Assembly (NCBI GenBank): GCA_900318275.1
Contig: ONJY01000019.1
Coordinates: 1 to 60,124, forward strand
Reading direction: 5' to 3'
Length of the DNA stretch: 60,124 nt
Source of the DNA: an uncultured Bacteroidales bacterium
GTDB lineage: Bacteria; Bacteroidota; Bacteroidia; Bacteroidales; P3
The number at the start of each line of letters is the position of its first letter. Position 1 is the first letter of the stretch. Shown piece after piece: positions 1 to 60,124 of this stretch. Under the pieces are notes generated by a model. It was not told the origin of the DNA. It searched no databases and saw only the letters and a program-made list of their open reading frames with translations. The position numbers were made by a program, and so were the translations under genes.

Positions 1-1
1 A

Positions 2-337
2 GTGAAGTTCCTCAACTCTGTGGGAGGGGGAATCGTAAAGAAGATACAGGGCGGACAGGTGTTCGTCGAGGACGAGAGCGGCTTCGACATGCCGTTTGCA
101 CCCAATGAGCTGATACGTATGGCCGACCAAGGCAAGGTGGGGCAAGTCTTTAATGACGAAACCATCGGCCAAAGCGCCGAACAGAAGGCCAAGCAGGAGC
201 ACCGTGAGCCCACGCAGCTGGAGCTGATAGAGGAGAACCGCCGCCTCCGCAGCCAGAACGCCAACCTGCAGGACCAGATAAAGCAGCTCAAGAGTCAGAT
301 ACTCTCGCTGCAGCGTACCATTGCAAGGATATCATAA
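2..337 (+). CDS. DUF2027-like N-terminal domain protein with coiled-coil tail (5' end cut by window)
   Basis: The reading frame is open to the window edge, so the true start lies upstream and the GTG at its beginning is probably internal. The first ~40 residues (VKFLNSVGGG, VEDESGFDMP) resemble the N-terminal barrel of the Bacteroidota DUF2027/Smr proteins, which usually begin with a few residues such as M-x-I-G-D before this motif. The family member normally continues into a Smr domain; here the protein instead ends after a charged, leucine-heptad coiled coil (about residues 70-111, LIEENRRLRSQNANLQDQI). It is therefore a short form. Function is unknown. The next gene starts about 10 bp downstream. 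Family assignment is from memory of the motif; confidence is moderate. Confidence 0.6.
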   Translation: MKFLNSVGGGIVKKIQGGQVFVEDESGFDMPFAPNELIRMADQGKVGQVFNDETIGQSAEQKAKQEHREPTQLELIEENRRLRSQNANLQDQIKQLKSQILSLQRTIARIS

Positions 338-346
338 AGAAAGTTG

Positions 347-550
347 ATGAAGTATGTATTGATAATACTATTCATCGTATATATCCTTGCTGGATTGTAT
401 CTGACGCTTGTTACCCCCCAATTCCGGACAAGAATCCTTAAGGGGCACAAGCTGGTGAACAGACGAGAGCGGTGGATATATCTCATTCTTGTTGTATCTT
501 TTGTGATGGTAATAATGCTGGTAATTTTGAATCCATCAATAATGGAATAA
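347..550 (+). CDS. Small two-helix inner membrane protein
   Basis: A 67-residue protein with two hydrophobic segments (about residues 3-22 and 45-62) separated by a basic loop (RTRILKGHKLVNRRERW), which should be cytoplasmic. ATG at 347 is preferred over TTG at 344 because both give the same protein apart from one residue. It sits between the DUF2027-like gene and ispG with gaps of under 10 bp, so it is probably co-transcribed with both. I do not recognise a family and assign no function. Confidence 0.6.
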   Translation: MKYVLIILFIVYILAGLYLTLVTPQFRTRILKGHKLVNRRERWIYLILVVSFVMVIMLVILNPSIME

Positions 551-556
551 ATATAT

Positions 557-1690
557 ATGAGCAGACAGATACATATAGGCAAGCTGATGCTGGGCGGGGG
601 AGCGCCCGTCCGCGTGCAGAGCATGACGAATACCGACACGATGGACACCCGCGCCACCGTTGAGCAGGCGCTCCGCATGGTAGAGGCGGGCTGCGAGCTG
701 GTGCGCATCACGGCACCCGATGTGAAGGCCGCCGAGAACCTCGGCCGCATCAAGGAGGAACTGCTGAAGCGCGGCTGCGAGGTGCCTCTGGTGGCCGACA
801 TCCACTTCAACCCCAAGGCCGCCGAGGTGGCCGCCACGCTGGTGGAGAAGGTGCGCGTCAACCCGGGCAACTACACCGACCGCAATACCGGCAAGCTGGA
901 GTTCACCGAGCAGGAATACAACGACGAGCTGAAAAGGATAGGGGAGAGGATGGCCACCCTGATTGACATCTGCAAGGCGCACCACACCGCTATGCGCATC
1001 GGCACCAATCACGGCTCGCTCTCCGAGCGCATCATGAGCCGCTACGGCAACACGCCCGAGGGCATGGCGCAGTCGGCCATCGAGTTCGCCCGCGTCTGCG
1101 AGGAGCAGGATTACCACGACCTGGTCTTCTCGATGAAGGCCAGCAACGTGAAGGTGATGGTCGATAGCACACGCCTCTTCGTGCAGAAGATGCACGCCCT
1201 CGGCATGGATTACCCGATACACCTCGGCGTCACCGAGGCGGGCGACGGCATGCAGGGCCGCCTCAAATCAGCCGCCGGCATCGGCGCCCTGCTGCTCGAC
1301 GGCATCGGCGACACCGTGCGCGTCTCCCTCACCGAGGACCCCGAGGCCGAGATGCCCATTGCCTACGACATCCTGCAGGCCGTCGGCGCCCGCATCACGC
1401 AGCCCGAATACATCGCCTGCCCCTCGTGCGGCCGTACGCAGTACGACATACAAACGGCGTTGCGTGAGATAAAAGAAAAGACGAAGCACCTGGTGGGCGT
1501 GAAGATAGGCGTGATGGGCTGCATAGTCAACGGCCCCGGCGAGATGGCCGACGCCGACTACGGCTACGTGGGTTCCGGCCATGGGAAGATCACCCTCTAC
1601 AAAGGCAAAGAAATCGTCAAGCGCGACATCGACCAGAGAGATGCCGTCGACGAATTAGTCAAATTCATAGAAAACGACCGTAAACAATGA
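557..1690 (+). CDS. ispG: 4-hydroxy-3-methylbut-2-enyl diphosphate synthase, compact form
   Basis: Iron-sulphur enzyme of the MEP isoprenoid pathway that reductively opens MEcPP to HMBPP in the cytoplasm. The N-terminal TIM barrel carries VRITAPDVKAAENL, VADIHFNPKAAE and HLGVTEAGDG. The C-terminal domain has the cluster ligands Cys288 and Cys291 (CPSCGRT), Cys322 (MGCIVNGPGE) and Glu329. At 377 residues it has the length of the short E. coli type, yet MADADYGYVG after the last cysteine and EVPLVADIHFNP are, to my knowledge, typical of the long plant/Bacteroidota type, which has an extra domain of over 200 residues between barrel and cluster domain. That insert is absent here: EMPIAYDILQ is followed within about 20 residues by the first cysteine pair. 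Identity is secure. Confidence 0.95.
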   Translation: MSRQIHIGKLMLGGGAPVRVQSMTNTDTMDTRATVEQALRMVEAGCELVRITAPDVKAAENLGRIKEELLKRGCEVPLVADIHFNPKAAEVAATLVEKVRVNPGNYTDRNTGKLEFTEQEYNDELKRIGERMATLIDICKAHHTAMRIGTNHGSLSERIMSRYGNTPEGMAQSAIEFARVCEEQDYHDLVFSMKASNVKVMVDSTRLFVQKMHALGMDYPIHLGVTEAGDGMQGRLKSAAGIGALLLDGIGDTVRVSLTEDPEAEMPIAYDILQAVGARITQPEYIACPSCGRTQYDIQTALREIKEKTKHLVGVKIGVMGCIVNGPGEMADADYGYVGSGHGKITLYKGKEIVKRDIDQRDAVDELVKFIENDRKQ

Positions 1691-2484
1691 AGTGGAGTTT
1701 CATATTGTTCCTGCCGGCGCTGGTGTCCGTGTGTTGGGCCGTTGCCACGATGGCCTTCAAGCGCAGAATCACACACGCTCAGGTGGTTTTGAGCCTTACC
1801 CAGATGATGGTGGCTTTCGGCATCACCATGCTTATCGTCCTGTTCCGCGGCCGCGCGGGCTCGCTGTTCATATACGACTTTGTCTTCGAGGTGCTGGCGG
1901 TGTACTGTATGCCTATGTATTATATCGGCATCTGTTCGCTCACCGAAGCCCGCGGCGCCACGCTGAAGCAGCGGCAGGTCTTCTGGCCGCCGTTTGTCTT
2001 CGTCATAGGGCTCACCATCGGTGCCTACTGGCTTGGCCCGCGTCGCTACGAGGAGATGTGCCACGCAATAGTTGACAACACGGCCGGCTGGATTGCCGGC
2101 GATGCCGCATGGAACTTCCTCTACTTCTGGGACCACTTCCTCTTCCCGGTATTTACTTTGGTTCTCATTGTCGTTTTGTCTGTGGTAAGCATCCGAAAGG
2201 TGCAGCTCTACCAGCGCCGTTTCAACAGCTATTATGCCGAAGACATGAACGTGCCCTTCATCGATAGCCGTACCCTGTCGGTCTTCACTATGCTTTTCAT
2301 CCCGCTGGGAATAATCATTGTCTGCCTGATAGACTTCCGGCCATATATGGTCAAATACTGGCTTATCCTGTGTGCGGTGCTGCTGAGCGTGCTGCAGTTC
2401 CTCATGGGCCGCTTCGTCTATCGTCTCGACTATGACGCCCGCTATCTGGCAGAATATATACGTACCAAAACCGAAACCAAATGA
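1687..2484 (+). CDS. Seven-helix membrane protein, paralogue of the following gene without DNA-binding domain
   Basis: 265 residues with about seven hydrophobic helices (near 4-24, 37-55, 64-85, 100-117, 150-172, 198-218 and 224-244). It overlaps ispG by 4 bp (ATGA) and the next gene by 4 bp. The next protein is clearly homologous: both have VATM/VATV followed by FKRR near the N-terminus, an RFN...YY loop before the sixth helix, and a closing YRL...E tail. This copy stops where the next one continues into an AraC-type domain. It may be a sensory or partner subunit; no ligand can be inferred. The helix count is by eye. Confidence 0.75.
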   Translation: MKWSFILFLPALVSVCWAVATMAFKRRITHAQVVLSLTQMMVAFGITMLIVLFRGRAGSLFIYDFVFEVLAVYCMPMYYIGICSLTEARGATLKQRQVFWPPFVFVIGLTIGAYWLGPRRYEEMCHAIVDNTAGWIAGDAAWNFLYFWDHFLFPVFTLVLIVVLSVVSIRKVQLYQRRFNSYYAEDMNVPFIDSRTLSVFTMLFIPLGIIIVCLIDFRPYMVKYWLILCAVLLSVLQFLMGRFVYRLDYDARYLAEYIRTKTETK

Positions 2485-3623
2485 CACCTGTAGCATTAAC
2501 ATACCTCATCCTTGGCCTTGCAACCCTCTTCTGGCCCGTCGCCACGGTGCTCTTCAAACGCCGGGTGCTCGATGCCCAATGGCTCTCGATGACCGCATTG
2601 CTGACCATGTCGCTCTCGGTAATCATCTACAGCACCTTCTTCAACACCTTCCTCAAGGGCGAGTATCTGCTCGTCTGCATCTTCATGGTGCTGTCTATGA
2701 TCACGCCGGCGCTCATACAGGCATTTGTCACGTTGCTCACCAACCCAAGAGGTCTGCCTATCCGAGCCCGCATACTCATTCTTCCGGCGGTCATTGTGAC
2801 CATCCTTATGGGCTTGTCGGTCGTCATCGGCGGCGCCGACATGTATCGCCTCTGGATACAGCGCGGTGCAGAAGGTATAGCAAACCGCTTCTTTGCCAAC
2901 AGCTGGCGCTACAACCTCATCGTCGCCATCCATTACTACCTCTACTGGTTTGTTATTATTGCCGAAGTCACCTATGTGGCCTATTACTGTATACGCCATG
3001 TCACGCGCTTCAATCGCCAGTTGGGCGAGTACTACACCGTTGACCGTGTGCGTCACGCCGACCTTAAGATGATATACTTCACCGTGGCTGCCAACTGCAT
3101 TTGTGTGGGCATAAGCTACATCTTCTTCCCCTTCAATGTCGCGCGGCCGCTTGTGCTCCTGATACCGGGCTGTCTCATTCAGGGCATCATCATGTTCCTC
3201 ATCGGCTACTACTCCTACCGCCTGCCGGTGGGCGCTGAGGTGCTTAGCGAGCGTGTCCGTCTTGCGCCGCGCCGCAGCAACCGCGACATGGTGAACCTGG
3301 GCCGCCAGATTACCGACTATATCGAGCGGCAGAGCGCATGCTTTAACCCCGACTTGTCGGTATTCATGCTGGCCGATCGTTTCCGTGTGTCGCAGGACGA
3401 GGTCATCGACGCCATCCACCGCCTGCATGGCATCTCCTTCGGCGAGTATATCGACGGTCTCCGCATCGAGCATTCCCTCAGCAAACTAAACAGCAAGGTG
3501 CTCGACGACCCCGCGGAACTTGACCAGCTGGCCCACAGCTGTGGTTATCTCACAAGCGAAGACTACCGCCACTCGTTCGAGCGCGTAATGCAGACCACCA
3601 TGGAAAAATGGGCTGATCAGTAA
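2481..3623 (+). CDS. Membrane-anchored AraC-type transcriptional regulator
   Basis: 380 residues: seven predicted membrane helices (about 1-235), a basic linker, then a cytoplasmic AraC/XylS-type double helix-turn-helix at roughly 275-375 (LADRFRVSQDEVIDAIH, SFGEYIDGLRIEHSL, LAHSCGYLTSEDYRHSFERV). The pattern GY-x-(S/D)-x-x-x-(F/H)-F corresponds to the second recognition helix of the family. The architecture suggests one-component signalling in which a membrane sensor directly moves or activates a DNA-binding domain. It is coupled by an ATGA overlap to a homologue lacking the HTH. Its 3' end overlaps the 3' end of rarA on the other strand by 7 bp. The signal is unknown. Confidence 0.8.
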   Translation: MTPVALTYLILGLATLFWPVATVLFKRRVLDAQWLSMTALLTMSLSVIIYSTFFNTFLKGEYLLVCIFMVLSMITPALIQAFVTLLTNPRGLPIRARILILPAVIVTILMGLSVVIGGADMYRLWIQRGAEGIANRFFANSWRYNLIVAIHYYLYWFVIIAEVTYVAYYCIRHVTRFNRQLGEYYTVDRVRHADLKMIYFTVAANCICVGISYIFFPFNVARPLVLLIPGCLIQGIIMFLIGYYSYRLPVGAEVLSERVRLAPRRSNRDMVNLGRQITDYIERQSACFNPDLSVFMLADRFRVSQDEVIDAIHRLHGISFGEYIDGLRIEHSLSKLNSKVLDDPAELDQLAHSCGYLTSEDYRHSFERVMQTTMEKWADQ

Positions 3624-4882
3624 CCGTATTTGCCACCCCAGCGCTGACGCAGGCTGTTGCGAGTCTCGTTCTCGCGCGGCGTGTTGCCAGGTTCGTAGAA
3701 GCGTGTGCCCTCCAGTCCCTGCGGCAGGTACTCCTGCTCCGTGAAGCCTCCCAAGGCGTTGTTCGCGAAATCGTGGGCGTATTTGTAGCCCTCGTGGTAG
3801 CCAAGCTGCTTCATCAGCTTGGTGGGGGCGTTGCGTATATGCAGCGGCACCGGCAGATCGCCCGTGCGGCGTATCATGCTCGTTGCATTCTCCAACGCCA
3901 TGTATGTGGCGTTGCTCTTGGCCGAGCAGGCCAGGTAGCAGGCACACTGCGACAGGTTGATGCGGCATTCGGGGTAGCCTATCTTGCTCACCGCGTCGAA
4001 GGTGGCGTTGGCCAGCAGCAGCGCGTTGGGGTTGGCGTTGCCTATGTCCTCGCTGGCGAATATCAGCATGCGGCGTGCAATGAACAGCGGGTCCTCGCCG
4101 CCTTCTATCATGCGTGCCAGCCAGTAGACGGCCCCGTTGGGGTCGCTGCCGCGCATGCTCTTGATGAAGGCCGAGATGATGTCGTAGTGCATCTCGCCCT
4201 GCTTGTCGTAGAAGGCGAGGCTCTGTTGAATAACCTCCGTGGTGTTTTTATTGTCAACTACAACGTCGGCTGTCTTCGATTTGTTAACCACCAATTCGAG
4301 GGCGTTCAACAGCTTTCTTGCGTCGCCTCCGCTTATGCGCATAAGAGCATCGCTTTCGAGAATGTCTATTCTACGACCTTGTGTGGCGTAATAGTTCACG
4401 GCCGAGTTTATCAACTTTCGCATGTCCTCCTCGTCGAACTCGCGCAGCACATACACCTGGCAGCGGGAGAGCAGGGCGGAGATGACTTCAAATGAAGGAT
4501 TTTCGGTGGTGGCACCAATCAGCGTTATGGTGCCGCGCTCCACAGCCCCCAGCAGCGAGTCCTGTTGGGCCTTGTTGAAGCGGTGTATTTCGTCGATGAA
4601 GAGTATGGCGCCTTCTTCCTCCTGTGCAGCGTTGATAACCTCTCGTACCTCCTTCACGCCGCTGCTGATGGCGCTGAGCGTGTGGAATGGGCGATGCAGC
4701 GTGTTAGAGATAATCATGGCCAATGTTGTCTTGCCGATGCCCGGTGGACCCCAGAAAATCATGCTGGGGATGTTGCCGCTCTCTATCAATGTGCGAAGAA
4801 CAGCACCCGGTCCTATCAGGTGCTGTTGTCCGATGTATTCATCGAGAGTTTTTGGTCTCAGTATTTCCGCTAATGGCGTCAT
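3617..4882 (-). CDS. rarA: Replication-associated recombination protein A (AAA+ ATPase)
   Basis: RarA/MgsA (eukaryotic WRNIP1) family, 421 residues, the usual length. These ATPases act at stalled replication forks and are related to clamp-loader subunits. Walker A is GPPGIGKT at residues 45-52, Walker [11 protein letters not shown] near 93-102, and sensor 1 [12 protein letters not shown] near 117-128. The C-terminal half has the conserved [20 protein letters not shown] and LPQGLEG stretches characteristic of RarA. The stop codon overlaps queA's stop region's neighbour only on its upstream side: rarA's ATG lies inside the last codons of queA (4 bp overlap), so queA and rarA form a minus-strand operon. 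Confidence 0.95.
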
Positions 4883-5934
4883 ACAATCAGCATTGCGTCG
4901 CCGTAGGTGGAGAAGCGGTACTTCTCCTTGATGGCCGTCTGGTAGGCTTGCATCATGAGGTCCATGCCGGCGAAGGTGCTCACCATGATGAACTGCGTGC
5001 TCATCGAGTGGTGGAAGTTGGTTACCATCATGTCGGCTATAGTGAAATCATAGGGTGGGAAGATGAACTTGTTGGTCCATCCGTCGTAGGGGAAAATCTT
5101 GCCTGGTATGGTCACGGCGCTCTCCAGCGCGCGCATCGTCGTGGTACCCACGGCGCAGACGTGCTTGCCGGCGGCCTTGGCCTTGCTGATGGCGTTGCAC
5201 ACATCCTCGCTCAGGTGCATCTCCTCGGCGTCGGCACGGTGCTTGGAGAGGTCCTCGACCTCGATGTTCTTAAACTCGCCCATGCCGCAGTGCACGGTCA
5301 GCTCTTTCCATATCACGTCCTTTATTTCCATGCGCTTGAGCAGCTCGCGGCTGAAGTGCAGACCCGCGATGGGGGCCGCTATCGAGCCTTCCACCTTGGC
5401 GAAGATGGTCTGGTAGTCCTCGGCGTCCTTTTTCTCAATGTCGCGCAGGCGGCGCAGCTCGTCGGGCAGTGGTGTGCGCCCCATGCCCTTGACAATCTTG
5501 ATGAACTCCTCGTGGGTGCCGTCGAAGAGGAAGCGTATCGTGCGGCCGCGGCTCGTGGTGTTGTCCACCACCTCGGCCACTAGAGCGTCGTTGGTGCCGA
5601 AATAGAGCTTGTTGCCGATGCGTATCTTGCGGGCGGGGTCCACTATCACATCCCACAGGCGTGTCTCGGGGTTAAGCTCGCGGATCATCAGCACCTCGAT
5701 TCTCGCGCCCGTCTTCTCCTTCTCGCCGTCGAGCAGGGCGGGGAAGACCTTGGTGTTGTTGGCCACCACCACGTCGCCTTCGTTGACATAGTCGATGAAG
5801 TCCTTGAAGACGCGGTGCTCTATCTCGCCGCTGTCGCGGTGCACCACCATCATGCGGGCTTCGTCGCGGTTGCGTACGGGTTTTTCGGCTATTAACTCTT
5901 TGGGCAGGTTGAACCTGAATTGCGATAGTTTCAT
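4879..5934 (-). CDS. queA: S-adenosylmethionine:tRNA ribosyltransferase-isomerase
   Basis: Transfers and isomerises the ribosyl part of SAM onto 7-aminomethyl-7-deazaguanine in tRNA to give epoxyqueuosine, the penultimate step of queuosine synthesis. 351 residues, usual for the family. Diagnostic stretches: FDLPKELIA-like start ([14 protein letters not shown]), RPARKIR-like [37 protein letters not shown] and [12 protein letters not shown]. The frame stays open upstream, but ATG at 5934 is chosen because homology begins at MKLSQF and an AGAGGAAG purine stretch precedes it. The upstream extension runs into the repeat region and is not coding. Confidence 0.95.
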
Positions 5935-5995
5935 TGTTGCTTCCTCTGTTGTTGATAACAACCTTATAACGTATTTTTTCCCGAATATTGTGTGG

Positions 5996-6019
5996 CGGTG
6001 AAAAAAAAATATTTTCACC
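5996..6019. other. A/T-loop hairpin in the queA 5' region
   Basis: GGTGAAAA and TTTTCACC form an 8-bp stem around an A-rich loop in the divergent region between queA and the transglycosylase gene. It could be part of the queA leader or simply stable intergenic DNA. No promoter matching TAnnTTTG was found close by for either gene. Confidence 0.35.
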
Positions 6020-6043
6020 CCGATTTTCGGACAGTTTTTCCAT

Positions 6044-6153
6044 GAAACCGGTACGGAGCCCCTACGGACCCCCTTCGGCATTTCTTCAGTGGAAGGCCGT
6101 ATGGAGGCCGTAGGGAGACCGAAGAGGGGCCGAAGGGTGGCCGTAGGGGGTGG
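6044..6153. repeat. Degenerate 11-bp-period inverted array, locus 1
   Basis: Ten consecutive 11-bp units fill the middle of the divergent queA / transglycosylase gap. Left-arm units are pyrimidine-rich and end in TAC or TTC (for example GGAGCCCCTAC and GGACCCCCTTC). Right-arm units are purine-rich and end in GCC/ACC (for example GTATGGAGGCC and GAAGAGGGGCC). Polarity flips at GGCATTTCTTCAGT (6077-6090), so the arms are imperfect reverse complements. There are no spacers, so it is not a CRISPR array. The same centre occurs in the array at 32.2 kb. Confidence 0.85.
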
Positions 6154-6205
6154 GTGTGGAAAACTTTTTTTCATTTAGTAATAATAATGTCGCCGTTTCT
6201 GCGTT

Positions 6206-7483
6206 ATGGAAATCATGAAACAAGCACTCAAAGGACTTCTTGTTGTGGCGGTGATGCTCATTGCGGCCGGCAGCGTGGCGGCCCAACCGTCGGGCGACGG
6301 TCAGTCGGCGCGTGCCGACGCCGAGCTGATGACCAAGCGCTACACCGAGTCTTATGACAGTCTCCTCAATAGCTATTACCTGCGGCGCCATGCGCACCGC
6401 TCGCTGCGTTCGCATACCGAATTCTCCACCGAGGCCTTCGACGCTCTGCCCGACAGCGTGCTCGTGCACCGCCTGCAGGCTCTGCACACCGTCATCCCCA
6501 TGACCTACAACACCGAGGTGCGCTCCTTCATACGCTTCTACCTGAGGCACATGTCCTCGCGTCTCGACGTGATGCTCACCCTATGCGAGTACTACCACCC
6601 CCTCTTTGAAGACGCCCTCGACCGCTATGGCGTGCCCGAGGAGCTGAAATACCTCACCATTGTGGAGAGCGCCATGAACCCGCAGGCCACCTCGCGCGTT
6701 GGCGCCGCGGGCCTCTGGCAGTTTATGTACAGCACTGGTAAGCTCTACGACTTGGAAGTCAATTCGGTGGTCGACGAACGGCGCGACCCCGGCAAGAGCA
6801 CCGTGGCCGCTGCGCGCCATCTGAGCGATCTCTACCGCGTCTTCGGCGACTGGCAGCTGGCCATAGCGGCCTACAACTGCGGCAGCGGCAACGTCAACAA
6901 GGCCATAGCCAGAAGCGGCGGCAAGCGCAACTTCTGGGAGATATACTACAACCTGCCGCGCGAGACACGTGGCTATGTGCCGGCATTCATCGCCGTGGTC
7001 TACGTGATGAACTACTACGACCAGCACGGTCTGCGCCCTTCGCGCATCAACATACCTGTGCGCAGCGACACCGTCATGGTGCACAACGACATACTCCTCA
7101 CCTATGTGGCCGAGGCCACGGGGCTGGAGATGGACGAGCTGCGGACCCTCAACCCGCAGTATCGCGCCGACTATATACCCGCCTCCACATCGCCCTATCC
7201 GCTGTGCCTGCCGTCGGGCAAGATAGAGTCCTTCCTGATGGCGCAGGACAGCATCTGCGCCCACAGTGCCGACAGCCTTCAGCGCCGACCCGTCAAGATC
7301 GAGCCGCAGGGCAAGGCCAAGGGTGGCACCAAGGGCGGCAGCGGCAAATACTACACCGTGCGCAAGGGCGATACGCTCTACCGCATAGCCTCCAAGCATG
7401 GCCTCACGGTGCAGAAACTCAAGAAACTCAACGGCATGAAGAGCGACAATATACGTGTGGGACAAAAACTTAAGGTGAGATGA
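6206..7483 (+). CDS. Lytic murein transglycosylase with LysM domain (MltD-like)
   Basis: Periplasmic peptidoglycan-cleaving enzyme, 425 residues. A signal peptide ([18 protein letters not shown]) is followed by an SLT domain at about 140-290 with catalytic Glu154 ([10 protein letters not shown]), the AAGLWQFM motif and [15 protein letters not shown]. One LysM peptidoglycan-binding domain occupies the last ~45 residues ([14 protein letters not shown] ... [10 protein letters not shown]). ATG at 6215 is an equally acceptable start and removes three residues. It overlaps the following FtsB/DivIC gene by 4 bp and leads a cell-envelope operon of three genes. Confidence 0.93.
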
Positions 7484-7767
7484 ACTGGAACAAGATAAAG
7501 AAGGTTGTCCTCAACAAGTACTTCATTGCCACGGTGGTCTTCCTGGTGGTGATAGTCTTCTTTGATGAGTACAGCCTGCGCGTAAGCTCGCGCCTGCACC
7601 GTCAGGTTGACGAGCTGCACGCCGAGGAGCAGGCCCTGAAGGACGCCATTGTCGCCGACAGCGCCGCCAACGCCGACCTGAAGTCGAGCCTCGACGCCAA
7701 AGAGCATTACGGGCGCGAGAACTACTATATGAAGCGCCCCGACGAGGATATATTTGTGATAAAATGA
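7480..7767 (+). CDS. FtsB/DivIC-type septum formation protein
   Basis: 95-residue bitopic protein: short cytoplasmic N-terminus, a membrane helix near residues 14-30 ([15 protein letters not shown]), then a coiled coil ([23 protein letters not shown]) and the family's [18 protein letters not shown] ending. Such proteins bridge FtsL and FtsQ in the divisome. It is joined by 4-bp overlaps to the transglycosylase upstream and the NlpC/P60 lipoprotein downstream, which fits a role in septal wall synthesis and splitting. Confidence 0.88.
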
Positions 7768-8366
7768 AGCGTACGATACCCATACTGCTGGCCTCGGCCC
7801 TCCTGCTTGCCTCCTGCGAGAGCGTCAAGTCGTTCATGGCGCGCGACCTTGAGGAGGAGGACTTCATCATAGGGCAGCTGTATGTCGACGAGCTTGTCAA
7901 CGAGACACCTGTCATAGCTTCGCGTGTCACACCCAAGCCACAGCGCGGGAGCGACGGTCGCGAGTGCAACAATGCCTTGGGCCTCCGCTGCAACGACGAC
8001 GACAATCAGGACCTCTACGAGACTGTCAACTCGTGGCTCGGCGTGCCCTACAAGTATGGCGGCACCGACCGCAACGGCATCGACTGCTCGGCCTTCGTTG
8101 GCACGGTGTACAAGAAGGTGTACCACAAGACCCTGCACCGCACGGCCAACGAGATGCTGCGTGACGTGGAACTTATATCCAAGAGCCAGCTGCGTGAGGG
8201 CGACCTGCTGTTCTTCACCAACTCGAAAGGCAAAGTGTCGCATGTGGGCATCTATCTCAAAGACGGTCTTTTCGCACATTCGTCGACGTCGGCTGGCGTC
8301 TGCGTGAGCCGCACCGACGACACCTATTGGAGCAAGCACTTCTACAAAGGCGGCCGCGTAAAATAG
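7764..8366 (+). CDS. NlpC/P60 family lipoprotein endopeptidase
   Basis: Outer- or inner-membrane lipoprotein of 200 residues with lipobox LLLAS-Cys18. The C-terminal NlpC/P60 cysteine peptidase domain (about 85-200) has the catalytic Cys108 (GIDCSAF), His160 (VSHVGIY) and a polar third residue near His172 (FAHSSTS). Proteins of this type cut stem peptides in peptidoglycan. It ends the transglycosylase-FtsB operon; the next gene has its own promoter. Confidence 0.92.
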   Translation: MKRTIPILLASALLLASCESVKSFMARDLEEEDFIIGQLYVDELVNETPVIASRVTPKPQRGSDGRECNNALGLRCNDDDNQDLYETVNSWLGVPYKYGGTDRNGIDCSAFVGTVYKKVYHKTLHRTANEMLRDVELISKSQLREGDLLFFTNSKGKVSHVGIYLKDGLFAHSSTSAGVCVSRTDDTYWSKHFYKGGRVK

Positions 8367-8382
8367 CCTGCGGCAAAATAAA

Positions 8383-8414
8383 TTTTGCCAGTTGCCAAAA
8401 AATGTGTATTTTTG
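8383..8414 (+). promoter_or_regulatory. Bacteroidota-type promoter
   Basis: TTTG at 8384-8387 and TATTTTTG at 8407-8414 with a 19-bp spacer match the primary sigma factor consensus of the phylum. The motif lies about 40 bp before the lipoprotein start. Confidence 0.8.
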
Positions 8415-8451
8415 CACTCTGTTTTAGAGTATAAAAAATACAGTCAACATT

Positions 8452-8955
8452 ATGAAAAAGACCCATTCTTTATTGTTGTGCTTTGTTGGCACTCTGCTTC
8501 TTAGTAGCTGTCTTTCCATCGCGCCGACCTCCATCTCGCGCATGGGCTCGCTCGACGGATACAAGTATTTTTATGTCACACCTACCTCGGAACACAGCTC
8601 CGTCACCGGTAATACCTATGGCAACAAGGGCAACGTGTACGGCTCCACTAGGTCGAGCAGCGTCAACCCTGCCGACCAGATAGCCAGTTACATGATGAAC
8701 CGCGGCTATGTGCGTGTGCCTGAAGTGAAGGCCAAGGATGCCAAGCAGACGCTGGTCATCAACTATGGCGACGGCAACTATCGCGAGGGTTTCTTCGAGG
8801 ATCGTGCCATAGAGGTGACGATACAGATTCTCAACGGCGAGACCAACGAACTGCTGTGCCTCTGCCGCGCCGACGCCAAGGCCAGCAATGAGGCCAACGC
8901 CATACGTCTCGCCTTGGACAAAGGCCTCAACGAGATATTCCTTACGAGACCATAA
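8452..8955 (+). CDS. Lipoprotein of unknown function
   Basis: 167 residues, lipobox LLLSS-Cys20. The mature part has an N-terminal Ser/Thr/Gly/Asn-rich segment (about 45-75) and an alternating hydrophobic pattern typical of beta structure (TLVINYGDGNY, IEVTIQILNGETNELLCLCRAD). I do not recognise a specific family; it faintly resembles DUF4136-type small lipoproteins. Transcribed from its own promoter, with kamA 31 bp downstream. Confidence 0.7.
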   Translation: MKKTHSLLLCFVGTLLLSSCLSIAPTSISRMGSLDGYKYFYVTPTSEHSSVTGNTYGNKGNVYGSTRSSSVNPADQIASYMMNRGYVRVPEVKAKDAKQTLVINYGDGNYREGFFEDRAIEVTIQILNGETNELLCLCRADAKASNEANAIRLALDKGLNEIFLTRP

Positions 8956-8986
8956 TGGTTTGATGAACAAAAAATAATAACAAGAT

Positions 8987-10237
8987 ATGAAAGTAAACCG
9001 CAGAAAAGAACTGTTCCCCAACGTCACCGACGAACAGTGGAACGATTGGAAATGGCAGGTCAAGAACCGCATCGAGACCTACGAGCAGCTGAGCAAGTAC
9101 TTCACCTTCGCACCCGAAGAGACCGAGGGCATCAAGAAGGCTCTGGCCAAGTTCCGTATGGCCATCACGCCCTACTACCTGAGTCTCATTGACCCCAACG
9201 ACCCGTACGACCCCATCCGCCGTCAGGCCATCCCCGCAGGCCCCGAGTGCAACATTGCACCGGCCGACCTCAACGACCCCCTGCACGAGGACGAAGACTC
9301 GCCCGCTCCCGGCCTCACACACCGTTATCCGGACCGCGTGCTGTTTCTCATCACCGACATGTGCTCCATGTACTGCCGTCACTGTACACGCCGCCGTTTC
9401 GCCGGTCAGAAGGACGACGAGAGCCCCAGCGAGCGCATCGAGAAGTGCTTGGCTTACATTGAGAAGACCCCACAGGTGCGCGACGTGCTCCTCAGCGGTG
9501 GCGACGCCCTGATGGTCAGCGACCAAAAGCTGGAGTACATCATCCAGCGCCTGCGCAAAATACCGCATGTGGAGATAGTCCGCATCGGCAGCCGCACCCC
9601 CGTGGTGTGCCCGCAGCGTATCACCCCCGAGCTGTGCGACATGCTGAAGAAGTACCACCCCATCTGGCTCAACACCCACTTCAACCACCCCAACGAGTTC
9701 ACCCCCGAGGCTGAGCAGGCCCTCGCACGCCTGGCCAACGCCGGTATACCTCTGGGCAACCAGACCGTGCTGCTGCGTGGCGTGAACGACTGCGTCCACG
9801 TGATGAAGAAACTCATGCACGAGTTGGTGCGCAACCGTGTGCGTCCGTACTATATCTACCAGTGCGACCTGAGCATGGGTCTGGAGCACTTCCGCACACC
9901 CGTGAGCAAGGGCATAGAAATTATCGAGAACCTGCGCGGCCATACGAGCGGCTATGCTGTGCCTACCTTTGTGGTCGACGCTCCCGGCGGTGGCGGCAAG
10001 ACACCCGTCATGCCCCAGTATGTCATCTCGCAGAGCCCCGACAAGGTTATCCTGCGCAACTTCGAGGGTGTCATCACCACCTACACCGAGCCGCGCGAGT
10101 ACCACGAGGAGTGCCACTGCGAGGCCTGCGAGGCAAAGCGTCGCGTGGACGAAGGTGTGGCTTCGCTGCTTGAGACCGACCGCATGGCACTCGAGCCCAG
10201 CCACCTGATGCGTCACGAACGTAACAAGAAGAAATAA
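8987..10237 (+). CDS. kamA: Lysine 2,3-aminomutase
   Basis: Radical SAM, PLP-dependent enzyme that interconverts L-lysine and L-beta-lysine, the entry reaction of lysine fermentation. 416 residues, the length of the clostridial enzyme. The [4Fe-4S] cysteines are Cys126, Cys130 and Cys133 (CSMYCRHCTRRR). The PLP lysine lies in DAPGGGGKTPV near 337. The C-terminal zinc-binding cysteines appear in CHCEACEAKR. The full C-terminal part argues against the shorter EpmB homologues. No other lysine-degradation gene is nearby, so either the pathway is elsewhere or beta-lysine serves another purpose such as osmoprotection. Confidence 0.93.
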   Translation: MKVNRRKELFPNVTDEQWNDWKWQVKNRIETYEQLSKYFTFAPEETEGIKKALAKFRMAITPYYLSLIDPNDPYDPIRRQAIPAGPECNIAPADLNDPLHEDEDSPAPGLTHRYPDRVLFLITDMCSMYCRHCTRRRFAGQKDDESPSERIEKCLAYIEKTPQVRDVLLSGGDALMVSDQKLEYIIQRLRKIPHVEIVRIGSRTPVVCPQRITPELCDMLKKYHPIWLNTHFNHPNEFTPEAEQALARLANAGIPLGNQTVLLRGVNDCVHVMKKLMHELVRNRVRPYYIYQCDLSMGLEHFRTPVSKGIEIIENLRGHTSGYAVPTFVVDAPGGGGKTPVMPQYVISQSPDKVILRNFEGVITTYTEPREYHEECHCEACEAKRRVDEGVASLLETDRMALEPSHLMRHERNKKK

Positions 10238-10243
10238 GATAGG

Positions 10244-11308
10244 ATGAAAGTGGAGAGAGGAAAGTGGAAAGTGGTTGTGCTGCTTAGCGTCAGCATCGCT
10301 TTCCTCTTTCCTCTTTCTGTTTTCCAGTCTGCCAACGCCCAGGTGGCAGGCCTCAATTCATTGCCCATGCTGCGTCGTAGCAGCATGGCACACACCAATG
10401 CTTTGAGCCTGCGCTATCTGCCGCTTTACGCGGACAATGTAGTTGTGGGTATCGACAACCCGTCATTGCTAACCCGTGGCATGGGTGGTTCAGCCATGCT
10501 GAGCTACTATAACATGTTTGTAGGCGGCAATATGGGATCTCTGGCCTACGCCCACACTTTCAAGCATGTGGGTACGATGGTCTTCGGCTTCCACTTCAAC
10601 AACTACGGTAAGTTCGAGGAATACGACGAAGAGGAAAACTACATAGGCGACTTCTATGCCGAGGACTATGCTCTTAGCGTCGGTTGGGGCATGTGGGTGG
10701 ACTCTAATTTCAGCATCGGTACGACACTAAGGCCGGTGCTTTCGCAGTATGCAGAATACTCAGCAGTGGCCTTGACGCTCGACCTTGCAGGAAGCTATGT
10801 CTCCGATAACCGCCGTTTTGTCGCCACGTTGATGGCCAATAACATCGGCGCCCAGATTGTAACTTTTGACAACAAGGTTGAGAAGGTGCCCTTCGAGCTG
10901 TCGGCAGCTTTGTCTTATAAGCTCAGCAAGGCACCGTTCCGGGTCTTCTTTGCGGCCACTGAACTGCAGCGTTGGAACCTACGTTACAACGACCGCCTCA
11001 ACCCTACGTCGCAGACCGATCCTTTCACTGGCGAGGTTACAAGTGAGAAGCCTTTTGTGGGGTTTATGGATAACCTTATGCGGCACACCGTCTTCGGGGT
11101 GGAGCTGAACCTTGGTACTGTGCTCTTTGCACGTGTGGGCTACAGCTATCGTCAAGCGGCAGAAATGCGTGCGGCCGATGCGTTTAATATGAGTGGCTTC
11201 TCGTTCGGCGTGGGTATACATGTCAAGCAGTTTGAGTTCAGCTACGCCCGACGCAACTACCACCTCGGTCAGGCTCCCAACTACTTCACGTTGAACTATA
11301 AGTTTTAA
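10244..11308 (+). CDS. porQ: Type IX secretion system protein PorQ
   Basis: 354 residues with a signal peptide (VVVLLSVSIAFLFPLSVFQSANAQ) and a predominantly beta-strand body consistent with an outer-membrane beta barrel. The N-terminal pattern (LPMLRRSSMAHTNALS, DNPSLL) and the closing NYFTLNYKF match PorQ-family proteins, which are accessory components of the Bacteroidota type IX secretion/gliding machinery. The start codon and signal peptide are built from heptanucleotide repeats (see repeat entry), so ATG 10244 may have been created by repeat insertion, but no better start exists before the hydrophobic core. Secreted proteins with T9SS tails occur at 32.4, 55.3 and 56.1 kb. Confidence 0.8.
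   Translation: MKVERGKWKVVVLLSVSIAFLFPLSVFQSANAQVAGLNSLPMLRRSSMAHTNALSLRYLPLYADNVVVGIDNPSLLTRGMGGSAMLSYYNMFVGGNMGSLAYAHTFKHVGTMVFGFHFNNYGKFEEYDEEENYIGDFYAEDYALSVGWGMWVDSNFSIGTTLRPVLSQYAEYSAVALTLDLAGSYVSDNRRFVATLMANNIGAQIVTFDNKVEKVPFELSAALSYKLSKAPFRVFFAATELQRWNLRYNDRLNPTSQTDPFTGEVTSEKPFVGFMDNLMRHTVFGVELNLGTVLFARVGYSYRQAAEMRAADAFNMSGFSFGVGIHVKQFEFSYARRNYHLGQAPNYFTLNYKF
10250..10319 (+). repeat. Inverted heptanucleotide array inside the porQ signal peptide
   Basis: GTGGAGA, GAGGAAA, GTGGAAA and a partial GTGG run in tandem from 10250 to 10274. CTTTCCT, CTTTCCT and CTTTCTG run from 10299 to 10319. The second block is the near reverse complement of the first, giving a hairpin with 7-bp repeating arms whose loop and arms encode the first 25 residues of PorQ. 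Confidence 0.8.
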
Positions 11309-11310
11309 CC

Positions 11311-12249
11311 ATGCTTCGTTTCATTGTCTCCAACCAGACCAACCCATACTGGAATATTGCGGTTGAGAATTATCTCGTTGAGCATGCCAATGCTGTCACC
11401 ATGTACCTGTGGCGCAACCGCCGCACGGTGGTGATAGGACAGAACCAGAACCCCTTTAGCGAGGTGAATATAGAGGCGTTGGAGGCTGATGGAGGCTACC
11501 TGATGCGCCGCAAGACCGGCGGTGGTGCCGTGTACCATGACGACGGCAATCTCAATTTTTCCTTCGTCGTACCCAAGGCGCTCTATGACCAGACGCGTCA
11601 GTTCTCCGTCGTGCAGCGCGCGGTTGAGAGTTTCGGTCTGCACACCGAGATGTCGGGTAGGAACGATTTGTTGGCTGAAGGTCGTAAGTTCAGCGGCAAT
11701 GCCTTCAGCAAGGGGCGGGCCAACGACCTGCATCACGGCACGTTGCTCATCAACGGTGACATGTCGGACCTTGCACGCTACCTCAAACCTAAGCCTGCCA
11801 AGCTGCAGAAACACGGTGTGGCGTCTGTGCGCAGCCGTGTGGTGAACCTTGCCGAACTGAACCCCGACATAACCGCCGAGAGTATCGTTCCGCGCCTCCG
11901 CGGGGCATTTGAGGCCGAATATGGCGGCGTGGCCGTGGAGGTGCCTTTCGCCAACCTTATGCAGAAACCGGAGGTCCGCACGCTTTACAGCCAGTTCGCT
12001 TCTGACACATGGAAGTATGGCCGCTGGCGTAGCTTCACCGCCCAGCGCAGCGCCCAGTTCGACTGGGGTGGAGTGGAGGTGTCCCTCACTATAGAGGACG
12101 GCATCATCCGTGACGTGCAGATAGCCTCCGATGCCCTCGACCTTGCCGCCCTCGACGAGGCCCGCCGCTTGCTCGACGGTGCAACAACAAAACAGCGTCC
12201 CCTTTCCGGGAACGCTGTCGTCAACGATATTCTTTCGCTTGTTTATTGA
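11311..12249 (+). CDS. lplA: Lipoate-protein ligase A
   Basis: Attaches lipoate to E2/H-protein lysines through lipoyl-AMP. 312 residues. Family motifs: NRRTVVIGQNQNPFSEV, the RRKTGGGAVYHDDGNLNFSF lipoate/ATP loop, and GNAFSKG. The C-terminal ~80 residues form the accessory domain seen in LplA-type ligases (VEVSLTIEDGIIRDVQI). It begins 2 bp after the porQ stop, so kamA, porQ and lplA are probably co-transcribed even though their functions seem unrelated. Confidence 0.92.
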   Translation: MLRFIVSNQTNPYWNIAVENYLVEHANAVTMYLWRNRRTVVIGQNQNPFSEVNIEALEADGGYLMRRKTGGGAVYHDDGNLNFSFVVPKALYDQTRQFSVVQRAVESFGLHTEMSGRNDLLAEGRKFSGNAFSKGRANDLHHGTLLINGDMSDLARYLKPKPAKLQKHGVASVRSRVVNLAELNPDITAESIVPRLRGAFEAEYGGVAVEVPFANLMQKPEVRTLYSQFASDTWKYGRWRSFTAQRSAQFDWGGVEVSLTIEDGIIRDVQIASDALDLAALDEARRLLDGATTKQRPLSGNAVVNDILSLVY

Positions 12250-12259
12250 TCAGGCTGTT

Positions 12260-12820
12260 TCATTCAGCCCATCGCACGTAGTCGGCCTTGCGTGGCAGGG
12301 GTGCGGGAATGGCTTTCGCCGGGAAACCTACCACGAGGTGATCGATGCCCTCGTAGTCGCCTTCGATGCCGAGTTCTTTCAGCAGCTGCTTGCCTTCCGG
12401 ACTGTCAAACTCCTCCTTGGCGCGGTGTATCCAGCATGAGCCGAGCCCCACGGCTTCGGCGGCGTTGGCCATATTTGTCAGTACGGCACATCCGTCGTGG
12501 AAGTAGGTGGGCACCTTGCTGTCGGCCAGCACAATGAGCACTACCGGGGCGCCATAGAAGGGGTCGAACCCTTCGAGAGGTTTCTCGCCACGCTGCACCT
12601 TCAGCTTGTTCCATATGTCGGCGTTCATGGCCGACAGCCGGTCGCGCAGCTGTCGGTTGGTCACAGCCACTATCAGCGGGCTCTGCTTGCCATGCCCCGT
12701 TGGGGCCCAGGTGCCAGCCTCGCATATGGAGGCAATCAGTTCTCTGTTCGGCATATCGGGCAAAAAAGCACGGCAGCTACGCCGTGCTTTCATGTTGTCA
12801 AGAGCAGACTGGTTCCTCAT
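12260..12820 (-). CDS. Nitroreductase family flavoprotein
   Basis: 186 residues. The N-terminal RRSCRAFLPD, the AGTWAPTGHGKQSP loop and the C-terminal LVVGFPAK are hallmarks of FMN-dependent nitroreductase-fold oxidoreductases, which are cytoplasmic and dimeric. The substrate cannot be predicted. The ATG overlaps the stop of the upstream lipoprotein gene by 4 bp, an odd pairing of cytoplasmic and envelope proteins. It converges on lplA with a 10-bp gap. Confidence 0.88.
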   Translation of the reverse strand: MRNQSALDNMKARRSCRAFLPDMPNRELIASICEAGTWAPTGHGKQSPLIVAVTNRQLRDRLSAMNADIWNKLKVQRGEKPLEGFDPFYGAPVVLIVLADSKVPTYFHDGCAVLTNMANAAEAVGLGSCWIHRAKEEFDSPEGKQLLKELGIEGDYEGIDHLVVGFPAKAIPAPLPRKADYVRWAE

Positions 12821-13260
12821 TGGTTGACCACTTTAAGCAGGCTGATGATAGCTGACGCTGTGGCGGCAGTCTGCGCAATGTTCTGGCTGTTGATGTTGGA
12901 GAGTCCGGCTGTGGCGAGCATTCTGTCGACGAAGGCTGCGGCGTTGCTGCTGGTGATGAGTCCTGCCGAGCTGGAGATAAGGCCGGCGGTGAAAGCCTTG
13001 CGGTAGTCGGCGTTGTCCTTGTTCTGCTTCAGGTTGGCATAGCTGGTGGCTAGCGCCAGAGCGTTGTTGAGGGTGGTGGGGTTGCTCAGGTCGATGTTGC
13101 CGGTACCCTTATAGGTGCCATAGAGACCCTGGACGGCGGCGCCACAGTTCTGGCCCGAAGCTTTGGCTACAGAGTTGCTGCTTGCGGCGGCGTTGAAGAG
13201 GCTGCACGAGGTCAATGCCAGAGTGGCGAAACATGCTAAGAGAATGCCTAAACGTTTCAT
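12817..13260 (-). CDS. Lipoprotein of unknown function
   Basis: 147 residues with signal peptide and lipobox LALTS-Cys19. The mature protein is mostly helical, rich in Ala, Ser, Asn and Thr (LNNALALATSYANLKQNKDN, NSQNIAQTAATASAIISLL). Many Bacteroidales carry similar short Ala-rich lipoproteins, but no function is known to me. Expressed from a strong-looking promoter at 13303-13334. Confidence 0.75.
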   Translation of the reverse strand: MKRLGILLACFATLALTSCSLFNAAASSNSVAKASGQNCGAAVQGLYGTYKGTGNIDLSNPTTLNNALALATSYANLKQNKDNADYRKAFTAGLISSSAGLITSSNAAAFVDRMLATAGLSNINSQNIAQTAATASAIISLLKVVNQ

Positions 13261-13302
13261 AATTAATGCTTATTTTGTTGTTGATACTTGTTTTATCAAA
13301 TG

Positions 13303-13334
13303 CAAAGATACGAAACATAACTGAAACGGCAAAG
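13303..13334 (-). promoter_or_regulatory. Bacteroidota-type promoter
   Basis: On the minus strand CTTTG (13330-13334) and TATCTTTG (13303-13310) are separated by exactly 19 bp, 40-50 bp before the lipoprotein start. Confidence 0.85.
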
Positions 13335-13376
13335 TGTTTTCTCAAAAAAAAGCACTTTGCCGTTCCCTTATGCGCC

Positions 13377-13844
13377 TCATGCTTGCTGCCAGAAACGCGA
13401 CGTGATGTCGTGCAGGGTACCTCCCTCCACCTTGTACAGCCGCTGGTTGGTGCGGCGGCTTTTCAGGGGGCCCAGGTGCGCCAGGTAGGGGCCGAGCTTT
13501 ATGTAGTCGAAGTTGTTGAGTTGCACAGCCTTCGACAGCAGGGTGCGACCGCTCCACCAGGCCGTATGCAGGCGTGGGTGGCGCCGACGTATGTTGGCTG
13601 CTATCTCGTCGACCTCGGCGGGAGCCGCGTCGCCGCCGAAGAGGGCTATGCAGCTCACGCGGCCGCCGTAGGTGTCGAGCATACGGTCCACGGCCTGTTC
13701 CGTCAGGGGTTCGCCACAGTCGCCCCACAGGTGCTTGCTGTGGCATCCGGGGCAGCGGCAGGGACATCCGCTGAGGCTGACGGCCAGCGTCACCTCGTCA
13801 GGTATCTCCTGAAACACAATGTCGGTGTCGGTGTACTTGAGCAT
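13377..13844 (-). CDS. nrdG: Anaerobic ribonucleotide reductase activating protein
   Basis: Radical SAM enzyme that installs the glycyl radical on NrdD. 155 residues with CX3CX2C at Cys27, Cys31 and Cys34 (SGCPCRCPGCH; Cys29 is an additional cysteine) and the following GG motif (LFGGDAAP). It starts 3 bp after nrdD's stop codon. The downstream 32 bp contain an A-rich run of eight followed by a short GC-balanced repeat, but no clear terminator. Confidence 0.93.
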   Translation of the reverse strand: MLKYTDTDIVFQEIPDEVTLAVSLSGCPCRCPGCHSKHLWGDCGEPLTEQAVDRMLDTYGGRVSCIALFGGDAAPAEVDEIAANIRRRHPRLHTAWWSGRTLLSKAVQLNNFDYIKLGPYLAHLGPLKSRRTNQRLYKVEGGTLHDITSRFWQQA

Positions 13845-13847
13845 TGT

Positions 13848-15941
13848 TTACATTGTGGCGTAGAAGCGGCGCGAGGCTTCTTCCTGACGGGGCTTGCTGA
13901 AGTTGGAGACGCGGCGCAGGTAGCCGATGACGCGTGTCAGGTAGTCAACGTTGTGCGAGTGGCACTTGGGGCACTCCTTGAGGTAGCGCTTGTCGATGTG
14001 GCCGCAGTCGTTGCAGATGGTGTTGGGGATGTTGAAGGTGAAGTAGTTGCAGCCTTCCTTGGCGGCCACCTCCAGCAGCTGCATGTACTGCTGCTGCGTC
14101 AGGTGCTCCTCGAGGTTGCAATGCAGCGCCGAGCCGCCGGTGAGGTGCTCGATGTAGGGGGCACCGTGCAGGCGGAACTTGTCGAGCACCGTCAGCGAGG
14201 TGTCTTCGACGATATAGAAGTACGAGTTGTAGCAGTCGCGCGGCACGAAGTAGCCGTCCTCGCGGTCCCACTTGGCGTGCTTCACGCCCACGTTCTCGGC
14301 GGGAATCATCTCGCAGTTGAACATCACTTCCTTGGTGCGGTATTCCTTGTTCTTCTTCTCCACCAGGCCGAGCACCGTCTGCACAAACTCGCGGTACTGC
14401 GGGTTGTCGTTGATGGGTATGCCCATGAACTCGGCTGCCTCCACCAGTCCGTTGACACCGATGGTGAGGTACTGGCGCGCGATGTTGATATATCCGGCGT
14501 CGAAGAGCGGCAGCATGCCGTGGGCCTGCAGGTCCTTGAGGTTCTCGTTGTAGGCCAGCTGCACCTTGTGGCAGAGGTCAATGATGTCGGTCAGGAACTC
14601 ACGGTAGTCCTTGCCGTTGTTGACGGCATACTGTATGCAGCGGTTGAGGTTGATGGTCAGCACGCTCTTGCTTCCGGTGCTCACGCCGCCGGCACCCAGC
14701 GTGTAGCTGAAACCGTTGTCGGTAATCTCGTTGCGCAGACGGCAGCAGCTGCTGAGCGAGTCGGCGTTGTCGCTGATGTAGGTGAAGAACGAATGTCCTT
14801 CGGCGTACATCTCGGCGGTGAAGTTGGCCATATCCTCGTCCACGAACTTGCCGTTCTTGTCGTAGAGCAGGGCCATCGTCTCCACCGGGAAGGTGAGCAC
14901 GGCCTTGGTGCGCTCGGCGTTGAACCAGCGCATGAAGCGCTTCTGCAGCCAGCAGAGGCCGTCCCAGTCGGGCGCCGACCCGTCGGGGAAGCGGAACTCG
15001 CCGAAGAGCGACTCGAAGTAGGGCCGGTCGTAGTAGGCTATGTTCCAGAACACCGACTGGTAGTTGCGGGCGCCGGTGGGCTGGTTGAGGCTGTAGACAA
15101 TCTGCTCGAAGCAGTCGGTGATGACCTTGTCCATAGTCTTCTGCCTCAGCGAGAGGTCCACCACGCGGTCGGGCTCCTTGTAGTAGTCGAGGCCGTAGTC
15201 CTTGCCGATGAAGTAGTTGAGGTACATCAGGAACTCGGGCGTGGCGCAGGCGCCGCTGAGCATGGAGGAGACCATGAAGACCATGTTGATGAAGCCGCCG
15301 CAGAACGACTTGAGGTTGCTCGGGGCCGTGGAGTTGCCGCCTATGGAGACCGTGCCGCCCAGCAGCCACGGGTACATGGTGATGGAGGCGCAGTAGTTGG
15401 CCAGCGACGTCTCGTCGTTCTTATATATAAAATGGTGCGTCAGTAGGTCGATATAGCGGTTGGCCAGCTCCTTGCCGTACATCTGCTTGATGCGGTCGGT
15501 GAGCAGACGGCGGTTGAGGCGTATGAAACCGCTCTTCGGCAGCTCGCCGATGAGGGTGGCGATGTTCTTGTTCTCGACGTTGGCGTTGGCGTCGTACTTG
15601 CTGCCCGTGGCGGCGTTGGCGGCGTCGACATAGTCGGCCAGGAACTTCAGCTTGTCCAGCGTCTCGCGGTCCTCGGTGTGCTGCTGGCGGTAGAGCATAA
15701 AGCTCTTGGCCACGTTGTAGTAGCCCTCCTTCATCAGGGCCACCTCCACCTGGTTCTGTATCTCCTCGACGGTGATGCCGTTGTGTATGTCGAGGTGCGT
15801 CAGTATCTTCGACAGGCAACCCAGGTCCACAGGCTCCTTCACGGAGTCAAAGGCCTTCAGGATGGCGTTCATGATCTTGTCGAGCGAGAAGCGTTCCACT
15901 TCGCCGCCGCGCTTGGTGATTGACAGGGTATTGGTCTCCAT
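13848..15941 (-). CDS. nrdD: Anaerobic (class III) ribonucleoside-triphosphate reductase
   Basis: Reduces NTPs to dNTPs using a glycyl radical, only in the absence of oxygen. 697 residues from ATG 15941. An ATP-cone allosteric domain occupies roughly residues 5-90 (ITKRGGEVERFSLDKIMNAIL). The C-terminal zinc site is CNDCGHIDKRYLKECPKC, and the glycyl-radical loop RVIGYLRR lies about 20 residues from the end. Other family marks are CGGFINMVFM and ENLKDLQAHG. The ORF extends 63 bp further upstream into the riboswitch leader; METNTLSITKR is the family start. Expression is predicted to be switched off by cobalamin. Confidence 0.95.
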   Translation of the reverse strand: METNTLSITKRGGEVERFSLDKIMNAILKAFDSVKEPVDLGCLSKILTHLDIHNGITVEEIQNQVEVALMKEGYYNVAKSFMLYRQQHTEDRETLDKLKFLADYVDAANAATGSKYDANANVENKNIATLIGELPKSGFIRLNRRLLTDRIKQMYGKELANRYIDLLTHHFIYKNDETSLANYCASITMYPWLLGGTVSIGGNSTAPSNLKSFCGGFINMVFMVSSMLSGACATPEFLMYLNYFIGKDYGLDYYKEPDRVVDLSLRQKTMDKVITDCFEQIVYSLNQPTGARNYQSVFWNIAYYDRPYFESLFGEFRFPDGSAPDWDGLCWLQKRFMRWFNAERTKAVLTFPVETMALLYDKNGKFVDEDMANFTAEMYAEGHSFFTYISDNADSLSSCCRLRNEITDNGFSYTLGAGGVSTGSKSVLTINLNRCIQYAVNNGKDYREFLTDIIDLCHKVQLAYNENLKDLQAHGMLPLFDAGYINIARQYLTIGVNGLVEAAEFMGIPINDNPQYREFVQTVLGLVEKKNKEYRTKEVMFNCEMIPAENVGVKHAKWDREDGYFVPRDCYNSYFYIVEDTSLTVLDKFRLHGAPYIEHLTGGSALHCNLEEHLTQQQYMQLLEVAAKEGCNYFTFNIPNTICNDCGHIDKRYLKECPKCHSHNVDYLTRVIGYLRRVSNFSKPRQEEASRRFYATM

Positions 15942-16055
15942 ATATCGTGCTTGTTTTTCTATCCTCTCTTTGGTCGCGGAAGGGCGTTGGCAGCAGGGGA
16001 GCACAGCATGGTGTTCTGACTGACAAGGGGCTTTATCCGCGAAAGCATTGTCTCA

Positions 16056-16249
16056 GGCCTATGGCAGGTCTCCTGGCTCGCCTCCTGCAGCCGCGCCTTC
16101 TCGGGCCCCGCAAGGTCCAATGGCTTGCCGCGACTGCTCATATTCAGTGCTTTACAATAATTGCTCCACACTCTTCGAGGCTTACAGTTGCGCGTCAGCT
16201 CGTGATTTTCACACGGTTCCCTATTGTCCACCTATGGCGGACCATAGCC
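16056..16249 (-). ncRNA. Cobalamin (B12) riboswitch upstream of nrdDG
   Basis: Read on the minus strand, the leader contains the B12 box AGCCAGGAGACCTGCC (16063-16078), the upstream GTGTGAAAATCACGAG...CTGACGCGCAACTGT core (about 16180-16220) and the AAGCCATTGG segment. These are the conserved elements of the adenosyl/hydroxocobalamin aptamer. A closing stem is formed by GGCTATGG (16242-16249) and CCATAGGCC (16056-16064). The same 5' strand can also form a local hairpin with CCATAG at 16232-16237, which would compete with the closing stem. About 115 nt of expression platform separate it from nrdD. Confidence 0.95.
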
Positions 16250-16261
16250 TTTTCGACGCTG

Positions 16262-16293
16262 CAAAATTACAACCTTTCCCGAAACCCCACAAA
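16262..16293 (-). promoter_or_regulatory. nrdD: Promoter of the riboswitch-nrdDG transcript
   Basis: On the minus strand TTTG (16290-16293) and TAATTTTG (16262-16269) lie 20 bp apart, immediately before the aptamer, so transcription would begin at its 5' end. Confidence 0.8.
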
Positions 16294-16411
16294 TTTAGTT
16301 ATGCACAAAAACTTGTTGAAAAGGCCCCACTTTCCTTGACTCTCCGCTAACGCGACACGCACCCTACTTTTTTTACCTCCCGCCCTCCAATTTTCACCTG
16401 CCATCATCCAT

Positions 16412-16444
16412 CTAACCCTCACCTAACCCTCACCTAACCCTCAT
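16412..16444 (+). repeat. Three tandem copies of an 11-bp unit
   Basis: CTAACCCTCAC is repeated exactly twice and a third time with one change (CTAACCCTCAT). It lies about 75 bp before the larger 11-bp array and has the same period, so it may be a younger or less degenerate part of it. Confidence 0.9.
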
Positions 16445-16518
16445 CTGCCCCCAGGAAAGACCCTATGAACACCCTTCGGAGTCGCCCCAGCCGACCTTCC
16501 ATCGGCCCCCACATCCCT

Positions 16519-16672
16519 TTCGGAGTTCCTGCGTAGTTCCATCGGACGTTCGACCATCCTTCGACCATCGTTCTACCATCGTTTAACCATCATATATGGT
16601 CGAAGGATGGTTAAACGATGGTTGAACGATGGTCGAAGTGTCGGACCAACTCCGATGGAAGGGCGGAAACAG
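16519..16672. repeat. Degenerate 11-bp-period inverted array, locus 2
   Basis: About fourteen consecutive 11-bp units. Left units read GACCATCCTTC, GACCATCGTTC, TACCATCGTTT; right units read ATGGTCGAAGG, ATGGTTAAACG, ATGGTTGAACG. The switch point is at CATATATGG (16590-16598). The arms pair over about 35 bp with a one-unit slip (GACCATCGTTC opposite GATGGTTGAAC). It sits in the divergent gap between the nrdD promoter and the promoters of the dehydrogenase gene. The surrounding 16294-16411 and 16445-16518 contain no gene. Confidence 0.9.
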
Positions 16673-16732
16673 GACAATGCAACTAAAACCTTTTTCTAAA
16701 GCGGTGGTTTACAAACACCGAAGAAAAATTAT

Positions 16733-16763
16733 TTTGTCGGAATGGGAAAAAAATGTACCTTTG
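16733..16763 (+). promoter_or_regulatory. Distal promoter of the dehydrogenase gene
   Basis: TTTG (16733-16736), 19-bp spacer, TACCTTTG (16756-16763): a full match to the Bacteroidota consensus. Confidence 0.85.
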
Positions 16764-16822
16764 CACTTTGAAACGGTAGCTAATGTTACATTTTGAAAAC
16801 TTATATATGAAAAAGATTGTTT

Positions 16823-16854
16823 TTTGCTTTTGTAAAAGAAAAAATGTATATTTG
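16823..16854 (+). promoter_or_regulatory. Proximal promoter of the dehydrogenase gene
   Basis: TTTG (16823-16826), 20-bp spacer, TATATTTG (16847-16854). Together with the distal copy it gives the gene two consensus promoters 91 bp apart. Confidence 0.8.
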
Positions 16855-16914
16855 CACCTTGATATGAGAGCGGAATTTAAAAGAAAATAACAATCAATCA
16901 ATAAAATAAACACT

Positions 16915-18549
16915 ATGAACAACAGCATTTTCATGTTCCCCAAGCCCGAGAACGAACCCGTTAAAGGCTATGCTCCCGGCAGTCCTGAAAGAGTAGAAAT
17001 CCGCAAAGCTCTCGACGAGCTCTACGCCAAGGTGACCGAGATTCCCGCCATAATCGGTGGCAAGGAGGTCAAGACCAAGAATATGGGCGAGATAGTGATG
17101 CCCACCGAGAACCACCATGTGCTGGCCCGCTACCACAAGGTGGGCGAGAAAGAGGTGCAGGCCGCCATCGACGCCGCCATGAAGGCCCGTCAGGAGTGGG
17201 CTGAGACGCCCTGGATCGACCGCGCCAGCGTGATGATGAAGATCGCCACCCTGATCAGCGGCAAGTATCGTTACCTCATCAACGCCGCCACTATGCTCGG
17301 CCAGGGCAAGACCACCATGCAGGCCGAGATCGACAGCGCCTGCGAGCTCTGCGACTTCCTGCGCTACAACGTGCATTATGCCAGTCAGATATACAGCGAC
17401 CAGCCTTGCAGCGACAAGGGCACACTCAATTATGTGACCTACCGCGCTATGGAAGGCTTCGTGTTCGCCATCACGCCGTTCAATTTCACCTCCATCGCCA
17501 GCAACCTCTGCATGAGCCCCGTGCTGATGGGCAACGTGTGCATCTGGAAGCCCAGCACCACCGCCATGCTTAGCAACTACCTGCTCATGAAGATCTACAA
17601 GGAAGCCGGCCTGCCCGACGGTGTGGTGAACTTCCTGCCCGGCAGCGGCGCCCTCATCGGCAAGGTGGCCTTCGCCAACGAGAACCTCGCAGGCGTCCAC
17701 TTCACCGGAAGCACGGGCACCTTCAAGGGCTTCTGGAAGGCCATCGGCCAGAACATCGACATCTACAAGACCTACCCGAAGATTGTCGGCGAAACCGGCG
17801 GCAAGGACTTCATCATGGTGCACAAGAGCGCCGACGCCGACCAGGTGGCTACCGCCATCGTGCGCGGTGCCTTCGAGTTCCAGGGGCAGAAGTGCTCGGC
17901 AGCCAGCCGCGCCTATGTGCCCAAGAGCATGTGGCCCAAGGTGGAGAAGATTGTCGGCAAGATGCTCAAGGAGATCAAGATGGGCGACGTGCGCGACTTC
18001 AGCGCCTTCGTCAACGCCGTCATCGACGAGGCTTCGTTCGACAACTGCAAGCGCTACATCGACCACGCCAAGAAGAGCAAGGACGCCGAGATAGTGTTCG
18101 GCGGCAAGTGCGACAAGAAGAAAGGCTGGTTTGTGGAGCCCACGGTCATCCGCGCCCTCAAGCCCGACTACAAGAGCATGTGCGAGGAGATCTTCGGCCC
18201 TATCATCACCATCTACGTCTACGACGACAAGGACTACGAGAAGACTTGCCAGCTGTGCGACACCACATCGCCCTACGCCCTGACGGGTGCCATCTTCGCC
18301 ACCGACCGCAAGGCTCTGCGTGCCGGCTACGACCTGCTGAAGAATGCCGCCGGCAACATCTACTTCAACGACAAGCCCACCGGAGCTGTCGTTGGCCAGC
18401 AGCCATTCGGCGGCGCCCGCGCCAGCGGCACCAACGACAAGGCAGGCAGCTACCTCAACCTGCTGCGCTGGGTGAGCCCGCAGGCCATCAAGGAGACCTT
18501 CGACCCCGCCCACGACTACAAGTACCCCTTCATCAGCAGCGCCAAATAA
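16915..18549 (+). CDS. L-glutamate gamma-semialdehyde (1-pyrroline-5-carboxylate) dehydrogenase
   Basis: NAD-dependent aldehyde dehydrogenase that oxidises glutamate semialdehyde to glutamate, the second step of proline catabolism. 544 residues, the length of the eukaryotic-type (ALDH4A1-like) stand-alone enzyme, without a proline dehydrogenase fusion. Catalytic Cys327 is in GQKCSAASRAY and general-base Glu293 in VGETGGKDF; the NAD-binding region includes AITPFNFTSIASNL and HFTGSTGTFK. GARASGTNDKAGS near the C-terminus is typical of P5C dehydrogenases. Two promoters precede it. No proline dehydrogenase is adjacent. Confidence 0.92.
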   Translation: MNNSIFMFPKPENEPVKGYAPGSPERVEIRKALDELYAKVTEIPAIIGGKEVKTKNMGEIVMPTENHHVLARYHKVGEKEVQAAIDAAMKARQEWAETPWIDRASVMMKIATLISGKYRYLINAATMLGQGKTTMQAEIDSACELCDFLRYNVHYASQIYSDQPCSDKGTLNYVTYRAMEGFVFAITPFNFTSIASNLCMSPVLMGNVCIWKPSTTAMLSNYLLMKIYKEAGLPDGVVNFLPGSGALIGKVAFANENLAGVHFTGSTGTFKGFWKAIGQNIDIYKTYPKIVGETGGKDFIMVHKSADADQVATAIVRGAFEFQGQKCSAASRAYVPKSMWPKVEKIVGKMLKEIKMGDVRDFSAFVNAVIDEASFDNCKRYIDHAKKSKDAEIVFGGKCDKKKGWFVEPTVIRALKPDYKSMCEEIFGPIITIYVYDDKDYEKTCQLCDTTSPYALTGAIFATDRKALRAGYDLLKNAAGNIYFNDKPTGAVVGQQPFGGARASGTNDKAGSYLNLLRWVSPQAIKETFDPAHDYKYPFISSAK

Positions 18550-18568
18550 CATTATAAAACAAATTGAC

Positions 18569-18970
18569 ATGAAAATTCTGAAGAAAATTGCGGCAATCCT
18601 CATCGTCGCCGTCACGATGGTTTCGTTCATCTCCTGCAACAAGGACGACAAGGAAGCCTCCGCCAACACCAACGCGCCCGCTTCGGTGGCCGACACCAAT
18701 TGGGAGTGGTACGACCCGGATGCTACGGATGTGTACCGTGTACAGGTGGAATTCAACGGCCCGATGCTCGTTTCCGTCATCAAAGAGGCTATGGTTGATG
18801 GAATTATGGATATCCAGTGCTATTTGGGCAACTACACCTACTCAAATGGTAGTGGCTCGCTGTCGCTTGAGGATGACAACCATGCGCCCATCAACGCCTC
18901 GTTCACAATCGACGGCACACGGATGTCGCTTACCCTGCAGGGGGGCAGCTATACACTGACCAAGAAGTAG
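18569..18970 (+). CDS. Small lipoprotein of unknown function
   Basis: 133 residues, lipobox VSFIS-Cys23 followed by an acidic, Lys/Asn-rich linker (NKDDKEASANTN). The rest alternates hydrophobic and polar residues like a small beta sandwich or lipocalin-type sheet (YRVQVEFNGPMLVSVI, GSLSLEDDNH, MSLTLQGGSYTLTKK). It starts 19 bp after the dehydrogenase and ends at a strong terminator. The link between the two genes is unclear. Confidence 0.75.
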   Translation: MKILKKIAAILIVAVTMVSFISCNKDDKEASANTNAPASVADTNWEWYDPDATDVYRVQVEFNGPMLVSVIKEAMVDGIMDIQCYLGNYTYSNGSGSLSLEDDNHAPINASFTIDGTRMSLTLQGGSYTLTKK

Positions 18971-18985
18971 TAAGCGGCTTTGTAC

Positions 18986-19020
18986 AAAGAAAGGCGGTTC
19001 GAGGGAATCGCCTTTCTTTT
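18986..19020 (+). terminator. Rho-independent terminator
   Basis: AAAGAAAGGCG and CGCCTTTCTTTT form a stem around a GC-containing loop, followed by a T run, directly after the small lipoprotein gene. Confidence 0.9.
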
Positions 19021-19034
19021 TAAAGACTAACAGA

Positions 19035-19910
19035 ATGATGAAGCATAGGTTATTGATATTGGCGATGCTGTTGGTGGTGGGTGTGGCGACGGCCCAGGAC
19101 AGCGCCTATGTGCGCCGCATCATACGCGACCTCAGCAGCGAGGAGATGTATGGGCGTGGCATGCAGAACAGGGGCGACTCCATAGCCGCCGACTATCTGC
19201 GCCGCGAGCTGATGGCCAACGGGGTGAAGCCTTTGGGCGACGACTACTACCAGTATTTCCGCTTCCCCAAGACGCGCACGCGGCCGCCGATAGTCACCGC
19301 CGGCTACCGCTCGCAGAACGTTTGCGGATATATTCCCGGCGAGACGGACACCATGATTGTCTTCACCGCCCACTACGAGCACCTGGGCATGAATGGTGAC
19401 ACCGTCTTTTACGGCGCCCACGACAACGCCAGCGGCACGGCGGCGGTGATGGACATCGTCAGGATGACCAACCTGCAGCGCGGCCACTACACCTATGTGT
19501 TCCTCTTCTTCGGCGGCGAGGAAAGCGGTCTTGTGGGTTCGCGCTGGTTTGCCGAACACCCGCTGATACCGCTAAGTAAGGTGAAGCTACTGGTGAACAT
19601 AGACCTCTTCTGTGGCGGCGACGATGGCCTGATGGTCGTCAACGCCAACAGTCGCGAGACGTCGGCCTATGTGGACTTGCTGCAGCGCATCAACGACCTG
19701 CAGAGCCTGACGCCCAAGATAGGACGCCGCGACAATGCCGCCAACAGCGACCACTATTGGTTCACCAGCGAGTGCCCGGCCATCTTTATCTACACCCTCG
19801 GCGGTCCCTTCGGCGGCTACCACAGCCCCACCGACACCTGCGAGGGTTGCGGCCTCGGCAACTATCACCGCCACATGACCCTTCTGCGCGCATTTCTGGA
19901 ACAATTATAA
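19035..19910 (+). CDS. M28 family zinc metallopeptidase
   Basis: Exported aminopeptidase-like protein of 291 residues with signal peptide (LLILAMLLVVGVATAQ). Zinc-ligand motifs of family M28 are in order: His in AHYEHLG, bridging Asp in GAHDNASGTA, catalytic Glu pair in FGGEESGLVGS, Asp in NIDLFCGG and final His in YHSPTDT. The usual NIDM-x-G is NIDLFCG here. It probably degrades peptides in the periplasm or at the surface; the substrate is unknown. ATG 19038 is an alternative start. It has no clear promoter beyond the preceding terminator. Confidence 0.9.
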   Translation: MMKHRLLILAMLLVVGVATAQDSAYVRRIIRDLSSEEMYGRGMQNRGDSIAADYLRRELMANGVKPLGDDYYQYFRFPKTRTRPPIVTAGYRSQNVCGYIPGETDTMIVFTAHYEHLGMNGDTVFYGAHDNASGTAAVMDIVRMTNLQRGHYTYVFLFFGGEESGLVGSRWFAEHPLIPLSKVKLLVNIDLFCGGDDGLMVVNANSRETSAYVDLLQRINDLQSLTPKIGRRDNAANSDHYWFTSECPAIFIYTLGGPFGGYHSPTDTCEGCGLGNYHRHMTLLRAFLEQL

Positions 19911-19931
19911 ACCAAACTAAAAACATAGATT

Positions 19932-20177
19932 ATGGGTATCATCATCTCGATTCTTATCGGTGCACTGGCCGGTTTTCTGGCAGGCAAGATTATGAAAGGG
20001 GCCGGCTTTGGCTTCTGGGTTAACCTCCTCGTCGGCATCGTCGGTGGCTTCATTGGCGGCAACGTCCTCGGCTGGCTCGGAATCCACTGGGGCGGCACCC
20101 TCGTAGGGCAGATTGTCACCGCCGTTATAGGCGCTGTCATCCTCCTGTGGGTTATCTCCCTTATCAAGAAGAAATAA
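19932..20177 (+). CDS. GlsB/YeaQ/YmgE (transglycosylase-associated) small membrane protein
   Basis: 81 residues with three glycine-rich hydrophobic helices (IISILIGALAGFLAGKI, NLLVGIVGGFIGGNVLG, IVTAVIGAVILLWVISLI) and a basic tail. This is the pattern of the GlsB/YeaQ/YmgE stress-response membrane protein family. Function within the family is poorly known. Only 15 bp separate it from the convergent transglutaminase-like gene, and I see no clear hairpin there. Confidence 0.88.
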   Translation: MGIIISILIGALAGFLAGKIMKGAGFGFWVNLLVGIVGGFIGGNVLGWLGIHWGGTLVGQIVTAVIGAVILLWVISLIKKK

Positions 20178-20192
20178 GAGGGGGGAAAAAAA

Positions 20193-21428
20193 CTACTGTA
20201 TCGGCTGCACGATTTTGCGCAGCTGTTCGATGTCGAGCTGCTGATAGGAGATGGAGTTGGTGTCGGCGAAGTGCTGACGGTTGGCCTCGTAGTTCTCGCG
20301 GTTGTACTCCGATGCTTTCTCGAAGAGGCTCTTGGCGACGGCGAACTTGAGTTGATCGAAGCTGAGCTGGTGGTTGCTGTAGCGCTCAATATCCTTGGGC
20401 GATAGGTATTTGGATACCTTGTTGAACTTGTCCTCGGGCAGGCGTCCCTCGCTATCGAGGCTGCGCTCCAGCTCGGGGAAGTTGACCCACGAGGTGATGG
20501 TGGTTTCCAGGAGCTTCAGGTGGCGTCGGTTGCGGTCGGTGTAGTAGCCGAGGTAGGCGTGGCAAGGTTCCACGAAGATGACGGGTTTGAGACCTGTCTT
20601 GCGGAGTATCGACGCAAGGAAGACGCATGCGTCTATACAGTTGGCTTGCCGGGTGTTCCACACCTCGTCAAAGAAGCGTATGTGTTGCACGTTGGCCGTG
20701 GGCGACGGGTTGGAGGTGCATGAGATCGAGGAGTATGAGATGCCGCGGCTGAGGGTGTAGTACCAGACGGCGAAGACCTGGTTGCGCACATCGCGTTCGC
20801 TGCCTTGGTAGCCGGAGAGTCGTGTGACGATTCCTTGGTCCAGTATCTCGGTGAGGATGTGTTCTATCTGCGGGTGGTCTTCGTTGACGTAAGCCGCGAA
20901 GAGGAATCGGAAGTCGGTATTCTTGAGCGACAGGGGACACTCGTTGACGGAGCGGCATGTGAGCTTAAGGTTTTTGATGTCAACCTCCTCGTCGTTGATA
21001 TAGCAGGTTAGCGTGAGGTCTACCTGCGCAGGCTGCCGTATCTTGCGCAGAATGCCGTATTTCCATTTGGGCGTGATGTCGAAGGTGTAGCTCTCACCGC
21101 GATGGGGGAGAATTTCCTGCGAGATGGTGACGTAGTTGATTATCGACGAGTCGAGGACTACACGTAGCACACAGTTGTCGGCGGGGGCTGTCACCGAGAC
21201 CTGTAGCGTCGAGCAGTCGGCCGGCAGGTTTTTGGTGTCGTTGCTCTGGAGACCGCTGACGGCGAGGATGAGCGAGGGGTAGAGCTGGTTGTCGAGTATG
21301 GGGTTGCAGCGCGCAGTAAAGTCCACCTGCGAGGGATTGTAGAGCTTGTTGCCAGTGCCTTTGTTGTGGCATCCTGCCAGCAGCATGACGGCAGCGAGGA
21401 GTGTGAGGTGTAATGTGCGGTGTGTCAT
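20193..21428 (-). CDS. Lipoprotein with transglutaminase-like domain
   Basis: 411 residues from ATG 21428, which overlaps ruvC by 4 bp. Lipobox VMLLAG-Cys21. A beta-rich N-terminal half (SLKNTDFRFLFAAYVNEDHP) precedes a transglutaminase-like core at about 215-300: Cys in QANCIDACVFLASIL, His in EPCHAYLGYY and the following LLETT. In the family the Cys-His-Asp triad cuts or crosslinks peptides. It is the last gene of the long moxR-bat-ruvC run. Whether the triad is complete cannot be judged by eye. Confidence 0.75.
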   Translation of the reverse strand: MTHRTLHLTLLAAVMLLAGCHNKGTGNKLYNPSQVDFTARCNPILDNQLYPSLILAVSGLQSNDTKNLPADCSTLQVSVTAPADNCVLRVVLDSSIINYVTISQEILPHRGESYTFDITPKWKYGILRKIRQPAQVDLTLTCYINDEEVDIKNLKLTCRSVNECPLSLKNTDFRFLFAAYVNEDHPQIEHILTEILDQGIVTRLSGYQGSERDVRNQVFAVWYYTLSRGISYSSISCTSNPSPTANVQHIRFFDEVWNTRQANCIDACVFLASILRKTGLKPVIFVEPCHAYLGYYTDRNRRHLKLLETTITSWVNFPELERSLDSEGRLPEDKFNKVSKYLSPKDIERYSNHQLSFDQLKFAVAKSLFEKASEYNRENYEANRQHFADTNSISYQQLDIEQLRKIVQPIQ

Positions 21429-22003
21429 TGTACGATGTCTGGGTTTTGGTTGACGAAGTCGGCCCATTGCTTTTTTGCCGACTTGCGTTGCTTCTTGTGT
21501 GGTGCCAGTTGTGCGCGCAGGTCGCCGAGGGGGTTGGTGAGCTGCATGTGGCAGGTGTAGGCTACAGCGAGGGCGTCGGTGGCGTCGAGGTAGTGCGGAT
21601 GCTCATCGAAGTGCAGTATCGAACGGAGTATGTCGGCAACCTGCTCCTTCGAGGCGTTGCCGTTGCCGGTGACGGTCTGCTTGATGACTGAAGGCTCGTA
21701 CTCCTCATAGGGTATGTCACGGGATAGGGCGGCGGCTATGGCCACCCCTTGTGCCCGGCCGAGCTTGAGCATTGATTGCACGTTTTTGCCGAAAAAAGGT
21801 GCCTCGATGGCAAGTTGGTCGGGGTGGAAGGAGTCGATAATGCGTAGTGTGGAGCTGTGTATGTGCTTGATGCGGTCTTTGAAGTCGGGCATCAGACGCA
21901 GGTAGAGCACATCCATAGCCACTATGCGTGGCGTCGGTTGGTCGGTGTCGAGGAGACTGTAGCCGAGGATGCGGGTGCCGGGGTCTATGCCGAGGATGAG
22001 CAT
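21425..22003 (-). CDS. ruvC: Crossover junction endodeoxyribonuclease RuvC
   Basis: Resolves Holliday junctions with RuvAB. 192 residues. First catalytic Asp in LGIDPGTRILGYS, second acidic residue in LAIEAPFFGKNVQS, and the final acidic pair in YLDATDALAVAYTCH. The C-terminus is about 20 residues longer than E. coli RuvC and rich in Lys. The leader is a heptanucleotide repeat that also contains the rseC stop codon. Confidence 0.95.
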   Translation of the reverse strand: MLILGIDPGTRILGYSLLDTDQPTPRIVAMDVLYLRLMPDFKDRIKHIHSSTLRIIDSFHPDQLAIEAPFFGKNVQSMLKLGRAQGVAIAAALSRDIPYEEYEPSVIKQTVTGNGNASKEQVADILRSILHFDEHPHYLDATDALAVAYTCHMQLTNPLGDLRAQLAPHKKQRKSAKKQWADFVNQNPDIVQ

Positions 22004-22006
22004 TTC

Positions 22007-22025
22007 AGTTATGAGTTATGAGTTG
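22007..22025 (-). repeat. Heptanucleotide array at the rseC-ruvC junction
   Basis: AGTTATG occurs at 22007-22013 and 22014-22020 followed by AGTTG (plus-strand reading). The array fills the gap between the two genes, supplies the TAA stop of rseC and lies 4 bp from the ruvC start codon. Confidence 0.8.
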
Positions 22026-22456
22026 TTTTCGCTGTTAGGGGATATGGTGAGGGTGAAGTGTGAGTCGATGCGGCGTCGGGCTATGTAGAGTACGAGGATG
22101 TAGAGGCCGAGGGTGGCGAGTGCTGCAAGGGCTACCAGTCCTTCGGGGATGTGGGCGAGTGAGAGTGCTACGATGACGGCGATGAGCAGTATGGCCGGCA
22201 GGAGGTAGGCGAACCACACGGCGAGGAGGCCGCGCGAGTGGTCGATGTTGACGGTCACATGCTGGCCTATCTGGTAGTCGCTGCTATGCTCTGTGGGTAT
22301 CTCGAGGGTCTTGTCCTTCGACTCAGCAAAGCCGCATTTGGCATGCGCTGCGCACGTGGCACAGGCGCTGACGGCATTGATCTGGACGGTGACGCCTTTG
22401 TCGCTTACGGCGGTGACGATGCCGGGGTGCCTGACTATTGTTTCGGACTTCTCCAT
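22016..22456 (-). CDS. rseC: RseC/SoxR-reducing system family protein
   Basis: 146 residues. The N-terminal domain has four cysteines in CATCAAHAKC plus one nearby, the pattern of RseC proteins. Two membrane helices follow (VWFAYLLPAILLIAVIVALSL and GLVALAALATLGLYILVLYI). In other bacteria RseC belongs to the Rnf-linked SoxR-reducing system or sigma-E regulation. The start codon lies 22 bp inside the upstream WG-repeat gene. No rnf gene lies in the window. Confidence 0.85.
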   Translation of the reverse strand: MEKSETIVRHPGIVTAVSDKGVTVQINAVSACATCAAHAKCGFAESKDKTLEIPTEHSSDYQIGQHVTVNIDHSRGLLAVWFAYLLPAILLIAVIVALSLAHIPEGLVALAALATLGLYILVLYIARRRIDSHFTLTISPNSENNS

Positions 22457-23715
22457 GCTATTATTCCTTTACAGTTCTTGACGCATTTGCCTGTGATGTC
22501 TATCTTGCTTACATTGCCGTTGTACACCACTTCGGCACGGCCCCACTCAAAGGGTGATGCGATGTCGAAGACGTGCGGTATGTATATGTCGCCGTGTGTG
22601 TTGATATAACCCCAGCGTCCCTGGAAACAAGTGCTCGCCAGCCCTTGTGAGAACTGGAAAGCCTTCTCGAAGTAGAAGGGTATGACGAGTTTGCCGTCGA
22701 GGTCTACATATCCCAGTTTGCCATCGCGTTCGACAAGTGCGAGGCTGTCGAAGTACATGTACTTGCGGCCGTTGGGCGTGTTGTTGTCGTATTCTAAAGG
22801 CAGAATTATGTCGCCAGTGGTGTCGATTATTCCGTAGTGCCCGTCACGCACGGCCATGGTTCGCCCGAGACGGAAGATGCCTGTCTCGTCGTAGGAGCAG
22901 TCAATGACCTCGTTGCCTTCACGATCGAGGAATCCGTAGTGGCCGTCGCGCATCACCCCGATACGCCCGTTGTGGAGTCCGGAAGTCCATGTGTAGACGA
23001 AGGGTGTGAGGGGCTTGAACGAGTAGTCGAACAACGCCCATCCGTCTGGGTCTCCGGCAAAGAACAGGCCGTCCTGGTTGGCGGTGATCTGCTCGTAGCG
23101 TGTTGGCAGCACCTCGCGTCCCGTGTGGTCTATCATACCCCATCGGCCGTAACGCATCACTATGGCGTAGCCTTCGTTGAAGGGGAGCAGGTTTTCATAG
23201 ATGGGTGGGAAGAGTTGTTTCCCGAGTGTATCGATGAAGGTGCAGGAGGTGAAGAAACTGTCGACGAGTAACATGACAGGGGCTGTGGCCTCGGAGAAGT
23301 CGCCGGCGGAGATATATTGTGGCTCTACGACCATGTTCCCCTGCATGTCGAGGTAGCCGTAAAGTTTGTCTTTCTGTATCTTGATGCGCCCATCGGAAGG
23401 GTAACCTACCTCGTCGTATATGCAGGGAACAATCTCGTTACCGTCGCGGTCGATGAGGCCGCATTGGCCATAGTCGCGGTAAACCTTGCAGTAGTTGCCC
23501 TGGAAATTGTCGACGAAGCGGTAGATGTTAGGTACTATGACCGTTCCGTCGGCTAGGCGGAATCCGTAAAATTCGCCATCGGTGGTTGTCTGTATGCCAT
23601 CGACGAAGACGAGCTCACAGCCGCACTCCTCGTCATCGACATACTCGATCTTTTGCGCGGCGAGAGGCAATGCATAAATGCATAGCGTCAGAAGGACTGT
23701 CGTAAGGTGTTTCAT
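22435..23715 (-). CDS. WG-repeat secreted protein
   Basis: 426 residues from ATG 23715, with signal peptide (VLLTLCIYALPLAAQ). About eight imperfect WG-type repeats follow, each with the core (Y/W)G-(L/F/Y)-(I/L)-D-x-x-G-(N/K)-x-(V/I)-(I/V)-P-x-x-Y/F (for example YGYLDMQGNMVVEPQY and YGFLDREGNEVIDCSY). This repeat is known as a structural module without enzymatic activity. It overlaps batE by 4 bp, so it is translationally coupled to the Bat operon and could be an additional periplasmic partner. Confidence 0.85.
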   Translation of the reverse strand: MKHLTTVLLTLCIYALPLAAQKIEYVDDEECGCELVFVDGIQTTTDGEFYGFRLADGTVIVPNIYRFVDNFQGNYCKVYRDYGQCGLIDRDGNEIVPCIYDEVGYPSDGRIKIQKDKLYGYLDMQGNMVVEPQYISAGDFSEATAPVMLLVDSFFTSCTFIDTLGKQLFPPIYENLLPFNEGYAIVMRYGRWGMIDHTGREVLPTRYEQITANQDGLFFAGDPDGWALFDYSFKPLTPFVYTWTSGLHNGRIGVMRDGHYGFLDREGNEVIDCSYDETGIFRLGRTMAVRDGHYGIIDTTGDIILPLEYDNNTPNGRKYMYFDSLALVERDGKLGYVDLDGKLVIPFYFEKAFQFSQGLASTCFQGRWGYINTHGDIYIPHVFDIASPFEWGRAEVVYNGNVSKIDITGKCVKNCKGIIAWRSPKQ

Positions 23716-24458
23716 ATACGTTCCATGGAATTTTGCTGACACCAGCCGTTTGTACCGTCGGCTATTGATATTTTGTACCATCCTGTCAAGTCGTCAAGAA
23801 TTTTGACCTTAGTGCCCTCGTGGAGTATCATCTTGTCTATGCTCTTGTTGTCTGGCGAGGCCTTGAGAGTGACGGCCTGGTCGGTGATTATTGCGTAAGG
23901 GTGGGCATTGTAGGTACGTGTGGCGCTGATGAGCAGGGCAGAGGCGAGCAGCAGGAATAGCAGTGAGACGGCTGTTATGGCGAGACCGCCCTTGCGGAGG
24001 GACCTGCTGCGTCCGGTGCGGAGCATCGCTATGCCGATGCCTACAATTGCCAGCATCACAAGCCAGATGATACGCCAGCCGTGAGGGGTGATGGCGGTCG
24101 TGAGACTATTCCACCAGCGGACGATGAACATCTGGGGAAGGGTGGTGATGCGGTCAGCGGTACGGGCATTGGCCAATGCCAGGTTCTCCTTGGCATCGGT
24201 CATATTGGGCTTTAGGCGCAGGGCACGCTCATAGTTGAGGATGGCTTTGCCCAACTGGCCGTCGCGGTAGTAGGCGTTGCCGAGATTATAGTGTAAGTCG
24301 GCAGAGGTTTTGCCTCCGGCGAGGATGTCCTCGTAGGCGGCTATGGCACCCTGGTAGTCGTCCATGCGGTATAGGTCGTCGGCAGTTGGCGCGGCCTCCT
24401 GTGCCGTTAGTGTGACAGCGGCTAATAGAAGCGCTATTGTGATGGTCAGGTGTTTCAT
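23712..24458 (-). CDS. batE: BatE: TPR and SH3-like domain membrane protein
   Basis: 248 residues: signal peptide, TPR repeats (about 25-100: LHYNLGNAYYRDGQLGKAILNYERALRLKP), two membrane helices (about 128-145 and 160-182), and a C-terminal SH3-like domain (VTLKASPDNKSIDKMILHEGTKVKILDD...WYKI). This order matches BatE of the Bacteroidota aerotolerance operon. It overlaps batD by 4 bp. Confidence 0.88.
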   Translation of the reverse strand: MKHLTITIALLLAAVTLTAQEAAPTADDLYRMDDYQGAIAAYEDILAGGKTSADLHYNLGNAYYRDGQLGKAILNYERALRLKPNMTDAKENLALANARTADRITTLPQMFIVRWWNSLTTAITPHGWRIIWLVMLAIVGIGIAMLRTGRSRSLRKGGLAITAVSLLFLLLASALLISATRTYNAHPYAIITDQAVTLKASPDNKSIDKMILHEGTKVKILDDLTGWYKISIADGTNGWCQQNSMERI

Positions 24459-26278
24459 AGTTCGGCAATCATTATAAGGGCTTCTGTGTAAATGTTCTGT
24501 TTCTGTGCTTCAGGGTCAATAGGAGCGAAGCGTGCCATATCAACATCCTGCAGTACCTGCATGATACGTTTCTGCTGAGTTTCCGGCACTTGCTTGTCGT
24601 TGAGGCAAGCGCTGACGGTGTCGCGGTTGAGGTTGGCCAGCGGGATGCTGTATTTGTCGGCCAGGCATCCCCAGATAGCACGGTAAATCTCCTCATAGAA
24701 GCGGTTTGTGTCTCCGCTACCGAGGAACGCCGCTGCTTTCTTCAAGCGTTTCTGTGCCATACGTGTGGCTCGTTTCATGCGCATGCCGGCAATGTCCTGC
24801 TCTGAAGCTTTGCGCTTATTGGCAAAGATGATGTAGCCAACAACAGTGGCAATGATGAGTGCAGTGAAGATAAAGAAGGTTGTTCCTGCTGTATCCTTGT
24901 CTTTGGCGGCTTTAAGTGTTGAGAGTGGATGTATGTAGTTTATGTCGCGGTTGAGCAGCTGTACGTCGTCTTTGCTCGACGCATTGGCCATACCGCGGGC
25001 ATCTCCTTTCTCAACATGTACCAACTGAGCGGGTATGCGCTTGGTAATGTACTGTCCCGATTCTGGGTCAAAGTATATGAAGTTGAATGCTGGTATTGTG
25101 TATTCTCCTTTGCTGCGCGGTATAAGGACCCACTCGTATGTGCGGCTGCCGCTTATGCCATCGGCGCCTTTCTTGATGTTGTCTTCTATCTGTGGGTCGT
25201 AGACCTCGAAGACCGCTGGGAACTCGGGTTGAGGGGCATCGATGAGCATGAGGTTGCCCTTGCCACTGACGGTGATTTTATATGTTACCGCCTCGTTGGC
25301 TTTCACTCTGTCGGTATTTATGCCTCCTTTGGCATCAAAGTTACCCACAGCTCCGCAGAATCCTTCCGGAGCGTTGGGTAGGGGGCGCACATTGACGTTT
25401 ATGCGGTTGGTGCTTAGGGGGCGCTCTACAGCTTGACGTGAGTTGAAGAATGGGTCGTCGAAGAGGTCCCAGATGCTGCCCGTACGTCTACGCTGCTGCT
25501 GTACCATGGCCAGCACGTTGAGGTCGAGTGGCTCAATGGTTAGTTTGCCGTTCTCTTGAGCAAAGAGTGCTCCGCGGCGTATCTCGGCCACCTGGTAGTG
25601 GCGGTCGCCGATGGTTTCCTCATATTGTCGTATCTGTTGACCGACACTAAGGTCTTCGGCCCAGAAGCCACGGTTGCCGGGCAGTTTGTCTATGGCAAAC
25701 TGACTGATGGGTATCTGTGTGTAAATCTTGTAGGTGACTATTATCTGCTCACCGCGGTATGGGTTGCTCTTGCTTATCGCCGCCTTGGCGAAGAGTGTCT
25801 TTTCGTCAATAGTGGCAGCGGGTTGCGGCTGTTGAGCCCATGGGTCGTAGGCTTGGCGTTGTTTAGCCTGCTGCTGTTGACGTTGTTGTTGCTGGGCGGC
25901 ACTCATCTTTACCACTTTTACTTCTTTGCGTGGTGAGGTGATTTTCTTGCCGTCGACCACACAACTGGCAGCCTCTATGGTGAAGGTGCCCTCGAGGTCG
26001 GCCACAAGGTTGTAAGAAAATGAGGTGCTCACCGAGCGTGTCATCTGGCCGTTGACGAAGCTCATGCTCGTCTGTGACGATGTGCTGGGACCCGAGATGA
26101 GGCTGAACCCCTTGAATGAGGGGCCGCGGAAGTCCTTTGCCTGCTCGTTGACGGAGAATCGTACCGTGAAGTTGTCGCCCACATAGACCTGGTCGGGGGC
26201 CTGTATCGTCAGGCTCTGTGCTATTGCCACCGTTGTCAGTAGCAGGCATGTTATTATTGTCGTTATAATACGTTTCAT
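24455..26278 (-). CDS. batD: BatD family protein
   Basis: 607 residues: signal peptide (ITCLLLTTVAIAQ), a series of immunoglobulin-like beta domains starting VGDNFTVRFSVN, a Gln-rich stretch near 132-155, a membrane helix near 475-492 (TTFFIFTALIIATVVGYIIF) and a helical cytoplasmic tail. This is the BatD/oxygen-tolerance family layout; it is thought to present an extracytoplasmic surface for the BatA/BatB complex. It starts 19 bp after the batBC stop. Confidence 0.9.
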   Translation of the reverse strand: MKRIITTIITCLLLTTVAIAQSLTIQAPDQVYVGDNFTVRFSVNEQAKDFRGPSFKGFSLISGPSTSSQTSMSFVNGQMTRSVSTSFSYNLVADLEGTFTIEAASCVVDGKKITSPRKEVKVVKMSAAQQQQRQQQQAKQRQAYDPWAQQPQPAATIDEKTLFAKAAISKSNPYRGEQIIVTYKIYTQIPISQFAIDKLPGNRGFWAEDLSVGQQIRQYEETIGDRHYQVAEIRRGALFAQENGKLTIEPLDLNVLAMVQQQRRRTGSIWDLFDDPFFNSRQAVERPLSTNRINVNVRPLPNAPEGFCGAVGNFDAKGGINTDRVKANEAVTYKITVSGKGNLMLIDAPQPEFPAVFEVYDPQIEDNIKKGADGISGSRTYEWVLIPRSKGEYTIPAFNFIYFDPESGQYITKRIPAQLVHVEKGDARGMANASSKDDVQLLNRDINYIHPLSTLKAAKDKDTAGTTFFIFTALIIATVVGYIIFANKRKASEQDIAGMRMKRATRMAQKRLKKAAAFLGSGDTNRFYEEIYRAIWGCLADKYSIPLANLNRDTVSACLNDKQVPETQQKRIMQVLQDVDMARFAPIDPEAQKQNIYTEALIMIAEL

Positions 26279-26297
26279 TGTAGTGCTCTGATGTTTA

Positions 26298-28124
26298 TTA
26301 CCAGTCTTTGTCCGTATGGCGAGCGTTGCTGACTTGCTCCTTGCGAGCCTGTTCTCTCAGCGTCTGGCGCTCGTTGTTCTTTACGGCTTCAAGCATGCGT
26401 TCGGCGTCCTGCTTGCGCTGCTCTTGGGGCTTGGATTGCTTCTGTTGTTGTTGCTCCTTGCCCTGCTGTTGCTGTTGGTCTTGCTGATTACCTTGTTGCT
26501 GTTGGTTCTGCTGCTGTTGTTTCTGGTCTTTGTTCTGGTTGTCTCCTTGTTGCTGCTGCTGGTTCTGCTGTTGGTCTTGGTTCTGTTGGTCGTTGCCATC
26601 GCCTTGCTGTTGTTGCTGTTGCTGCTTGGCCTGCTGCAACAGTCGGCGTGCATAGGCCAGGTTGTATCGAGTGTCTTCGTTCTTGGGGTCCAGCTTCAAG
26701 GCGTCTTGGTAGGCTTTTACAGCCTGCTGGAAGTATTGCATGCCTTGCTGTTCGTTCTGCAAGCCCGCCTTCACCATGCTGTTACCGGCATTGTGAAGGG
26801 CTTTTGCACGGCGGTTGTCGTCCATGTCGGGAGCTGCGAGGGCCTGGGCGTAGTGCATGGCGGCTTCGTCGTATTTCTCTTGTCTGTAGAGGCTCGAGGC
26901 AAGATTGTAATGCCCACGGAAGTCGGTGGTGTCTGCCTCAAGGGCACGACGGTAGTTCAGTTCTGCCTGGTCGTATTTCTCTGTCTTGTAGTTTCTGTTG
27001 CCTTCGCGCAGCAACTTGCGGTTGGCTTGGGCCGATACGTCGGTGGGCAAAAGGCAGAGTAGCATTATAGCCGTTCCTGTAAGGCTTGTGAGCGACCACT
27101 TGCGGTTTCGGCGCTCGAAGAGCAATACTTCGGCCAAGAGGCATAGTATGGCTGCCGCCAGCGGGTACTGGTAGCGGCTTTCGTAGGCACTGAACACAGC
27201 CTCTCCGTAGTCTTCTTTCTCAAGGCCCTCTATCACTTTTGTGATTTCGCTCAGACCGCTGCCAGCATTGCTGGCGCGCACATACACGCCGTTGCCGGCC
27301 GAGGCTATCTGTCGCATCATGTCTTCGTTGAGTTTGGTCATTATTATCGACCCGCCGCGTTCCCGTTTGTAGCTGTTCTTGCGGCCACGTGGGTCGTATT
27401 CCGGTATCGGTGCGCCGTCGGGCAGACCCATGCCTATTGTGCATACGCGTACACCTTCGCGAGCTGCCGTGCGTGCGGCATCCACAGCGTCGTCCTCGTG
27501 GTTTTCACCGTCGCTGATTACTATTATCGCGCGTCCTTTGTTCTTCACCCATTCGCGGTCGGCATCACCGTAGCCGAATGTTTGTAAGGCCTTCTCGATG
27601 GCATCGCCTATGGCTGTACCTTGCGAGGCTATCATGTCGCAGCTCACCTGGTCGAGGAAGAGCTTGGCGGCACCGTAGTCGTTGGTCAGCGGCATCTGTA
27701 TGTAGCTGGCACCCGCGAAGACAATCAAGCTTATACGGTCGCCGGCCAGCGTGCCCATAATGTTGTTCACCACCCGCTTGCTGCGTTCCAGGCGGTTGGG
27801 CTGTATGTCCTCGGCCATCATGCTGTTGGACACGTCGAGGCAGATGGCTACGTCGCTGCCTGCACGTTTGCCTTTCTCTATCTTTGTGCCCATTTGGGGG
27901 TTGGCCAAAGCCACCACCAGCAAGGCGAAGCCCGTCAGCGTCAGCGTCATCTTCACTGCGGGGCGCCACCGTGAACGGTCGGGTATCAAGCGGCCGAACA
28001 TCTGCCGGTCGGCCCATGTTTCCAGCTTGCGGCGGTTGCGCCACTCGGCGTAGCTCCACAGCAAGCCGCAGGCTGCCACAACCAGCAGCAGCCACAAATA
28101 CTCTATATGCTCAAAATGAATCAT
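26298..28124 (-). CDS. BatB-BatC fusion: VWA domain membrane protein with TPR and Gln/Asn-rich tail
   Basis: 608 residues from ATG 28124. N-terminal BatB part: two membrane helices, VWA domain at about 75-300 with MIDAS residues in CLDVSNSMMAEDIQPNRL and ISDGENHEDD, and a helix near 320. After a second signal-like helix (LTGTAIMLLCLLPTDVSAQ) come BatC-type TPRs (about 370-500) and a Gln/Asn/Lys-rich tail of about 60 residues. In other Bacteroidota BatB and BatC are usually separate genes; the retained internal signal-like segment suggests a recent fusion. The frame extends upstream only through heptanucleotide repeats, so that extension is not used. Confidence 0.9.
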   Translation of the reverse strand: MIHFEHIEYLWLLLVVAACGLLWSYAEWRNRRKLETWADRQMFGRLIPDRSRWRPAVKMTLTLTGFALLVVALANPQMGTKIEKGKRAGSDVAICLDVSNSMMAEDIQPNRLERSKRVVNNIMGTLAGDRISLIVFAGASYIQMPLTNDYGAAKLFLDQVSCDMIASQGTAIGDAIEKALQTFGYGDADREWVKNKGRAIIVISDGENHEDDAVDAARTAAREGVRVCTIGMGLPDGAPIPEYDPRGRKNSYKRERGGSIIMTKLNEDMMRQIASAGNGVYVRASNAGSGLSEITKVIEGLEKEDYGEAVFSAYESRYQYPLAAAILCLLAEVLLFERRNRKWSLTSLTGTAIMLLCLLPTDVSAQANRKLLREGNRNYKTEKYDQAELNYRRALEADTTDFRGHYNLASSLYRQEKYDEAAMHYAQALAAPDMDDNRRAKALHNAGNSMVKAGLQNEQQGMQYFQQAVKAYQDALKLDPKNEDTRYNLAYARRLLQQAKQQQQQQQGDGNDQQNQDQQQNQQQQQGDNQNKDQKQQQQNQQQQGNQQDQQQQQGKEQQQQKQSKPQEQRKQDAERMLEAVKNNERQTLREQARKEQVSNARHTDKDW

Positions 28125-28160
28125 CTTAACTCTTAACTCATAACTCATAACTCATAACTC
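28125..28160 (-). repeat. Heptanucleotide array at the batA-batBC junction
   Basis: Five tandem 7-mers on the plus strand: TTAACTC twice (28126-28139) and ATAACTC three times (28140-28160). On the coding strand this reads GAGTTAT/GAGTTAA repeated up to the ATG of batBC. It fills the whole gap apart from four bases. Confidence 0.9.
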
Positions 28161-28164
28161 CCAC

Positions 28165-29157
28165 TCACGCTCTCATCCAGCCGCAACGCATCAGCAGCGC
28201 CAGCGCCAGCGCGCCGAAGGCTATCCATAGCCACTGGCCTTGTTCGTCCTTGGTCTGTGCATACTGCGTCACGTCTATCTTGCTCTTTTCCATGTCGTCA
28301 ATCTGGCTGAAGATCTCCTCCAGAGCCTTCTTGTTGGTGGCGCGGAAGTAACGGCCGTCGTTTGTTGCTGCTGCCATCTGCTGCATCAGCGGCTCGTCAA
28401 TCTCCACGTCGATGTTCTGGTAGTGCACCCGTCCGAACTGGTCGCGGAAAGGGTAGGGGGCTTTGCCCAGCGAGCCCACGCCTATAGTGTAGAGGCGTAT
28501 GCCGTACATGGCGGCAATCTCAGCGGCACTCTGTGGGTCTACGCTACCCTGGTTGTTGACACCGTCAGTGAGCAGTATGATGACCTTGCTCTTGGCCTCG
28601 CTGTCCTTGATGCGGTTGATGGCTGTCGCCAATCCGTCGCCCAGTGCCGTGCCGTCGCGTATGATGCCGCTTTTCACGGCCCCCAGCTGCTTGAGCAGCA
28701 CGTGGTGGTCCACCGTCAACGGCACCTGTGTGAATGCCTCGCCGGAGAATACCACCAATCCCATGCGGTCATTCTTACGGCCCTCGATGAAGTCCGCAGC
28801 CACCTTCTTGGCAGCTTCCAGGCGGTTGGGCCTGAAGTCCTCGGCCAGCATGCTGCCCGAGATGTCCATGGCCATCACTATGTCTATGCCCTCCACCTTC
28901 ATCTCCTGTCGGCTCAGCTGGCTCTGCGGTCTTGCCAGAGCCACCACCATGGCGCCTATGGCCAGTGTCTGCAGCGCGTAGGGCAGCCAGCGTAGCCGTA
29001 CGCGCAGCGTTTTCTCCACGCCGGCGAAGACGGCAATGTCAGAGTGCTGCACGGCGGCGTCCTGTTTGCGGTAGCGCCAGATGTAGTATGCCGCCATCAG
29101 CGGCACCAGCGCCAGACCTAGCAGCATCCACGGCTGTGCAAAGGTGATGTTACTCAT
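28165..29157 (-). CDS. batA: BatA: VWA domain membrane protein
   Basis: 330 residues: two N-terminal helices, VWA domain at about 85-280 with MIDAS motif MDISGSMLAEDFRPNRLEAAK and TDGVNNQGSVDP, and a C-terminal helix (WLWIAFGALALALLMRC). Standard BatA layout and length. The start overlaps the upstream gene by 8 bp. It is the first of two VWA proteins in the operon, presumably acting with MoxR as a chaperone-like complex at the inner membrane. Confidence 0.92.
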   Translation of the reverse strand: MSNITFAQPWMLLGLALVPLMAAYYIWRYRKQDAAVQHSDIAVFAGVEKTLRVRLRWLPYALQTLAIGAMVVALARPQSQLSRQEMKVEGIDIVMAMDISGSMLAEDFRPNRLEAAKKVAADFIEGRKNDRMGLVVFSGEAFTQVPLTVDHHVLLKQLGAVKSGIIRDGTALGDGLATAINRIKDSEAKSKVIILLTDGVNNQGSVDPQSAAEIAAMYGIRLYTIGVGSLGKAPYPFRDQFGRVHYQNIDVEIDEPLMQQMAAATNDGRYFRATNKKALEEIFSQIDDMEKSKIDVTQYAQTKDEQGQWLWIAFGALALALLMRCGWMRA

Positions 29158-30028
29158 GCTGTGCCTCCTCTTCTTTCTTCTCCTCGGTGGGCTTCACCTG
29201 TGCCCACAGCTGTTTGACGAACGCCACGGCTTCGTCCATCGAGCGCTCGTGCTCGTGGGCTTGTGGCTCGCTCTTGGCGAACTTCACCAGGTCGGCAGTG
29301 GTGAACATGTCGCGCAGCAGTCCGCTCTCCACATTCCACTTTCCGCTTCCCACTTCCGCAACGGTCTCGTCGCTGGTCATCTCGGTGGCGCGGATACCTG
29401 TGCTTTCCTCGATGAACTGGCGCACAGCGTCGGTGAGGCGTGTGTGGTATTCCTTTGTGCGGCCGCTTTGCCACAGCCGTTCCTGCCGCAATGCCTCCAA
29501 GGTCTGCAGGGCGCGTTCTTCCGGCGTCCGCGTGTCTACGGGTTCGCTCTTCGTCAGTGCCTGCTGCACCTCTTTGCGGTGCGTCAGCAGCCACCACAGG
29601 CCGAAGGCCAACGCCGCCACTCCCAGGCCCAGCAGCACCCAGCGGAACACCTCCCAGAAGGTGTATGGCACGCGCTCTATGGGCGCTATGTCGCGCAACT
29701 CGGCGGTGGCGCTGTCAATCTCCACGTCGGTGACCACAAGTAACAGCGAGTCGTCGGCACCGAGGCGTATGTAGTGCTCGCCGGGCTCAAAGCATGTGAC
29801 GACGGTGGTCTGAGTGCGCGCCGTGCTGTCGAACGCCTGCCGCAGAGCCACGATACCGTTCTGGCTCAGCATGTCCGTCGACGGGTAGTTGAGGGCGTTG
29901 CGTATGGTGAGCGTCGTCTGGTCGCCGAGGGCTATGGTGTCGGCCTCCAGGGTCGCCACCGCCTGGCCGCGCGCCACGCCTGCCAGGCTCATAAGCCCCA
30001 TTGCTATTATTGCTATTGTCTTCTTCAT
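29150..30028 (-). CDS. Bat-operon membrane protein (DUF4381-like position and layout)
   Basis: 292 residues: signal peptide (IAIIAMGLMSLAGVARGQ), periplasmic beta domain (about 23-120), one membrane helix (about 128-148) and a charged helical cytoplasmic part containing LRQERLWQSGRTKEYHTRLTDAVRQFIE. Genes of this layout usually sit between the DUF58 and batA genes. Residues 227-236 (GSGKWNVESG) are encoded by a heptanucleotide array and look like an insertion into the cytoplasmic domain. It abuts the DUF58 gene (1-bp overlap). No enzymatic function is expected. Confidence 0.75.
   Translation of the reverse strand: MKKTIAIIAMGLMSLAGVARGQAVATLEADTIALGDQTTLTIRNALNYPSTDMLSQNGIVALRQAFDSTARTQTTVVTCFEPGEHYIRLGADDSLLLVVTDVEIDSATAELRDIAPIERVPYTFWEVFRWVLLGLGVAALAFGLWWLLTHRKEVQQALTKSEPVDTRTPEERALQTLEALRQERLWQSGRTKEYHTRLTDAVRQFIEESTGIRATEMTSDETVAEVGSGKWNVESGLLRDMFTTADLVKFAKSEPQAHEHERSMDEAVAFVKQLWAQVKPTEEKKEEEAQHE
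29322..29356 (-). repeat. Heptanucleotide array inside a coding sequence
   Basis: Five 7-mers in tandem on the plus strand: CCGCTCT, CCACATT, CCACTTT, CCGCTTC, CCACTTC. On the coding strand they belong to the same GTGGAAA family as the porQ array. They are in frame and add about ten residues. Confidence 0.75.
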
Positions 30029-30891
30029 TAACTTCTCCTGCTTAAGAGTGTACGCAGCGGCTTCACGAAGTCCTCGCCCGTGTACAGTGTGGCCATGTCT
30101 ATGCCGTAGCGGCGCATGGTGCGCTCCGTCTGCTCGGCCTGCTGCTTGGCGCGGGCGTCGACCACACGGCGCACCGATGCGCTACCGGTGTCCACCCACA
30201 GCGTCTCCGTGCTCTCGGGGTCGTAGAACTTCACAAGCCCAAGGTCCTCCAGGTGCTCTTCGCGGCGGTCGACAAGCCGCAGCGCCACGATGTCGTGTTT
30301 GCCGGCGGCAATCTTCAGCGCGTCATCGTAGCCGCGGTCGAAGAAGTCGCTCAGCAGGAACGCCGTGCAACGCCGCTTTACGATGTTGTTGAAGTACCCA
30401 AGCGCCTGTGCTATGTCGGTTCCGTTGCTCTCGGGGCGGAAGGTGATGAGCTCGCGTATGATGCGCAGTATGTGTTGACGACCCTTCTTCGGCGGTATGA
30501 ACTTCTCTATGCGGTCGCTGAAGAGTATCACACCCACCTTGTCGTTGTTGGCTATAGCGCTGAAGGCCAGCGTGGCAGCCACCTCGGCGGCCAGTTCTTC
30601 CTTGAACTGGCTCTGTGTGCCGAAACGTCCCGAGCCGCTTACGTCCACCAGCAACATCACCGTCAGCTCGCGTTCCTCCTCGAATATCTTCACATAGGGG
30701 TGTGCCAGACGTGCGGTGACGTTCCAGTCGATGTTGCGCACGTCATCGCCGTACTGGTATTCGCGCACCTCGCTGAAAGCCATGCCGCGCCCCTTGAAGG
30801 CCGAGTGGTATTCGCCGCTGAACATCTGCTGGCTCAACCCCCTCGCCTTTATCTCAATCTTGCGGACCTTCTTGATTATGGATTCATCCAT
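30028..30891 (-). CDS. DUF58 (VWA-like) protein of the Bat operon
   Basis: 287 residues. Conserved DUF58 signature: FSEVREYQYGDDVRNIDWNVTARL followed by VWA-like LLVDVSGSGRFG and LLSDFFDRGYDDAL. The N-terminus (VRKIEIKARGLSQQMFSGEYHSAFKGRG) is typical of the MoxR-linked type without membrane helices, so it is cytoplasmic. In this operon type it follows moxR and is thought to be a substrate or adaptor of the MoxR ATPase. Confidence 0.92.
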   Translation of the reverse strand: MDESIIKKVRKIEIKARGLSQQMFSGEYHSAFKGRGMAFSEVREYQYGDDVRNIDWNVTARLAHPYVKIFEEERELTVMLLVDVSGSGRFGTQSQFKEELAAEVAATLAFSAIANNDKVGVILFSDRIEKFIPPKKGRQHILRIIRELITFRPESNGTDIAQALGYFNNIVKRRCTAFLLSDFFDRGYDDALKIAAGKHDIVALRLVDRREEHLEDLGLVKFYDPESTETLWVDTGSASVRRVVDARAKQQAEQTERTMRRYGIDMATLYTGEDFVKPLRTLLSRRS

Positions 30892-30910
30892 AACTCTTAA
30901 CTCTTAACTG
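30890..30910 (-). repeat. Heptanucleotide array at the moxR-DUF58 junction
   Basis: ATAACTC, TTAACTC and TTAACTG in tandem on the plus strand, the same family as the batA-batBC array, occupying the gap between the moxR stop and the ATG of the DUF58 gene and overlapping that ATG. Confidence 0.85.
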
Positions 30911-30912
30911 AA

Positions 30913-31917
30913 TTAAGGCACATCAACTCTGTTCAGCACTTCGCTCACCACCTCTTCGCTCGTCACGTTCTCGGCCTCGGCCTCGTAGGTCAGGCCCACA
31001 CGGTGGCGCAGCACGTCCATGGCCACGGCGCGCACGTCCTCGGGTATCACGTATCCGCGACGTTTCATGAAAGCATAGGCTTTGGCGGCGCTGGCCAGGC
31101 TGATGCTGCCGCGCGGCGACGCACCGTAGCTTATCAGAGGCTGCAGCTTGTCGAGGCCGTATTGCCCCGGGTAGCGGGTGGCGAACACGATGTCGGTGAT
31201 GTAGTTCTCTATCTTCTCGTCCATATACACTTCGCGCACCACCTCGCGGGCCTTCAGTATGTCGGCAGGCTTCAGTATCGCCGTTCCGCCCGCGGCCTTG
31301 CCTTTGCCGCCCTCGTTAACTTGCTGGTGCAGTATCTGTCGCTCCTCGGCCTTCTTGGGGTAGCCGATGACCACCTTCAGCATGAAGCGGTCCACCTGAG
31401 CCTCGGGCAGCGGGTAGGTGCCCTCCTGCTCTATGGGGTTCTGTGTGGCCAGCACCAGGAACGGCTCCTCGAGCGGGTAGGTCTGCTCGCCGATGGTCAC
31501 TTGGCGTTCCTGCATGGCCTCCAGCAGCGCGCTCTGCACCTTGGCGGGGGCGCGGTTAATCTCGTCGGCCAGTATGAAGTGGCTGAATATCGGGCCCTTC
31601 TTCACCATGAAGCTCTCGCTCTTCTGGCTGTAGATGAGCGTACCTATGAGGTCGGCAGGCAGCAGGTCGGGTGTGAACTGGATGCGGCTGAACTTGGCGT
31701 CGATGGCTTTAGCCAGCGTCGTGATGGCCAGCGTCTTGGCCAGACCCGGCACACCCTCGAGCAGCACATGACCGTTGCTCAGCAAGCCTATCAGCAGGCC
31801 CTCCACCATGTGCTTTTGGCCCACAATCTGCTTGCCAAGCTCCATCTCCAGTGCGCCCACAAAAGCGCTCTCGCGCTCTATGCGGTCGTTAAGTTCTTGA
31901 ATGTTTACAGATTCCAT
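30913..31917 (-). CDS. MoxR family AAA+ ATPase
   Basis: 334 residues. Walker A GVPGLAKT near 60-67, Walker B FILADEINRAPAK near 122, sensor 1 LATQNPIEQEGTYPLPEAQ and the C-terminal lid (YGASPRGSISLASAAKAYA). First gene of the Bat operon; MoxR proteins work as chaperones for metal insertion or complex assembly with VWA partners, here BatA and BatBC. ATG 31917 is supported by homology from the first residues. I could not find a consensus promoter in the 160 bp upstream. Confidence 0.93.
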   Translation of the reverse strand: MESVNIQELNDRIERESAFVGALEMELGKQIVGQKHMVEGLLIGLLSNGHVLLEGVPGLAKTLAITTLAKAIDAKFSRIQFTPDLLPADLIGTLIYSQKSESFMVKKGPIFSHFILADEINRAPAKVQSALLEAMQERQVTIGEQTYPLEEPFLVLATQNPIEQEGTYPLPEAQVDRFMLKVVIGYPKKAEERQILHQQVNEGGKGKAAGGTAILKPADILKAREVVREVYMDEKIENYITDIVFATRYPGQYGLDKLQPLISYGASPRGSISLASAAKAYAFMKRRGYVIPEDVRAVAMDVLRHRVGLTYEAEAENVTSEEVVSEVLNRVDVP

Positions 31918-32080
31918 ACTGTGTATCTATTATTGTTTCTCTATTTTCGTCTCTATCCAGATTTCCATTAAACTCTTTTATTTGTTTTTTATTGTATATT
32001 TAACATTCTTTTTGAAATACCACAAGGGAAGTGCATACCCATAGGGACCACCCGACCTCGATTTTTAACATCATTTAACC

Positions 32081-32275
32081 TAATAGCCCTTGTAGCCTTT
32101 TCGTAGCCTTTTTGTAGCCTCTTCGGAGCCCCTTCGTCGTTCCCTCGGCGATCCTTCGGCATTTCTTCAGTAGTATTTCAGTGTTTTACTGAAGAACTAC
32201 TGAAGAAGTATCGTTGAAGTACTGAAGAACTGCCGTACCGGCTCCGTAGGGGAGGTGGGGTGGAAGGGGGCGGGG
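32081..32275. repeat. Degenerate 11-bp-period inverted array, locus 3
   Basis: About eighteen consecutive 11-bp units between moxR and the T9SS protein gene (divergent). Left units: GTAGCCTTTTC, GTAGCCTTTTT, GTAGCCTCTTC, GGAGCCCCTTC, drifting to GGCATTTCTTC. Right units: ACTGAAGAACT, ACTGAAGAAGT, ATCGTTGAAGT, drifting to purine-rich TCCGTAGGGGA. The polarity switch is near 32184-32188. The sequence CCTTCGGCATTTCTTCAGT (32153-32171) is identical to the centre of locus 1. The flanking 31918-32080 and 32276-32309 hold no gene; the latter is a poly-A-rich stretch. Confidence 0.9.
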
Positions 32276-32309
32276 GTGAAGAAAAAAAAAGAAAAAAAAT
32301 GACAATAGG

Positions 32310-32341
32310 TTGTTATATATAAAAAAAAAAGTGTATCTTTG
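32310..32341 (+). promoter_or_regulatory. Promoter of the large T9SS protein
   Basis: TTG (32310-32312) and TATCTTTG (32334-32341) with a 21-bp spacer, about 55 bp before the ATG. Confidence 0.7.
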
Positions 32342-32394
32342 TGCATTGAAAGTTTTTGTACAAAGTAGAATAATTAACTAATTAATAATATCTT

Positions 32395-35300
32395 ATGAAA
32401 AGGAACAAAGTACTTCTCGGCTTGTTTGCAGGCGTTTTGGCTTTGATGGGGGGCAGTGTGCGTGCCCAGCAGGACACCAATTTCGTTGAGATTGGCCCCA
32501 TCAACGTCGGCGGACATGTCACCAGTCTTCTCGCCGACCGTTTGGACGGCACAACCATCTATGCCGGTTCCGCTACCGGCGGTCTCTTCGTCAGGTCCGA
32601 CAACCAGACGACCCTTCAGAGTCTCTACACCTATCGCGGCATGAGCACCTCGCTGGCTAACAACCGCGATATATGGCATTGGGTGCCTTGGCGCGTCGAC
32701 GGCAAGGATGTGGCCATGCCGATAAGCTGCCTGACGCAGTGCAGCGACAACACTATCTTCATCGGCACCGGCAGCGACGAGTACACGGTGGGCAGCACCT
32801 ACGCACCCATGTCGGTAATGGGTTGCGGCATCTTCTGCTATAATCCAGCCACATGCCAGTTCAATGTCATCCCTGGTACTGTGCCCACGAGCGTGAACGA
32901 CGACTTTGCCTCTGTGCGCAAGATTGACCTTATCGAGGGCAACGACGGTATTTACCTGTTCGCCGTCACCAAAGGCGGCCTTTACCGTATCCATAAAACC
33001 AACAATCAGAGCTGGTCTGACATCGAGGTGACTGTCGACGACCGTGTTGTCGATTGTGCCGACCTCGGTGGCAGCATCGATCAGTTTGTTGTTGTCCGCC
33101 AACTTAAGATAGCCTTCTTCAGCGTTGGCAGCCAGCTGTATAAAATCGGCAACCTTAAGGCCTACAACCTGAGGGCTGACAATATGTCGAGCAGCAACGA
33201 TGCTTTCGGAACCCCCAACACGGCCCTAAAGATCGCTGTCGCACCCTCTGATCCCACTTACATCTATGTTATGACCATCAACGGCATGGGCATGATGGAC
33301 GCCGTTTACCTCACCCGCGACCTGCAGACCTGGCAGCCCATCACCACCAGCACGGTGCGTGTGTACTCCATGTCAGCCATCAACGACAAGGCCGTGGTCA
33401 GCGGCGACGGCCGCCACTGCGGTACAATCTTCGTCGATGAGAACGACCCCACACACGTCTTCGTGGGCGGTTCGTCGATATGGAGCGGCCACAGCTATGT
33501 CCCAGGTTCCTACTATCAGTGGACCAAGGAGTCCTACTGCGAACAGGAGCTCAACTACGGCAACTATATGGCTTCGGTGTTTCGTAACCCCTCTTTCGTG
33601 CACTCCGGCATCCACCAGATCATCTGCGCCCCGCGCATGGTGAACGGTACCTACATGAATGTGTACTACATCGCCACCGACGGCGGTGTCTTCCGTTCCT
33701 ATCACAACATGACCATGTATGAAGAGCTCAACCGCGGCCTTAACGCCATGCAGACCAACAGCATCGCCGTGGCCCCCGACGCATCGGTCATCAGCGGTGC
33801 CCACAACGGCGCCTGTCCTCTCATCGAGGCCCGCGCAGCCTACAACGGTGGCCAGCCCGATGTGGAATGGTATGACGACGGCACCCATGGCAACATGAAC
33901 CACGACGCCATCATCACCTGGAAGGACAACGGCGGCATGGTGGCTGCTTCTATGTTCCAGCGCTACAAACCCACAACTTCGCGCACCATCTTCGTCTCTT
34001 CCAACGACAACCAGTTTGGTCGCGCCTATGCCGACTATATGGACTACAACCAGACGCAGACCTGGACCGAGGGACAGCGCTTCATGAGCAGCTCCATGGT
34101 CAACGGCCAGGCGGTATCGTTCATGTCGCTTTGGGAGACTGACCACGACACTATCTTCAACGATTCTATAACTGTCAGAATCGACACCCTCGGCTATGTG
34201 CGCCGCGACATCAACGGCGACGGCATCCTGGATACGATGTGGTTCAACAACTCAAGCTTCCAGATTCTGGCAGGCGACAGCATGACTGTGATGAGCCGTG
34301 CTCAGGGTTATTATCCTTTCGAATATGGTTTCACTTTCGACACCACCGCCGGTACCGTGAATCAGGTGATATCTTCGTCTGATACACTTGAGATTATCAC
34401 CCCGACCGTCATAAAGGTGAAGAACCCCATGCAGTCGCGTATGCTTATGATCGGCAGCGATGCAGCCCGTAAGACCTGCTGGACGGTATGGATGTCGTGG
34501 CGTTCCACCGACTTCTCCAAGGTGTGGATGTCTGAGTTGCCCGACAACGATACATGGGAAGGCCAGCAGTTGTGGACGGGTATCTATATTGTGAACAACG
34601 CCCTTCAGGAGAGCAAGTACAATATTCCCCGTGCCGCTGTGATGAGCGCCGATGGCCGCATGGCTTATATCGCAGTGAACGATACCGCCGCCAACAAGTC
34701 AATGATTGTGCGTGTCAAGGGCTTCGACAGCATCGATTACTCCAAGACTTCGTTCGAGGTGGCAAGACAGAGCCAGTGTTTCCCCTATTCCAGCTCTTCT
34801 GTGACACGTTTGGTGGCGGACACTATGTTCCTTGACCTTGACAGCAACTATTGGATTGACCGTGCAATCAGCTCTATGCTCGTAGACACAACTACCGGCG
34901 TGGAACGTATCATCATTACTTTCGAAGGTTATAACGATGACTACGCCAACGTGGCCGAGGTGAGCAACCCGCAGGGTGACTGGACCATCAGCCAGCGCCC
35001 CATCAGCGGCCAGAGCTCGCTGCCCGCCTACTGCGCCATGGTGGAAGCCTCCACGGGCGACCTCTACGTGGGTACCGCCAACGGCGTGTGGATTGACAAG
35101 GCCGGCAGCTGGAGCCAGTACGACCACCTGCGCGGTCTGCCTGTCACCAGCATGGTGCAGCAGAAAGCCGCCCTCAAGGCCCGTCACCACATCGGCCATA
35201 ACGGCATCAACCCCGAGTATTACCTCTTCCCGAAGACCAAATGGCCGGGCGCCATCTACTTCGGCACCTACGGCCGTGGTATCTTCATGGACATGACTTA

Positions 35301-35631
35301 TGTGACCGACCGCACCGACGCCATCTTCGACACCGCCTACTATCACTACGGTATACCCACCGTGGAGAGCAACGGCAACACTAGCCTGAGCATCTTTCCC
35401 AACCCCGTCATGGGTGACGCCAACCTGACGATCACTACCAACGAAGCCGGCAGCGCCATGCTGCGCATCTACGACATCAACGGCCGTTGCGTGGCCAGCC
35501 GCAGCCTCGGCCATGTGTCGGAAGGCGAGCAGGTCTACACCGTCAGCACCGAAGGTATGGCCAAGGGCATGTACCTCGTCAACGTCATCATAGGAGGCCA
35601 CACGTCGGCCACCAAGATGATGGTTCGCTAA
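32395..35631 (+). CDS. Large secreted protein with type IX secretion C-terminal sorting domain
   Basis: 1078 residues. Signal peptide (LLGLFAGVLALMGGSVRAQQ). The body has many beta-propeller-like segments (VTSLLADRLDGTTIYAGSATGG, DPTHVFVGGSSIW, TGDLYVGTANGVWI) resembling sortilin/BNR or two-component-propeller repeats. A short acidic DxNGDG stretch (RRDINGDGILDTMW) resembles a dockerin-like calcium loop. The final ~80 residues (SLSIFPNPVMGDANLTI ... MAKGMYLVNVIIGG ... KMMVR) are a type A T9SS sorting domain, so the protein should be exported and anchored at the surface. The ligand is unknown. It has its own promoter and a terminator, i.e. it is monocistronic. Confidence 0.85.
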   Translation: MKRNKVLLGLFAGVLALMGGSVRAQQDTNFVEIGPINVGGHVTSLLADRLDGTTIYAGSATGGLFVRSDNQTTLQSLYTYRGMSTSLANNRDIWHWVPWRVDGKDVAMPISCLTQCSDNTIFIGTGSDEYTVGSTYAPMSVMGCGIFCYNPATCQFNVIPGTVPTSVNDDFASVRKIDLIEGNDGIYLFAVTKGGLYRIHKTNNQSWSDIEVTVDDRVVDCADLGGSIDQFVVVRQLKIAFFSVGSQLYKIGNLKAYNLRADNMSSSNDAFGTPNTALKIAVAPSDPTYIYVMTINGMGMMDAVYLTRDLQTWQPITTSTVRVYSMSAINDKAVVSGDGRHCGTIFVDENDPTHVFVGGSSIWSGHSYVPGSYYQWTKESYCEQELNYGNYMASVFRNPSFVHSGIHQIICAPRMVNGTYMNVYYIATDGGVFRSYHNMTMYEELNRGLNAMQTNSIAVAPDASVISGAHNGACPLIEARAAYNGGQPDVEWYDDGTHGNMNHDAIITWKDNGGMVAASMFQRYKPTTSRTIFVSSNDNQFGRAYADYMDYNQTQTWTEGQRFMSSSMVNGQAVSFMSLWETDHDTIFNDSITVRIDTLGYVRRDINGDGILDTMWFNNSSFQILAGDSMTVMSRAQGYYPFEYGFTFDTTAGTVNQVISSSDTLEIITPTVIKVKNPMQSRMLMIGSDAARKTCWTVWMSWRSTDFSKVWMSELPDNDTWEGQQLWTGIYIVNNALQESKYNIPRAAVMSADGRMAYIAVNDTAANKSMIVRVKGFDSIDYSKTSFEVARQSQCFPYSSSSVTRLVADTMFLDLDSNYWIDRAISSMLVDTTTGVERIIITFEGYNDDYANVAEVSNPQGDWTISQRPISGQSSLPAYCAMVEASTGDLYVGTANGVWIDKAGSWSQYDHLRGLPVTSMVQQKAALKARHHIGHNGINPEYYLFPKTKWPGAIYFGTYGRGIFMDMTYVTDRTDAIFDTAYYHYGIPTVESNGNTSLSIFPNPVMGDANLTITTNEAGSAMLRIYDINGRCVASRSLGHVSEGEQVYTVSTEGMAKGMYLVNVIIGGHTSATKMMVR

Positions 35632-35652
35632 TCGGGCACGCCAAATAAGTAC

Positions 35653-35692
35653 AGGAGAGGTGCCGCCCGACAGAGCAGCACCTCTTCTTTTA
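35653..35692 (+). terminator. Rho-independent terminator
   Basis: GAGAGGTGC and GCACCTCTTC form a stem with a 13-nt loop followed by T-rich DNA, between the T9SS protein gene and tyrS. Confidence 0.85.
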
Positions 35693-35724
35693 TAAATAGG
35701 TATACTTAAATATTATCACTATAG

Positions 35725-37002
35725 ATGAATACTAACCTTGTAGAAGAACTGAAATGGCGAGGCATGATACACGACATCATGCCCGGCACCGAGGAACAAC
35801 TGAAGAAAGAGATGACTACGGCATACGTGGGCATAGACCCCACTGCCGACTCGCTGCATATTGGACACCTGGTGAGCATCATGCTGCTGAAACACCTGCA
35901 GATGGCAGGCCACAAGCCGCTGGCTCTGGTGGGCGGCGCCACGGGTATGATTGGCGACCCTAGCTTCAAGGCTCAGGAGCGCAAGCTGCTGACGGTGGAG
36001 GAAATACAGCACAACGTGCAGTGCATCAAGAAGCAGCTGGCACGTTTCCTCGACTTCGACAACAGCGTCAATGGTGCCGAGATATGCAACAACTACGACT
36101 GGATGAAGGACTACCTCTTTCTGGACTTCATACGCGACGTGGGCAAGCATATCACCGTCAACTACATGATGACCAAGGACAGCGTGAAGAAGCGCATGGA
36201 GACCGGCATCTCGTTCACCGAGTTCAGCTACCAGCTGCTGCAGGGCTATGACTTCCTCACTCTCTACCGCACCAAGGGCTGCAAGCTGCAGATGGGCGGC
36301 AGCGACCAGTGGGGCAACATCACCACCGGCACCGAGCTGATACGCCGCATGGAAGGTGGCGAGGCCTTCGCGCTGACCTGCCCGCTCATCACCAAGGCCG
36401 ACGGCACCAAGTTCGGCAAGACCGAGGGCGGCAACGTGTGGCTCGATCCCGAGAAGACCAGCCCCTATAAGTTCTACCAGTTCTGGCTCAACTGCTCGGA
36501 TGTGGACACCGCCAGGTATATCCGTATCTTCACCCTTTTCAGCCGTGAGGAGATAGAGGCCTTTGAGAAGCAGCATGCCGAGGCTCCCGAGCAGCGCATA
36601 CTGCAGAAGGCCCTGGCCAAGGACATCACCATCCGCGTGCATGGCGAAGAGGCCTACAACACAGCCATCGCTGCCAGCGAGCTACTCTTCGGCAAAGCCA
36701 CCACGGAGCAGCTCAACAGCCTCGACCGCGCCACGCTGATGAGTGTCTTCGACGGCGTGCCGCAGTTCACCGTGAGCCGCACCACCATTGAAGCAGGTGC
36801 CTCGCTGGTAGACCTCGCTGCCGAGGTGGGCATGTTCGCCAGCAAGGGCGAGATACGCCGCGAGCTGAAGCAGAACAGCATCAGCGTCAACAAACAGAAG
36901 GTGGGGGAGGGCTGCACCCTCGGCAACGCCGACATCCTCGCCAGCGGTTGTATCCTCGTGCAGAAAGGCAAGAAGAACTACTATATTCTCAACGTGGAGT
37001 AA
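35725..37002 (+). CDS. tyrS: Tyrosyl-tRNA synthetase
   Basis: 425 residues, standard bacterial length. Class I signature HIGH at 45-48 (DSLHIGHLV), tyrosine-binding [11 protein letters not shown] and the KMSKS equivalent KFGKT near 232-236. A C-terminal S4 RNA-binding domain ([22 protein letters not shown]). Charges tRNA-Tyr in the cytoplasm. The window shows no T-box; the 90-bp upstream gap has a terminator and an AT-rich stretch without a clear consensus promoter. Confidence 0.97.
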
Positions 37003-37008
37003 AAAATA

Positions 37009-37040
37009 TTGCTGTAATTGATATTTTATTCGTATCTTTG
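37009..37040 (+). promoter_or_regulatory. Promoter of the MFS transporter gene
   Basis: TTG (37009-37011) and TATCTTTG (37033-37040), 21-bp spacer, about 40 bp before the start codon. Confidence 0.75.
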
Positions 37041-37078
37041 CAGTTCAATTGTGATAACAAACAAATAAATAAAACAAT

Positions 37079-38713
37079 ATGACACAAACAGGAATTAAGA
37101 CACTGCGTGACAGCGCCGCCATGCGTTGGACCGCACTGCTGCTGCTGGCTTTGGCTATGTTCTGCAGCTATGTATTCATGGACATCCTCTCGCCCATCAA
37201 GGACCTGATGCAAGACACCCGTGGCTGGGACAGCGCTTCGTTCGGCCGCATGCAGGGCGCCGAGGTGTTCCTCAACGTCTATGTGTTCTTCCTCATCTTC
37301 GCCGGTATCATCCTCGACAAGATGGGTGTGCGTTTCACGGCAGTGCTCTCGGGCGCTGTGATGCTCTTCGGCGGCTTGATTAAGTTCTACGCCGTCAGCG
37401 ACGCTTTTGTCGGCACCGGCCTTGAGGCTTGGTTTACTAAAAACCTGAACTGGAACGGCGAACTGCCCGTCATCGGCGCCATCCTGCCCTTCGCGGCCGG
37501 TATGCCCGCATCGGCAAAGCTTGCCGCTCTTGGCTTCATGTTCTTCGGCTGCGGCTGCGAGATGGCCGGTATCACGGTGAGCCGCGGTATCGTCAAGTGG
37601 TTCAAAGGCCGCGAGACAGCTCTTGCTATGGGCTCGGAGATGGCATTGGCCCGTCTCGGTGTCGCCACCTGCATGATCTTCAGCCCCTACTTCGCCAAGC
37701 TCGGCGGCGAGATACATGTGGACAACGCCGTTAAGTTCGGTGTGGTGCTGCTCTGCATCGCCCTCATTATGTTCATCACCTACTTCTTCATGGACAAGAA
37801 ACTCGACAGCCAGACCGGCGAGGCCGAGGAGAAGGACGACCCATTCAAGATCAGCGACCTGGGCAAGATCTTCACCAGCCTTGGCTTCTGGCTCGTAGCT
37901 CTGCTCTGCGTGCTCTACTACAGCGCCATTTTCCCCTTCCAGAAGTATGCCGTCAACATGTTGCAGTGCAACCTTGACCTGACTCCTGCCGACCCCAACA
38001 CTTTCTGGGGTGGCAGCTCGGTCACATGGGTGCAGTACATCCTGATGCTCGTTGTGGCTGCCGGCTCGTTCTCGAGTAACTTTATCAAGAACAACAAGGG
38101 CTTGAAGTACGGTCTTATGGGCATTGCCGTTATTGCTTTGGTGGTTTACTGCTATATGGGTTATATGCGTGGCACCGCCGAGACCATCTTCGCCGTGTTC
38201 CCGCTGCTGGCTGTGGCCATCACCCCCATCCTTGGCAACTATGTAGACCATAAAGGTAAGGCTGCCTCAATGCTGATGCTCGGCTCCCTGCTGCTGGTTG
38301 TCTGCCACCTCACGTTCGCATTTGTCCTGCCCGGCGTTTCTGCCGCTTCGTCGGTGGGAGGCGTCATTGTGGCTTATGTGACTATCCTTGTGCTCGGTGC
38401 CTCGTTCTCTCTGGTGCCCGCCGCTCTGTGGCCCTCGGTGCCCAAACTGGTTGACGAGAAGATCATCGGTTCCGCTTATGCCGCCATCTTCTGGATTCAG
38501 AACATCGGCCTCGGCCTGTTCCCTGCTCTCATCGGCATCGTCCTCAACAACACCAACCCCGAAGGCACCCCAGCCCACCAGCTCAACTACACATGGGCAC
38601 TGGTCATGTTGGCCGCCCTCGGCATCGCTGCTCTCCTTATCTCGATATACCTCCGTGCTGTCGACAAGAAGAAAGGCTATGGTCTGGAACAGCCGAATAT
38701 CAAAGCAGAATAG
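37079..38713 (+). CDS. MFS transporter
   Basis: 544 residues with about twelve membrane helices, a typical major facilitator length plus a long central cytoplasmic loop (about 240-262, acidic/basic: DKKLDSQTGEAEEKDDP). Helix 1 FCSYVFMDILSPIKDLM and the RxxLAMG-like loop GRETALAMGSEM resemble the MFSD1-like/lysosomal-dipeptide-transporter branch, but the substrate cannot be set from sequence. It has its own promoter. The small lipoprotein 23 bp downstream is probably in the same transcript. Confidence 0.88.
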   Translation: MTQTGIKTLRDSAAMRWTALLLLALAMFCSYVFMDILSPIKDLMQDTRGWDSASFGRMQGAEVFLNVYVFFLIFAGIILDKMGVRFTAVLSGAVMLFGGLIKFYAVSDAFVGTGLEAWFTKNLNWNGELPVIGAILPFAAGMPASAKLAALGFMFFGCGCEMAGITVSRGIVKWFKGRETALAMGSEMALARLGVATCMIFSPYFAKLGGEIHVDNAVKFGVVLLCIALIMFITYFFMDKKLDSQTGEAEEKDDPFKISDLGKIFTSLGFWLVALLCVLYYSAIFPFQKYAVNMLQCNLDLTPADPNTFWGGSSVTWVQYILMLVVAAGSFSSNFIKNNKGLKYGLMGIAVIALVVYCYMGYMRGTAETIFAVFPLLAVAITPILGNYVDHKGKAASMLMLGSLLLVVCHLTFAFVLPGVSAASSVGGVIVAYVTILVLGASFSLVPAALWPSVPKLVDEKIIGSAYAAIFWIQNIGLGLFPALIGIVLNNTNPEGTPAHQLNYTWALVMLAALGIAALLISIYLRAVDKKKGYGLEQPNIKAE

Positions 38714-38736
38714 TTTTATTATAAAATACACATACT

Positions 38737-39180
38737 ATGAAAAAGTACATTTATGTAGTAGTTATGGCCGCTGCGGCAATGGTTCTCTGTGCATGTGGCA
38801 TGGGCGACAAGCAGGTAGTTGATTTTACCATGCTGCCTCAGACGGCACAGACCTTCGTCAAGACAAACTTCGCCGATAAACAGGTGGCGATTGTATACTA
38901 CGACAGGGACATCTTTGATAAGGACTATGAGTTGTATTTCAACGATGGTAGCAAGATTAAGTTCCAGTCCAATGGTGAATGGGAGGAGATTGAGGACAAG
39001 ATGAACGGTGTGCCTATGGCGGTACTGCCTGCCGGTATCAGCCAGTATGTAACCGCTCGTCACCCCAACATGCCTGTTGTCAAGATTGAGCGTAAGCGGT
39101 ATGGCTTCAAGGTCGAGCTTGCGTCTGAGATTGAGATGAAGTTCAACAAAGGAGGACAATTCCTTCGCTACGATGACTAA
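38737..39180 (+). CDS. PepSY-like (DUF2874) lipoprotein
   Basis: 147 residues, lipobox MVLCA-Cys20. Two copies of a beta-alpha unit are visible: LPQTAQTFVKTNFADKQVAIVYYDRD...YELYFNDGSKIKFQSNGEWEEIE and LPAGISQYVTARHPNMPVVKIERKRYGFKVELASEIEMKFNKGGQFLR. This duplicated pattern defines the PepSY-like DUF2874 family of periplasmic proteins. Function is unknown; some are thought to inhibit peptidases. Confidence 0.85.
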   Translation: MKKYIYVVVMAAAAMVLCACGMGDKQVVDFTMLPQTAQTFVKTNFADKQVAIVYYDRDIFDKDYELYFNDGSKIKFQSNGEWEEIEDKMNGVPMAVLPAGISQYVTARHPNMPVVKIERKRYGFKVELASEIEMKFNKGGQFLRYDD

Positions 39181-39190
39181 AAACAACAAG

Positions 39191-39211
39191 GGGCCGCGTT
39201 TCACGCGGCCC
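39191..39211. terminator. Bidirectional terminator hairpin
   Basis: GGGCCGCG and CGCGGCCC pair around TTTCA between two converging genes; A-rich on the left and T-containing on the right. It can serve both. Confidence 0.75.
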
Positions 39212-39217
39212 ATTGCT

Positions 39218-39922
39218 TTATCTTATGTCTTCCATGGCTCGCTGCACAAAGCGATTTAAAGGCACGCTGGCACGCCAGACTTTTATCACTTCATCGAAAA
39301 GCTTCTCGCTCGCGAGGAGCTTTTCTGGCATTGTGTAGCTGGTGCAGTAGTCCTTGTATTTCAGCAATTCTGCATACTCCCAGTCGGCAGGGTAGCCCTT
39401 GGGGACGCGTTGCAGTTTCTTCATGGTGAAGAACTCCGAGCCAAAGTATTTCTTGTATGACGGCTCGTTCATGATGGAGAGGAACTCGTCGGTACAGTAG
39501 AATATCTCTTGGCGGATGGTGTTGAGGGCTTCAGGCGTGGGCATGAAGATGCCGCCGCCGAGGTTGCAGGTGCCTTTCAGGCCGTAGGCCTCTTCAGTTC
39601 CTATCTGGAAGTAGTAGCCCGGCACGCCGCTGTTCTTCGGTCCCCAGCTGCTGAGGAAGCAGGCGATGTGGGTCTTGTAGGGCGTCTTGTCGGCCGAGAA
39701 GCGTGTGTCGCGGTAGATGCGGTACACCGAGTTCTTGGCGGTGAGGCCCACAAGGGTGTCGTCGTACTTCACCATCTCGTTTATCAAGGCTTGAGTAAAA
39801 ACCTCGAAGTCGGCTTTGATGGCCAGCCAGCGGTCCTTGTGGTCGTTGAACCATGGGCGGTTGTTGTTGACGGTCAGTTCCTGTAGGAAGGGCAGGGTGT
39901 CGGGGTGTAGTTGGGGCGTCAT
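39218..39922 (-). CDS. DUF2461 (TIGR02453) family protein
   Basis: 234 residues from ATG 39922. Family motifs are NNRPWFNDHKDRW, YRIYRDTRFSADKTPYKTHI and GGGIFMPTPEAL. DUF2461 proteins are widespread cytoplasmic proteins of unknown function. The ORF extends 30 bp upstream, but homology begins at LHPDTLPFLQEL and the upstream part overlaps the next gene. It lies 16 bp downstream of a small membrane protein gene. Confidence 0.9.
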   Translation of the reverse strand: MTPQLHPDTLPFLQELTVNNNRPWFNDHKDRWLAIKADFEVFTQALINEMVKYDDTLVGLTAKNSVYRIYRDTRFSADKTPYKTHIACFLSSWGPKNSGVPGYYFQIGTEEAYGLKGTCNLGGGIFMPTPEALNTIRQEIFYCTDEFLSIMNEPSYKKYFGSEFFTMKKLQRVPKGYPADWEYAELLKYKDYCTSYTMPEKLLASEKLFDEVIKVWRASVPLNRFVQRAMEDIR

Positions 39923-39938
39923 TTTGATATATATGTTT

Positions 39939-40355
39939 TTACTTGTGGACAAATTTCATTATTTCTTTTGCCAAATGTCTACTGTCGCTGTATGTCATAT
40001 TGATGGCAAAGCGATAGCGGCTGCGGCGGCCATAATATACCCGCAAGGTGTCGGGTACGGTGAGGCTGCTACCTCTGCTGCCATCGTAATGCTTTACACG
40101 GCGTATTGAAGACAATGGAATACTTTTATGTCGCCGCATAAAGCTGTTTGTACAGTCAATGACAAGTGCGTCGCCTTGTATTGATATGGTCTCCTGGGCG
40201 TGGAATAGACGTATGTGATTGTCTAATACGAAGAAGAACATGTATGTACAAAACAGGAAGGCTGCCGTGTAAAAAGTCCATATAATCAAGTCTGCGTCAT
40301 TTTGTTTTGCCGTTGTAACAATAACAAATATCATCATAATGACAACAAACAGCAT
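39939..40355 (-). CDS. Small membrane protein with PH-like C-terminal part
   Basis: 138 residues from ATG 40355; upstream codons in this frame belong to an out-of-frame reading of nfo. Two hydrophobic helices (LFVVIMMIFVIVTT and IIWTFYTAAFLFCTYMFFFV) precede a soluble beta-rich part (ISIQGDALVIDCTNSFMRRHKSIPLSSIRRVKHYD ... YSDSRHLAKEIMKFV) whose pattern resembles the bacterial PH-domain membrane proteins. Function unknown. No clear ribosome-binding site. Confidence 0.65.
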   Translation of the reverse strand: MLFVVIMMIFVIVTTAKQNDADLIIWTFYTAAFLFCTYMFFFVLDNHIRLFHAQETISIQGDALVIDCTNSFMRRHKSIPLSSIRRVKHYDGSRGSSLTVPDTLRVYYGRRSRYRFAINMTYSDSRHLAKEIMKFVHK

Positions 40356-40401
40356 GAGAAATGGGGGAAGAGAGTCAAGAATCTTCTCCCAGATTGGACA
40401 T

Positions 40402-41248
40402 TTAGCGCATCGGGTCGGGGGTCTCGAGGATGATGGGCATGTCGTCGAAGCGGGGGTCGTGCATGAAGCGCGAGAAGAACTCTTTGCCGAGGAAGCCCTC
40501 GCCCAGCACCTCGTGGCGGTCCACATGGCTGCCGGCGTTCTTCTTGCTGTCGTTGAGGTGGATGGCGCGGAGGTACTGTTGACCTATCAGGCGGTCGAAT
40601 TCCTCGAAGCAGAACATATAGCCCATCTCAGTCGAAAGATCGTAACCGGCGGCGAGAGTGTGGCAGGTGTCGATGCAGACACCCACACGGCTCTTGTCGT
40701 CGATACCGCTGATGATGCGGGCGATATGCTCAAACTTCCAACCGAGGTTGGTGCCCTGTCCGGCGGTGTTCTCTATCACGGCCGTCACGCCTTCGGTCTT
40801 GCTGGGTGTTCTCTATCACGGCCGTCACGCCTTCGGTCTTGCTGAGGGCGAGGTTCACCTCGCGGGCTATCTGGTCGAGGCATTCCTCCTCGCTGACCTT
40901 GTTGAGGTGGCTGCCCGGGTGGAAGTTCAGCATGGTGAGGCCCAGCTGCTGGGCACGCTGCATCTCGTCGAGGAAGGCGGCGCGGCTTTTTTGCAGCGTC
41001 TCCTCGTCGGGCGAGCCGAGGTTTATGAGGTAGCTGTCGTGCGGCAGCACCATCTCGGGCTTGAAACCTCTATCTATAAGCAGAGCTTTGAAGCCGTCAA
41101 TCTCCAGTTGAGGTAGAGGTTTGCTCACCCAGCTGCGCTGGTTGCGGGTAAACAAGGCAAAGGCGTTGGCCCCGATGGCCTCGGCATTCAGTATGGCGTT
41201 ACCTACGCCGCCCGATGCGCTCACATGTGCGCCGATATATTTTGTCAT
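40402..41248 (-). pseudogene. nfo: Deoxyribonuclease IV (AP endonuclease), frameshifted by a 40-bp tandem duplication
   Basis: Nfo cleaves DNA at abasic sites using three zinc ions. The N-terminal 142 residues ([19 protein letters not shown] ... [11 protein letters not shown] ... VTAVIENT) read from 41248. After an exact duplication of 40 bp (40765-40804 = 40805-40844) the frame shifts, and the C-terminal part ([16 protein letters not shown] ... [13 protein letters not shown] ... [19 protein letters not shown]) continues in another frame to 40402. Removing one copy restores a single ORF of about 280 residues, the family's normal length, with all metal-binding His/Glu/Asp motifs. The gene is otherwise undamaged, so the lesion is recent, reversible or an assembly error. 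Confidence 0.9.
40765..40844. repeat. Perfect 40-bp tandem duplication in nfo
   Basis: Two adjacent identical 40-bp copies starting GGTGTTCTCTATCACGGCCG; 40 is not a multiple of three. Confidence 0.97.
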
Positions 41249-43362
41249 AATGTCTGATTATTGTCGTTGGTGTAATCATTGATGATGTCAAGCAATTCCG
41301 CTCCGTAGCGTTGTACGGTTTTCTCGCCCACGCCGAGTTGACGTTTCAGTTCAGCGATGGTGTGCGGCATATTTGTGGCTATAGCCTGCAAGGCTTTCTG
41401 CTGGAGGATTACGTAGGCTGGTACATTCTGTTCCGCAGCTTTGAGTGCCCTCCAGTTGCGCAGGGCGGTAGCCAAGTCTGTGTTCATACTGTCGCCGCCG
41501 CTTTGTTTGGTCGGCTTGACCTGTTTGGGGGCTCTTTCACGGCCAGTCTTCTTTTCTTTCCCTTCGTTGTTCATGAGGTAGTCCACTTTTGCACGCTGTA
41601 CTGTCTGCACACTGTAGCCGTCCTTGATAACAGCAGTAAGGCACGACAGCTTCATTCCAAGCGCTTCGGCAAATTTGCTGCCATTGTCTTTGACTCTCTC
41701 TGCAGTCACCTTGTTGTCTATGTCGACATCGAGGAGCGTCGGCAGCATTGCGGCTACTTCGGCGAGCTTTCCCTGGAAGTATTCTGCACCTTGTCGTGCA
41801 CGGAGTTCCTGGTTCGAAGGGTCTATACGCATGAGCTGCGCCTTGAATTTCTCACTCACCACCTGCAAATCCATCAGGGTGGATATTTTCGTGTTAAGCG
41901 CCTGTACCAGATTGGGGTATATGTTCTTCAGCTTGCCGTAATGTTCGTACAGCTTGTCGGCAAGGTGTACAAGGTCGTCTATGCCGAAGAGCTCCATAAG
42001 CTTCTCCATGCGGTACTGGCGCTCGTAGTCGTCGGCAGCCATGCTTGTCTGCTCGAAGCTCGGCTGGGCGCTGACGAAGTGGCTGACGGAAGTGTCGTTG
42101 AAGGCTACGCCAGCGGTCAAAGGCGTGGATAGCGAGAGTCCTTCGAGTGTACGGCAGCGGCTAAGTGCCACATATACTTGTCCGAAAGCGAAGGCGTCGG
42201 CGGCATCGATGACGACGCGGTCGAAGGTAAGTCCTTGGGCTTTGTGGATGGTCACCGCCCATGCGGCTTGCAGAGGATACTGGCAGAAAGTGCCTTCCAC
42301 CTCCTGCTTAATCTCGTTGGTCTTGGCGTCGAGGCTGTATTTCATGCTTTCCCACAGCTCGCGGTTCACGGCTATGGTGTCGCCGTCGTCGCTGATGACC
42401 TCGATGTGGTCCTTGTCTTCTTCGCGCAGGAACGCTGTAACTGTGCCCAGCATGCCGTTGTAGTAGCGGTGACCACCGGAGGAGTCGTTCTTTACGAACA
42501 TCACGCGCTCGCCGACCTTCACCTCGAGGCTTTGGTCGCAGGGCAGCGCCTTGTCCGGATAGTTGCCTTTGACGATGGCCTCGAACCTACGCTGCTCGCC
42601 ATGCAAGGCCTCCATGTGTCGGCGGTTTATGGCGTCGGCCTGCCGGTTGTGGGTGGTGAGGGTGATGGCACCTTTCTGCGGCTTGCCCACGCGGGCGTTC
42701 AAGGCGGCGAGGGTGGGGGCGTCGATATTGTTGTCGCGCACATGGTTCAGAAGGTCTACGAAGGCGGCGTCCTGCTGACGGTAGACACGTGTGAGCTCTA
42801 TGGTGACGTAGTTTATCTGCTGCAGCGCTTTGCTGGCGAAAAAATAGGGAGATGGGTACACGCGCTCCATGTATGGGCGCTCGGTCTCGGTGACAACAGG
42901 CGAGAGCTGGTGCACGTCGCCTATGAGCAGCAGTTGCACTCCGCCGAATGGACGGCTGCTGCGGCGCACGCGGCGCAGCGTCATGTCGATGGCGTCGAGC
43001 AGGTCGGCGCGCACCATCGACACCTCGTCGATGATGAGCAACTCCAGCGTGCGTATGATGTTCTGCTTGTTCTTGCTGAGTGACTTGTATTTGTCTGGCA
43101 TCTGGTATTCGGTCACCAGTTCTTTGATGTCAGGCAGGTATGGGTCGAAGGGGAGCTGGAAGAATGAGTGTATGGTGACGCCGCCGGCATTGATAGCCGC
43201 CACGCCCGTAGGAGCCACGACGGCGTGCCGCTTCGTTGTGCTCGCTACAATGTCGTGCAGGAATGTCGTCTTGCCGGTGCCCGCCTTGCCGGTCAGGAAC
43301 ACCGACACGCCTGTCTGCTCCACATAGCGACGTGCCAATTCTATCTGAGGGTTGGTCTCCAT
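41245..43362 (-). CDS. Pif1/RecD-type superfamily 1 helicase with HRDC domain
   Basis: 705 residues from ATG 43362. Walker A GKAGTGKT (25-32), [12 protein letters not shown] (motif Ia), [19 protein letters not shown] (motif II), [12 protein letters not shown] (motif III) and the C-terminal [16 protein letters not shown] with YVALSRCR (motifs V/VI) make it a Pif1-like 5'-3' DNA helicase. The last ~75 residues ([29 protein letters not shown]) form an HRDC nucleic-acid-binding domain. Such fusions are common in Bacteroidota. It is coupled by a 4-bp overlap to nfo, suggesting a shared repair operon. Confidence 0.92.
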
Positions 43363-43371
43363 AATTGCGTG

Positions 43372-43403
43372 CAAAGGTACGAACTTTTTGCCACTCGGCA
43401 AAA
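43372..43403 (-). promoter_or_regulatory. Promoter of the helicase-nfo operon
   Basis: On the minus strand TTTTG (43399-43403), 19-bp spacer, TACCTTTG (43372-43379), ending 10 bp before the helicase ATG, so the leader would be very short. Confidence 0.8.
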
Positions 43404-43432
43404 TATAATACCTTATCTCGCGTTATATCAAC

Positions 43433-43900
43433 ATGGAAGAACCTATTCTCAACGCCCACAACAAAGAGGAGTACCCGCCGATGCATACGGCGGAGCATAT
43501 ACTGAACCAGACGATGGTGCGGATGTTCGGCTGCCCGCGGTCGCGCAACGCCCATATAGAACGCAAGAAAAGCAAATGCGACTACCTCCTCGACGCCTGT
43601 CCCTCCGAAGAGCAGGTGCAGGAGATTGAGCGCCGCGTGAACGAGGTGATAGCGCAGCATCTGCCCGTCAGCTATGAGTTCGTGAAGAGGGGAGAGGTGC
43701 CGCCGGAGGTGGACCTCTGGAAGCTGCCCGACGACGCCAGCGAGACCCTTCGCCTGGTGCGCATCGGCGACTACGACCTCTGCGCCTGTGTCGGCACCCA
43801 CGTTCAGAACACCTCCGAGATAGCCCCCTTCAAGATTATCTCCCACGACTACATCGCCGACACCCACACTTGGCGTATGCGCTTCAAACTGGCAGAGTGA
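43433..43900 (+). CDS. AlaX-like tRNA-editing (SAD domain) protein
   Basis: 155 residues. The zinc-binding/editing motifs of the AlaRS/ThrRS second additional domain are present: HTAEHILNQ (HxxxH) and CVGTHVQNTSEI (CxxxH). Free-standing proteins of this type hydrolyse mischarged tRNA such as Ser-tRNA-Ala. It lacks the N-terminal barrel of larger AlaX forms. It starts divergently from the helicase promoter and is followed after 2 bp by the macrodomain gene. Confidence 0.85.
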   Translation: MEEPILNAHNKEEYPPMHTAEHILNQTMVRMFGCPRSRNAHIERKKSKCDYLLDACPSEEQVQEIERRVNEVIAQHLPVSYEFVKRGEVPPEVDLWKLPDDASETLRLVRIGDYDLCACVGTHVQNTSEIAPFKIISHDYIADTHTWRMRFKLAE

Positions 43901-43902
43901 GA

Positions 43903-44631
43903 ATGAACCGTAGCGAGAATATCGATTTCTGCATCCGCTACCTGATGGAGCAAAATGAGGCAACGGCCGTCATGCCTCAGACGTTGCATGACAAGAAACA
44001 GTTGCTTCGGGCTTTGATGAATGTATGGCGGCCGCAGCCGCTGAGCATCGACTTCCTGAAGGCTCAGGACGAAGAGCTGCAGATGCAGCTGAGAGACAAG
44101 GGTGTCGTCAGAACCCGCGAGAGGCTGTGGCAGGGCGACATCACGAGGCTCAAAGTCGACGCCATCGTCAATGCTGCCGGACCTCGCGGCCTCGGATGCT
44201 GGAATCCGCTGCACCCCTGCATCGACAACGACATCCATTCTGCCGCAGGCTTGCAGCTGCGCATGGAGTGTGACAAAATACTGCAGGGCGACACCATCGC
44301 CACCGGCGGCGCCATCGTCACACCCGGCTACAACCTGCCCGCCAAATGGGTCATCCACACCGTAGGTCCGGTCATCGAGGGCGACAAGCCCACCGCCGGA
44401 CAGGAGGAACAGCTGGCCGGCTGCTACCGCACCTGCCTGTGGCTCGCCCAGCAGCACAACTGCCACAGCATAGCCTTCTGCTGCATCTCCACAGGCGACT
44501 TCCACTTCCCCAACCGTCGCGCCGCCGAGATTGCCGTCAACGCCTGCCGGGAAGCCCGCATCCACGTGATCTTCAACGTCTATAAGGACATCGACTACGC
44601 CATCTACAAGGAACTCCTACGGCTGCGTTGA
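43903..44631 (+). CDS. Zinc-dependent macrodomain protein (protein-ADP-ribose hydrolase type)
   Basis: 242 residues from ATG 43903. After an ~85-residue N-terminal helical part comes a macrodomain: GDITRLKVDAIVNAAGP, then GCWNPLHPCIDNDIHSAAG, whose Cys-His-Cys matches the zinc loop of the Zn-macrodomain hydrolases that remove ADP-ribose from proteins, and GGAIVTPGYNLPAKWVIHTVGP with FCCISTGDFHFP. Family members often pair with lipoyl-linked sirtuins in operons; none is present here. Instead it is co-transcribed with a tRNA-editing protein. An upstream in-frame ATG at 43870 lies inside that gene and is less likely. Confidence 0.9.
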   Translation: MNRSENIDFCIRYLMEQNEATAVMPQTLHDKKQLLRALMNVWRPQPLSIDFLKAQDEELQMQLRDKGVVRTRERLWQGDITRLKVDAIVNAAGPRGLGCWNPLHPCIDNDIHSAAGLQLRMECDKILQGDTIATGGAIVTPGYNLPAKWVIHTVGPVIEGDKPTAGQEEQLAGCYRTCLWLAQQHNCHSIAFCCISTGDFHFPNRRAAEIAVNACREARIHVIFNVYKDIDYAIYKELLRLR

Positions 44632-44667
44632 GATTATACACCGAAAGGGAATACCCTATTGCAACAA

Positions 44668-44695
44668 GCCTCTGTAGTAAATTTGCTGCAGAGGC
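44668..44695. terminator. Possible bidirectional terminator hairpin
   Basis: GCCTCTG and CAGAGGC pair around a 14-nt loop between the converging macrodomain and acetyltransferase genes. The following T run is weak. Confidence 0.45.
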
Positions 44696-44721
44696 GTGTC
44701 GTTTATGTGGCCTGGCGGTTG

Positions 44722-45348
44722 CTATATTGCAAGTGTGTTGATTGCCTCTTGGAGGCCGTTGAGGAAGCGGGCGGCTTCGAAGCCGTCCATCTGGGCGTGG
44801 TGGAACTGGAAGGAGACGGGCAGCGATGTCTTGAAGAGACCCCGCCGGTATTTGCCCCAAGCCAGGAAGGGGTTGGTGAACATCTCGGAGTAGACGCTCA
44901 CCACCGCGTCGATTTCGCATTCTGGCAACGCCGAGGTGTCGATGGCCATGTATTGTTCGCCCAGGAGGTAGTCCTCGTTGGTGTCGTGGACCTGGCGTGT
45001 CAGCCGGAGGTAGTCTTCGTTGAACTGGCGGATGTCCTCCGAGAAGGGTATGTCGCAGAGATGGGGTTCGCCCTTGGAGGTCATCACGACCGTGTTGACC
45101 GCCAAGCGGTCGTATTGCCACAGGCGTCCGCCGGCCGGCAGGGTGTAGAACTCGGCGATGGGGCTTGCCGCATGGCCGATGCACCAACACATCAGCATGT
45201 TGGTCTTCAGCCCTCTTCTCCGGCCTGCTCTGACAAGCCTGCCGATATTGAAGGTCTTGGTGATGGTCACTTTCGGCATCGGGGCATCCTTCCATAGTTC
45301 AAATGCCCGTCCGCGCGGCGATGATTGTGGGTCAATCTCTCTTCTCAT
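44722..45348 (-). CDS. CatA-like O-acetyltransferase
   Basis: 208 residues, near the length of chloramphenicol acetyltransferases. Contains WKDAPMPKVTIT near the N-terminus (equivalent to the family's P...T-x-x-FD region), FTNPFLAWGKY and the catalytic region FQFHHAQMDGFEAARFLNGLQ, in which the second His of HHxxxDG is the general base. The DG is MDG here. It may acetylate chloramphenicol or another acceptor; many chromosomal CatA-like proteins have no known role. A TATCTTTG promoter element lies 42-49 bp upstream. Confidence 0.85.
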   Translation of the reverse strand: MRREIDPQSSPRGRAFELWKDAPMPKVTITKTFNIGRLVRAGRRRGLKTNMLMCWCIGHAASPIAEFYTLPAGGRLWQYDRLAVNTVVMTSKGEPHLCDIPFSEDIRQFNEDYLRLTRQVHDTNEDYLLGEQYMAIDTSALPECEIDAVVSVYSEMFTNPFLAWGKYRRGLFKTSLPVSFQFHHAQMDGFEAARFLNGLQEAINTLAI

Positions 45349-45389
45349 GTCAAAAAAAAACAGTCGTTCCGTTGGTTTTTTATCGGTTG

Positions 45390-45423
45390 CAAAGATACTC
45401 TTTTTTTATGAGGTGACCCCAAA
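45390..45423 (-). promoter_or_regulatory. Promoter of the CatA-like gene
   Basis: TATCTTTG on the minus strand (45390-45397) with TTTG at 45420-45423; the 22-bp spacer is longer than ideal. The remaining bases to 45530 are an AT-rich spacer without a supported gene. Confidence 0.6.
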
Positions 45424-45530
45424 AAAGTTGGTAAGGAGGGGTTTTATACGAGGATAAAATGAAGAAGTGTCAGTATGATATAAAACGAAGAAAGGAACCT
45501 TGTGGGATGGGCAACGGTTGGATTAAAACA

Positions 45531-45998
45531 TTAATCCTGAATGATGACTCCTGGAATAGTTACGATAAACCCTTCGATGGCTGTTACAATTTCTTGAAGC
45601 AGCTCATCTGGACAATAAAATAAGTCAGCATTTAGATATTTTCGAATTGAGATAAACATAGCCCCTTCAAATATATCTCCATTCACTCCAACCTCTTCAT
45701 CCCAATAATTCGCAAAAGCTTCATTTATTTCTTCCCACAAGTGATAAGGTAAAACAAAGCCTATCTTGTTGTTAACAACCTCATAAAGCACCTCTTCTGT
45801 GAATGCATCTTCCCGGTAGGGAGAAATGAACCTTTTTATATTTGAATTGTTTGTCTCCAAAAGGTTGTCATCGACTGTCGGCATACTGAAGTCCAAGAAC
45901 ACATCATCTTCGTCGGCGGGCATTCGAATATCTGAATTAAGAGATGTGTTCGTGCTTATTAGTTGCTGTTTTCCCCATAATATAATATTTTCAGACAT
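45531..45998 (-). CDS. Acidic protein of unknown function, third gene of AT-rich operon
   Basis: 155 residues, strongly acidic, with no signal peptide or membrane helix. It consists of an N-terminal polar segment (ILWGKQQLISTNTSLNSDIRMPADEDD) and a mixed alpha/beta part (EEVLYEVVNNKIGFVLPYHLWEEINEAFANYWDEE, MFISIRKYLNADLFYCPDELLQEIVTAIEGF). I do not recognise a family. The start overlaps the deiminase stop by 8 bp, indicating translational coupling. Size, charge and position would suit a regulator, inhibitor or immunity-type partner, but that is only inference. AT content is clearly higher than in neighbouring core genes. Confidence 0.7.
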   Translation of the reverse strand: MSENIILWGKQQLISTNTSLNSDIRMPADEDDVFLDFSMPTVDDNLLETNNSNIKRFISPYREDAFTEEVLYEVVNNKIGFVLPYHLWEEINEAFANYWDEEVGVNGDIFEGAMFISIRKYLNADLFYCPDELLQEIVTAIEGFIVTIPGVIIQD

Positions 45999-46860
45999 AA
46001 ATATCCCAAGAAATACAATTTAATGCACCACCTTTTCTTACGACCTCGATAGATGGTATCCCAACTACTTTGTATTTTGGCATTGCGGCTGATATTTGTT
46101 GTATTGCTTGCTCGTCCTCAGGAATACTTAATTGAGGAACTAGCACAAGATTGTCAACCTTCAAGAAGTTGATGTAAGCCCAACTGTGACGATGTATTTT
46201 AGGTCTATTATATTTCAATGGTATCACATCAAAGGCAGAATCAAGGATTTTGCGATATTTCCTATAGAAATAAGGAGAAAAGTCATCGTAGTTTGTCAGT
46301 AAGACCTTGTTGTCACCAATATAGTGTATAATACCATCGCTGTGACCGAGATATTCTTTTTTGTCCCACGGTAGGAAGATTATGTCGCATCGGAAAGCCT
46401 CTTTGAGTAGCTGTCTGACCTCGTCGGGAGACTTGTCCTTATTTTCTGCAAACACTTTATCAGTCATTACAACCTTGTCACCACAGAAAACGACATTTCC
46501 CCCGTCAATCACCAAATTCAAAAACTGTACATACTTTCCAAAATGGTTGTTTAAAGATTCAATAGAATTAATGTCTGTTATTGTACGCCTATAGTATGGC
46601 GTTTGCAAGTAGTCGGGGTTGTATATGTAAAAAATCAAACGGTCATCTTCGGTATGAATAGGCATATAATCGCGGCACCAGATATCTTTAGTGTTGTCTA
46701 ATATTCCATATGCGATATTGTGTTCCTTTAATTTTTCCGTAATACTTTGAAAAAGTACGGGGCATTTTTGGGGCAGAATGTTGGAAAAGAAGACAACTTT
46801 GAGCGGTTTAGGATGAGGATATACTGACATATTATCTTTTATTGCAATTATTAGATTCAA
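45991..46860 (-). CDS. Peptidylarginine/agmatine deiminase family protein
   Basis: 289 residues, no signal peptide. The motifs of the guanidine-modifying (GME) superfamily are in order: KDIWCRDYMPI (Asp), LVIDGGNVVF, LGHSDGIIHYIG (His and Asp) and RKGGALNCISW near the C-terminus (nucleophilic Cys). This is the porphyromonas-type/agmatine deiminase architecture; the protein is shorter than typical agmatine deiminases (~350-370) and is cytoplasmic, unlike secreted PPAD. It could hydrolyse agmatine, a protein arginine or another guanidinium. It overlaps both neighbours and has AT-rich codon use. Confidence 0.8.
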   Translation of the reverse strand: MNLIIAIKDNMSVYPHPKPLKVVFFSNILPQKCPVLFQSITEKLKEHNIAYGILDNTKDIWCRDYMPIHTEDDRLIFYIYNPDYLQTPYYRRTITDINSIESLNNHFGKYVQFLNLVIDGGNVVFCGDKVVMTDKVFAENKDKSPDEVRQLLKEAFRCDIIFLPWDKKEYLGHSDGIIHYIGDNKVLLTNYDDFSPYFYRKYRKILDSAFDVIPLKYNRPKIHRHSWAYINFLKVDNLVLVPQLSIPEDEQAIQQISAAMPKYKVVGIPSIEVVRKGGALNCISWDIYV

Positions 46861-47489
46861 TAAGGTCTGTTTATGTCGTATTTTTTTTGAAATTTTTTAA
46901 TCAGGTTTGTTTTTTTGTCATACCGTTCATTAATTGTATTCCAGTCTTCGATGTTTCCATCATAAAAACAAAGATTAAATGAATCATCTATATTTTCTGC
47001 CATATCTTTTTTCCCTAATAAACGTCTTGTTGACAAACAATTATTCTTATGACCAATCCTCTTTTTGATTCTTTCTAATATAGGCATACGATTACTACAA
47101 GTATTTAGAAATAGATCTTTGCAATTCAATGGCCCTGTGAATAGTTTATTCTCTTCGTCAATGACTGATCTAATTAATATTCCTCCAAAATGCGCGCTTC
47201 CATTTTCATAGGAACTATCGAAACAAATATCCACACCACTCAAATGAAAGAATAGTTCGCCAGCGTTCTTTCCTGTACGTGCATAGGTTACCATATTCCA
47301 AGGCTCTTTCATATTGTCTTGGTAGTAGTAAAACTCAATTTCGGCTAAATAGAATTCCTTGCCATCACAATTGATGCAATAATTATTAATCAGGTCTTCA
47401 GCTATTCTTTTAAAACATGCATCAGGTGACGAATTATCTAAATCTTTTAAAGGTTCCTGCAATAATTCATTAAAATCCTTTGTTTCCAT
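46857..47489 (-). CDS. 3-methyladenine DNA glycosylase (AAG)-like protein
   Basis: 210 residues. The order of motifs parallels methylpurine-DNA glycosylases: AEIEFYYY (for VETEAY), GELFFHLSGVDICFDSS (for the Y-x-x-YG-x-x-x-x-N strand), GGILIRSV (for GAVLIRA) and FTGPLNCKDLFLN (for the SGPG-x-L region), with a late STRRLLGKK. The residues are diverged, so a glycosylase activity is not assured; a lyase-like or binding role is possible. First gene of the three-gene AT-rich operon, followed with a 4-bp overlap by the deiminase gene. This assignment is inferred from motif order only. Confidence 0.5.
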   Translation of the reverse strand: METKDFNELLQEPLKDLDNSSPDACFKRIAEDLINNYCINCDGKEFYLAEIEFYYYQDNMKEPWNMVTYARTGKNAGELFFHLSGVDICFDSSYENGSAHFGGILIRSVIDEENKLFTGPLNCKDLFLNTCSNRMPILERIKKRIGHKNNCLSTRRLLGKKDMAENIDDSFNLCFYDGNIEDWNTINERYDKKTNLIKKFQKKYDINRPY

Positions 47490-47522
47490 ATGAAAAGTTT
47501 TTTGTGTTATTAATTTCTAGTG

Positions 47523-47553
47523 CAAAGGTATATCCGTTTTTCGGAATGACCAA
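47523..47553 (-). promoter_or_regulatory. Promoter of the deiminase operon
   Basis: On the minus strand TTG (47551-47553), 20-bp spacer, TACCTTTG (47523-47530), 34 bp before the first ATG. A native-type promoter drives an otherwise foreign-looking operon. Confidence 0.75.
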
Positions 47554-47608
47554 GGATTTTTTGTTAAAGTTCCTTAAGATTTCGCAAAAAGTTATTTATA
47601 AAAAATAA

Positions 47609-47634
47609 AAAGGGTGTACATATGGACACCTTTT
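47609..47634. other. Hairpin in the divergent gap
   Basis: AAGGGTGT and ACACCTTTT can pair around CATATGG. It looks like an intrinsic terminator, but no gene ends here on either strand, so it may be left over from a deleted gene or belong to a small RNA. Confidence 0.45.
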
Positions 47635-47738
47635 GTTTTGTGGATGACAGTAGTATTGTCAATAACATGTCGAAGTTCACATCTGAGGATAAAGCGAAAA
47701 TGCGCTTTCTTTCGGCAGACAGATTTCTCTCCATTTGA
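47622..47738 (+). CDS. Possible 38-residue ORF or gene remnant
   Basis: ATG to TGA, 38 residues (begins MDTFCFVDDSSIVNN, contains SEDKAKMRFLSADRFL). Polar, without signal or membrane segment; the hairpin at its start would hinder initiation. It may be the remnant of a larger gene. The rest of 47490-47834 holds only promoters and the operator. Confidence 0.25.
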   Translation: MDTFCFVDDSSIVNNMSKFTSEDKAKMRFLSADRFLSI

Positions 47739-47766
47739 GACTGCCCAAATACGACATTATTCCCAT

Positions 47767-47810
47767 CGACAAAATATATTTCCTCATATCAATATTTTGT
47801 CGTAACTTTG
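47767..47810 (+). promoter_or_regulatory. Operator-like palindrome and -7 element of the DUF3791 pair
   Basis: CGACAAAATAT (47767-47777) and ATATTTTGTCG (47792-47802) are perfect 11-bp inverted arms with a 14-bp spacer. The -7 box TAACTTTG (47803-47810) follows directly. A protein binding both arms would block RNA polymerase, the arrangement expected for an autoregulated toxin-antitoxin pair. No good -33 TTTG is seen apart from the one in the right arm. Confidence 0.7.
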
Positions 47811-47834
47811 CAAATTGAAACATACATACATTGT

Positions 47835-48059
47835 ATGAGTAAAAAACAACAAGATATAGCCTATTTCCTGTCGTTCTGTACTGAGCAGTACAAGAACGAA
47901 AAACACATGTCGGGTAGAGATGCCATGAATATGTTGGAGAAGTATGGTGTATTGGATTATCTTGCGGAGCATTACGAGATGTTGCACACGCAGGGCCGCC
48001 AATGGTTGATGGAAGATATTGACGAGTTTATTGCATTACGCAAAAAGGAGGTCTCATGA
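47835..48059 (+). CDS. DUF3791-like small protein
   Basis: 74 residues from ATG 47835, preferred over ATG 47808 because that lies on the -7 box. The sequence (IAYFLSFCTEQYKNEKHMSGRDAMNMLEKYGVLDYLAEHYEMLHTQG, then DIDEFIALRKKE) follows the DUF3791 pattern. DUF3791 proteins are often encoded next to DUF3990 putative ADP-ribosyltransferase toxins and are suspected antitoxin components. No DUF3990 gene is present here. The stop overlaps the next gene's ATG by 4 bp. Confidence 0.75.
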   Translation: MSKKQQDIAYFLSFCTEQYKNEKHMSGRDAMNMLEKYGVLDYLAEHYEMLHTQGRQWLMEDIDEFIALRKKEVS

Positions 48060-48271
48060 ACCTCGACATCACACAGGATAACTTGTATTTGATTCTGCCA
48101 TCGAAAGTCAGTCGAATGGCAGAGATGCTTGCCGAGGACAGCGGGAAGAGTATTGTTCAGGCCGTGAGGGATATATACCTTTCAGATGTCTATAAACGCT
48201 TGGAGCAGGAATCCACAAAGCAATGGCACCTCGGCCCGGTGGCACTTTATCAAGAGTTTTGTGCGAATTGA
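48056..48271 (+). CDS. Small partner protein of the DUF3791 gene
   Basis: 71 residues. N-terminal half (LYLILPSKVSRMAEMLAEDSGKSIVQAVRDIYLSDVYKRLEQEST) has a helix-helix pattern like the ribbon/helix DNA-binding or toxin-neutralising parts of antitoxins; the tail is WHLGPVALYQEF. Similar small genes accompany DUF3791 in Bacteroidota. It may bind the palindromic operator. Whether the pair is a complete toxin-antitoxin system or one that has lost its toxin cannot be said. Confidence 0.6.
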   Translation: MNLDITQDNLYLILPSKVSRMAEMLAEDSGKSIVQAVRDIYLSDVYKRLEQESTKQWHLGPVALYQEFCAN

Positions 48272-48308
48272 TTAAAGGAGCCAGAAAGAACCCACAAAGA
48301 AGGCATAA

Positions 48309-48340
48309 AAAAGGGAGCACCCAATCGGATGCTCCCTTTT
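48309..48340. terminator. Bidirectional terminator
   Basis: AAAAGGGAGCA and TGCTCCCTTTT form a perfect 11-bp stem between the converging DUF3791 pair and dinD. Confidence 0.92.
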
Positions 48341-48341
48341 A

Positions 48342-49205
48342 TCATTTATTTTTATGTGGTAACTTCCTGGACCCTTCGGCAATTTGTTTTTCTTCTTTTG
48401 CCATGCGACGTTCTACTTTTTTGATATCTTCGGCTGGCGGTAGGTTCTCAGGCTTGATGCCTCGGCGCCCGAGCATCTCACGGACGCTAATGTTGTTTTG
48501 TATGTGCTCATTTGTGATGGATTGCTCGCCGAACATGTCTTTTTGTTCCACATTGTAGTTGGTCATTTCAGTAGCAAGATTTTTAGCCGCAATGGTCAAG
48601 GTAGGCAGGCGGTCGGCAAGAGCACCACTCTTGATTCCGAGACGTTGTTTCATCTGCTCTGTGCTGAGTCCACCGAACAAAGCGCTGTCGCCTTTTGAAC
48701 GTATTCGTGCAAATCCTTTGTCATCAACCCCACGTTCGTAGATGTTCTTACTCAATTGCTTCTCGGAGGAACGCAGCCTGTCTCGAGTCTCCATCCTCTC
48801 AAGCATGTGCAACCTTTCCTCTATCACTTCAGCACGGCGTGTTTGTACGGCAAAGTAGCTCTGTGCAAATGCAATTTCTTCTTTCTTTGGGTCTCCGTTT
48901 TGGGCAATGAGATAGCATGCATAGCGCGTCAGCATAAAGTCCTGAACTGCTCGTTCAGAACCGCTACCCAACGAGACCATTTTCGTGACCTCACGAAAAT
49001 GGTCATCGATATTGATACCCTGCGTTTTGCATGATTGCATGGCTCGTCCGATAGCCACGGCAAAATTTTCCCATCTTGCATATCCAAGAACGTGTTGCAG
49101 TTCTCTAGCATACCACACTTCTAAATCCGAGCCATCATCGCCATTGACATTGTGCATTATTTCGTCAAAGGCGCTTTTGTATATGTTGATTTGTTGAATG
49201 TCCAT
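48342..49205 (-). CDS. dinD: DNA damage-inducible protein D
   Basis: 287 residues from ATG 49205. DinD/BRO-N-like pattern: WYARELQHVLGYARWENFAVAIGRAMQSC, REVTKMVSLGSGSERAVQDFMLTRYACYLIAQNGDP and FAQSYFAVQTRRAE. In E. coli DinD is SOS-induced and inhibits RecA filaments. I could not identify a LexA box in the 60 bp upstream. The frame remains open to 49280, but homology begins near MDIQQINIYKSAFDEI. Confidence 0.88.
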   Translation of the reverse strand: MDIQQINIYKSAFDEIMHNVNGDDGSDLEVWYARELQHVLGYARWENFAVAIGRAMQSCKTQGINIDDHFREVTKMVSLGSGSERAVQDFMLTRYACYLIAQNGDPKKEEIAFAQSYFAVQTRRAEVIEERLHMLERMETRDRLRSSEKQLSKNIYERGVDDKGFARIRSKGDSALFGGLSTEQMKQRLGIKSGALADRLPTLTIAAKNLATEMTNYNVEQKDMFGEQSITNEHIQNNISVREMLGRRGIKPENLPPAEDIKKVERRMAKEEKQIAEGSRKLPHKNK

Positions 49206-49263
49206 AATCGTTGTTTCTCTTAATAACGGAGACGCTGTGACAATATTGCCTTTTGACATAAAT

Positions 49264-49296
49264 AAAGCCTCGGCTGGCATTGCCAGCCGAGGCTTT
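49264..49296. terminator. Strong terminator after groEL
   Basis: AAAGCCTCGGCTGGCA and TGCCAGCCGAGGCTTT are a perfect 16-bp inverted repeat, separated by one base, between groEL and dinD. Confidence 0.92.
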
Positions 49297-49320
49297 TATA
49301 TTGGTTTGTATCAATTCATC

Positions 49321-51006
<1,686 letters not shown>

Positions 51007-51012
51007 TTATTC

Positions 51013-51128
51013 TTTTTTTATCTAACCGAATCATCCGAATCGTTCCGAATTGTAATTTGTGTTTCGGTTTCTTTCGGTTTGTTCGGTTAGAGTGTTAATT
51101 AATATCGGATTTATTCGGTTTGTTCGGT
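51013..51128. repeat. Inverted array of CCGAA / TTCGG units between groES and groEL
   Basis: Three CCGAA units spaced 9 and 10 bp (51016-51039) are followed by three TTCGG units spaced 10 and 9 bp (51063-51087), a mirror-image arrangement. GGTTTGTTCGGTTAGAG occurs twice (near 51075 and 51117). In the groES-groEL mRNA this can fold into a long hairpin with regularly spaced GC pairs. Confidence 0.75.
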
Positions 51129-51135
51129 TAGAGAT

Positions 51136-51405
51136 TTAGATGATAGCGTAGATGTCGCTTTCTTTCATGATCATCAGCTTCTCGCCGTCGATCTCGATCT
51201 CGGTGCCGCTGTATTTGCCGTAGAGGACTTGGTCGCCCACCTTGACGGTCATCTCATGGTCTTTGGTGCCCTTGCCCACGGCGAGGACTTCGCCGCGCTG
51301 CGGTTTCTCCTTGGCGGTGTCGGGGATGATGATGCCGCTGGCGGTCTTCTGTTCAGCCTCGGCGGGACGCACGAGGACTCTGTCTGCTAAAGGTTTGATG
51401 TTCAT
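51136..51405 (-). CDS. groES: 10 kDa co-chaperonin GroES
   Basis: 89 residues, usual length. [34 protein letters not shown] and the mobile-loop region are conserved; the end [30 protein letters not shown] is typical. Caps GroEL. No CIRCE (TTAGCACTC-N9-GAGTGCTAA) operator is visible upstream. Its first 24 codons are duplicated at 57.5 kb. Confidence 0.98.
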
Positions 51406-51462
51406 AATGTGTATGTTTTTATTTGTTAATTCATTGATTTTTTGACTGCGTCAGCATGACTT

Positions 51463-51494
51463 ACACATTCACACATTTACGCATTCACGCATTC
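51463..51494 (-). repeat. 8-bp tandem repeat upstream of groES
   Basis: Four units ACACATTC, ACACATTT, ACGCATTC, ACGCATTC in tandem, 58-89 bp before the groES start, on the side where its promoter must lie. No TAnnTTTG box was found nearby. Confidence 0.85.
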
Positions 51495-51518
51495 TCATTA
51501 TCAACAACCGTGCCAAAA

Positions 51519-51566
51519 TGTCAGCGACTGCCACACGCTGACAAATTGTCAGCCTATGGCAGTCGC
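51519..51566. other. Two-tier hairpin between the lipoprotein gene and groES
   Basis: Outer stem GCGACTGCCA/TGGCAGTCGC (51524-51533, 51557-51566, 10 bp). Inner stem GCTGACA/TGTCAGC (51537-51543, 51547-51553) after a CAC/CTA internal loop. A third TGTCAGC lies at 51519-51525. No T run follows, so it is not a classical terminator. Confidence 0.75.
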
Positions 51567-51589
51567 CGCTAAAGGACATTACAGCCGCT

Positions 51590-52732
51590 TTAATCCAAGT
51601 ACTCGTAGTTCCAGGTGATGTTGTATGCACCGAACCAGTTTGTTTCGGCCGTAATCGGGTACCCTCGGTCGTCGTATGTATAATTTATTCTCAGGTCTGT
51701 CCCTGAGCTTTTGCTGTTGACAGCTCTATAGTGTGTTATGTTGTGCTGGCTCCAGTGTATTTCCTGGCCGGACATATAGGTGGAACCTGGCATCAGCGTT
51801 TTTGTGCCGAACGTAATCCCGTAGGGGTGTGGCGAATTATCGTATTCGTAAATTCCCAATTGGCCGCCCTGATTATAGGTACGTACCATATCTCCGTTCG
51901 CCCATTCGCAGCGTTCGCCGACAGGTATTGCCGTGTTGTATTCTGGGGTTATCACCCACGCCACGATGTTGCCGATGCTGTCATACTGGAATGCGTATGT
52001 CTGATTGTTGGTGCTTTGCCATTCTTGCACAAGACGTCCGTCGAAATACGAATAACGGTGCTGTCTTAGCAGTGTGCCTGTGCTGTCGTAAAAACTTATT
52101 GCGACGCAGAGGCCATTGTCATAGCTCAGCTCAGCCGAGCTGCGTGTCTTTCGAGTGCTGTAATAGTCACCCTCTTCTATGTCAACTCTCGTCAGCAGGT
52201 CCCCGTTCCATGTGTAGTCATATATTGCGCAGAATGATCCACTTCTCTCCTTAAAGTATGTAATACGGCTCAAGCGACGCCCTGCCGTTGCCTGCTCGTG
52301 TTGGGCGACGCAATATGCTGTTCCGTGCCATGTGTTGTTGTCTCTGTCATAGGTCACCGTCACCGTCATGCCAGCATCTTCCATCTGTGCCATCCAGCGC
52401 AGCATCTCCTCGCGGTCTCTGGTGCTGAAGGTGGTTGGCGCTTTCGCGCTTTTGGATGCCTTGTTCTCACTGCGGAATGTCACAGCCGACCCTTCCTGTG
52501 CATAGTCACAGAAACGTTCAAGCAGAGCCTCCATCTCTTCGTCGGTGTCCATGTTTACGGTGTTGACATTATAGCCCACGATGTAGCTGACGGTGTATTT
52601 GTACTCATGTGCCGGAGTCTCTGGCGTGCTCCCGCTCACACCCGAACCCACATCTTTTGACCCCATCTCTTTATTGCAGGCAAAAAGTGTTATCACTGCA
52701 ATTAATAATAACAAGTTTATTGTTTTTTTCAT
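51590..52732 (-). CDS. Lipoprotein with shared N-terminal domain and YD-like repeats
   Basis: 380 residues from ATG 52732, lipobox VITLFA-Cys19. Residues ~45-145 (DEEMEALLERFCDYAQEGSAVTFRSENKAS ... REEMLRWMAQMEDAGMTVTVTYD) are homologous to the lipoprotein at 57588-58625. The C-terminal part has tyrosine-rich RHS/YD-like segments (YTWNGDLLTRVDIEEGDYYS, FQYDSIGNIVAW, YTYDDRGYPITAETN) of the kind found in many Bacteroidota surface lipoproteins. Function unknown. It starts 27 bp after the metalloprotease gene. Confidence 0.75.
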   Translation of the reverse strand: MKKTINLLLLIAVITLFACNKEMGSKDVGSGVSGSTPETPAHEYKYTVSYIVGYNVNTVNMDTDEEMEALLERFCDYAQEGSAVTFRSENKASKSAKAPTTFSTRDREEMLRWMAQMEDAGMTVTVTYDRDNNTWHGTAYCVAQHEQATAGRRLSRITYFKERSGSFCAIYDYTWNGDLLTRVDIEEGDYYSTRKTRSSAELSYDNGLCVAISFYDSTGTLLRQHRYSYFDGRLVQEWQSTNNQTYAFQYDSIGNIVAWVITPEYNTAIPVGERCEWANGDMVRTYNQGGQLGIYEYDNSPHPYGITFGTKTLMPGSTYMSGQEIHWSQHNITHYRAVNSKSSGTDLRINYTYDDRGYPITAETNWFGAYNITWNYEYLD

Positions 52733-52759
52733 ATTTGTTATTGTTTTACGTTTCATGTA

Positions 52760-55282
52760 TTATCGTACTTCCAGATGACCACCGAGATTTACTTTGAATC
52801 CATGTTCCAGCTTGACACTACTGTCGCCGTCCATCACTACACGTGCACCATTCATTACAGCAACGCCCTGTGGCCGTGACATACTATTGGGATCCGCTAT
52901 TGCGCCAACACGTATTGTCTCTCCGCATTCATAAGCATCACCAGTATAGTTCACGCCGGTTATTATCCTGTCATCGTCGCAATGGTAAATACCGCCGTTG
53001 CTTGTTGCAGTCAACGGGAAGAGTGTCAATGGTGTGGTGGTGCATCTGCACTCTGGGGCCGACCCTCCGCTGTATACTCCGCTAATTGGCAATGGGCTTA
53101 TATTGATAGCACTTACCTCATCCACAAGGTCTATTATGGCATCATCTTCTATGCATAAATAACCATTGTCCTCTATATCCACATGGCCAGAACCAGATAC
53201 ACGCAGAGTCGCTCCCGACTTTACAATCAATGTCCCCGTAGCCCCAATTCTCAGCGTCGCATGGTCCCTTACTTCGTATACAGATCCCGATTCAAGCACA
53301 AGCGACGACTTGTTGATGACCTCTACCGTAGACGATGTGTCTTGCCTGAAGTACGAGCCGTTGCGGCATGAGAATGTCGTGGGTGTAATGAAGTCTTCCA
53401 CTACGGATGGTGTATGATTCGGATTGTCTGGATTTAAATGTCTGTTTGGCGTGCCGCTCATGTCTATGGTCAGCGTTATGTTAGGCTGCACGTCGACATC
53501 GGGACGGCTGTCGCCCGTGATGTCGCCGAGCACAATGGATGCCGCGGCCCACCGCACATCGCGGTCCACTGCTACGTCGTCGAGTCTTATCTTAACCGTC
53601 ATGCTGCCGTCAGGGTTCTCGCTTAGCACTTCGAACGATATGCCGTTGAGGTAGTAATCCCCCATCTTCTTGTTGTTCGAGTCGTACTTTGGCATGTTTC
53701 GCACCGTCGGGTTTGTGGCCATACCTACCTTGTCGCCATTATGGAATTGCAAGCCAGTGCCTGTAATCCATCTTGCTGTGGGTTCCTCATCGTTTAAATC
53801 AACGACCCATGCCTGTTCGTTTGCATTGCGACCAGGACCATTCCAATCATCGTTATGTCTGATATAACCGTTATTGTCATAGTCGTGTCTCACATGCTCA
53901 TTGACGCTTTGTCCACCTAATGGATTTGCTCTATCAGTAAACATTGGATATGTTTTATTCCCACAGATGACCCCATATTGTAATTCTGTTGGGATGAATG
54001 AATAGTCAAAGTCGCCATTCCTTGATAACCATCTGATGGCATTACCATGTGTTATTAGATTTACAACGGTTTCATCTTTTACATGTGAATATCCCTCAAT
54101 GTAAGCAATTAATCCTTTTTTATATTCTGCCGAGGAGTCTCCGCAAAAAAGTCCCCTGTGCATAGCTCCGTCAAAAGTAGAGACTCCTTGGTGGTTTTCC
54201 AGCCATATATATTGGTGGCTGCCATCAATCGTGGGGAGCTTGATTCTGATGGCATCGCCGGTGGTGATGAAGTCCCGCATTGTGTATATTCCGTTTGTTA
54301 CTATAAGGTCGCTTGCCTCGTCAATATCAGCAGATATATTACTAGTTTTTATCTGCGGTGTCCAATCAAGTATATATCGTTCCCACCCTAGGGCGCAAGT
54401 GTAATTCCTCATAATATTCATCATACCCCATCCTGACGAAGGGGTGTAGAAATATTTACCACATACGCTATTCCCACCGCCATAGTGGGGACCAGAGTAT
54501 AATACATGGCCTATTTCATGAGGGAAAATACCAATAGGATCATACCATCCAGTCATCAAGGTGAAACCGTCACTAATGTAAAAACCACCACCTACACTCT
54601 CGTTCCAAAGACCTGTACCATCGAACCCATTTGCTCCTTTGAGTGGAACTCGTTTCATTTGGTCGGGATAAGGGTGGATTGTATCCCATTCCCATTTTAG
54701 GCGATGGCAAAAAACAATATAATCAATTTTGCTGTCTGGTTGGCTTTCTGAGTTGTCGTACGAATAATTAGGATAATTAGTTCGATTATCGAACCTGCTC
54801 CAATTATAGTTTGAACTCATTCTTTGAAGAGCTTTTCTGTTAACAGAACCCCAATTATCGTCATCGGACAACTCAACAGTTATTGTATCGGGATAGTATT
54901 CTGCAATGAGCCTAAACAGACCATTTGACATTTGATAATAAAAATTAGACACAGGTTTTCGTGTTGTATCAGAGTATACATCCTGTGAGAATTCAGAATA
55001 ATCGCAATAAAAAGGCCTGTCGCTATTACCTGTCATCCAATTGGGGAACATTGCACCTACAGGCCATTCTTCCGCATGGATTGTGTCATATTTCCTACCG
55101 TGCGTGACAAACAAAACCAATATTCTCAAATCTCCTTTTGGCGTAAAAACACCTCCGTTTTCAATATGTTCTATATTTCTATTGTTGCTTTCGATAACAT
55201 TTACTTCATGGCAACATTGGAACTGAGCATTCGAGAAACTAAAACTTATTAGTAAAACATACAGTATCAGAAATCTTTTCAT
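52760..55282 (-). CDS. Secreted M6-like zinc metalloprotease
   Basis: 840 residues with signal peptide (FLILYVLLISFSFSNAQ). The peptidase domain (about 50-400) contains LRILVLFVTHG, KIDYIVFCHRL and the zinc motif HEIGH at 255-259 with His266 downstream, resembling immune-inhibitor-A/M6 peptidases. The C-terminal ~250 residues contain short Gly/Ser-rich beta turns (SGATLRVSGSGHVDIEDNGYLCIEDDAII) and end in VKLEHGFKVNLGGHLEVR, a beta-helical surface module known from other Bacteroidota exported proteins; the classical T9SS tail is not obvious. The N-terminal half is more AT-rich than the rest. Overlaps the preceding gene by 4 bp. Confidence 0.8.
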   Translation of the reverse strand: MKRFLILYVLLISFSFSNAQFQCCHEVNVIESNNRNIEHIENGGVFTPKGDLRILVLFVTHGRKYDTIHAEEWPVGAMFPNWMTGNSDRPFYCDYSEFSQDVYSDTTRKPVSNFYYQMSNGLFRLIAEYYPDTITVELSDDDNWGSVNRKALQRMSSNYNWSRFDNRTNYPNYSYDNSESQPDSKIDYIVFCHRLKWEWDTIHPYPDQMKRVPLKGANGFDGTGLWNESVGGGFYISDGFTLMTGWYDPIGIFPHEIGHVLYSGPHYGGGNSVCGKYFYTPSSGWGMMNIMRNYTCALGWERYILDWTPQIKTSNISADIDEASDLIVTNGIYTMRDFITTGDAIRIKLPTIDGSHQYIWLENHQGVSTFDGAMHRGLFCGDSSAEYKKGLIAYIEGYSHVKDETVVNLITHGNAIRWLSRNGDFDYSFIPTELQYGVICGNKTYPMFTDRANPLGGQSVNEHVRHDYDNNGYIRHNDDWNGPGRNANEQAWVVDLNDEEPTARWITGTGLQFHNGDKVGMATNPTVRNMPKYDSNNKKMGDYYLNGISFEVLSENPDGSMTVKIRLDDVAVDRDVRWAAASIVLGDITGDSRPDVDVQPNITLTIDMSGTPNRHLNPDNPNHTPSVVEDFITPTTFSCRNGSYFRQDTSSTVEVINKSSLVLESGSVYEVRDHATLRIGATGTLIVKSGATLRVSGSGHVDIEDNGYLCIEDDAIIDLVDEVSAINISPLPISGVYSGGSAPECRCTTTPLTLFPLTATSNGGIYHCDDDRIITGVNYTGDAYECGETIRVGAIADPNSMSRPQGVAVMNGARVVMDGDSSVKLEHGFKVNLGGHLEVR

Positions 55283-55680
55283 TTCTTAATTATTTTTTTA
55301 TAAATAATTTTATCATCTGTTATTGCGACAATAACATATAGCCCGGATGGTTTGCCAGTCATGTCGACAATAGAGTTGGAGGCTTCCGCTATCAATAATC
55401 CTTTTGAGTCATATATTCGGATACTCTTTGGTTTATTGCAGTCAACTCTAATATAATTACTGCAAGGATTCGGGTATATAATAATTCTTTCAGGCAAAAC
55501 TTCGTTAGTGCTTTCGTGCGATCTCACTCTGCAGGAATCCCTATTTAAATAGTTGTGTTCGTCTTCTATTGTTGTTTTGTATAATAGAGTGTCATTATGG
55601 TGCACGCAAATTAAGAATGCCTCATAATGTGGGTTGAAAAAATAAGGCCACAACATTTCGGCGCCGACCTCTTCTTTCAT
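55279..55680 (-). pseudogene. 3' part of a split T9SS cargo gene (sorting domain)
   Basis: 133 residues if started at ATG 55680. There is no signal peptide. It begins with EEVGAEMLWPYFFNPHYEAFLICVHHNDTLLYKT, the usual middle part of this T9SS protein family, and ends with a type A sorting domain (IIIYPNPCSNYIRVDC ... GKPSGLYVIVAITDDKIIYKKIIKK). The reading frame is -1 relative to the upstream piece, which has the signal peptide. Without the first part it cannot be exported, so it makes sense only as a continuation of that ORF. Confidence 0.75.
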
Positions 55681-56105
55681 ATAAAAATTTTTCTGTTGTT
55701 TGAATCGATAAACACAGAGTCCGCAAGATACCAGCCCATGCGGCCTGTGTAAAAACTGTCTCCAATAGAAAGAGATAAGTCTACTATTAACTCTTCTTGG
55801 TCACCCCAATGTCTTCCTTTTACCCACATTTTTCCTGAGATAGTGTCCTCTCTTATCAAAGCGATTCCCCAATTTGAGCTAATGACTCTATAGTGAACAG
55901 TGCCAACGACAGTATCGCTACCAATGACAATTCTATTGTCTGTTGGACCAAGATCATATAAAACCATTCCGCAGTCCCATACCGTACTTTCGCTGCCGAA
56001 GAACGAGCGGTAGCCGTGTGTCGCTGTATCTTGGGTCGGGGAGTCCTGCGCTGTGAGGCATCCCGCCAACAACAGTGCGCCTATAATCATGATAATCTTT
56101 TTCAT
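55677..56105 (-). pseudogene. 5' part of a split T9SS cargo gene (signal peptide and N-terminal domain)
   Basis: 142 residues: signal peptide MKKIIMIIGALLLAGCLTAQ, then a beta-rich domain (YRSFFGSESTVWDCG, VVGTVHYRVISSNWGIALIREDTISGKMWVK, LIVDLSLSIGDSFYTG, ADSVFIDSNNRKIFI) matching the N-terminal part of a common ~280-residue T9SS protein family. It stops at TGA directly after an AAAAATTTTT run. One added or skipped base there would join it to the downstream piece, giving about 275 residues. Confidence 0.75.
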
Positions 56106-56120
56106 AGCTTTACCCTTTCC

Positions 56121-57254
56121 TTATTTTGTAAGTATCATCTGCTTTGTGTCCACAATCTGCTCGTCCACCACGAGCGAATAGACATACATACCTGCTGCCA
56201 GCGTGCCTCCGCTAACAATTACCGAGCCATGACCGTACTGCGTCAGAGCGTAACTCTGCAACATCTCGCCGTTGAGGTTGAAGACATACATGTAGGCCGA
56301 CTTGGCATTGGTAGGCACTTGGTATTCTATAACAGTCTCGGCAGAGAAGGGGTTGGGCGAGTTCTGGTACAGTCTTGCCTCATCTGTCACTAACGCCTGT
56401 TTCTCGTGATATATACCAACTTTTGCACCTTTGGCATTATTTGCCGGTGCCTGTACGTTAAGTTCAACACCGGCATCCTCTATGGCCTCATATAGTTCGT
56501 TGATAGCAGAAATGAGTACCGGCACCAGTTCCATGTAGTTTATAAATTCATTGCCGTCAATGTCAGACTCCACCAGCTCAGGAAACTGTTGTGACAACTC
56601 ACTGGCCAGCAGGCCGTAGCGCGTAGAGACAATTGTGCGTAATGCCCTTGCTTGCTCCATGCGCATCATATCCACCTGCTCCTTCTCCGTTATGTCCGAA
56701 CCTGTCTCCATACGTGTTTGACCACTATTGCTGCCGCCGATAGTATTTTCTAGTTTGCTATAGCTGTAAGTTTTGCCATTTAATTGCATAATTCTATACA
56801 ATGCGTAAGGGATGTTGACTACATTGCTCTTACGGTCATCGGCCGAACTTACCGCCATGCGGTCGGCTCGTACATTGTCATAAATCATAAAGCCGCCGTT
56901 GCCGTTAAAGATATCCCATTCACCCAACAGGAAAGTGCCATCCCATGACGTCATGCGCATACCATATTTACCATGCAACCAAAGAATGTCTGAGTCTTCA
57001 TTGCCCCATTCTCCCAGAAAGACATTCCATCCAACATTTTCTTGTTTGCCGAAGTCGCCGAAAGCGAGCTTGGAGCCTGCTCGGTTTTCTCCGATCTTGC
57101 CAAATACCGACATGGACAGCACTCCGTCTTGGTCATCGCCGCTGCGGTCAGGGCCGGCAATGACTTTGCCGTTACTCTTGATTTCCAGCTGTGCGCTTGT
57201 GCCAACTGCACTTGCGGCCAACAGCACCAACGCTAAAGTAATTCTTTTCATCAT
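56121..57254 (-). CDS. T9SS cargo protein with S74-like chaperone region
   Basis: 377 residues, signal peptide (ITLALVLLAASAVGTSAQ). An N-terminal repeat-like part (GNEDSDILWLHGKYGMRMTSWDGTFLLGEWD) is followed by RYGLLASELSQQFPELVESDIDGNEFINYMELVPVLISAINELYEAI, which resembles the intramolecular chaperone domain of tail-fibre-like and Bacteroidota surface proteins. The last ~75 residues are a type A sorting domain (RLYQNSPNPFSAETVIEYQVP ... GMYVYSLVVDEQIVDTKQMILTK). Probably surface-exposed and trimeric, by analogy. ATG 57251 is an alternative start. Confidence 0.82.
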   Translation of the reverse strand: MMKRITLALVLLAASAVGTSAQLEIKSNGKVIAGPDRSGDDQDGVLSMSVFGKIGENRAGSKLAFGDFGKQENVGWNVFLGEWGNEDSDILWLHGKYGMRMTSWDGTFLLGEWDIFNGNGGFMIYDNVRADRMAVSSADDRKSNVVNIPYALYRIMQLNGKTYSYSKLENTIGGSNSGQTRMETGSDITEKEQVDMMRMEQARALRTIVSTRYGLLASELSQQFPELVESDIDGNEFINYMELVPVLISAINELYEAIEDAGVELNVQAPANNAKGAKVGIYHEKQALVTDEARLYQNSPNPFSAETVIEYQVPTNAKSAYMYVFNLNGEMLQSYALTQYGHGSVIVSGGTLAAGMYVYSLVVDEQIVDTKQMILTK

Positions 57255-57264
57255 AATTGTTTTT

Positions 57265-57491
57265 TTATTGTTTATTTTGTTTTTCTTCTATGACCTTTAT
57301 CTGGTAAACTCTCAAGGCCTCAAACTGTGCCTCGTTCTCCACGCGGTAGAAGGCCACGGTCTTCTCGTCGTGCACGGCCATGGCGCGCCAGAGGGGCACC
57401 TCGTCGCGCTTCACGCGGCGGGCCGGATTGTCGATGTCGCCCAGCCAGCTGGTGACGCCCTCCGTGGCGCGGATGTCCATCTCCTCTTTCA
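57265..57491 (-). pseudogene. Truncated paralogue of the 58.6-kb lipoprotein, lacking its N-terminus
   Basis: From QRLKEEMDIRATEGVTSWLGDIDNPARRVKRDEVPLWRAMAVHDEKTVAFYR onwards it is closely related to the lipoprotein at 58640-59056 (QRLKEEMDIRTSEGVTSWMGDID...). The signal peptide and first ~60 residues are missing and replaced by a groES 5' fragment. ATG 57480, preceded by GAGGAG, would give a 71-residue cytoplasmic peptide. Probably non-functional. Confidence 0.8.
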
Positions 57492-57564
57492 GCCGCTGGC
57501 GGTCTTCTGTTCAGCCTCGGCGGGACGCACGAGGACTCTGTCTGCTAAAGGTTTGATGTTCATA
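57492..57564 (-). repeat. 73-bp duplicate of the 5' end of groES
   Basis: Identical over 73 bp to 51334-51406, i.e. from one base before the groES ATG to codon 24. It reads [18 protein letters not shown]... up to Gly24 and then meets TGA at the junction, 8 bp before the ATG of the truncated lipoprotein gene. Confidence 0.97.
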
Positions 57565-57587
57565 GTACTAATTATTTGAGCAAACTG

Positions 57588-58625
57588 TTAGTCCAGCCGC
57601 ACGGCGCGGACAGTGAACCCGTAACGGCGATTACTTTTGCCCACGTGGACCGGATTGTTCGCATCGAAGCAGAAAGCCCATGCATCGCTTGGACTGTTCG
57701 TGTCAAGCGACGAGGACCAGTAGAAGCCGAATCCGCAGCCGTCTACTCCATGGAGTTCCGAACCGTAGCGCATGCCGGCAGCGGGAAAGAAGAGCGTGTT
57801 GCCGTTAGTGATGCTGGTGAACTTGAGTCCGTTGACACCGTTCATGGTAGTCCACTCTACGGTGGAATAGTCTATCAACTCCTGCCACTCTTCTTTGGTG
57901 GGCGTGCGGGCCCCGCTTCCGATTCCGAAGGCCATCGTCGCCGCATCGTCCGTCGCCCGCAGGATGGTGAGGCTGTCAGGAGTGCCATAATCGCTGTGGG
58001 TATTGTACTTGATCAGAGTCAAAAGGTTGCCCTCGCCATCCGCAGTACCGTAGCGGTAGGTATTCCAGTTGTAGACTTCCTTCGGGCTGATCTCGCCCCA
58101 AGCGTAGTAGTTGCCGTACTCCTCGGGAGCATTGGCTCCCAGGTCGCACTTGGCCCACAGCACTCCGCTCGGCAAGCCCAGGTCGACCCATAGGGTGCCG
58201 TCAATTTGTGGCTGTGGTGCTGTGGCGTAGGCCATGCCGTTATAGGTGCCGGTGTTGGGGTCGTAGGTTATCGTCACGGTCTTGCCGGCCTCCTCCATCT
58301 GCCGCATCCAGCGTATCATCTCCTCGCGGTTGGTGGTGCTGTAGGTGGCGACATCCTTGGCGGCGACGCCTTTGTTGCCGCGGTTGGCGTTGTAGAAGGT
58401 GACGCTGTCGCCCTGCTGTGCGTAGTTGCAGAACTGCACTAACAGCGCCTCAAACTCCGTGTCGGTCTCCAGGTGCACCGTGGTGGTGCGGTCGGCGACG
58501 GTGTAGGTGATGTCGCGCTCCTGGGTCGTGGCGACGGTGTCGGGCGTCAACTCCTTCTCTTTGTTGCAGGCCGCAAGCATCAGCACGGCAGCCAGCATAG
58601 CGGTAAGTTTCAATGTGTGTTTCAT
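57588..58625 (-). CDS. Lipoprotein with FISUMP-type C-terminal domain
   Basis: 345 residues, lipobox LMLAA-Cys20. Residues ~45-140 (TDTEFEALLVQFCNYAQQGDSVTFYNANRGNKG ... REEMIRWMRQMEEAGKTVTITYD) form the same N-terminal domain as the lipoprotein at 51.6 kb. The C-terminal ~190 residues (WVDLGLPSGVLWAKCDLGA ... YYAWGEISPKEVYNWNTY ... FYWSSSLDTNSPSDAWAFCFD) are the Fibrobacter-major-paralogous (FISUMP) domain, common in secreted Bacteroidota proteins. Function unknown. Starts 14 bp after the preceding gene, likely part of the sigma-factor operon. Confidence 0.85.
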   Translation of the reverse strand: MKHTLKLTAMLAAVLMLAACNKEKELTPDTVATTQERDITYTVADRTTTVHLETDTEFEALLVQFCNYAQQGDSVTFYNANRGNKGVAAKDVATYSTTNREEMIRWMRQMEEAGKTVTITYDPNTGTYNGMAYATAPQPQIDGTLWVDLGLPSGVLWAKCDLGANAPEEYGNYYAWGEISPKEVYNWNTYRYGTADGEGNLLTLIKYNTHSDYGTPDSLTILRATDDAATMAFGIGSGARTPTKEEWQELIDYSTVEWTTMNGVNGLKFTSITNGNTLFFPAAGMRYGSELHGVDGCGFGFYWSSSLDTNSPSDAWAFCFDANNPVHVGKSNRRYGFTVRAVRLD

Positions 58626-58639
58626 ATTATTGTATTATT

Positions 58640-59056
58640 TTATTGTTCCATTTTATTCATTTGGTAATCCAGCAGGGCCCGGTACTGCACATCGTTGTCG
58701 ATGCGGTAGAAGGCCACGGTGCGCTCGTTGTGGACGGCCATGGCGCGCCAGGCGGGGAGTCGGCCCCCTTTCACGCGCTGCTGCGGCTGGTCGATGTCGC
58801 CCATCCAGCTGGTGACACCCTCCGACGTGCGGATGTCCATCTCCTCTTTCAGCCGCTGCCATGCCGCACTGTCGTCGGCCACGAGGAAGACAACGTCCAC
58901 CGTCACCGTGTCGTTTAGGCGGAAGCCGTTGACCTGCGCTGCCGTGAGGTCCTGCCGCCAGGCATACTGCCGGTACAGCGGCAGCTCTTCCTGCTTGTGC
59001 GAGCAGGCGGCCAACACCATCAGTGGCAGCAGCAGTATGAGCACCAGCCGTTTCAT
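58640..59056 (-). CDS. Small lipoprotein of the ECF sigma operon
   Basis: 138 residues from ATG 59056, lipobox LMVLAA-Cys18. Contains NDTVTVDVVFLVADDSAAWQRLKEEMDI and a conserved C-terminal region VTSWMGDIDQPQQRVKGG...WRAMAVHNERTVAFYRID, shared with the truncated copy at 57.3 kb. No family recognised. The start overlaps the putative anti-sigma gene by 4 bp. Confidence 0.75.
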   Translation of the reverse strand: MKRLVLILLLPLMVLAACSHKQEELPLYRQYAWRQDLTAAQVNGFRLNDTVTVDVVFLVADDSAAWQRLKEEMDIRTSEGVTSWMGDIDQPQQRVKGGRLPAWRAMAVHNERTVAFYRIDNDVQYRALLDYQMNKMEQ

Positions 59057-59337
59057 ATCATTGCGCGTGTTAGCGTCTTTCCTGCCAGCGCAACCCACTG
59101 TGCATCGGTGGTGCCGGCACGGTTGCAGTATACGGACTCATAGTCCTTCGTCGTCAGCGTGTTGTTGTACAGCGCCACGGCGGCGAACAGGGCTATGGCC
59201 GCCACCGTTGCCAGCCCGCCGGCTGTGCGGCGTTTCTGGCGGCGGCGACGCAGCCATGCGGGGTAGTCCTGCCGCAGCCGCCGCTGCAGGCCCCTCTGCT
59301 CTTCTTGCTCCCAAATGGTTTCAAATGTGGTATCCAT
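59053..59337 (-). CDS. Single-pass membrane protein, putative anti-sigma factor
   Basis: 94 residues from ATG 59337. A cytoplasmic basic helical part (FETIWEQEEQRGLQRRLRQDYPAWLRRRRQKRR), one membrane helix (about 41-58) and a short periplasmic tail. Position directly after an ECF sigma gene and topology fit an anti-sigma factor, but no known anti-sigma domain is recognisable. It is preceded by a heptanucleotide array. Confidence 0.6.
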   Translation of the reverse strand: MDTTFETIWEQEEQRGLQRRLRQDYPAWLRRRRQKRRTAGGLATVAAIALFAAVALYNNTLTTKDYESVYCNRAGTTDAQWVALAGKTLTRAMI

Positions 59338-59342
59338 AATAT

Positions 59343-59376
59343 TTTTCAATTTTCAATTTTCAACATTCAATTTCAG
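59343..59376 (-). repeat. Heptanucleotide array between sigma factor and putative anti-sigma genes
   Basis: TTTTCAA three times (59343-59363), then CATTCAA and TTTCAG. It occupies the whole gap, contains the sigma stop codon and ends 6 bp before the next ATG. Confidence 0.88.
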
Positions 59377-59843
59377 TAGTTCCATTGTTGTTTCAGTCGT
59401 TCTTTTATCCGCATCAGCCGCACCCCCACATGATCCTTCGTCATGCCCGTCGCGCGGCCTATCTCCTTGTACTCGTAGCCCTCGAGGTGCATCGTCGCTA
59501 TCGTGCGGTCGGGCTCCGGCAGCCGGGCTATCAGCTCATGCAGCGCGTCGTGCAGCGAGGTGTCCTCGGCCGGGCTGTCGTACCCCTCGGGCACGGGCTC
59601 GGGTGGGGGAGTGCGCCGCCCGATGTCGATGCAGGTGCTTCGCGCCACGCGCCATATCCAAGCTGCCTGTTTCGGGGCCATTGTTATGCTAAAGAGCTGT
59701 TCGCGAAGGTTCCAGAGTGCCAGCGTGCTCTCCTGCAGCAGGTCGTCGACCGTCAGGCCGTCGCGGCTGTAGCGACGGCAGACCGAGAAGAGCAACCCGC
59801 GGTAGCGGAGCATCAACTCGCCGAACGTTTCTGTGTCCTTCAC
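59373..59843 (-). CDS. ECF-type RNA polymerase sigma factor
   Basis: 156 residues. Sigma region 2 (LLFSVCRRYSRDGLTVDDLLQESTLALWNLR) and region 4 HTH (LPEPDRTIATMHLEGYEYKEIGRATGMTKDHVGVRLMRIKERLK). First gene of a probable operon with a small membrane protein and lipoproteins, suggesting control of envelope or surface-lipoprotein genes. The frame is full length for a compact ECF factor. Confidence 0.9.
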   Translation of the reverse strand: MKDTETFGELMLRYRGLLFSVCRRYSRDGLTVDDLLQESTLALWNLREQLFSITMAPKQAAWIWRVARSTCIDIGRRTPPPEPVPEGYDSPAEDTSLHDALHELIARLPEPDRTIATMHLEGYEYKEIGRATGMTKDHVGVRLMRIKERLKQQWNY

Positions 59844-59888
59844 ACTATAATAACGTATTTCGAGAGTGAAAAATTACAGGCGATTAAA

Positions 59889-59996
59889 AAAAAACGGCGA
59901 ATTATGCCAATTTTACGAATTGGCTGTAGCCGCACAATTTTAAAGCGAATTACTCGGATTGTGGTCGGCGAATCCGATGGGTCAGGTGCCGTTTTG
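59889..59996. other. Structured leader upstream of the sigma gene
   Basis: An outer stem (AAAACGGC 59891-59898 with GCCGTTTT 59988-59995) encloses two hairpins: GCCAATT/AATTGGC (59906-59924) and TCGGATT/AATCCGA (59954-59977). On the minus strand it ends in a run of T, so it could act as an attenuator or leader RNA before the sigma factor gene. Bases 59997-60124 contain another imperfect ACACC/GGTGT hairpin and no gene. Confidence 0.55.
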
Positions 59997-60124
59997 AGAT
60001 AAAAAACACCCTTCAAATGAGGTGTAGGGGCGTTTTTCTGCGACGATGGTTTGTGCGCCAAGTAGTGTGCAAAGCGTCGGAACGAAGTTTTTGGGGGGTG
60101 AAAAGAGCTGTTTTTTGATGAAAT

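Follow-up and report, generated by a model that had tools for sequence, protein, structure and literature searches.

An array of 11-base units next to a MoxR-type gene belongs to a dispersed repeat family in uncultured Bacteroidales and may be a protein-binding lattice

The array of 11-base units in the gap between a moxR-type gene and the gene for a putative T9SS protein of an uncultured Bacteroidales bacterium belongs to a repeat family that is dispersed in genomes of the genus. It lies in the window, the whole stretch of 60,124 bases that was analyzed (Table 1). Our tentative preference, held at somewhat less than an even chance, is that the repeats spread by copying and that their units may be kept as recognition sites for a candidate protein on one helical lattice. 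The idea of a shared DNA-binding protein, put forward as a candidate in the initial annotation, fits best. Below, G000 is the genome of the window, and the other G numbers are relatives of the genus.

Table 1. Coordinates of the array, its parts and neighboring features in the window.
Feature	Position	Strand	Evidence or remark
Whole 11-base lattice, about 17-18 units	about 32085 to 32260-32275	.	lag-11 profile
Four direct units of GTAGCC-type, outer left	32092..32135	+	
Intermediate left units, drifting from outer to inner type	32136..32168	+	unit list, gradient
98-base core also present elsewhere in own genome, identity up to 96%	32153..32250	.	
Innermost left unit	32169..32179	+	9/11 bases mirrored
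Dyad unit, AGT-5 bases-ACT	32180..32190	.	spacer length fixed, letters free in other copies
Right arm, inverted inner units	32191..32234	-	
Right outer units, G-rich, fading	32235..32267	-	lag-11 profile
TATCTTTG, presumed -7-like promoter element of downstream gene	32334..32341	+	motif match
MoxR-type AAA ATPase gene, divergent neighbor	30913..31917	-	ORF
1078-aa gene, putative T9SS protein (label from initial annotation)	32395..35631	+	ORF
Second 11-base array, GC-rich CCTACGG/CCGTAGG units	6048..6148	.	
Third 11-base array, direct CTAACCCTCAC units	16409..16451	+	
Fourth 11-base array, inverted CGTTCGACCAT units, 5-base dyad spacer	16521..16637	.	

The 11-base period at 32081-32275 is real. 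The lag-11 self-match is 0.592, a value that none of 5000 dinucleotide shuffles equals (0.254 ± 0.033, maximum 0.380), and the best of lags 4 to 39 in 2000 shuffles does not exceed 0.427. The count of about eighteen phased units made at first reading agrees with the lag-11 profile. The check set at that time, whether unit similarity decays with unit distance, gave a Spearman coefficient of -0.41 over 18 units (0 of 5000 permutations as low); the coefficient is -0.76 in the left arm (0 of 2000 as low) and -0.52 in the right arm (33 of 2000). The symmetry centers on base 32185, and mirrored units agree at 9, 8, 4, 6, 8, 5, 2 and 3 of 11 bases from the innermost outward, indicating that only the inner part is inverted. 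Read along the plus strand, the four GTAGCC-type direct units are followed by drifting units, inner TTCTTCAGTAG-type units, the dyad, inverted inner units and fading G-rich units. The description of the whole as an inverted array therefore holds for the inner units, which are mirrored, and not for the outer ones, which are direct; of the near-identical neighbors placed at both ends, the pair ACTGAAGAACT/ACTGAAGAAGT adjoins the dyad (32188-32209) and not the right end.

The moxR-gap array matches at least 40 places in G000 at E values up to 1 (96 pieces, both strands), the scoring having covered 40 of 83 first-pass candidates, and its core is found again there. Six of 61 genomes (60 relatives plus its own) match it at E ≤0.001, with many copies in G000 and G022 only. 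A sequence-independent scan detected 48 lag-11 segments in 860 kb of G000 and none at lags 13, 17, 19, 23, 25 and 26; arrays were called by a lag-11 match score, and some weak calls are low-complexity runs (e.g. L042:13127). The other lags seen in this sample are 14 (47 segments), 8 (23), 22 (22), 10 (9), 16 (7) and 20 (5), of which 22 is a multiple of 11 and 14, like 7, reflects 7-base repeats. The samples taken from G022, G015 and G011, like a mixed one from the genus, resemble G000 in lag-11 segments; no such segment occurs in 271 kb drawn from 20 further families of this order. Eight genus members (G013, G026, G003, G020, G027, G030, G017 and G002) have no arrays at score 20 and two at score 16 in 182 kb together, so that probably only some members of the genus have the trait. 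A one-mismatch pattern occurs in 9 of 59 genomes of the genus and its reversed control in none; an order-wide search for an exact pattern found it in 0 of 393 genomes, a weak negative, as this pattern also misses the array-bearing G000. Once the arrays are masked, spacers have no lag-11 excess (0.2794, with 0.2801 and 0.2775 at lags 10 and 12), and a general 11-base texture of spacers was rejected. The literature search found no account of such arrays for this bacterial group.

The initial annotation explained the gradient by local duplication followed by divergence. The gradient stands, and gaps of whole units between related arrays are in keeping with it, but a purely local origin is insufficient, because other places in the genome carry the core too and, across the genus, arrays made of other units keep to the 11-base step.

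The general layout places inverted units on both sides of a dyad and direct units farther out; by the analysis' own cut, 66 of the 166 arrays count as palindromes and 100 fall below it. Arms are about 44 bases long in G028 and G011, and only some types have CGTC at their outer end. Lag changes number 73, in 41 of 149 arrays, and by eye lie mostly at dyads or ends, few being internal. Direct outer-type arrays often adjoin an inverted array (L128:562-945, L053:13915-14069, L116:16638-16843), as in the window, which suggests a composite layout.

The dyad combines conserved units with a free center. Among 27 G028 copies, 20 of them chosen by a pattern within units and seven by periodicity, pairwise divergence in unit shells 1-3 is 0.06, as against 0.53 for the 5-base center and 0.73 for sequence 90-120 bases away, and the seven chosen by periodicity give the same picture (0.066, 0.59 and 0.74). 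The composition of the loops themselves predicts a divergence of 0.615, so the center is near random. Its length is nevertheless fixed: in a scan of spacer lengths 0-15, it is 5 bases in all 25 G028 matches, all 18 G022 matches and 14 of the 18 in G000, the remaining G000 spacers being 2, 4, 8 and 15. A spacer of 16, which is 5 plus one unit, was seen in all three genomes, and the same scan of a second unit type of G000 gave five dyads at spacer 5, one at 10 and nine at 16. Stem variation in G028 is limited to 5 of the 11 unit phases (0, 5, 7, 0, 0, 11, 0, 11, 0, 30 and 0 minor alleles), part of it stemming from one alternative unit. The arrays thus combine fixed spacing with conserved sites and a spacer of free sequence, as expected of a tandem protein-binding array.

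Between species the period is constant and the unit sequences differ widely: TTCTTCAGTAG is found in G000 and G022, GTTCTTCGATT in G028, GGTAGTATTAC in G011 and CTACCAACTCC in G008, along with other types. In the orthologous moxR/T9SS gap, an 11-base array, often with different unit sequences, is present at 10 of the 14 named loci; all 14 are MAG records of Bacteroidales, one of them Candidatus Colimorpha. The array is weak in L026, L029 and L033, and there is none in L030, L031, L032 and L034. Arrays are associated between orthologues (10, 3, 1, 18; p 4e-5), which is not independent evidence, because nearly all array-bearing pairs are this same gap. Among 55 orthologous spacers of G000 and G022, nine have arrays in both genomes, seven in G022 only, none in G000 only and 39 in neither. 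One of the nine is a T-rich run and one has unrelated 11-base arrays, and at least three of the seven have, by eye, a related sub-threshold array in G000. Between related arrays, gap lengths have their main peaks at 11 and 22 bases (216 and 47 gaps out of 813, from 467 non-independent pairs), as opposed to 1 and 2 of 56 in array-free control spacers, which indicates that whole units are gained and lost; minor peaks lie at 3 and 8 bases, which add up to 11. Small indels per substitution are only about 2.7 times rarer in arrays than in control spacers (non-independent pairs), a point against the binding lattice considered below. At one orthologous divergent spacer where G000 has an inverted array, G022 has in its place an AT-rich 11-base array that is unrelated to it, and the flanks are conserved (L057:1940-1979 and L042:19191-19278).

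Of the 48 G000 segments, 22 lie in divergent spacers, 17 in co-directional and 5 in convergent ones, 3 at ends of stretches and 1 inside a called gene, as placed by gene calls made within this analysis. The corresponding spacer totals are 21.1 kb, 41.9 kb and 9.1 kb; divergent spacers are therefore over-represented among arrays, though arrays themselves lengthen spacers. An array within a called gene (L116:2272-2372) may be a gene-call error. Relative to the -7 motif of the downstream gene, which in the moxR gap we take to be TATCTTTG from the motif familiar in Bacteroidota, 80 of 81 gene-array combinations are upstream and one is in the leader, leaders making up 18% of the bases. Distances between array edge and motif range widely, from 25 to 1386. 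The genes downstream are varied housekeeping genes: 89 of 107 were scanned and matched 162 Pfam families, the commonest among the first 25 families listed occurring in 3 of 89, and AAA_3/bpMoxR matched two members among the 89 proteins. An autoregulator encoded behind the arrays was rejected, as no family recurs among those listed for these 89 of 107 genes.

In the explanation that we prefer, copying would spread the arrays, and gain or loss of whole units would lengthen or shorten them. Selection would then hold the units as recognition sites of a sequence-specific DNA-binding protein or of a few paralogues. The putative protein would line one face of the DNA with one protomer per turn and meet its mirror image at the dyad, where the 5-base center would act as a spacer only, its length mattering and its letters being free. 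A turn of negatively supercoiled DNA takes about eleven bases, so that a lattice with this step would keep its helical phase. Conserved units and spacing, free spacer letters, arms that do not covary and exclusion from leaders together point to recognition at the DNA level, with one site per turn, and not to RNA or a cruciform. The lattice would probably serve to organize the nucleoid or to control the downstream genes globally. A more ambitious form of this explanation appears rather unlikely: a genus-wide chromosomal lattice of tens to about 100 palindromic arrays per genome, in which one-turn units meet at a dyad under a candidate architectural protein and the preferred unit is rewritten between species while the 11-base geometry stays fixed.

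Several observations count against a binding lattice. Unit sequences vary by species and several types occur per genome, which is hard to reconcile with one protein; 3 of the 17 G000 dyad matches with a spacer ≤8 have 2, 4 or 8 bases; the distance to the -7 motif is variable; and the candidate proteins gave no binder. RHH_1 (PF01402) had no hits in 10 array-bearing genomes, Trans_reg_C (PF00486, the OmpR/PhoB wing domain) is present in 18 of 18 genomes with and without arrays and so does not sort with them, and HU counts are ordinary, with no expansion that sorts with arrays. If a binding lattice is nevertheless correct, the arrays would belong to an unrecognized system of chromosome organization or global regulation in abundant, uncultured Bacteroidales of the rumen and gut, one with a natural experiment built in, since the geometry is constant and the unit sequence is rewritten per species.

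The nearest binding arrays are pho boxes and parC, and the nearest repeat classes are BrickBuilt and REPs; none of them, as far as the available source texts go, combines all the features. Pho boxes are tandem 11-base sites of PhoB/OmpR-type regulators, arranged head-to-tail, with two or few units at a regulon. They resemble the present arrays in having head-to-tail sites one helical turn apart, whereas the arrays here have as many as about 18 units, with inverted halves and several unit types, and occupy many loci. The plasmid centromere parC consists of arrays of 11-base direct repeats at a single plasmid locus, bound as a cooperative lattice by ParR, a ribbon-helix-helix protein. The direct 11-base repeats are shared, but here the arrays are dispersed, and a plasmid centromere of this type was rejected because its RHH_1 partner is missing from all 10 array-bearing genomes searched. 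Two exact array patterns had no matches in viral contigs, and blastn gave no match of arrays to phages and plasmids.

A possible but less probable explanation is that the arrays are selfish palindromes of a MITE-like or REP-like kind, small non-coding elements without host function that a transposase supplied from elsewhere moves or copies. The 11-base units would then be internal minisatellite structure, the stems would look conserved because their copies are young or homogenized by gene conversion, and the center would be either the hypermutable loop of a hairpin or a coupling or target sequence of fixed length. There are tens to about 100 near-identical copies with unrelated flanks, and arrays account for extra spacer length, gaps measuring 215-230 bases without an array (L030, L032, G015) and 383-687 with one. 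The G028 copies also have their unit-allele order in common (shell 4 GTCTGTTCTTC, shell 3 mostly GATTGTTCTCC); this indicates descent by copying, which would be expected of a selfish element as well and so weighs against the lattice. On the other hand, ends are graded and not sharp, conservation beyond 50 bases in the 27 G028 copies fading with every-eleventh-base echoes and no edge. Alignments of G000 and G022 spacers, judged by eye, contain no clean empty site with a target duplication, and near-random centers next to conserved stems require an extra process. Y1_Tnp (RAYT), the only transposase searched for, has no hits in array-bearing G000 (88.64% complete), G008 and G015 (100%); it is found in other genus members (e.g. 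one in G022 and seven in G001). RAYT/REP mobilization was accordingly rejected as a general requirement.

The BrickBuilt MITE of Porphyromonas gingivalis has 23-base direct units, a leader, a tail and IS5-like terminal repeats, according to the available part of its description (PMC4596501), and is a precedent for tandem units within a MITE in Bacteroidota. In the same text it is likewise intergenic, present in tens of copies as tandem units in a dispersed element, and restricted by species in its sequence; it differs from the present arrays, which have 11-base units inverted around a dyad and in which no sharp ends were found. GTAG- and CGTC-tagged REPs, in the text available for them, have stems of 5-13 bases, are mostly downstream of genes and plausibly transcribed, and the CGTC group lacks a dedicated transposase (PMC3733652). 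To judge by that text they too are dispersed palindromes in many families, with the CGTC tetranucleotide in common with some types here (PMC3733652), but the arms here are longer, are built of 11-base units and lie upstream of promoters. Host function, in the form of a lattice, is a somewhat more probable cause of the conservation than element biology, in the form of young or homogenized MITE-like copies. If the arrays are selfish, they would form a repeat class that keeps an internal 11-base geometry with free sequence, which asks for a copying mechanism.

Selection for secondary structure, either a DNA cruciform or an RNA hairpin (terminator, attenuator or RNA stability element), is improbable. 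The single-strand DNA fold of -34 kcal/mol is lower than that of any of 200 shuffles (-21.8 ± 3.3), and inner-arm complementarity is 0.82, 0.92 and 0.81 in shells 0-2, in arrays chosen for complementarity within 38 bases. The arms, however, do not covary. Agreement between arms is 49 of 81 in G028, 16 of 54 in G022 and 4 of 42 in G000, compared with 47.9, 21.1 and 5.4 when alleles are permuted among copies; this also lends no support to templated copying of adjacent units, the other origin suggested at first, insofar as it was tested between arms. Compensatory change in seven copies amounted to 4 compensated cells as against 31 broken ones, and an early impression of mirrored variants in G028 was lost on counting. 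Direct-only arrays exist, below the palindrome cut; the dyad spacer is fixed, and all but one of the combinations are upstream of promoters. No terminator-like site (G+C-rich stem followed by a T run) occurs in 31900-32420, of the 44 arrays that were classified, 5 have convergent genes on either side, and the seven Rfam matches with E up to 1 are all below the gathering score.

Least probable is neutral minisatellite drift, in which slippage in low-constraint spacers would produce arrays that are neither element nor binding site: the dominance of 11- and 22-base gaps and the fast turnover of spacers between G000 and G022 agree with it, but a single period of 11 over unrelated units and many species, its absence from the 20 other families sampled and the conserved dyad spacing do not. 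Arrays of period 7 (lags 7 and 14), period 8 and, in a few cases, period 10 in G000 indicate that slippage at other periods does occur there.

Repeats of other kinds were also noted. The 7-base repeats are common in G000 and G022, with 130 lag-7 segments in the two samples, and in the window tandem copies of TAACTCA, TAACTCT and others lie at 28127-28160, 30891-30909, 10246-10274 and 22007-22024. The window also contains a perfect tandem duplication of 40 bases at 40765-40844.
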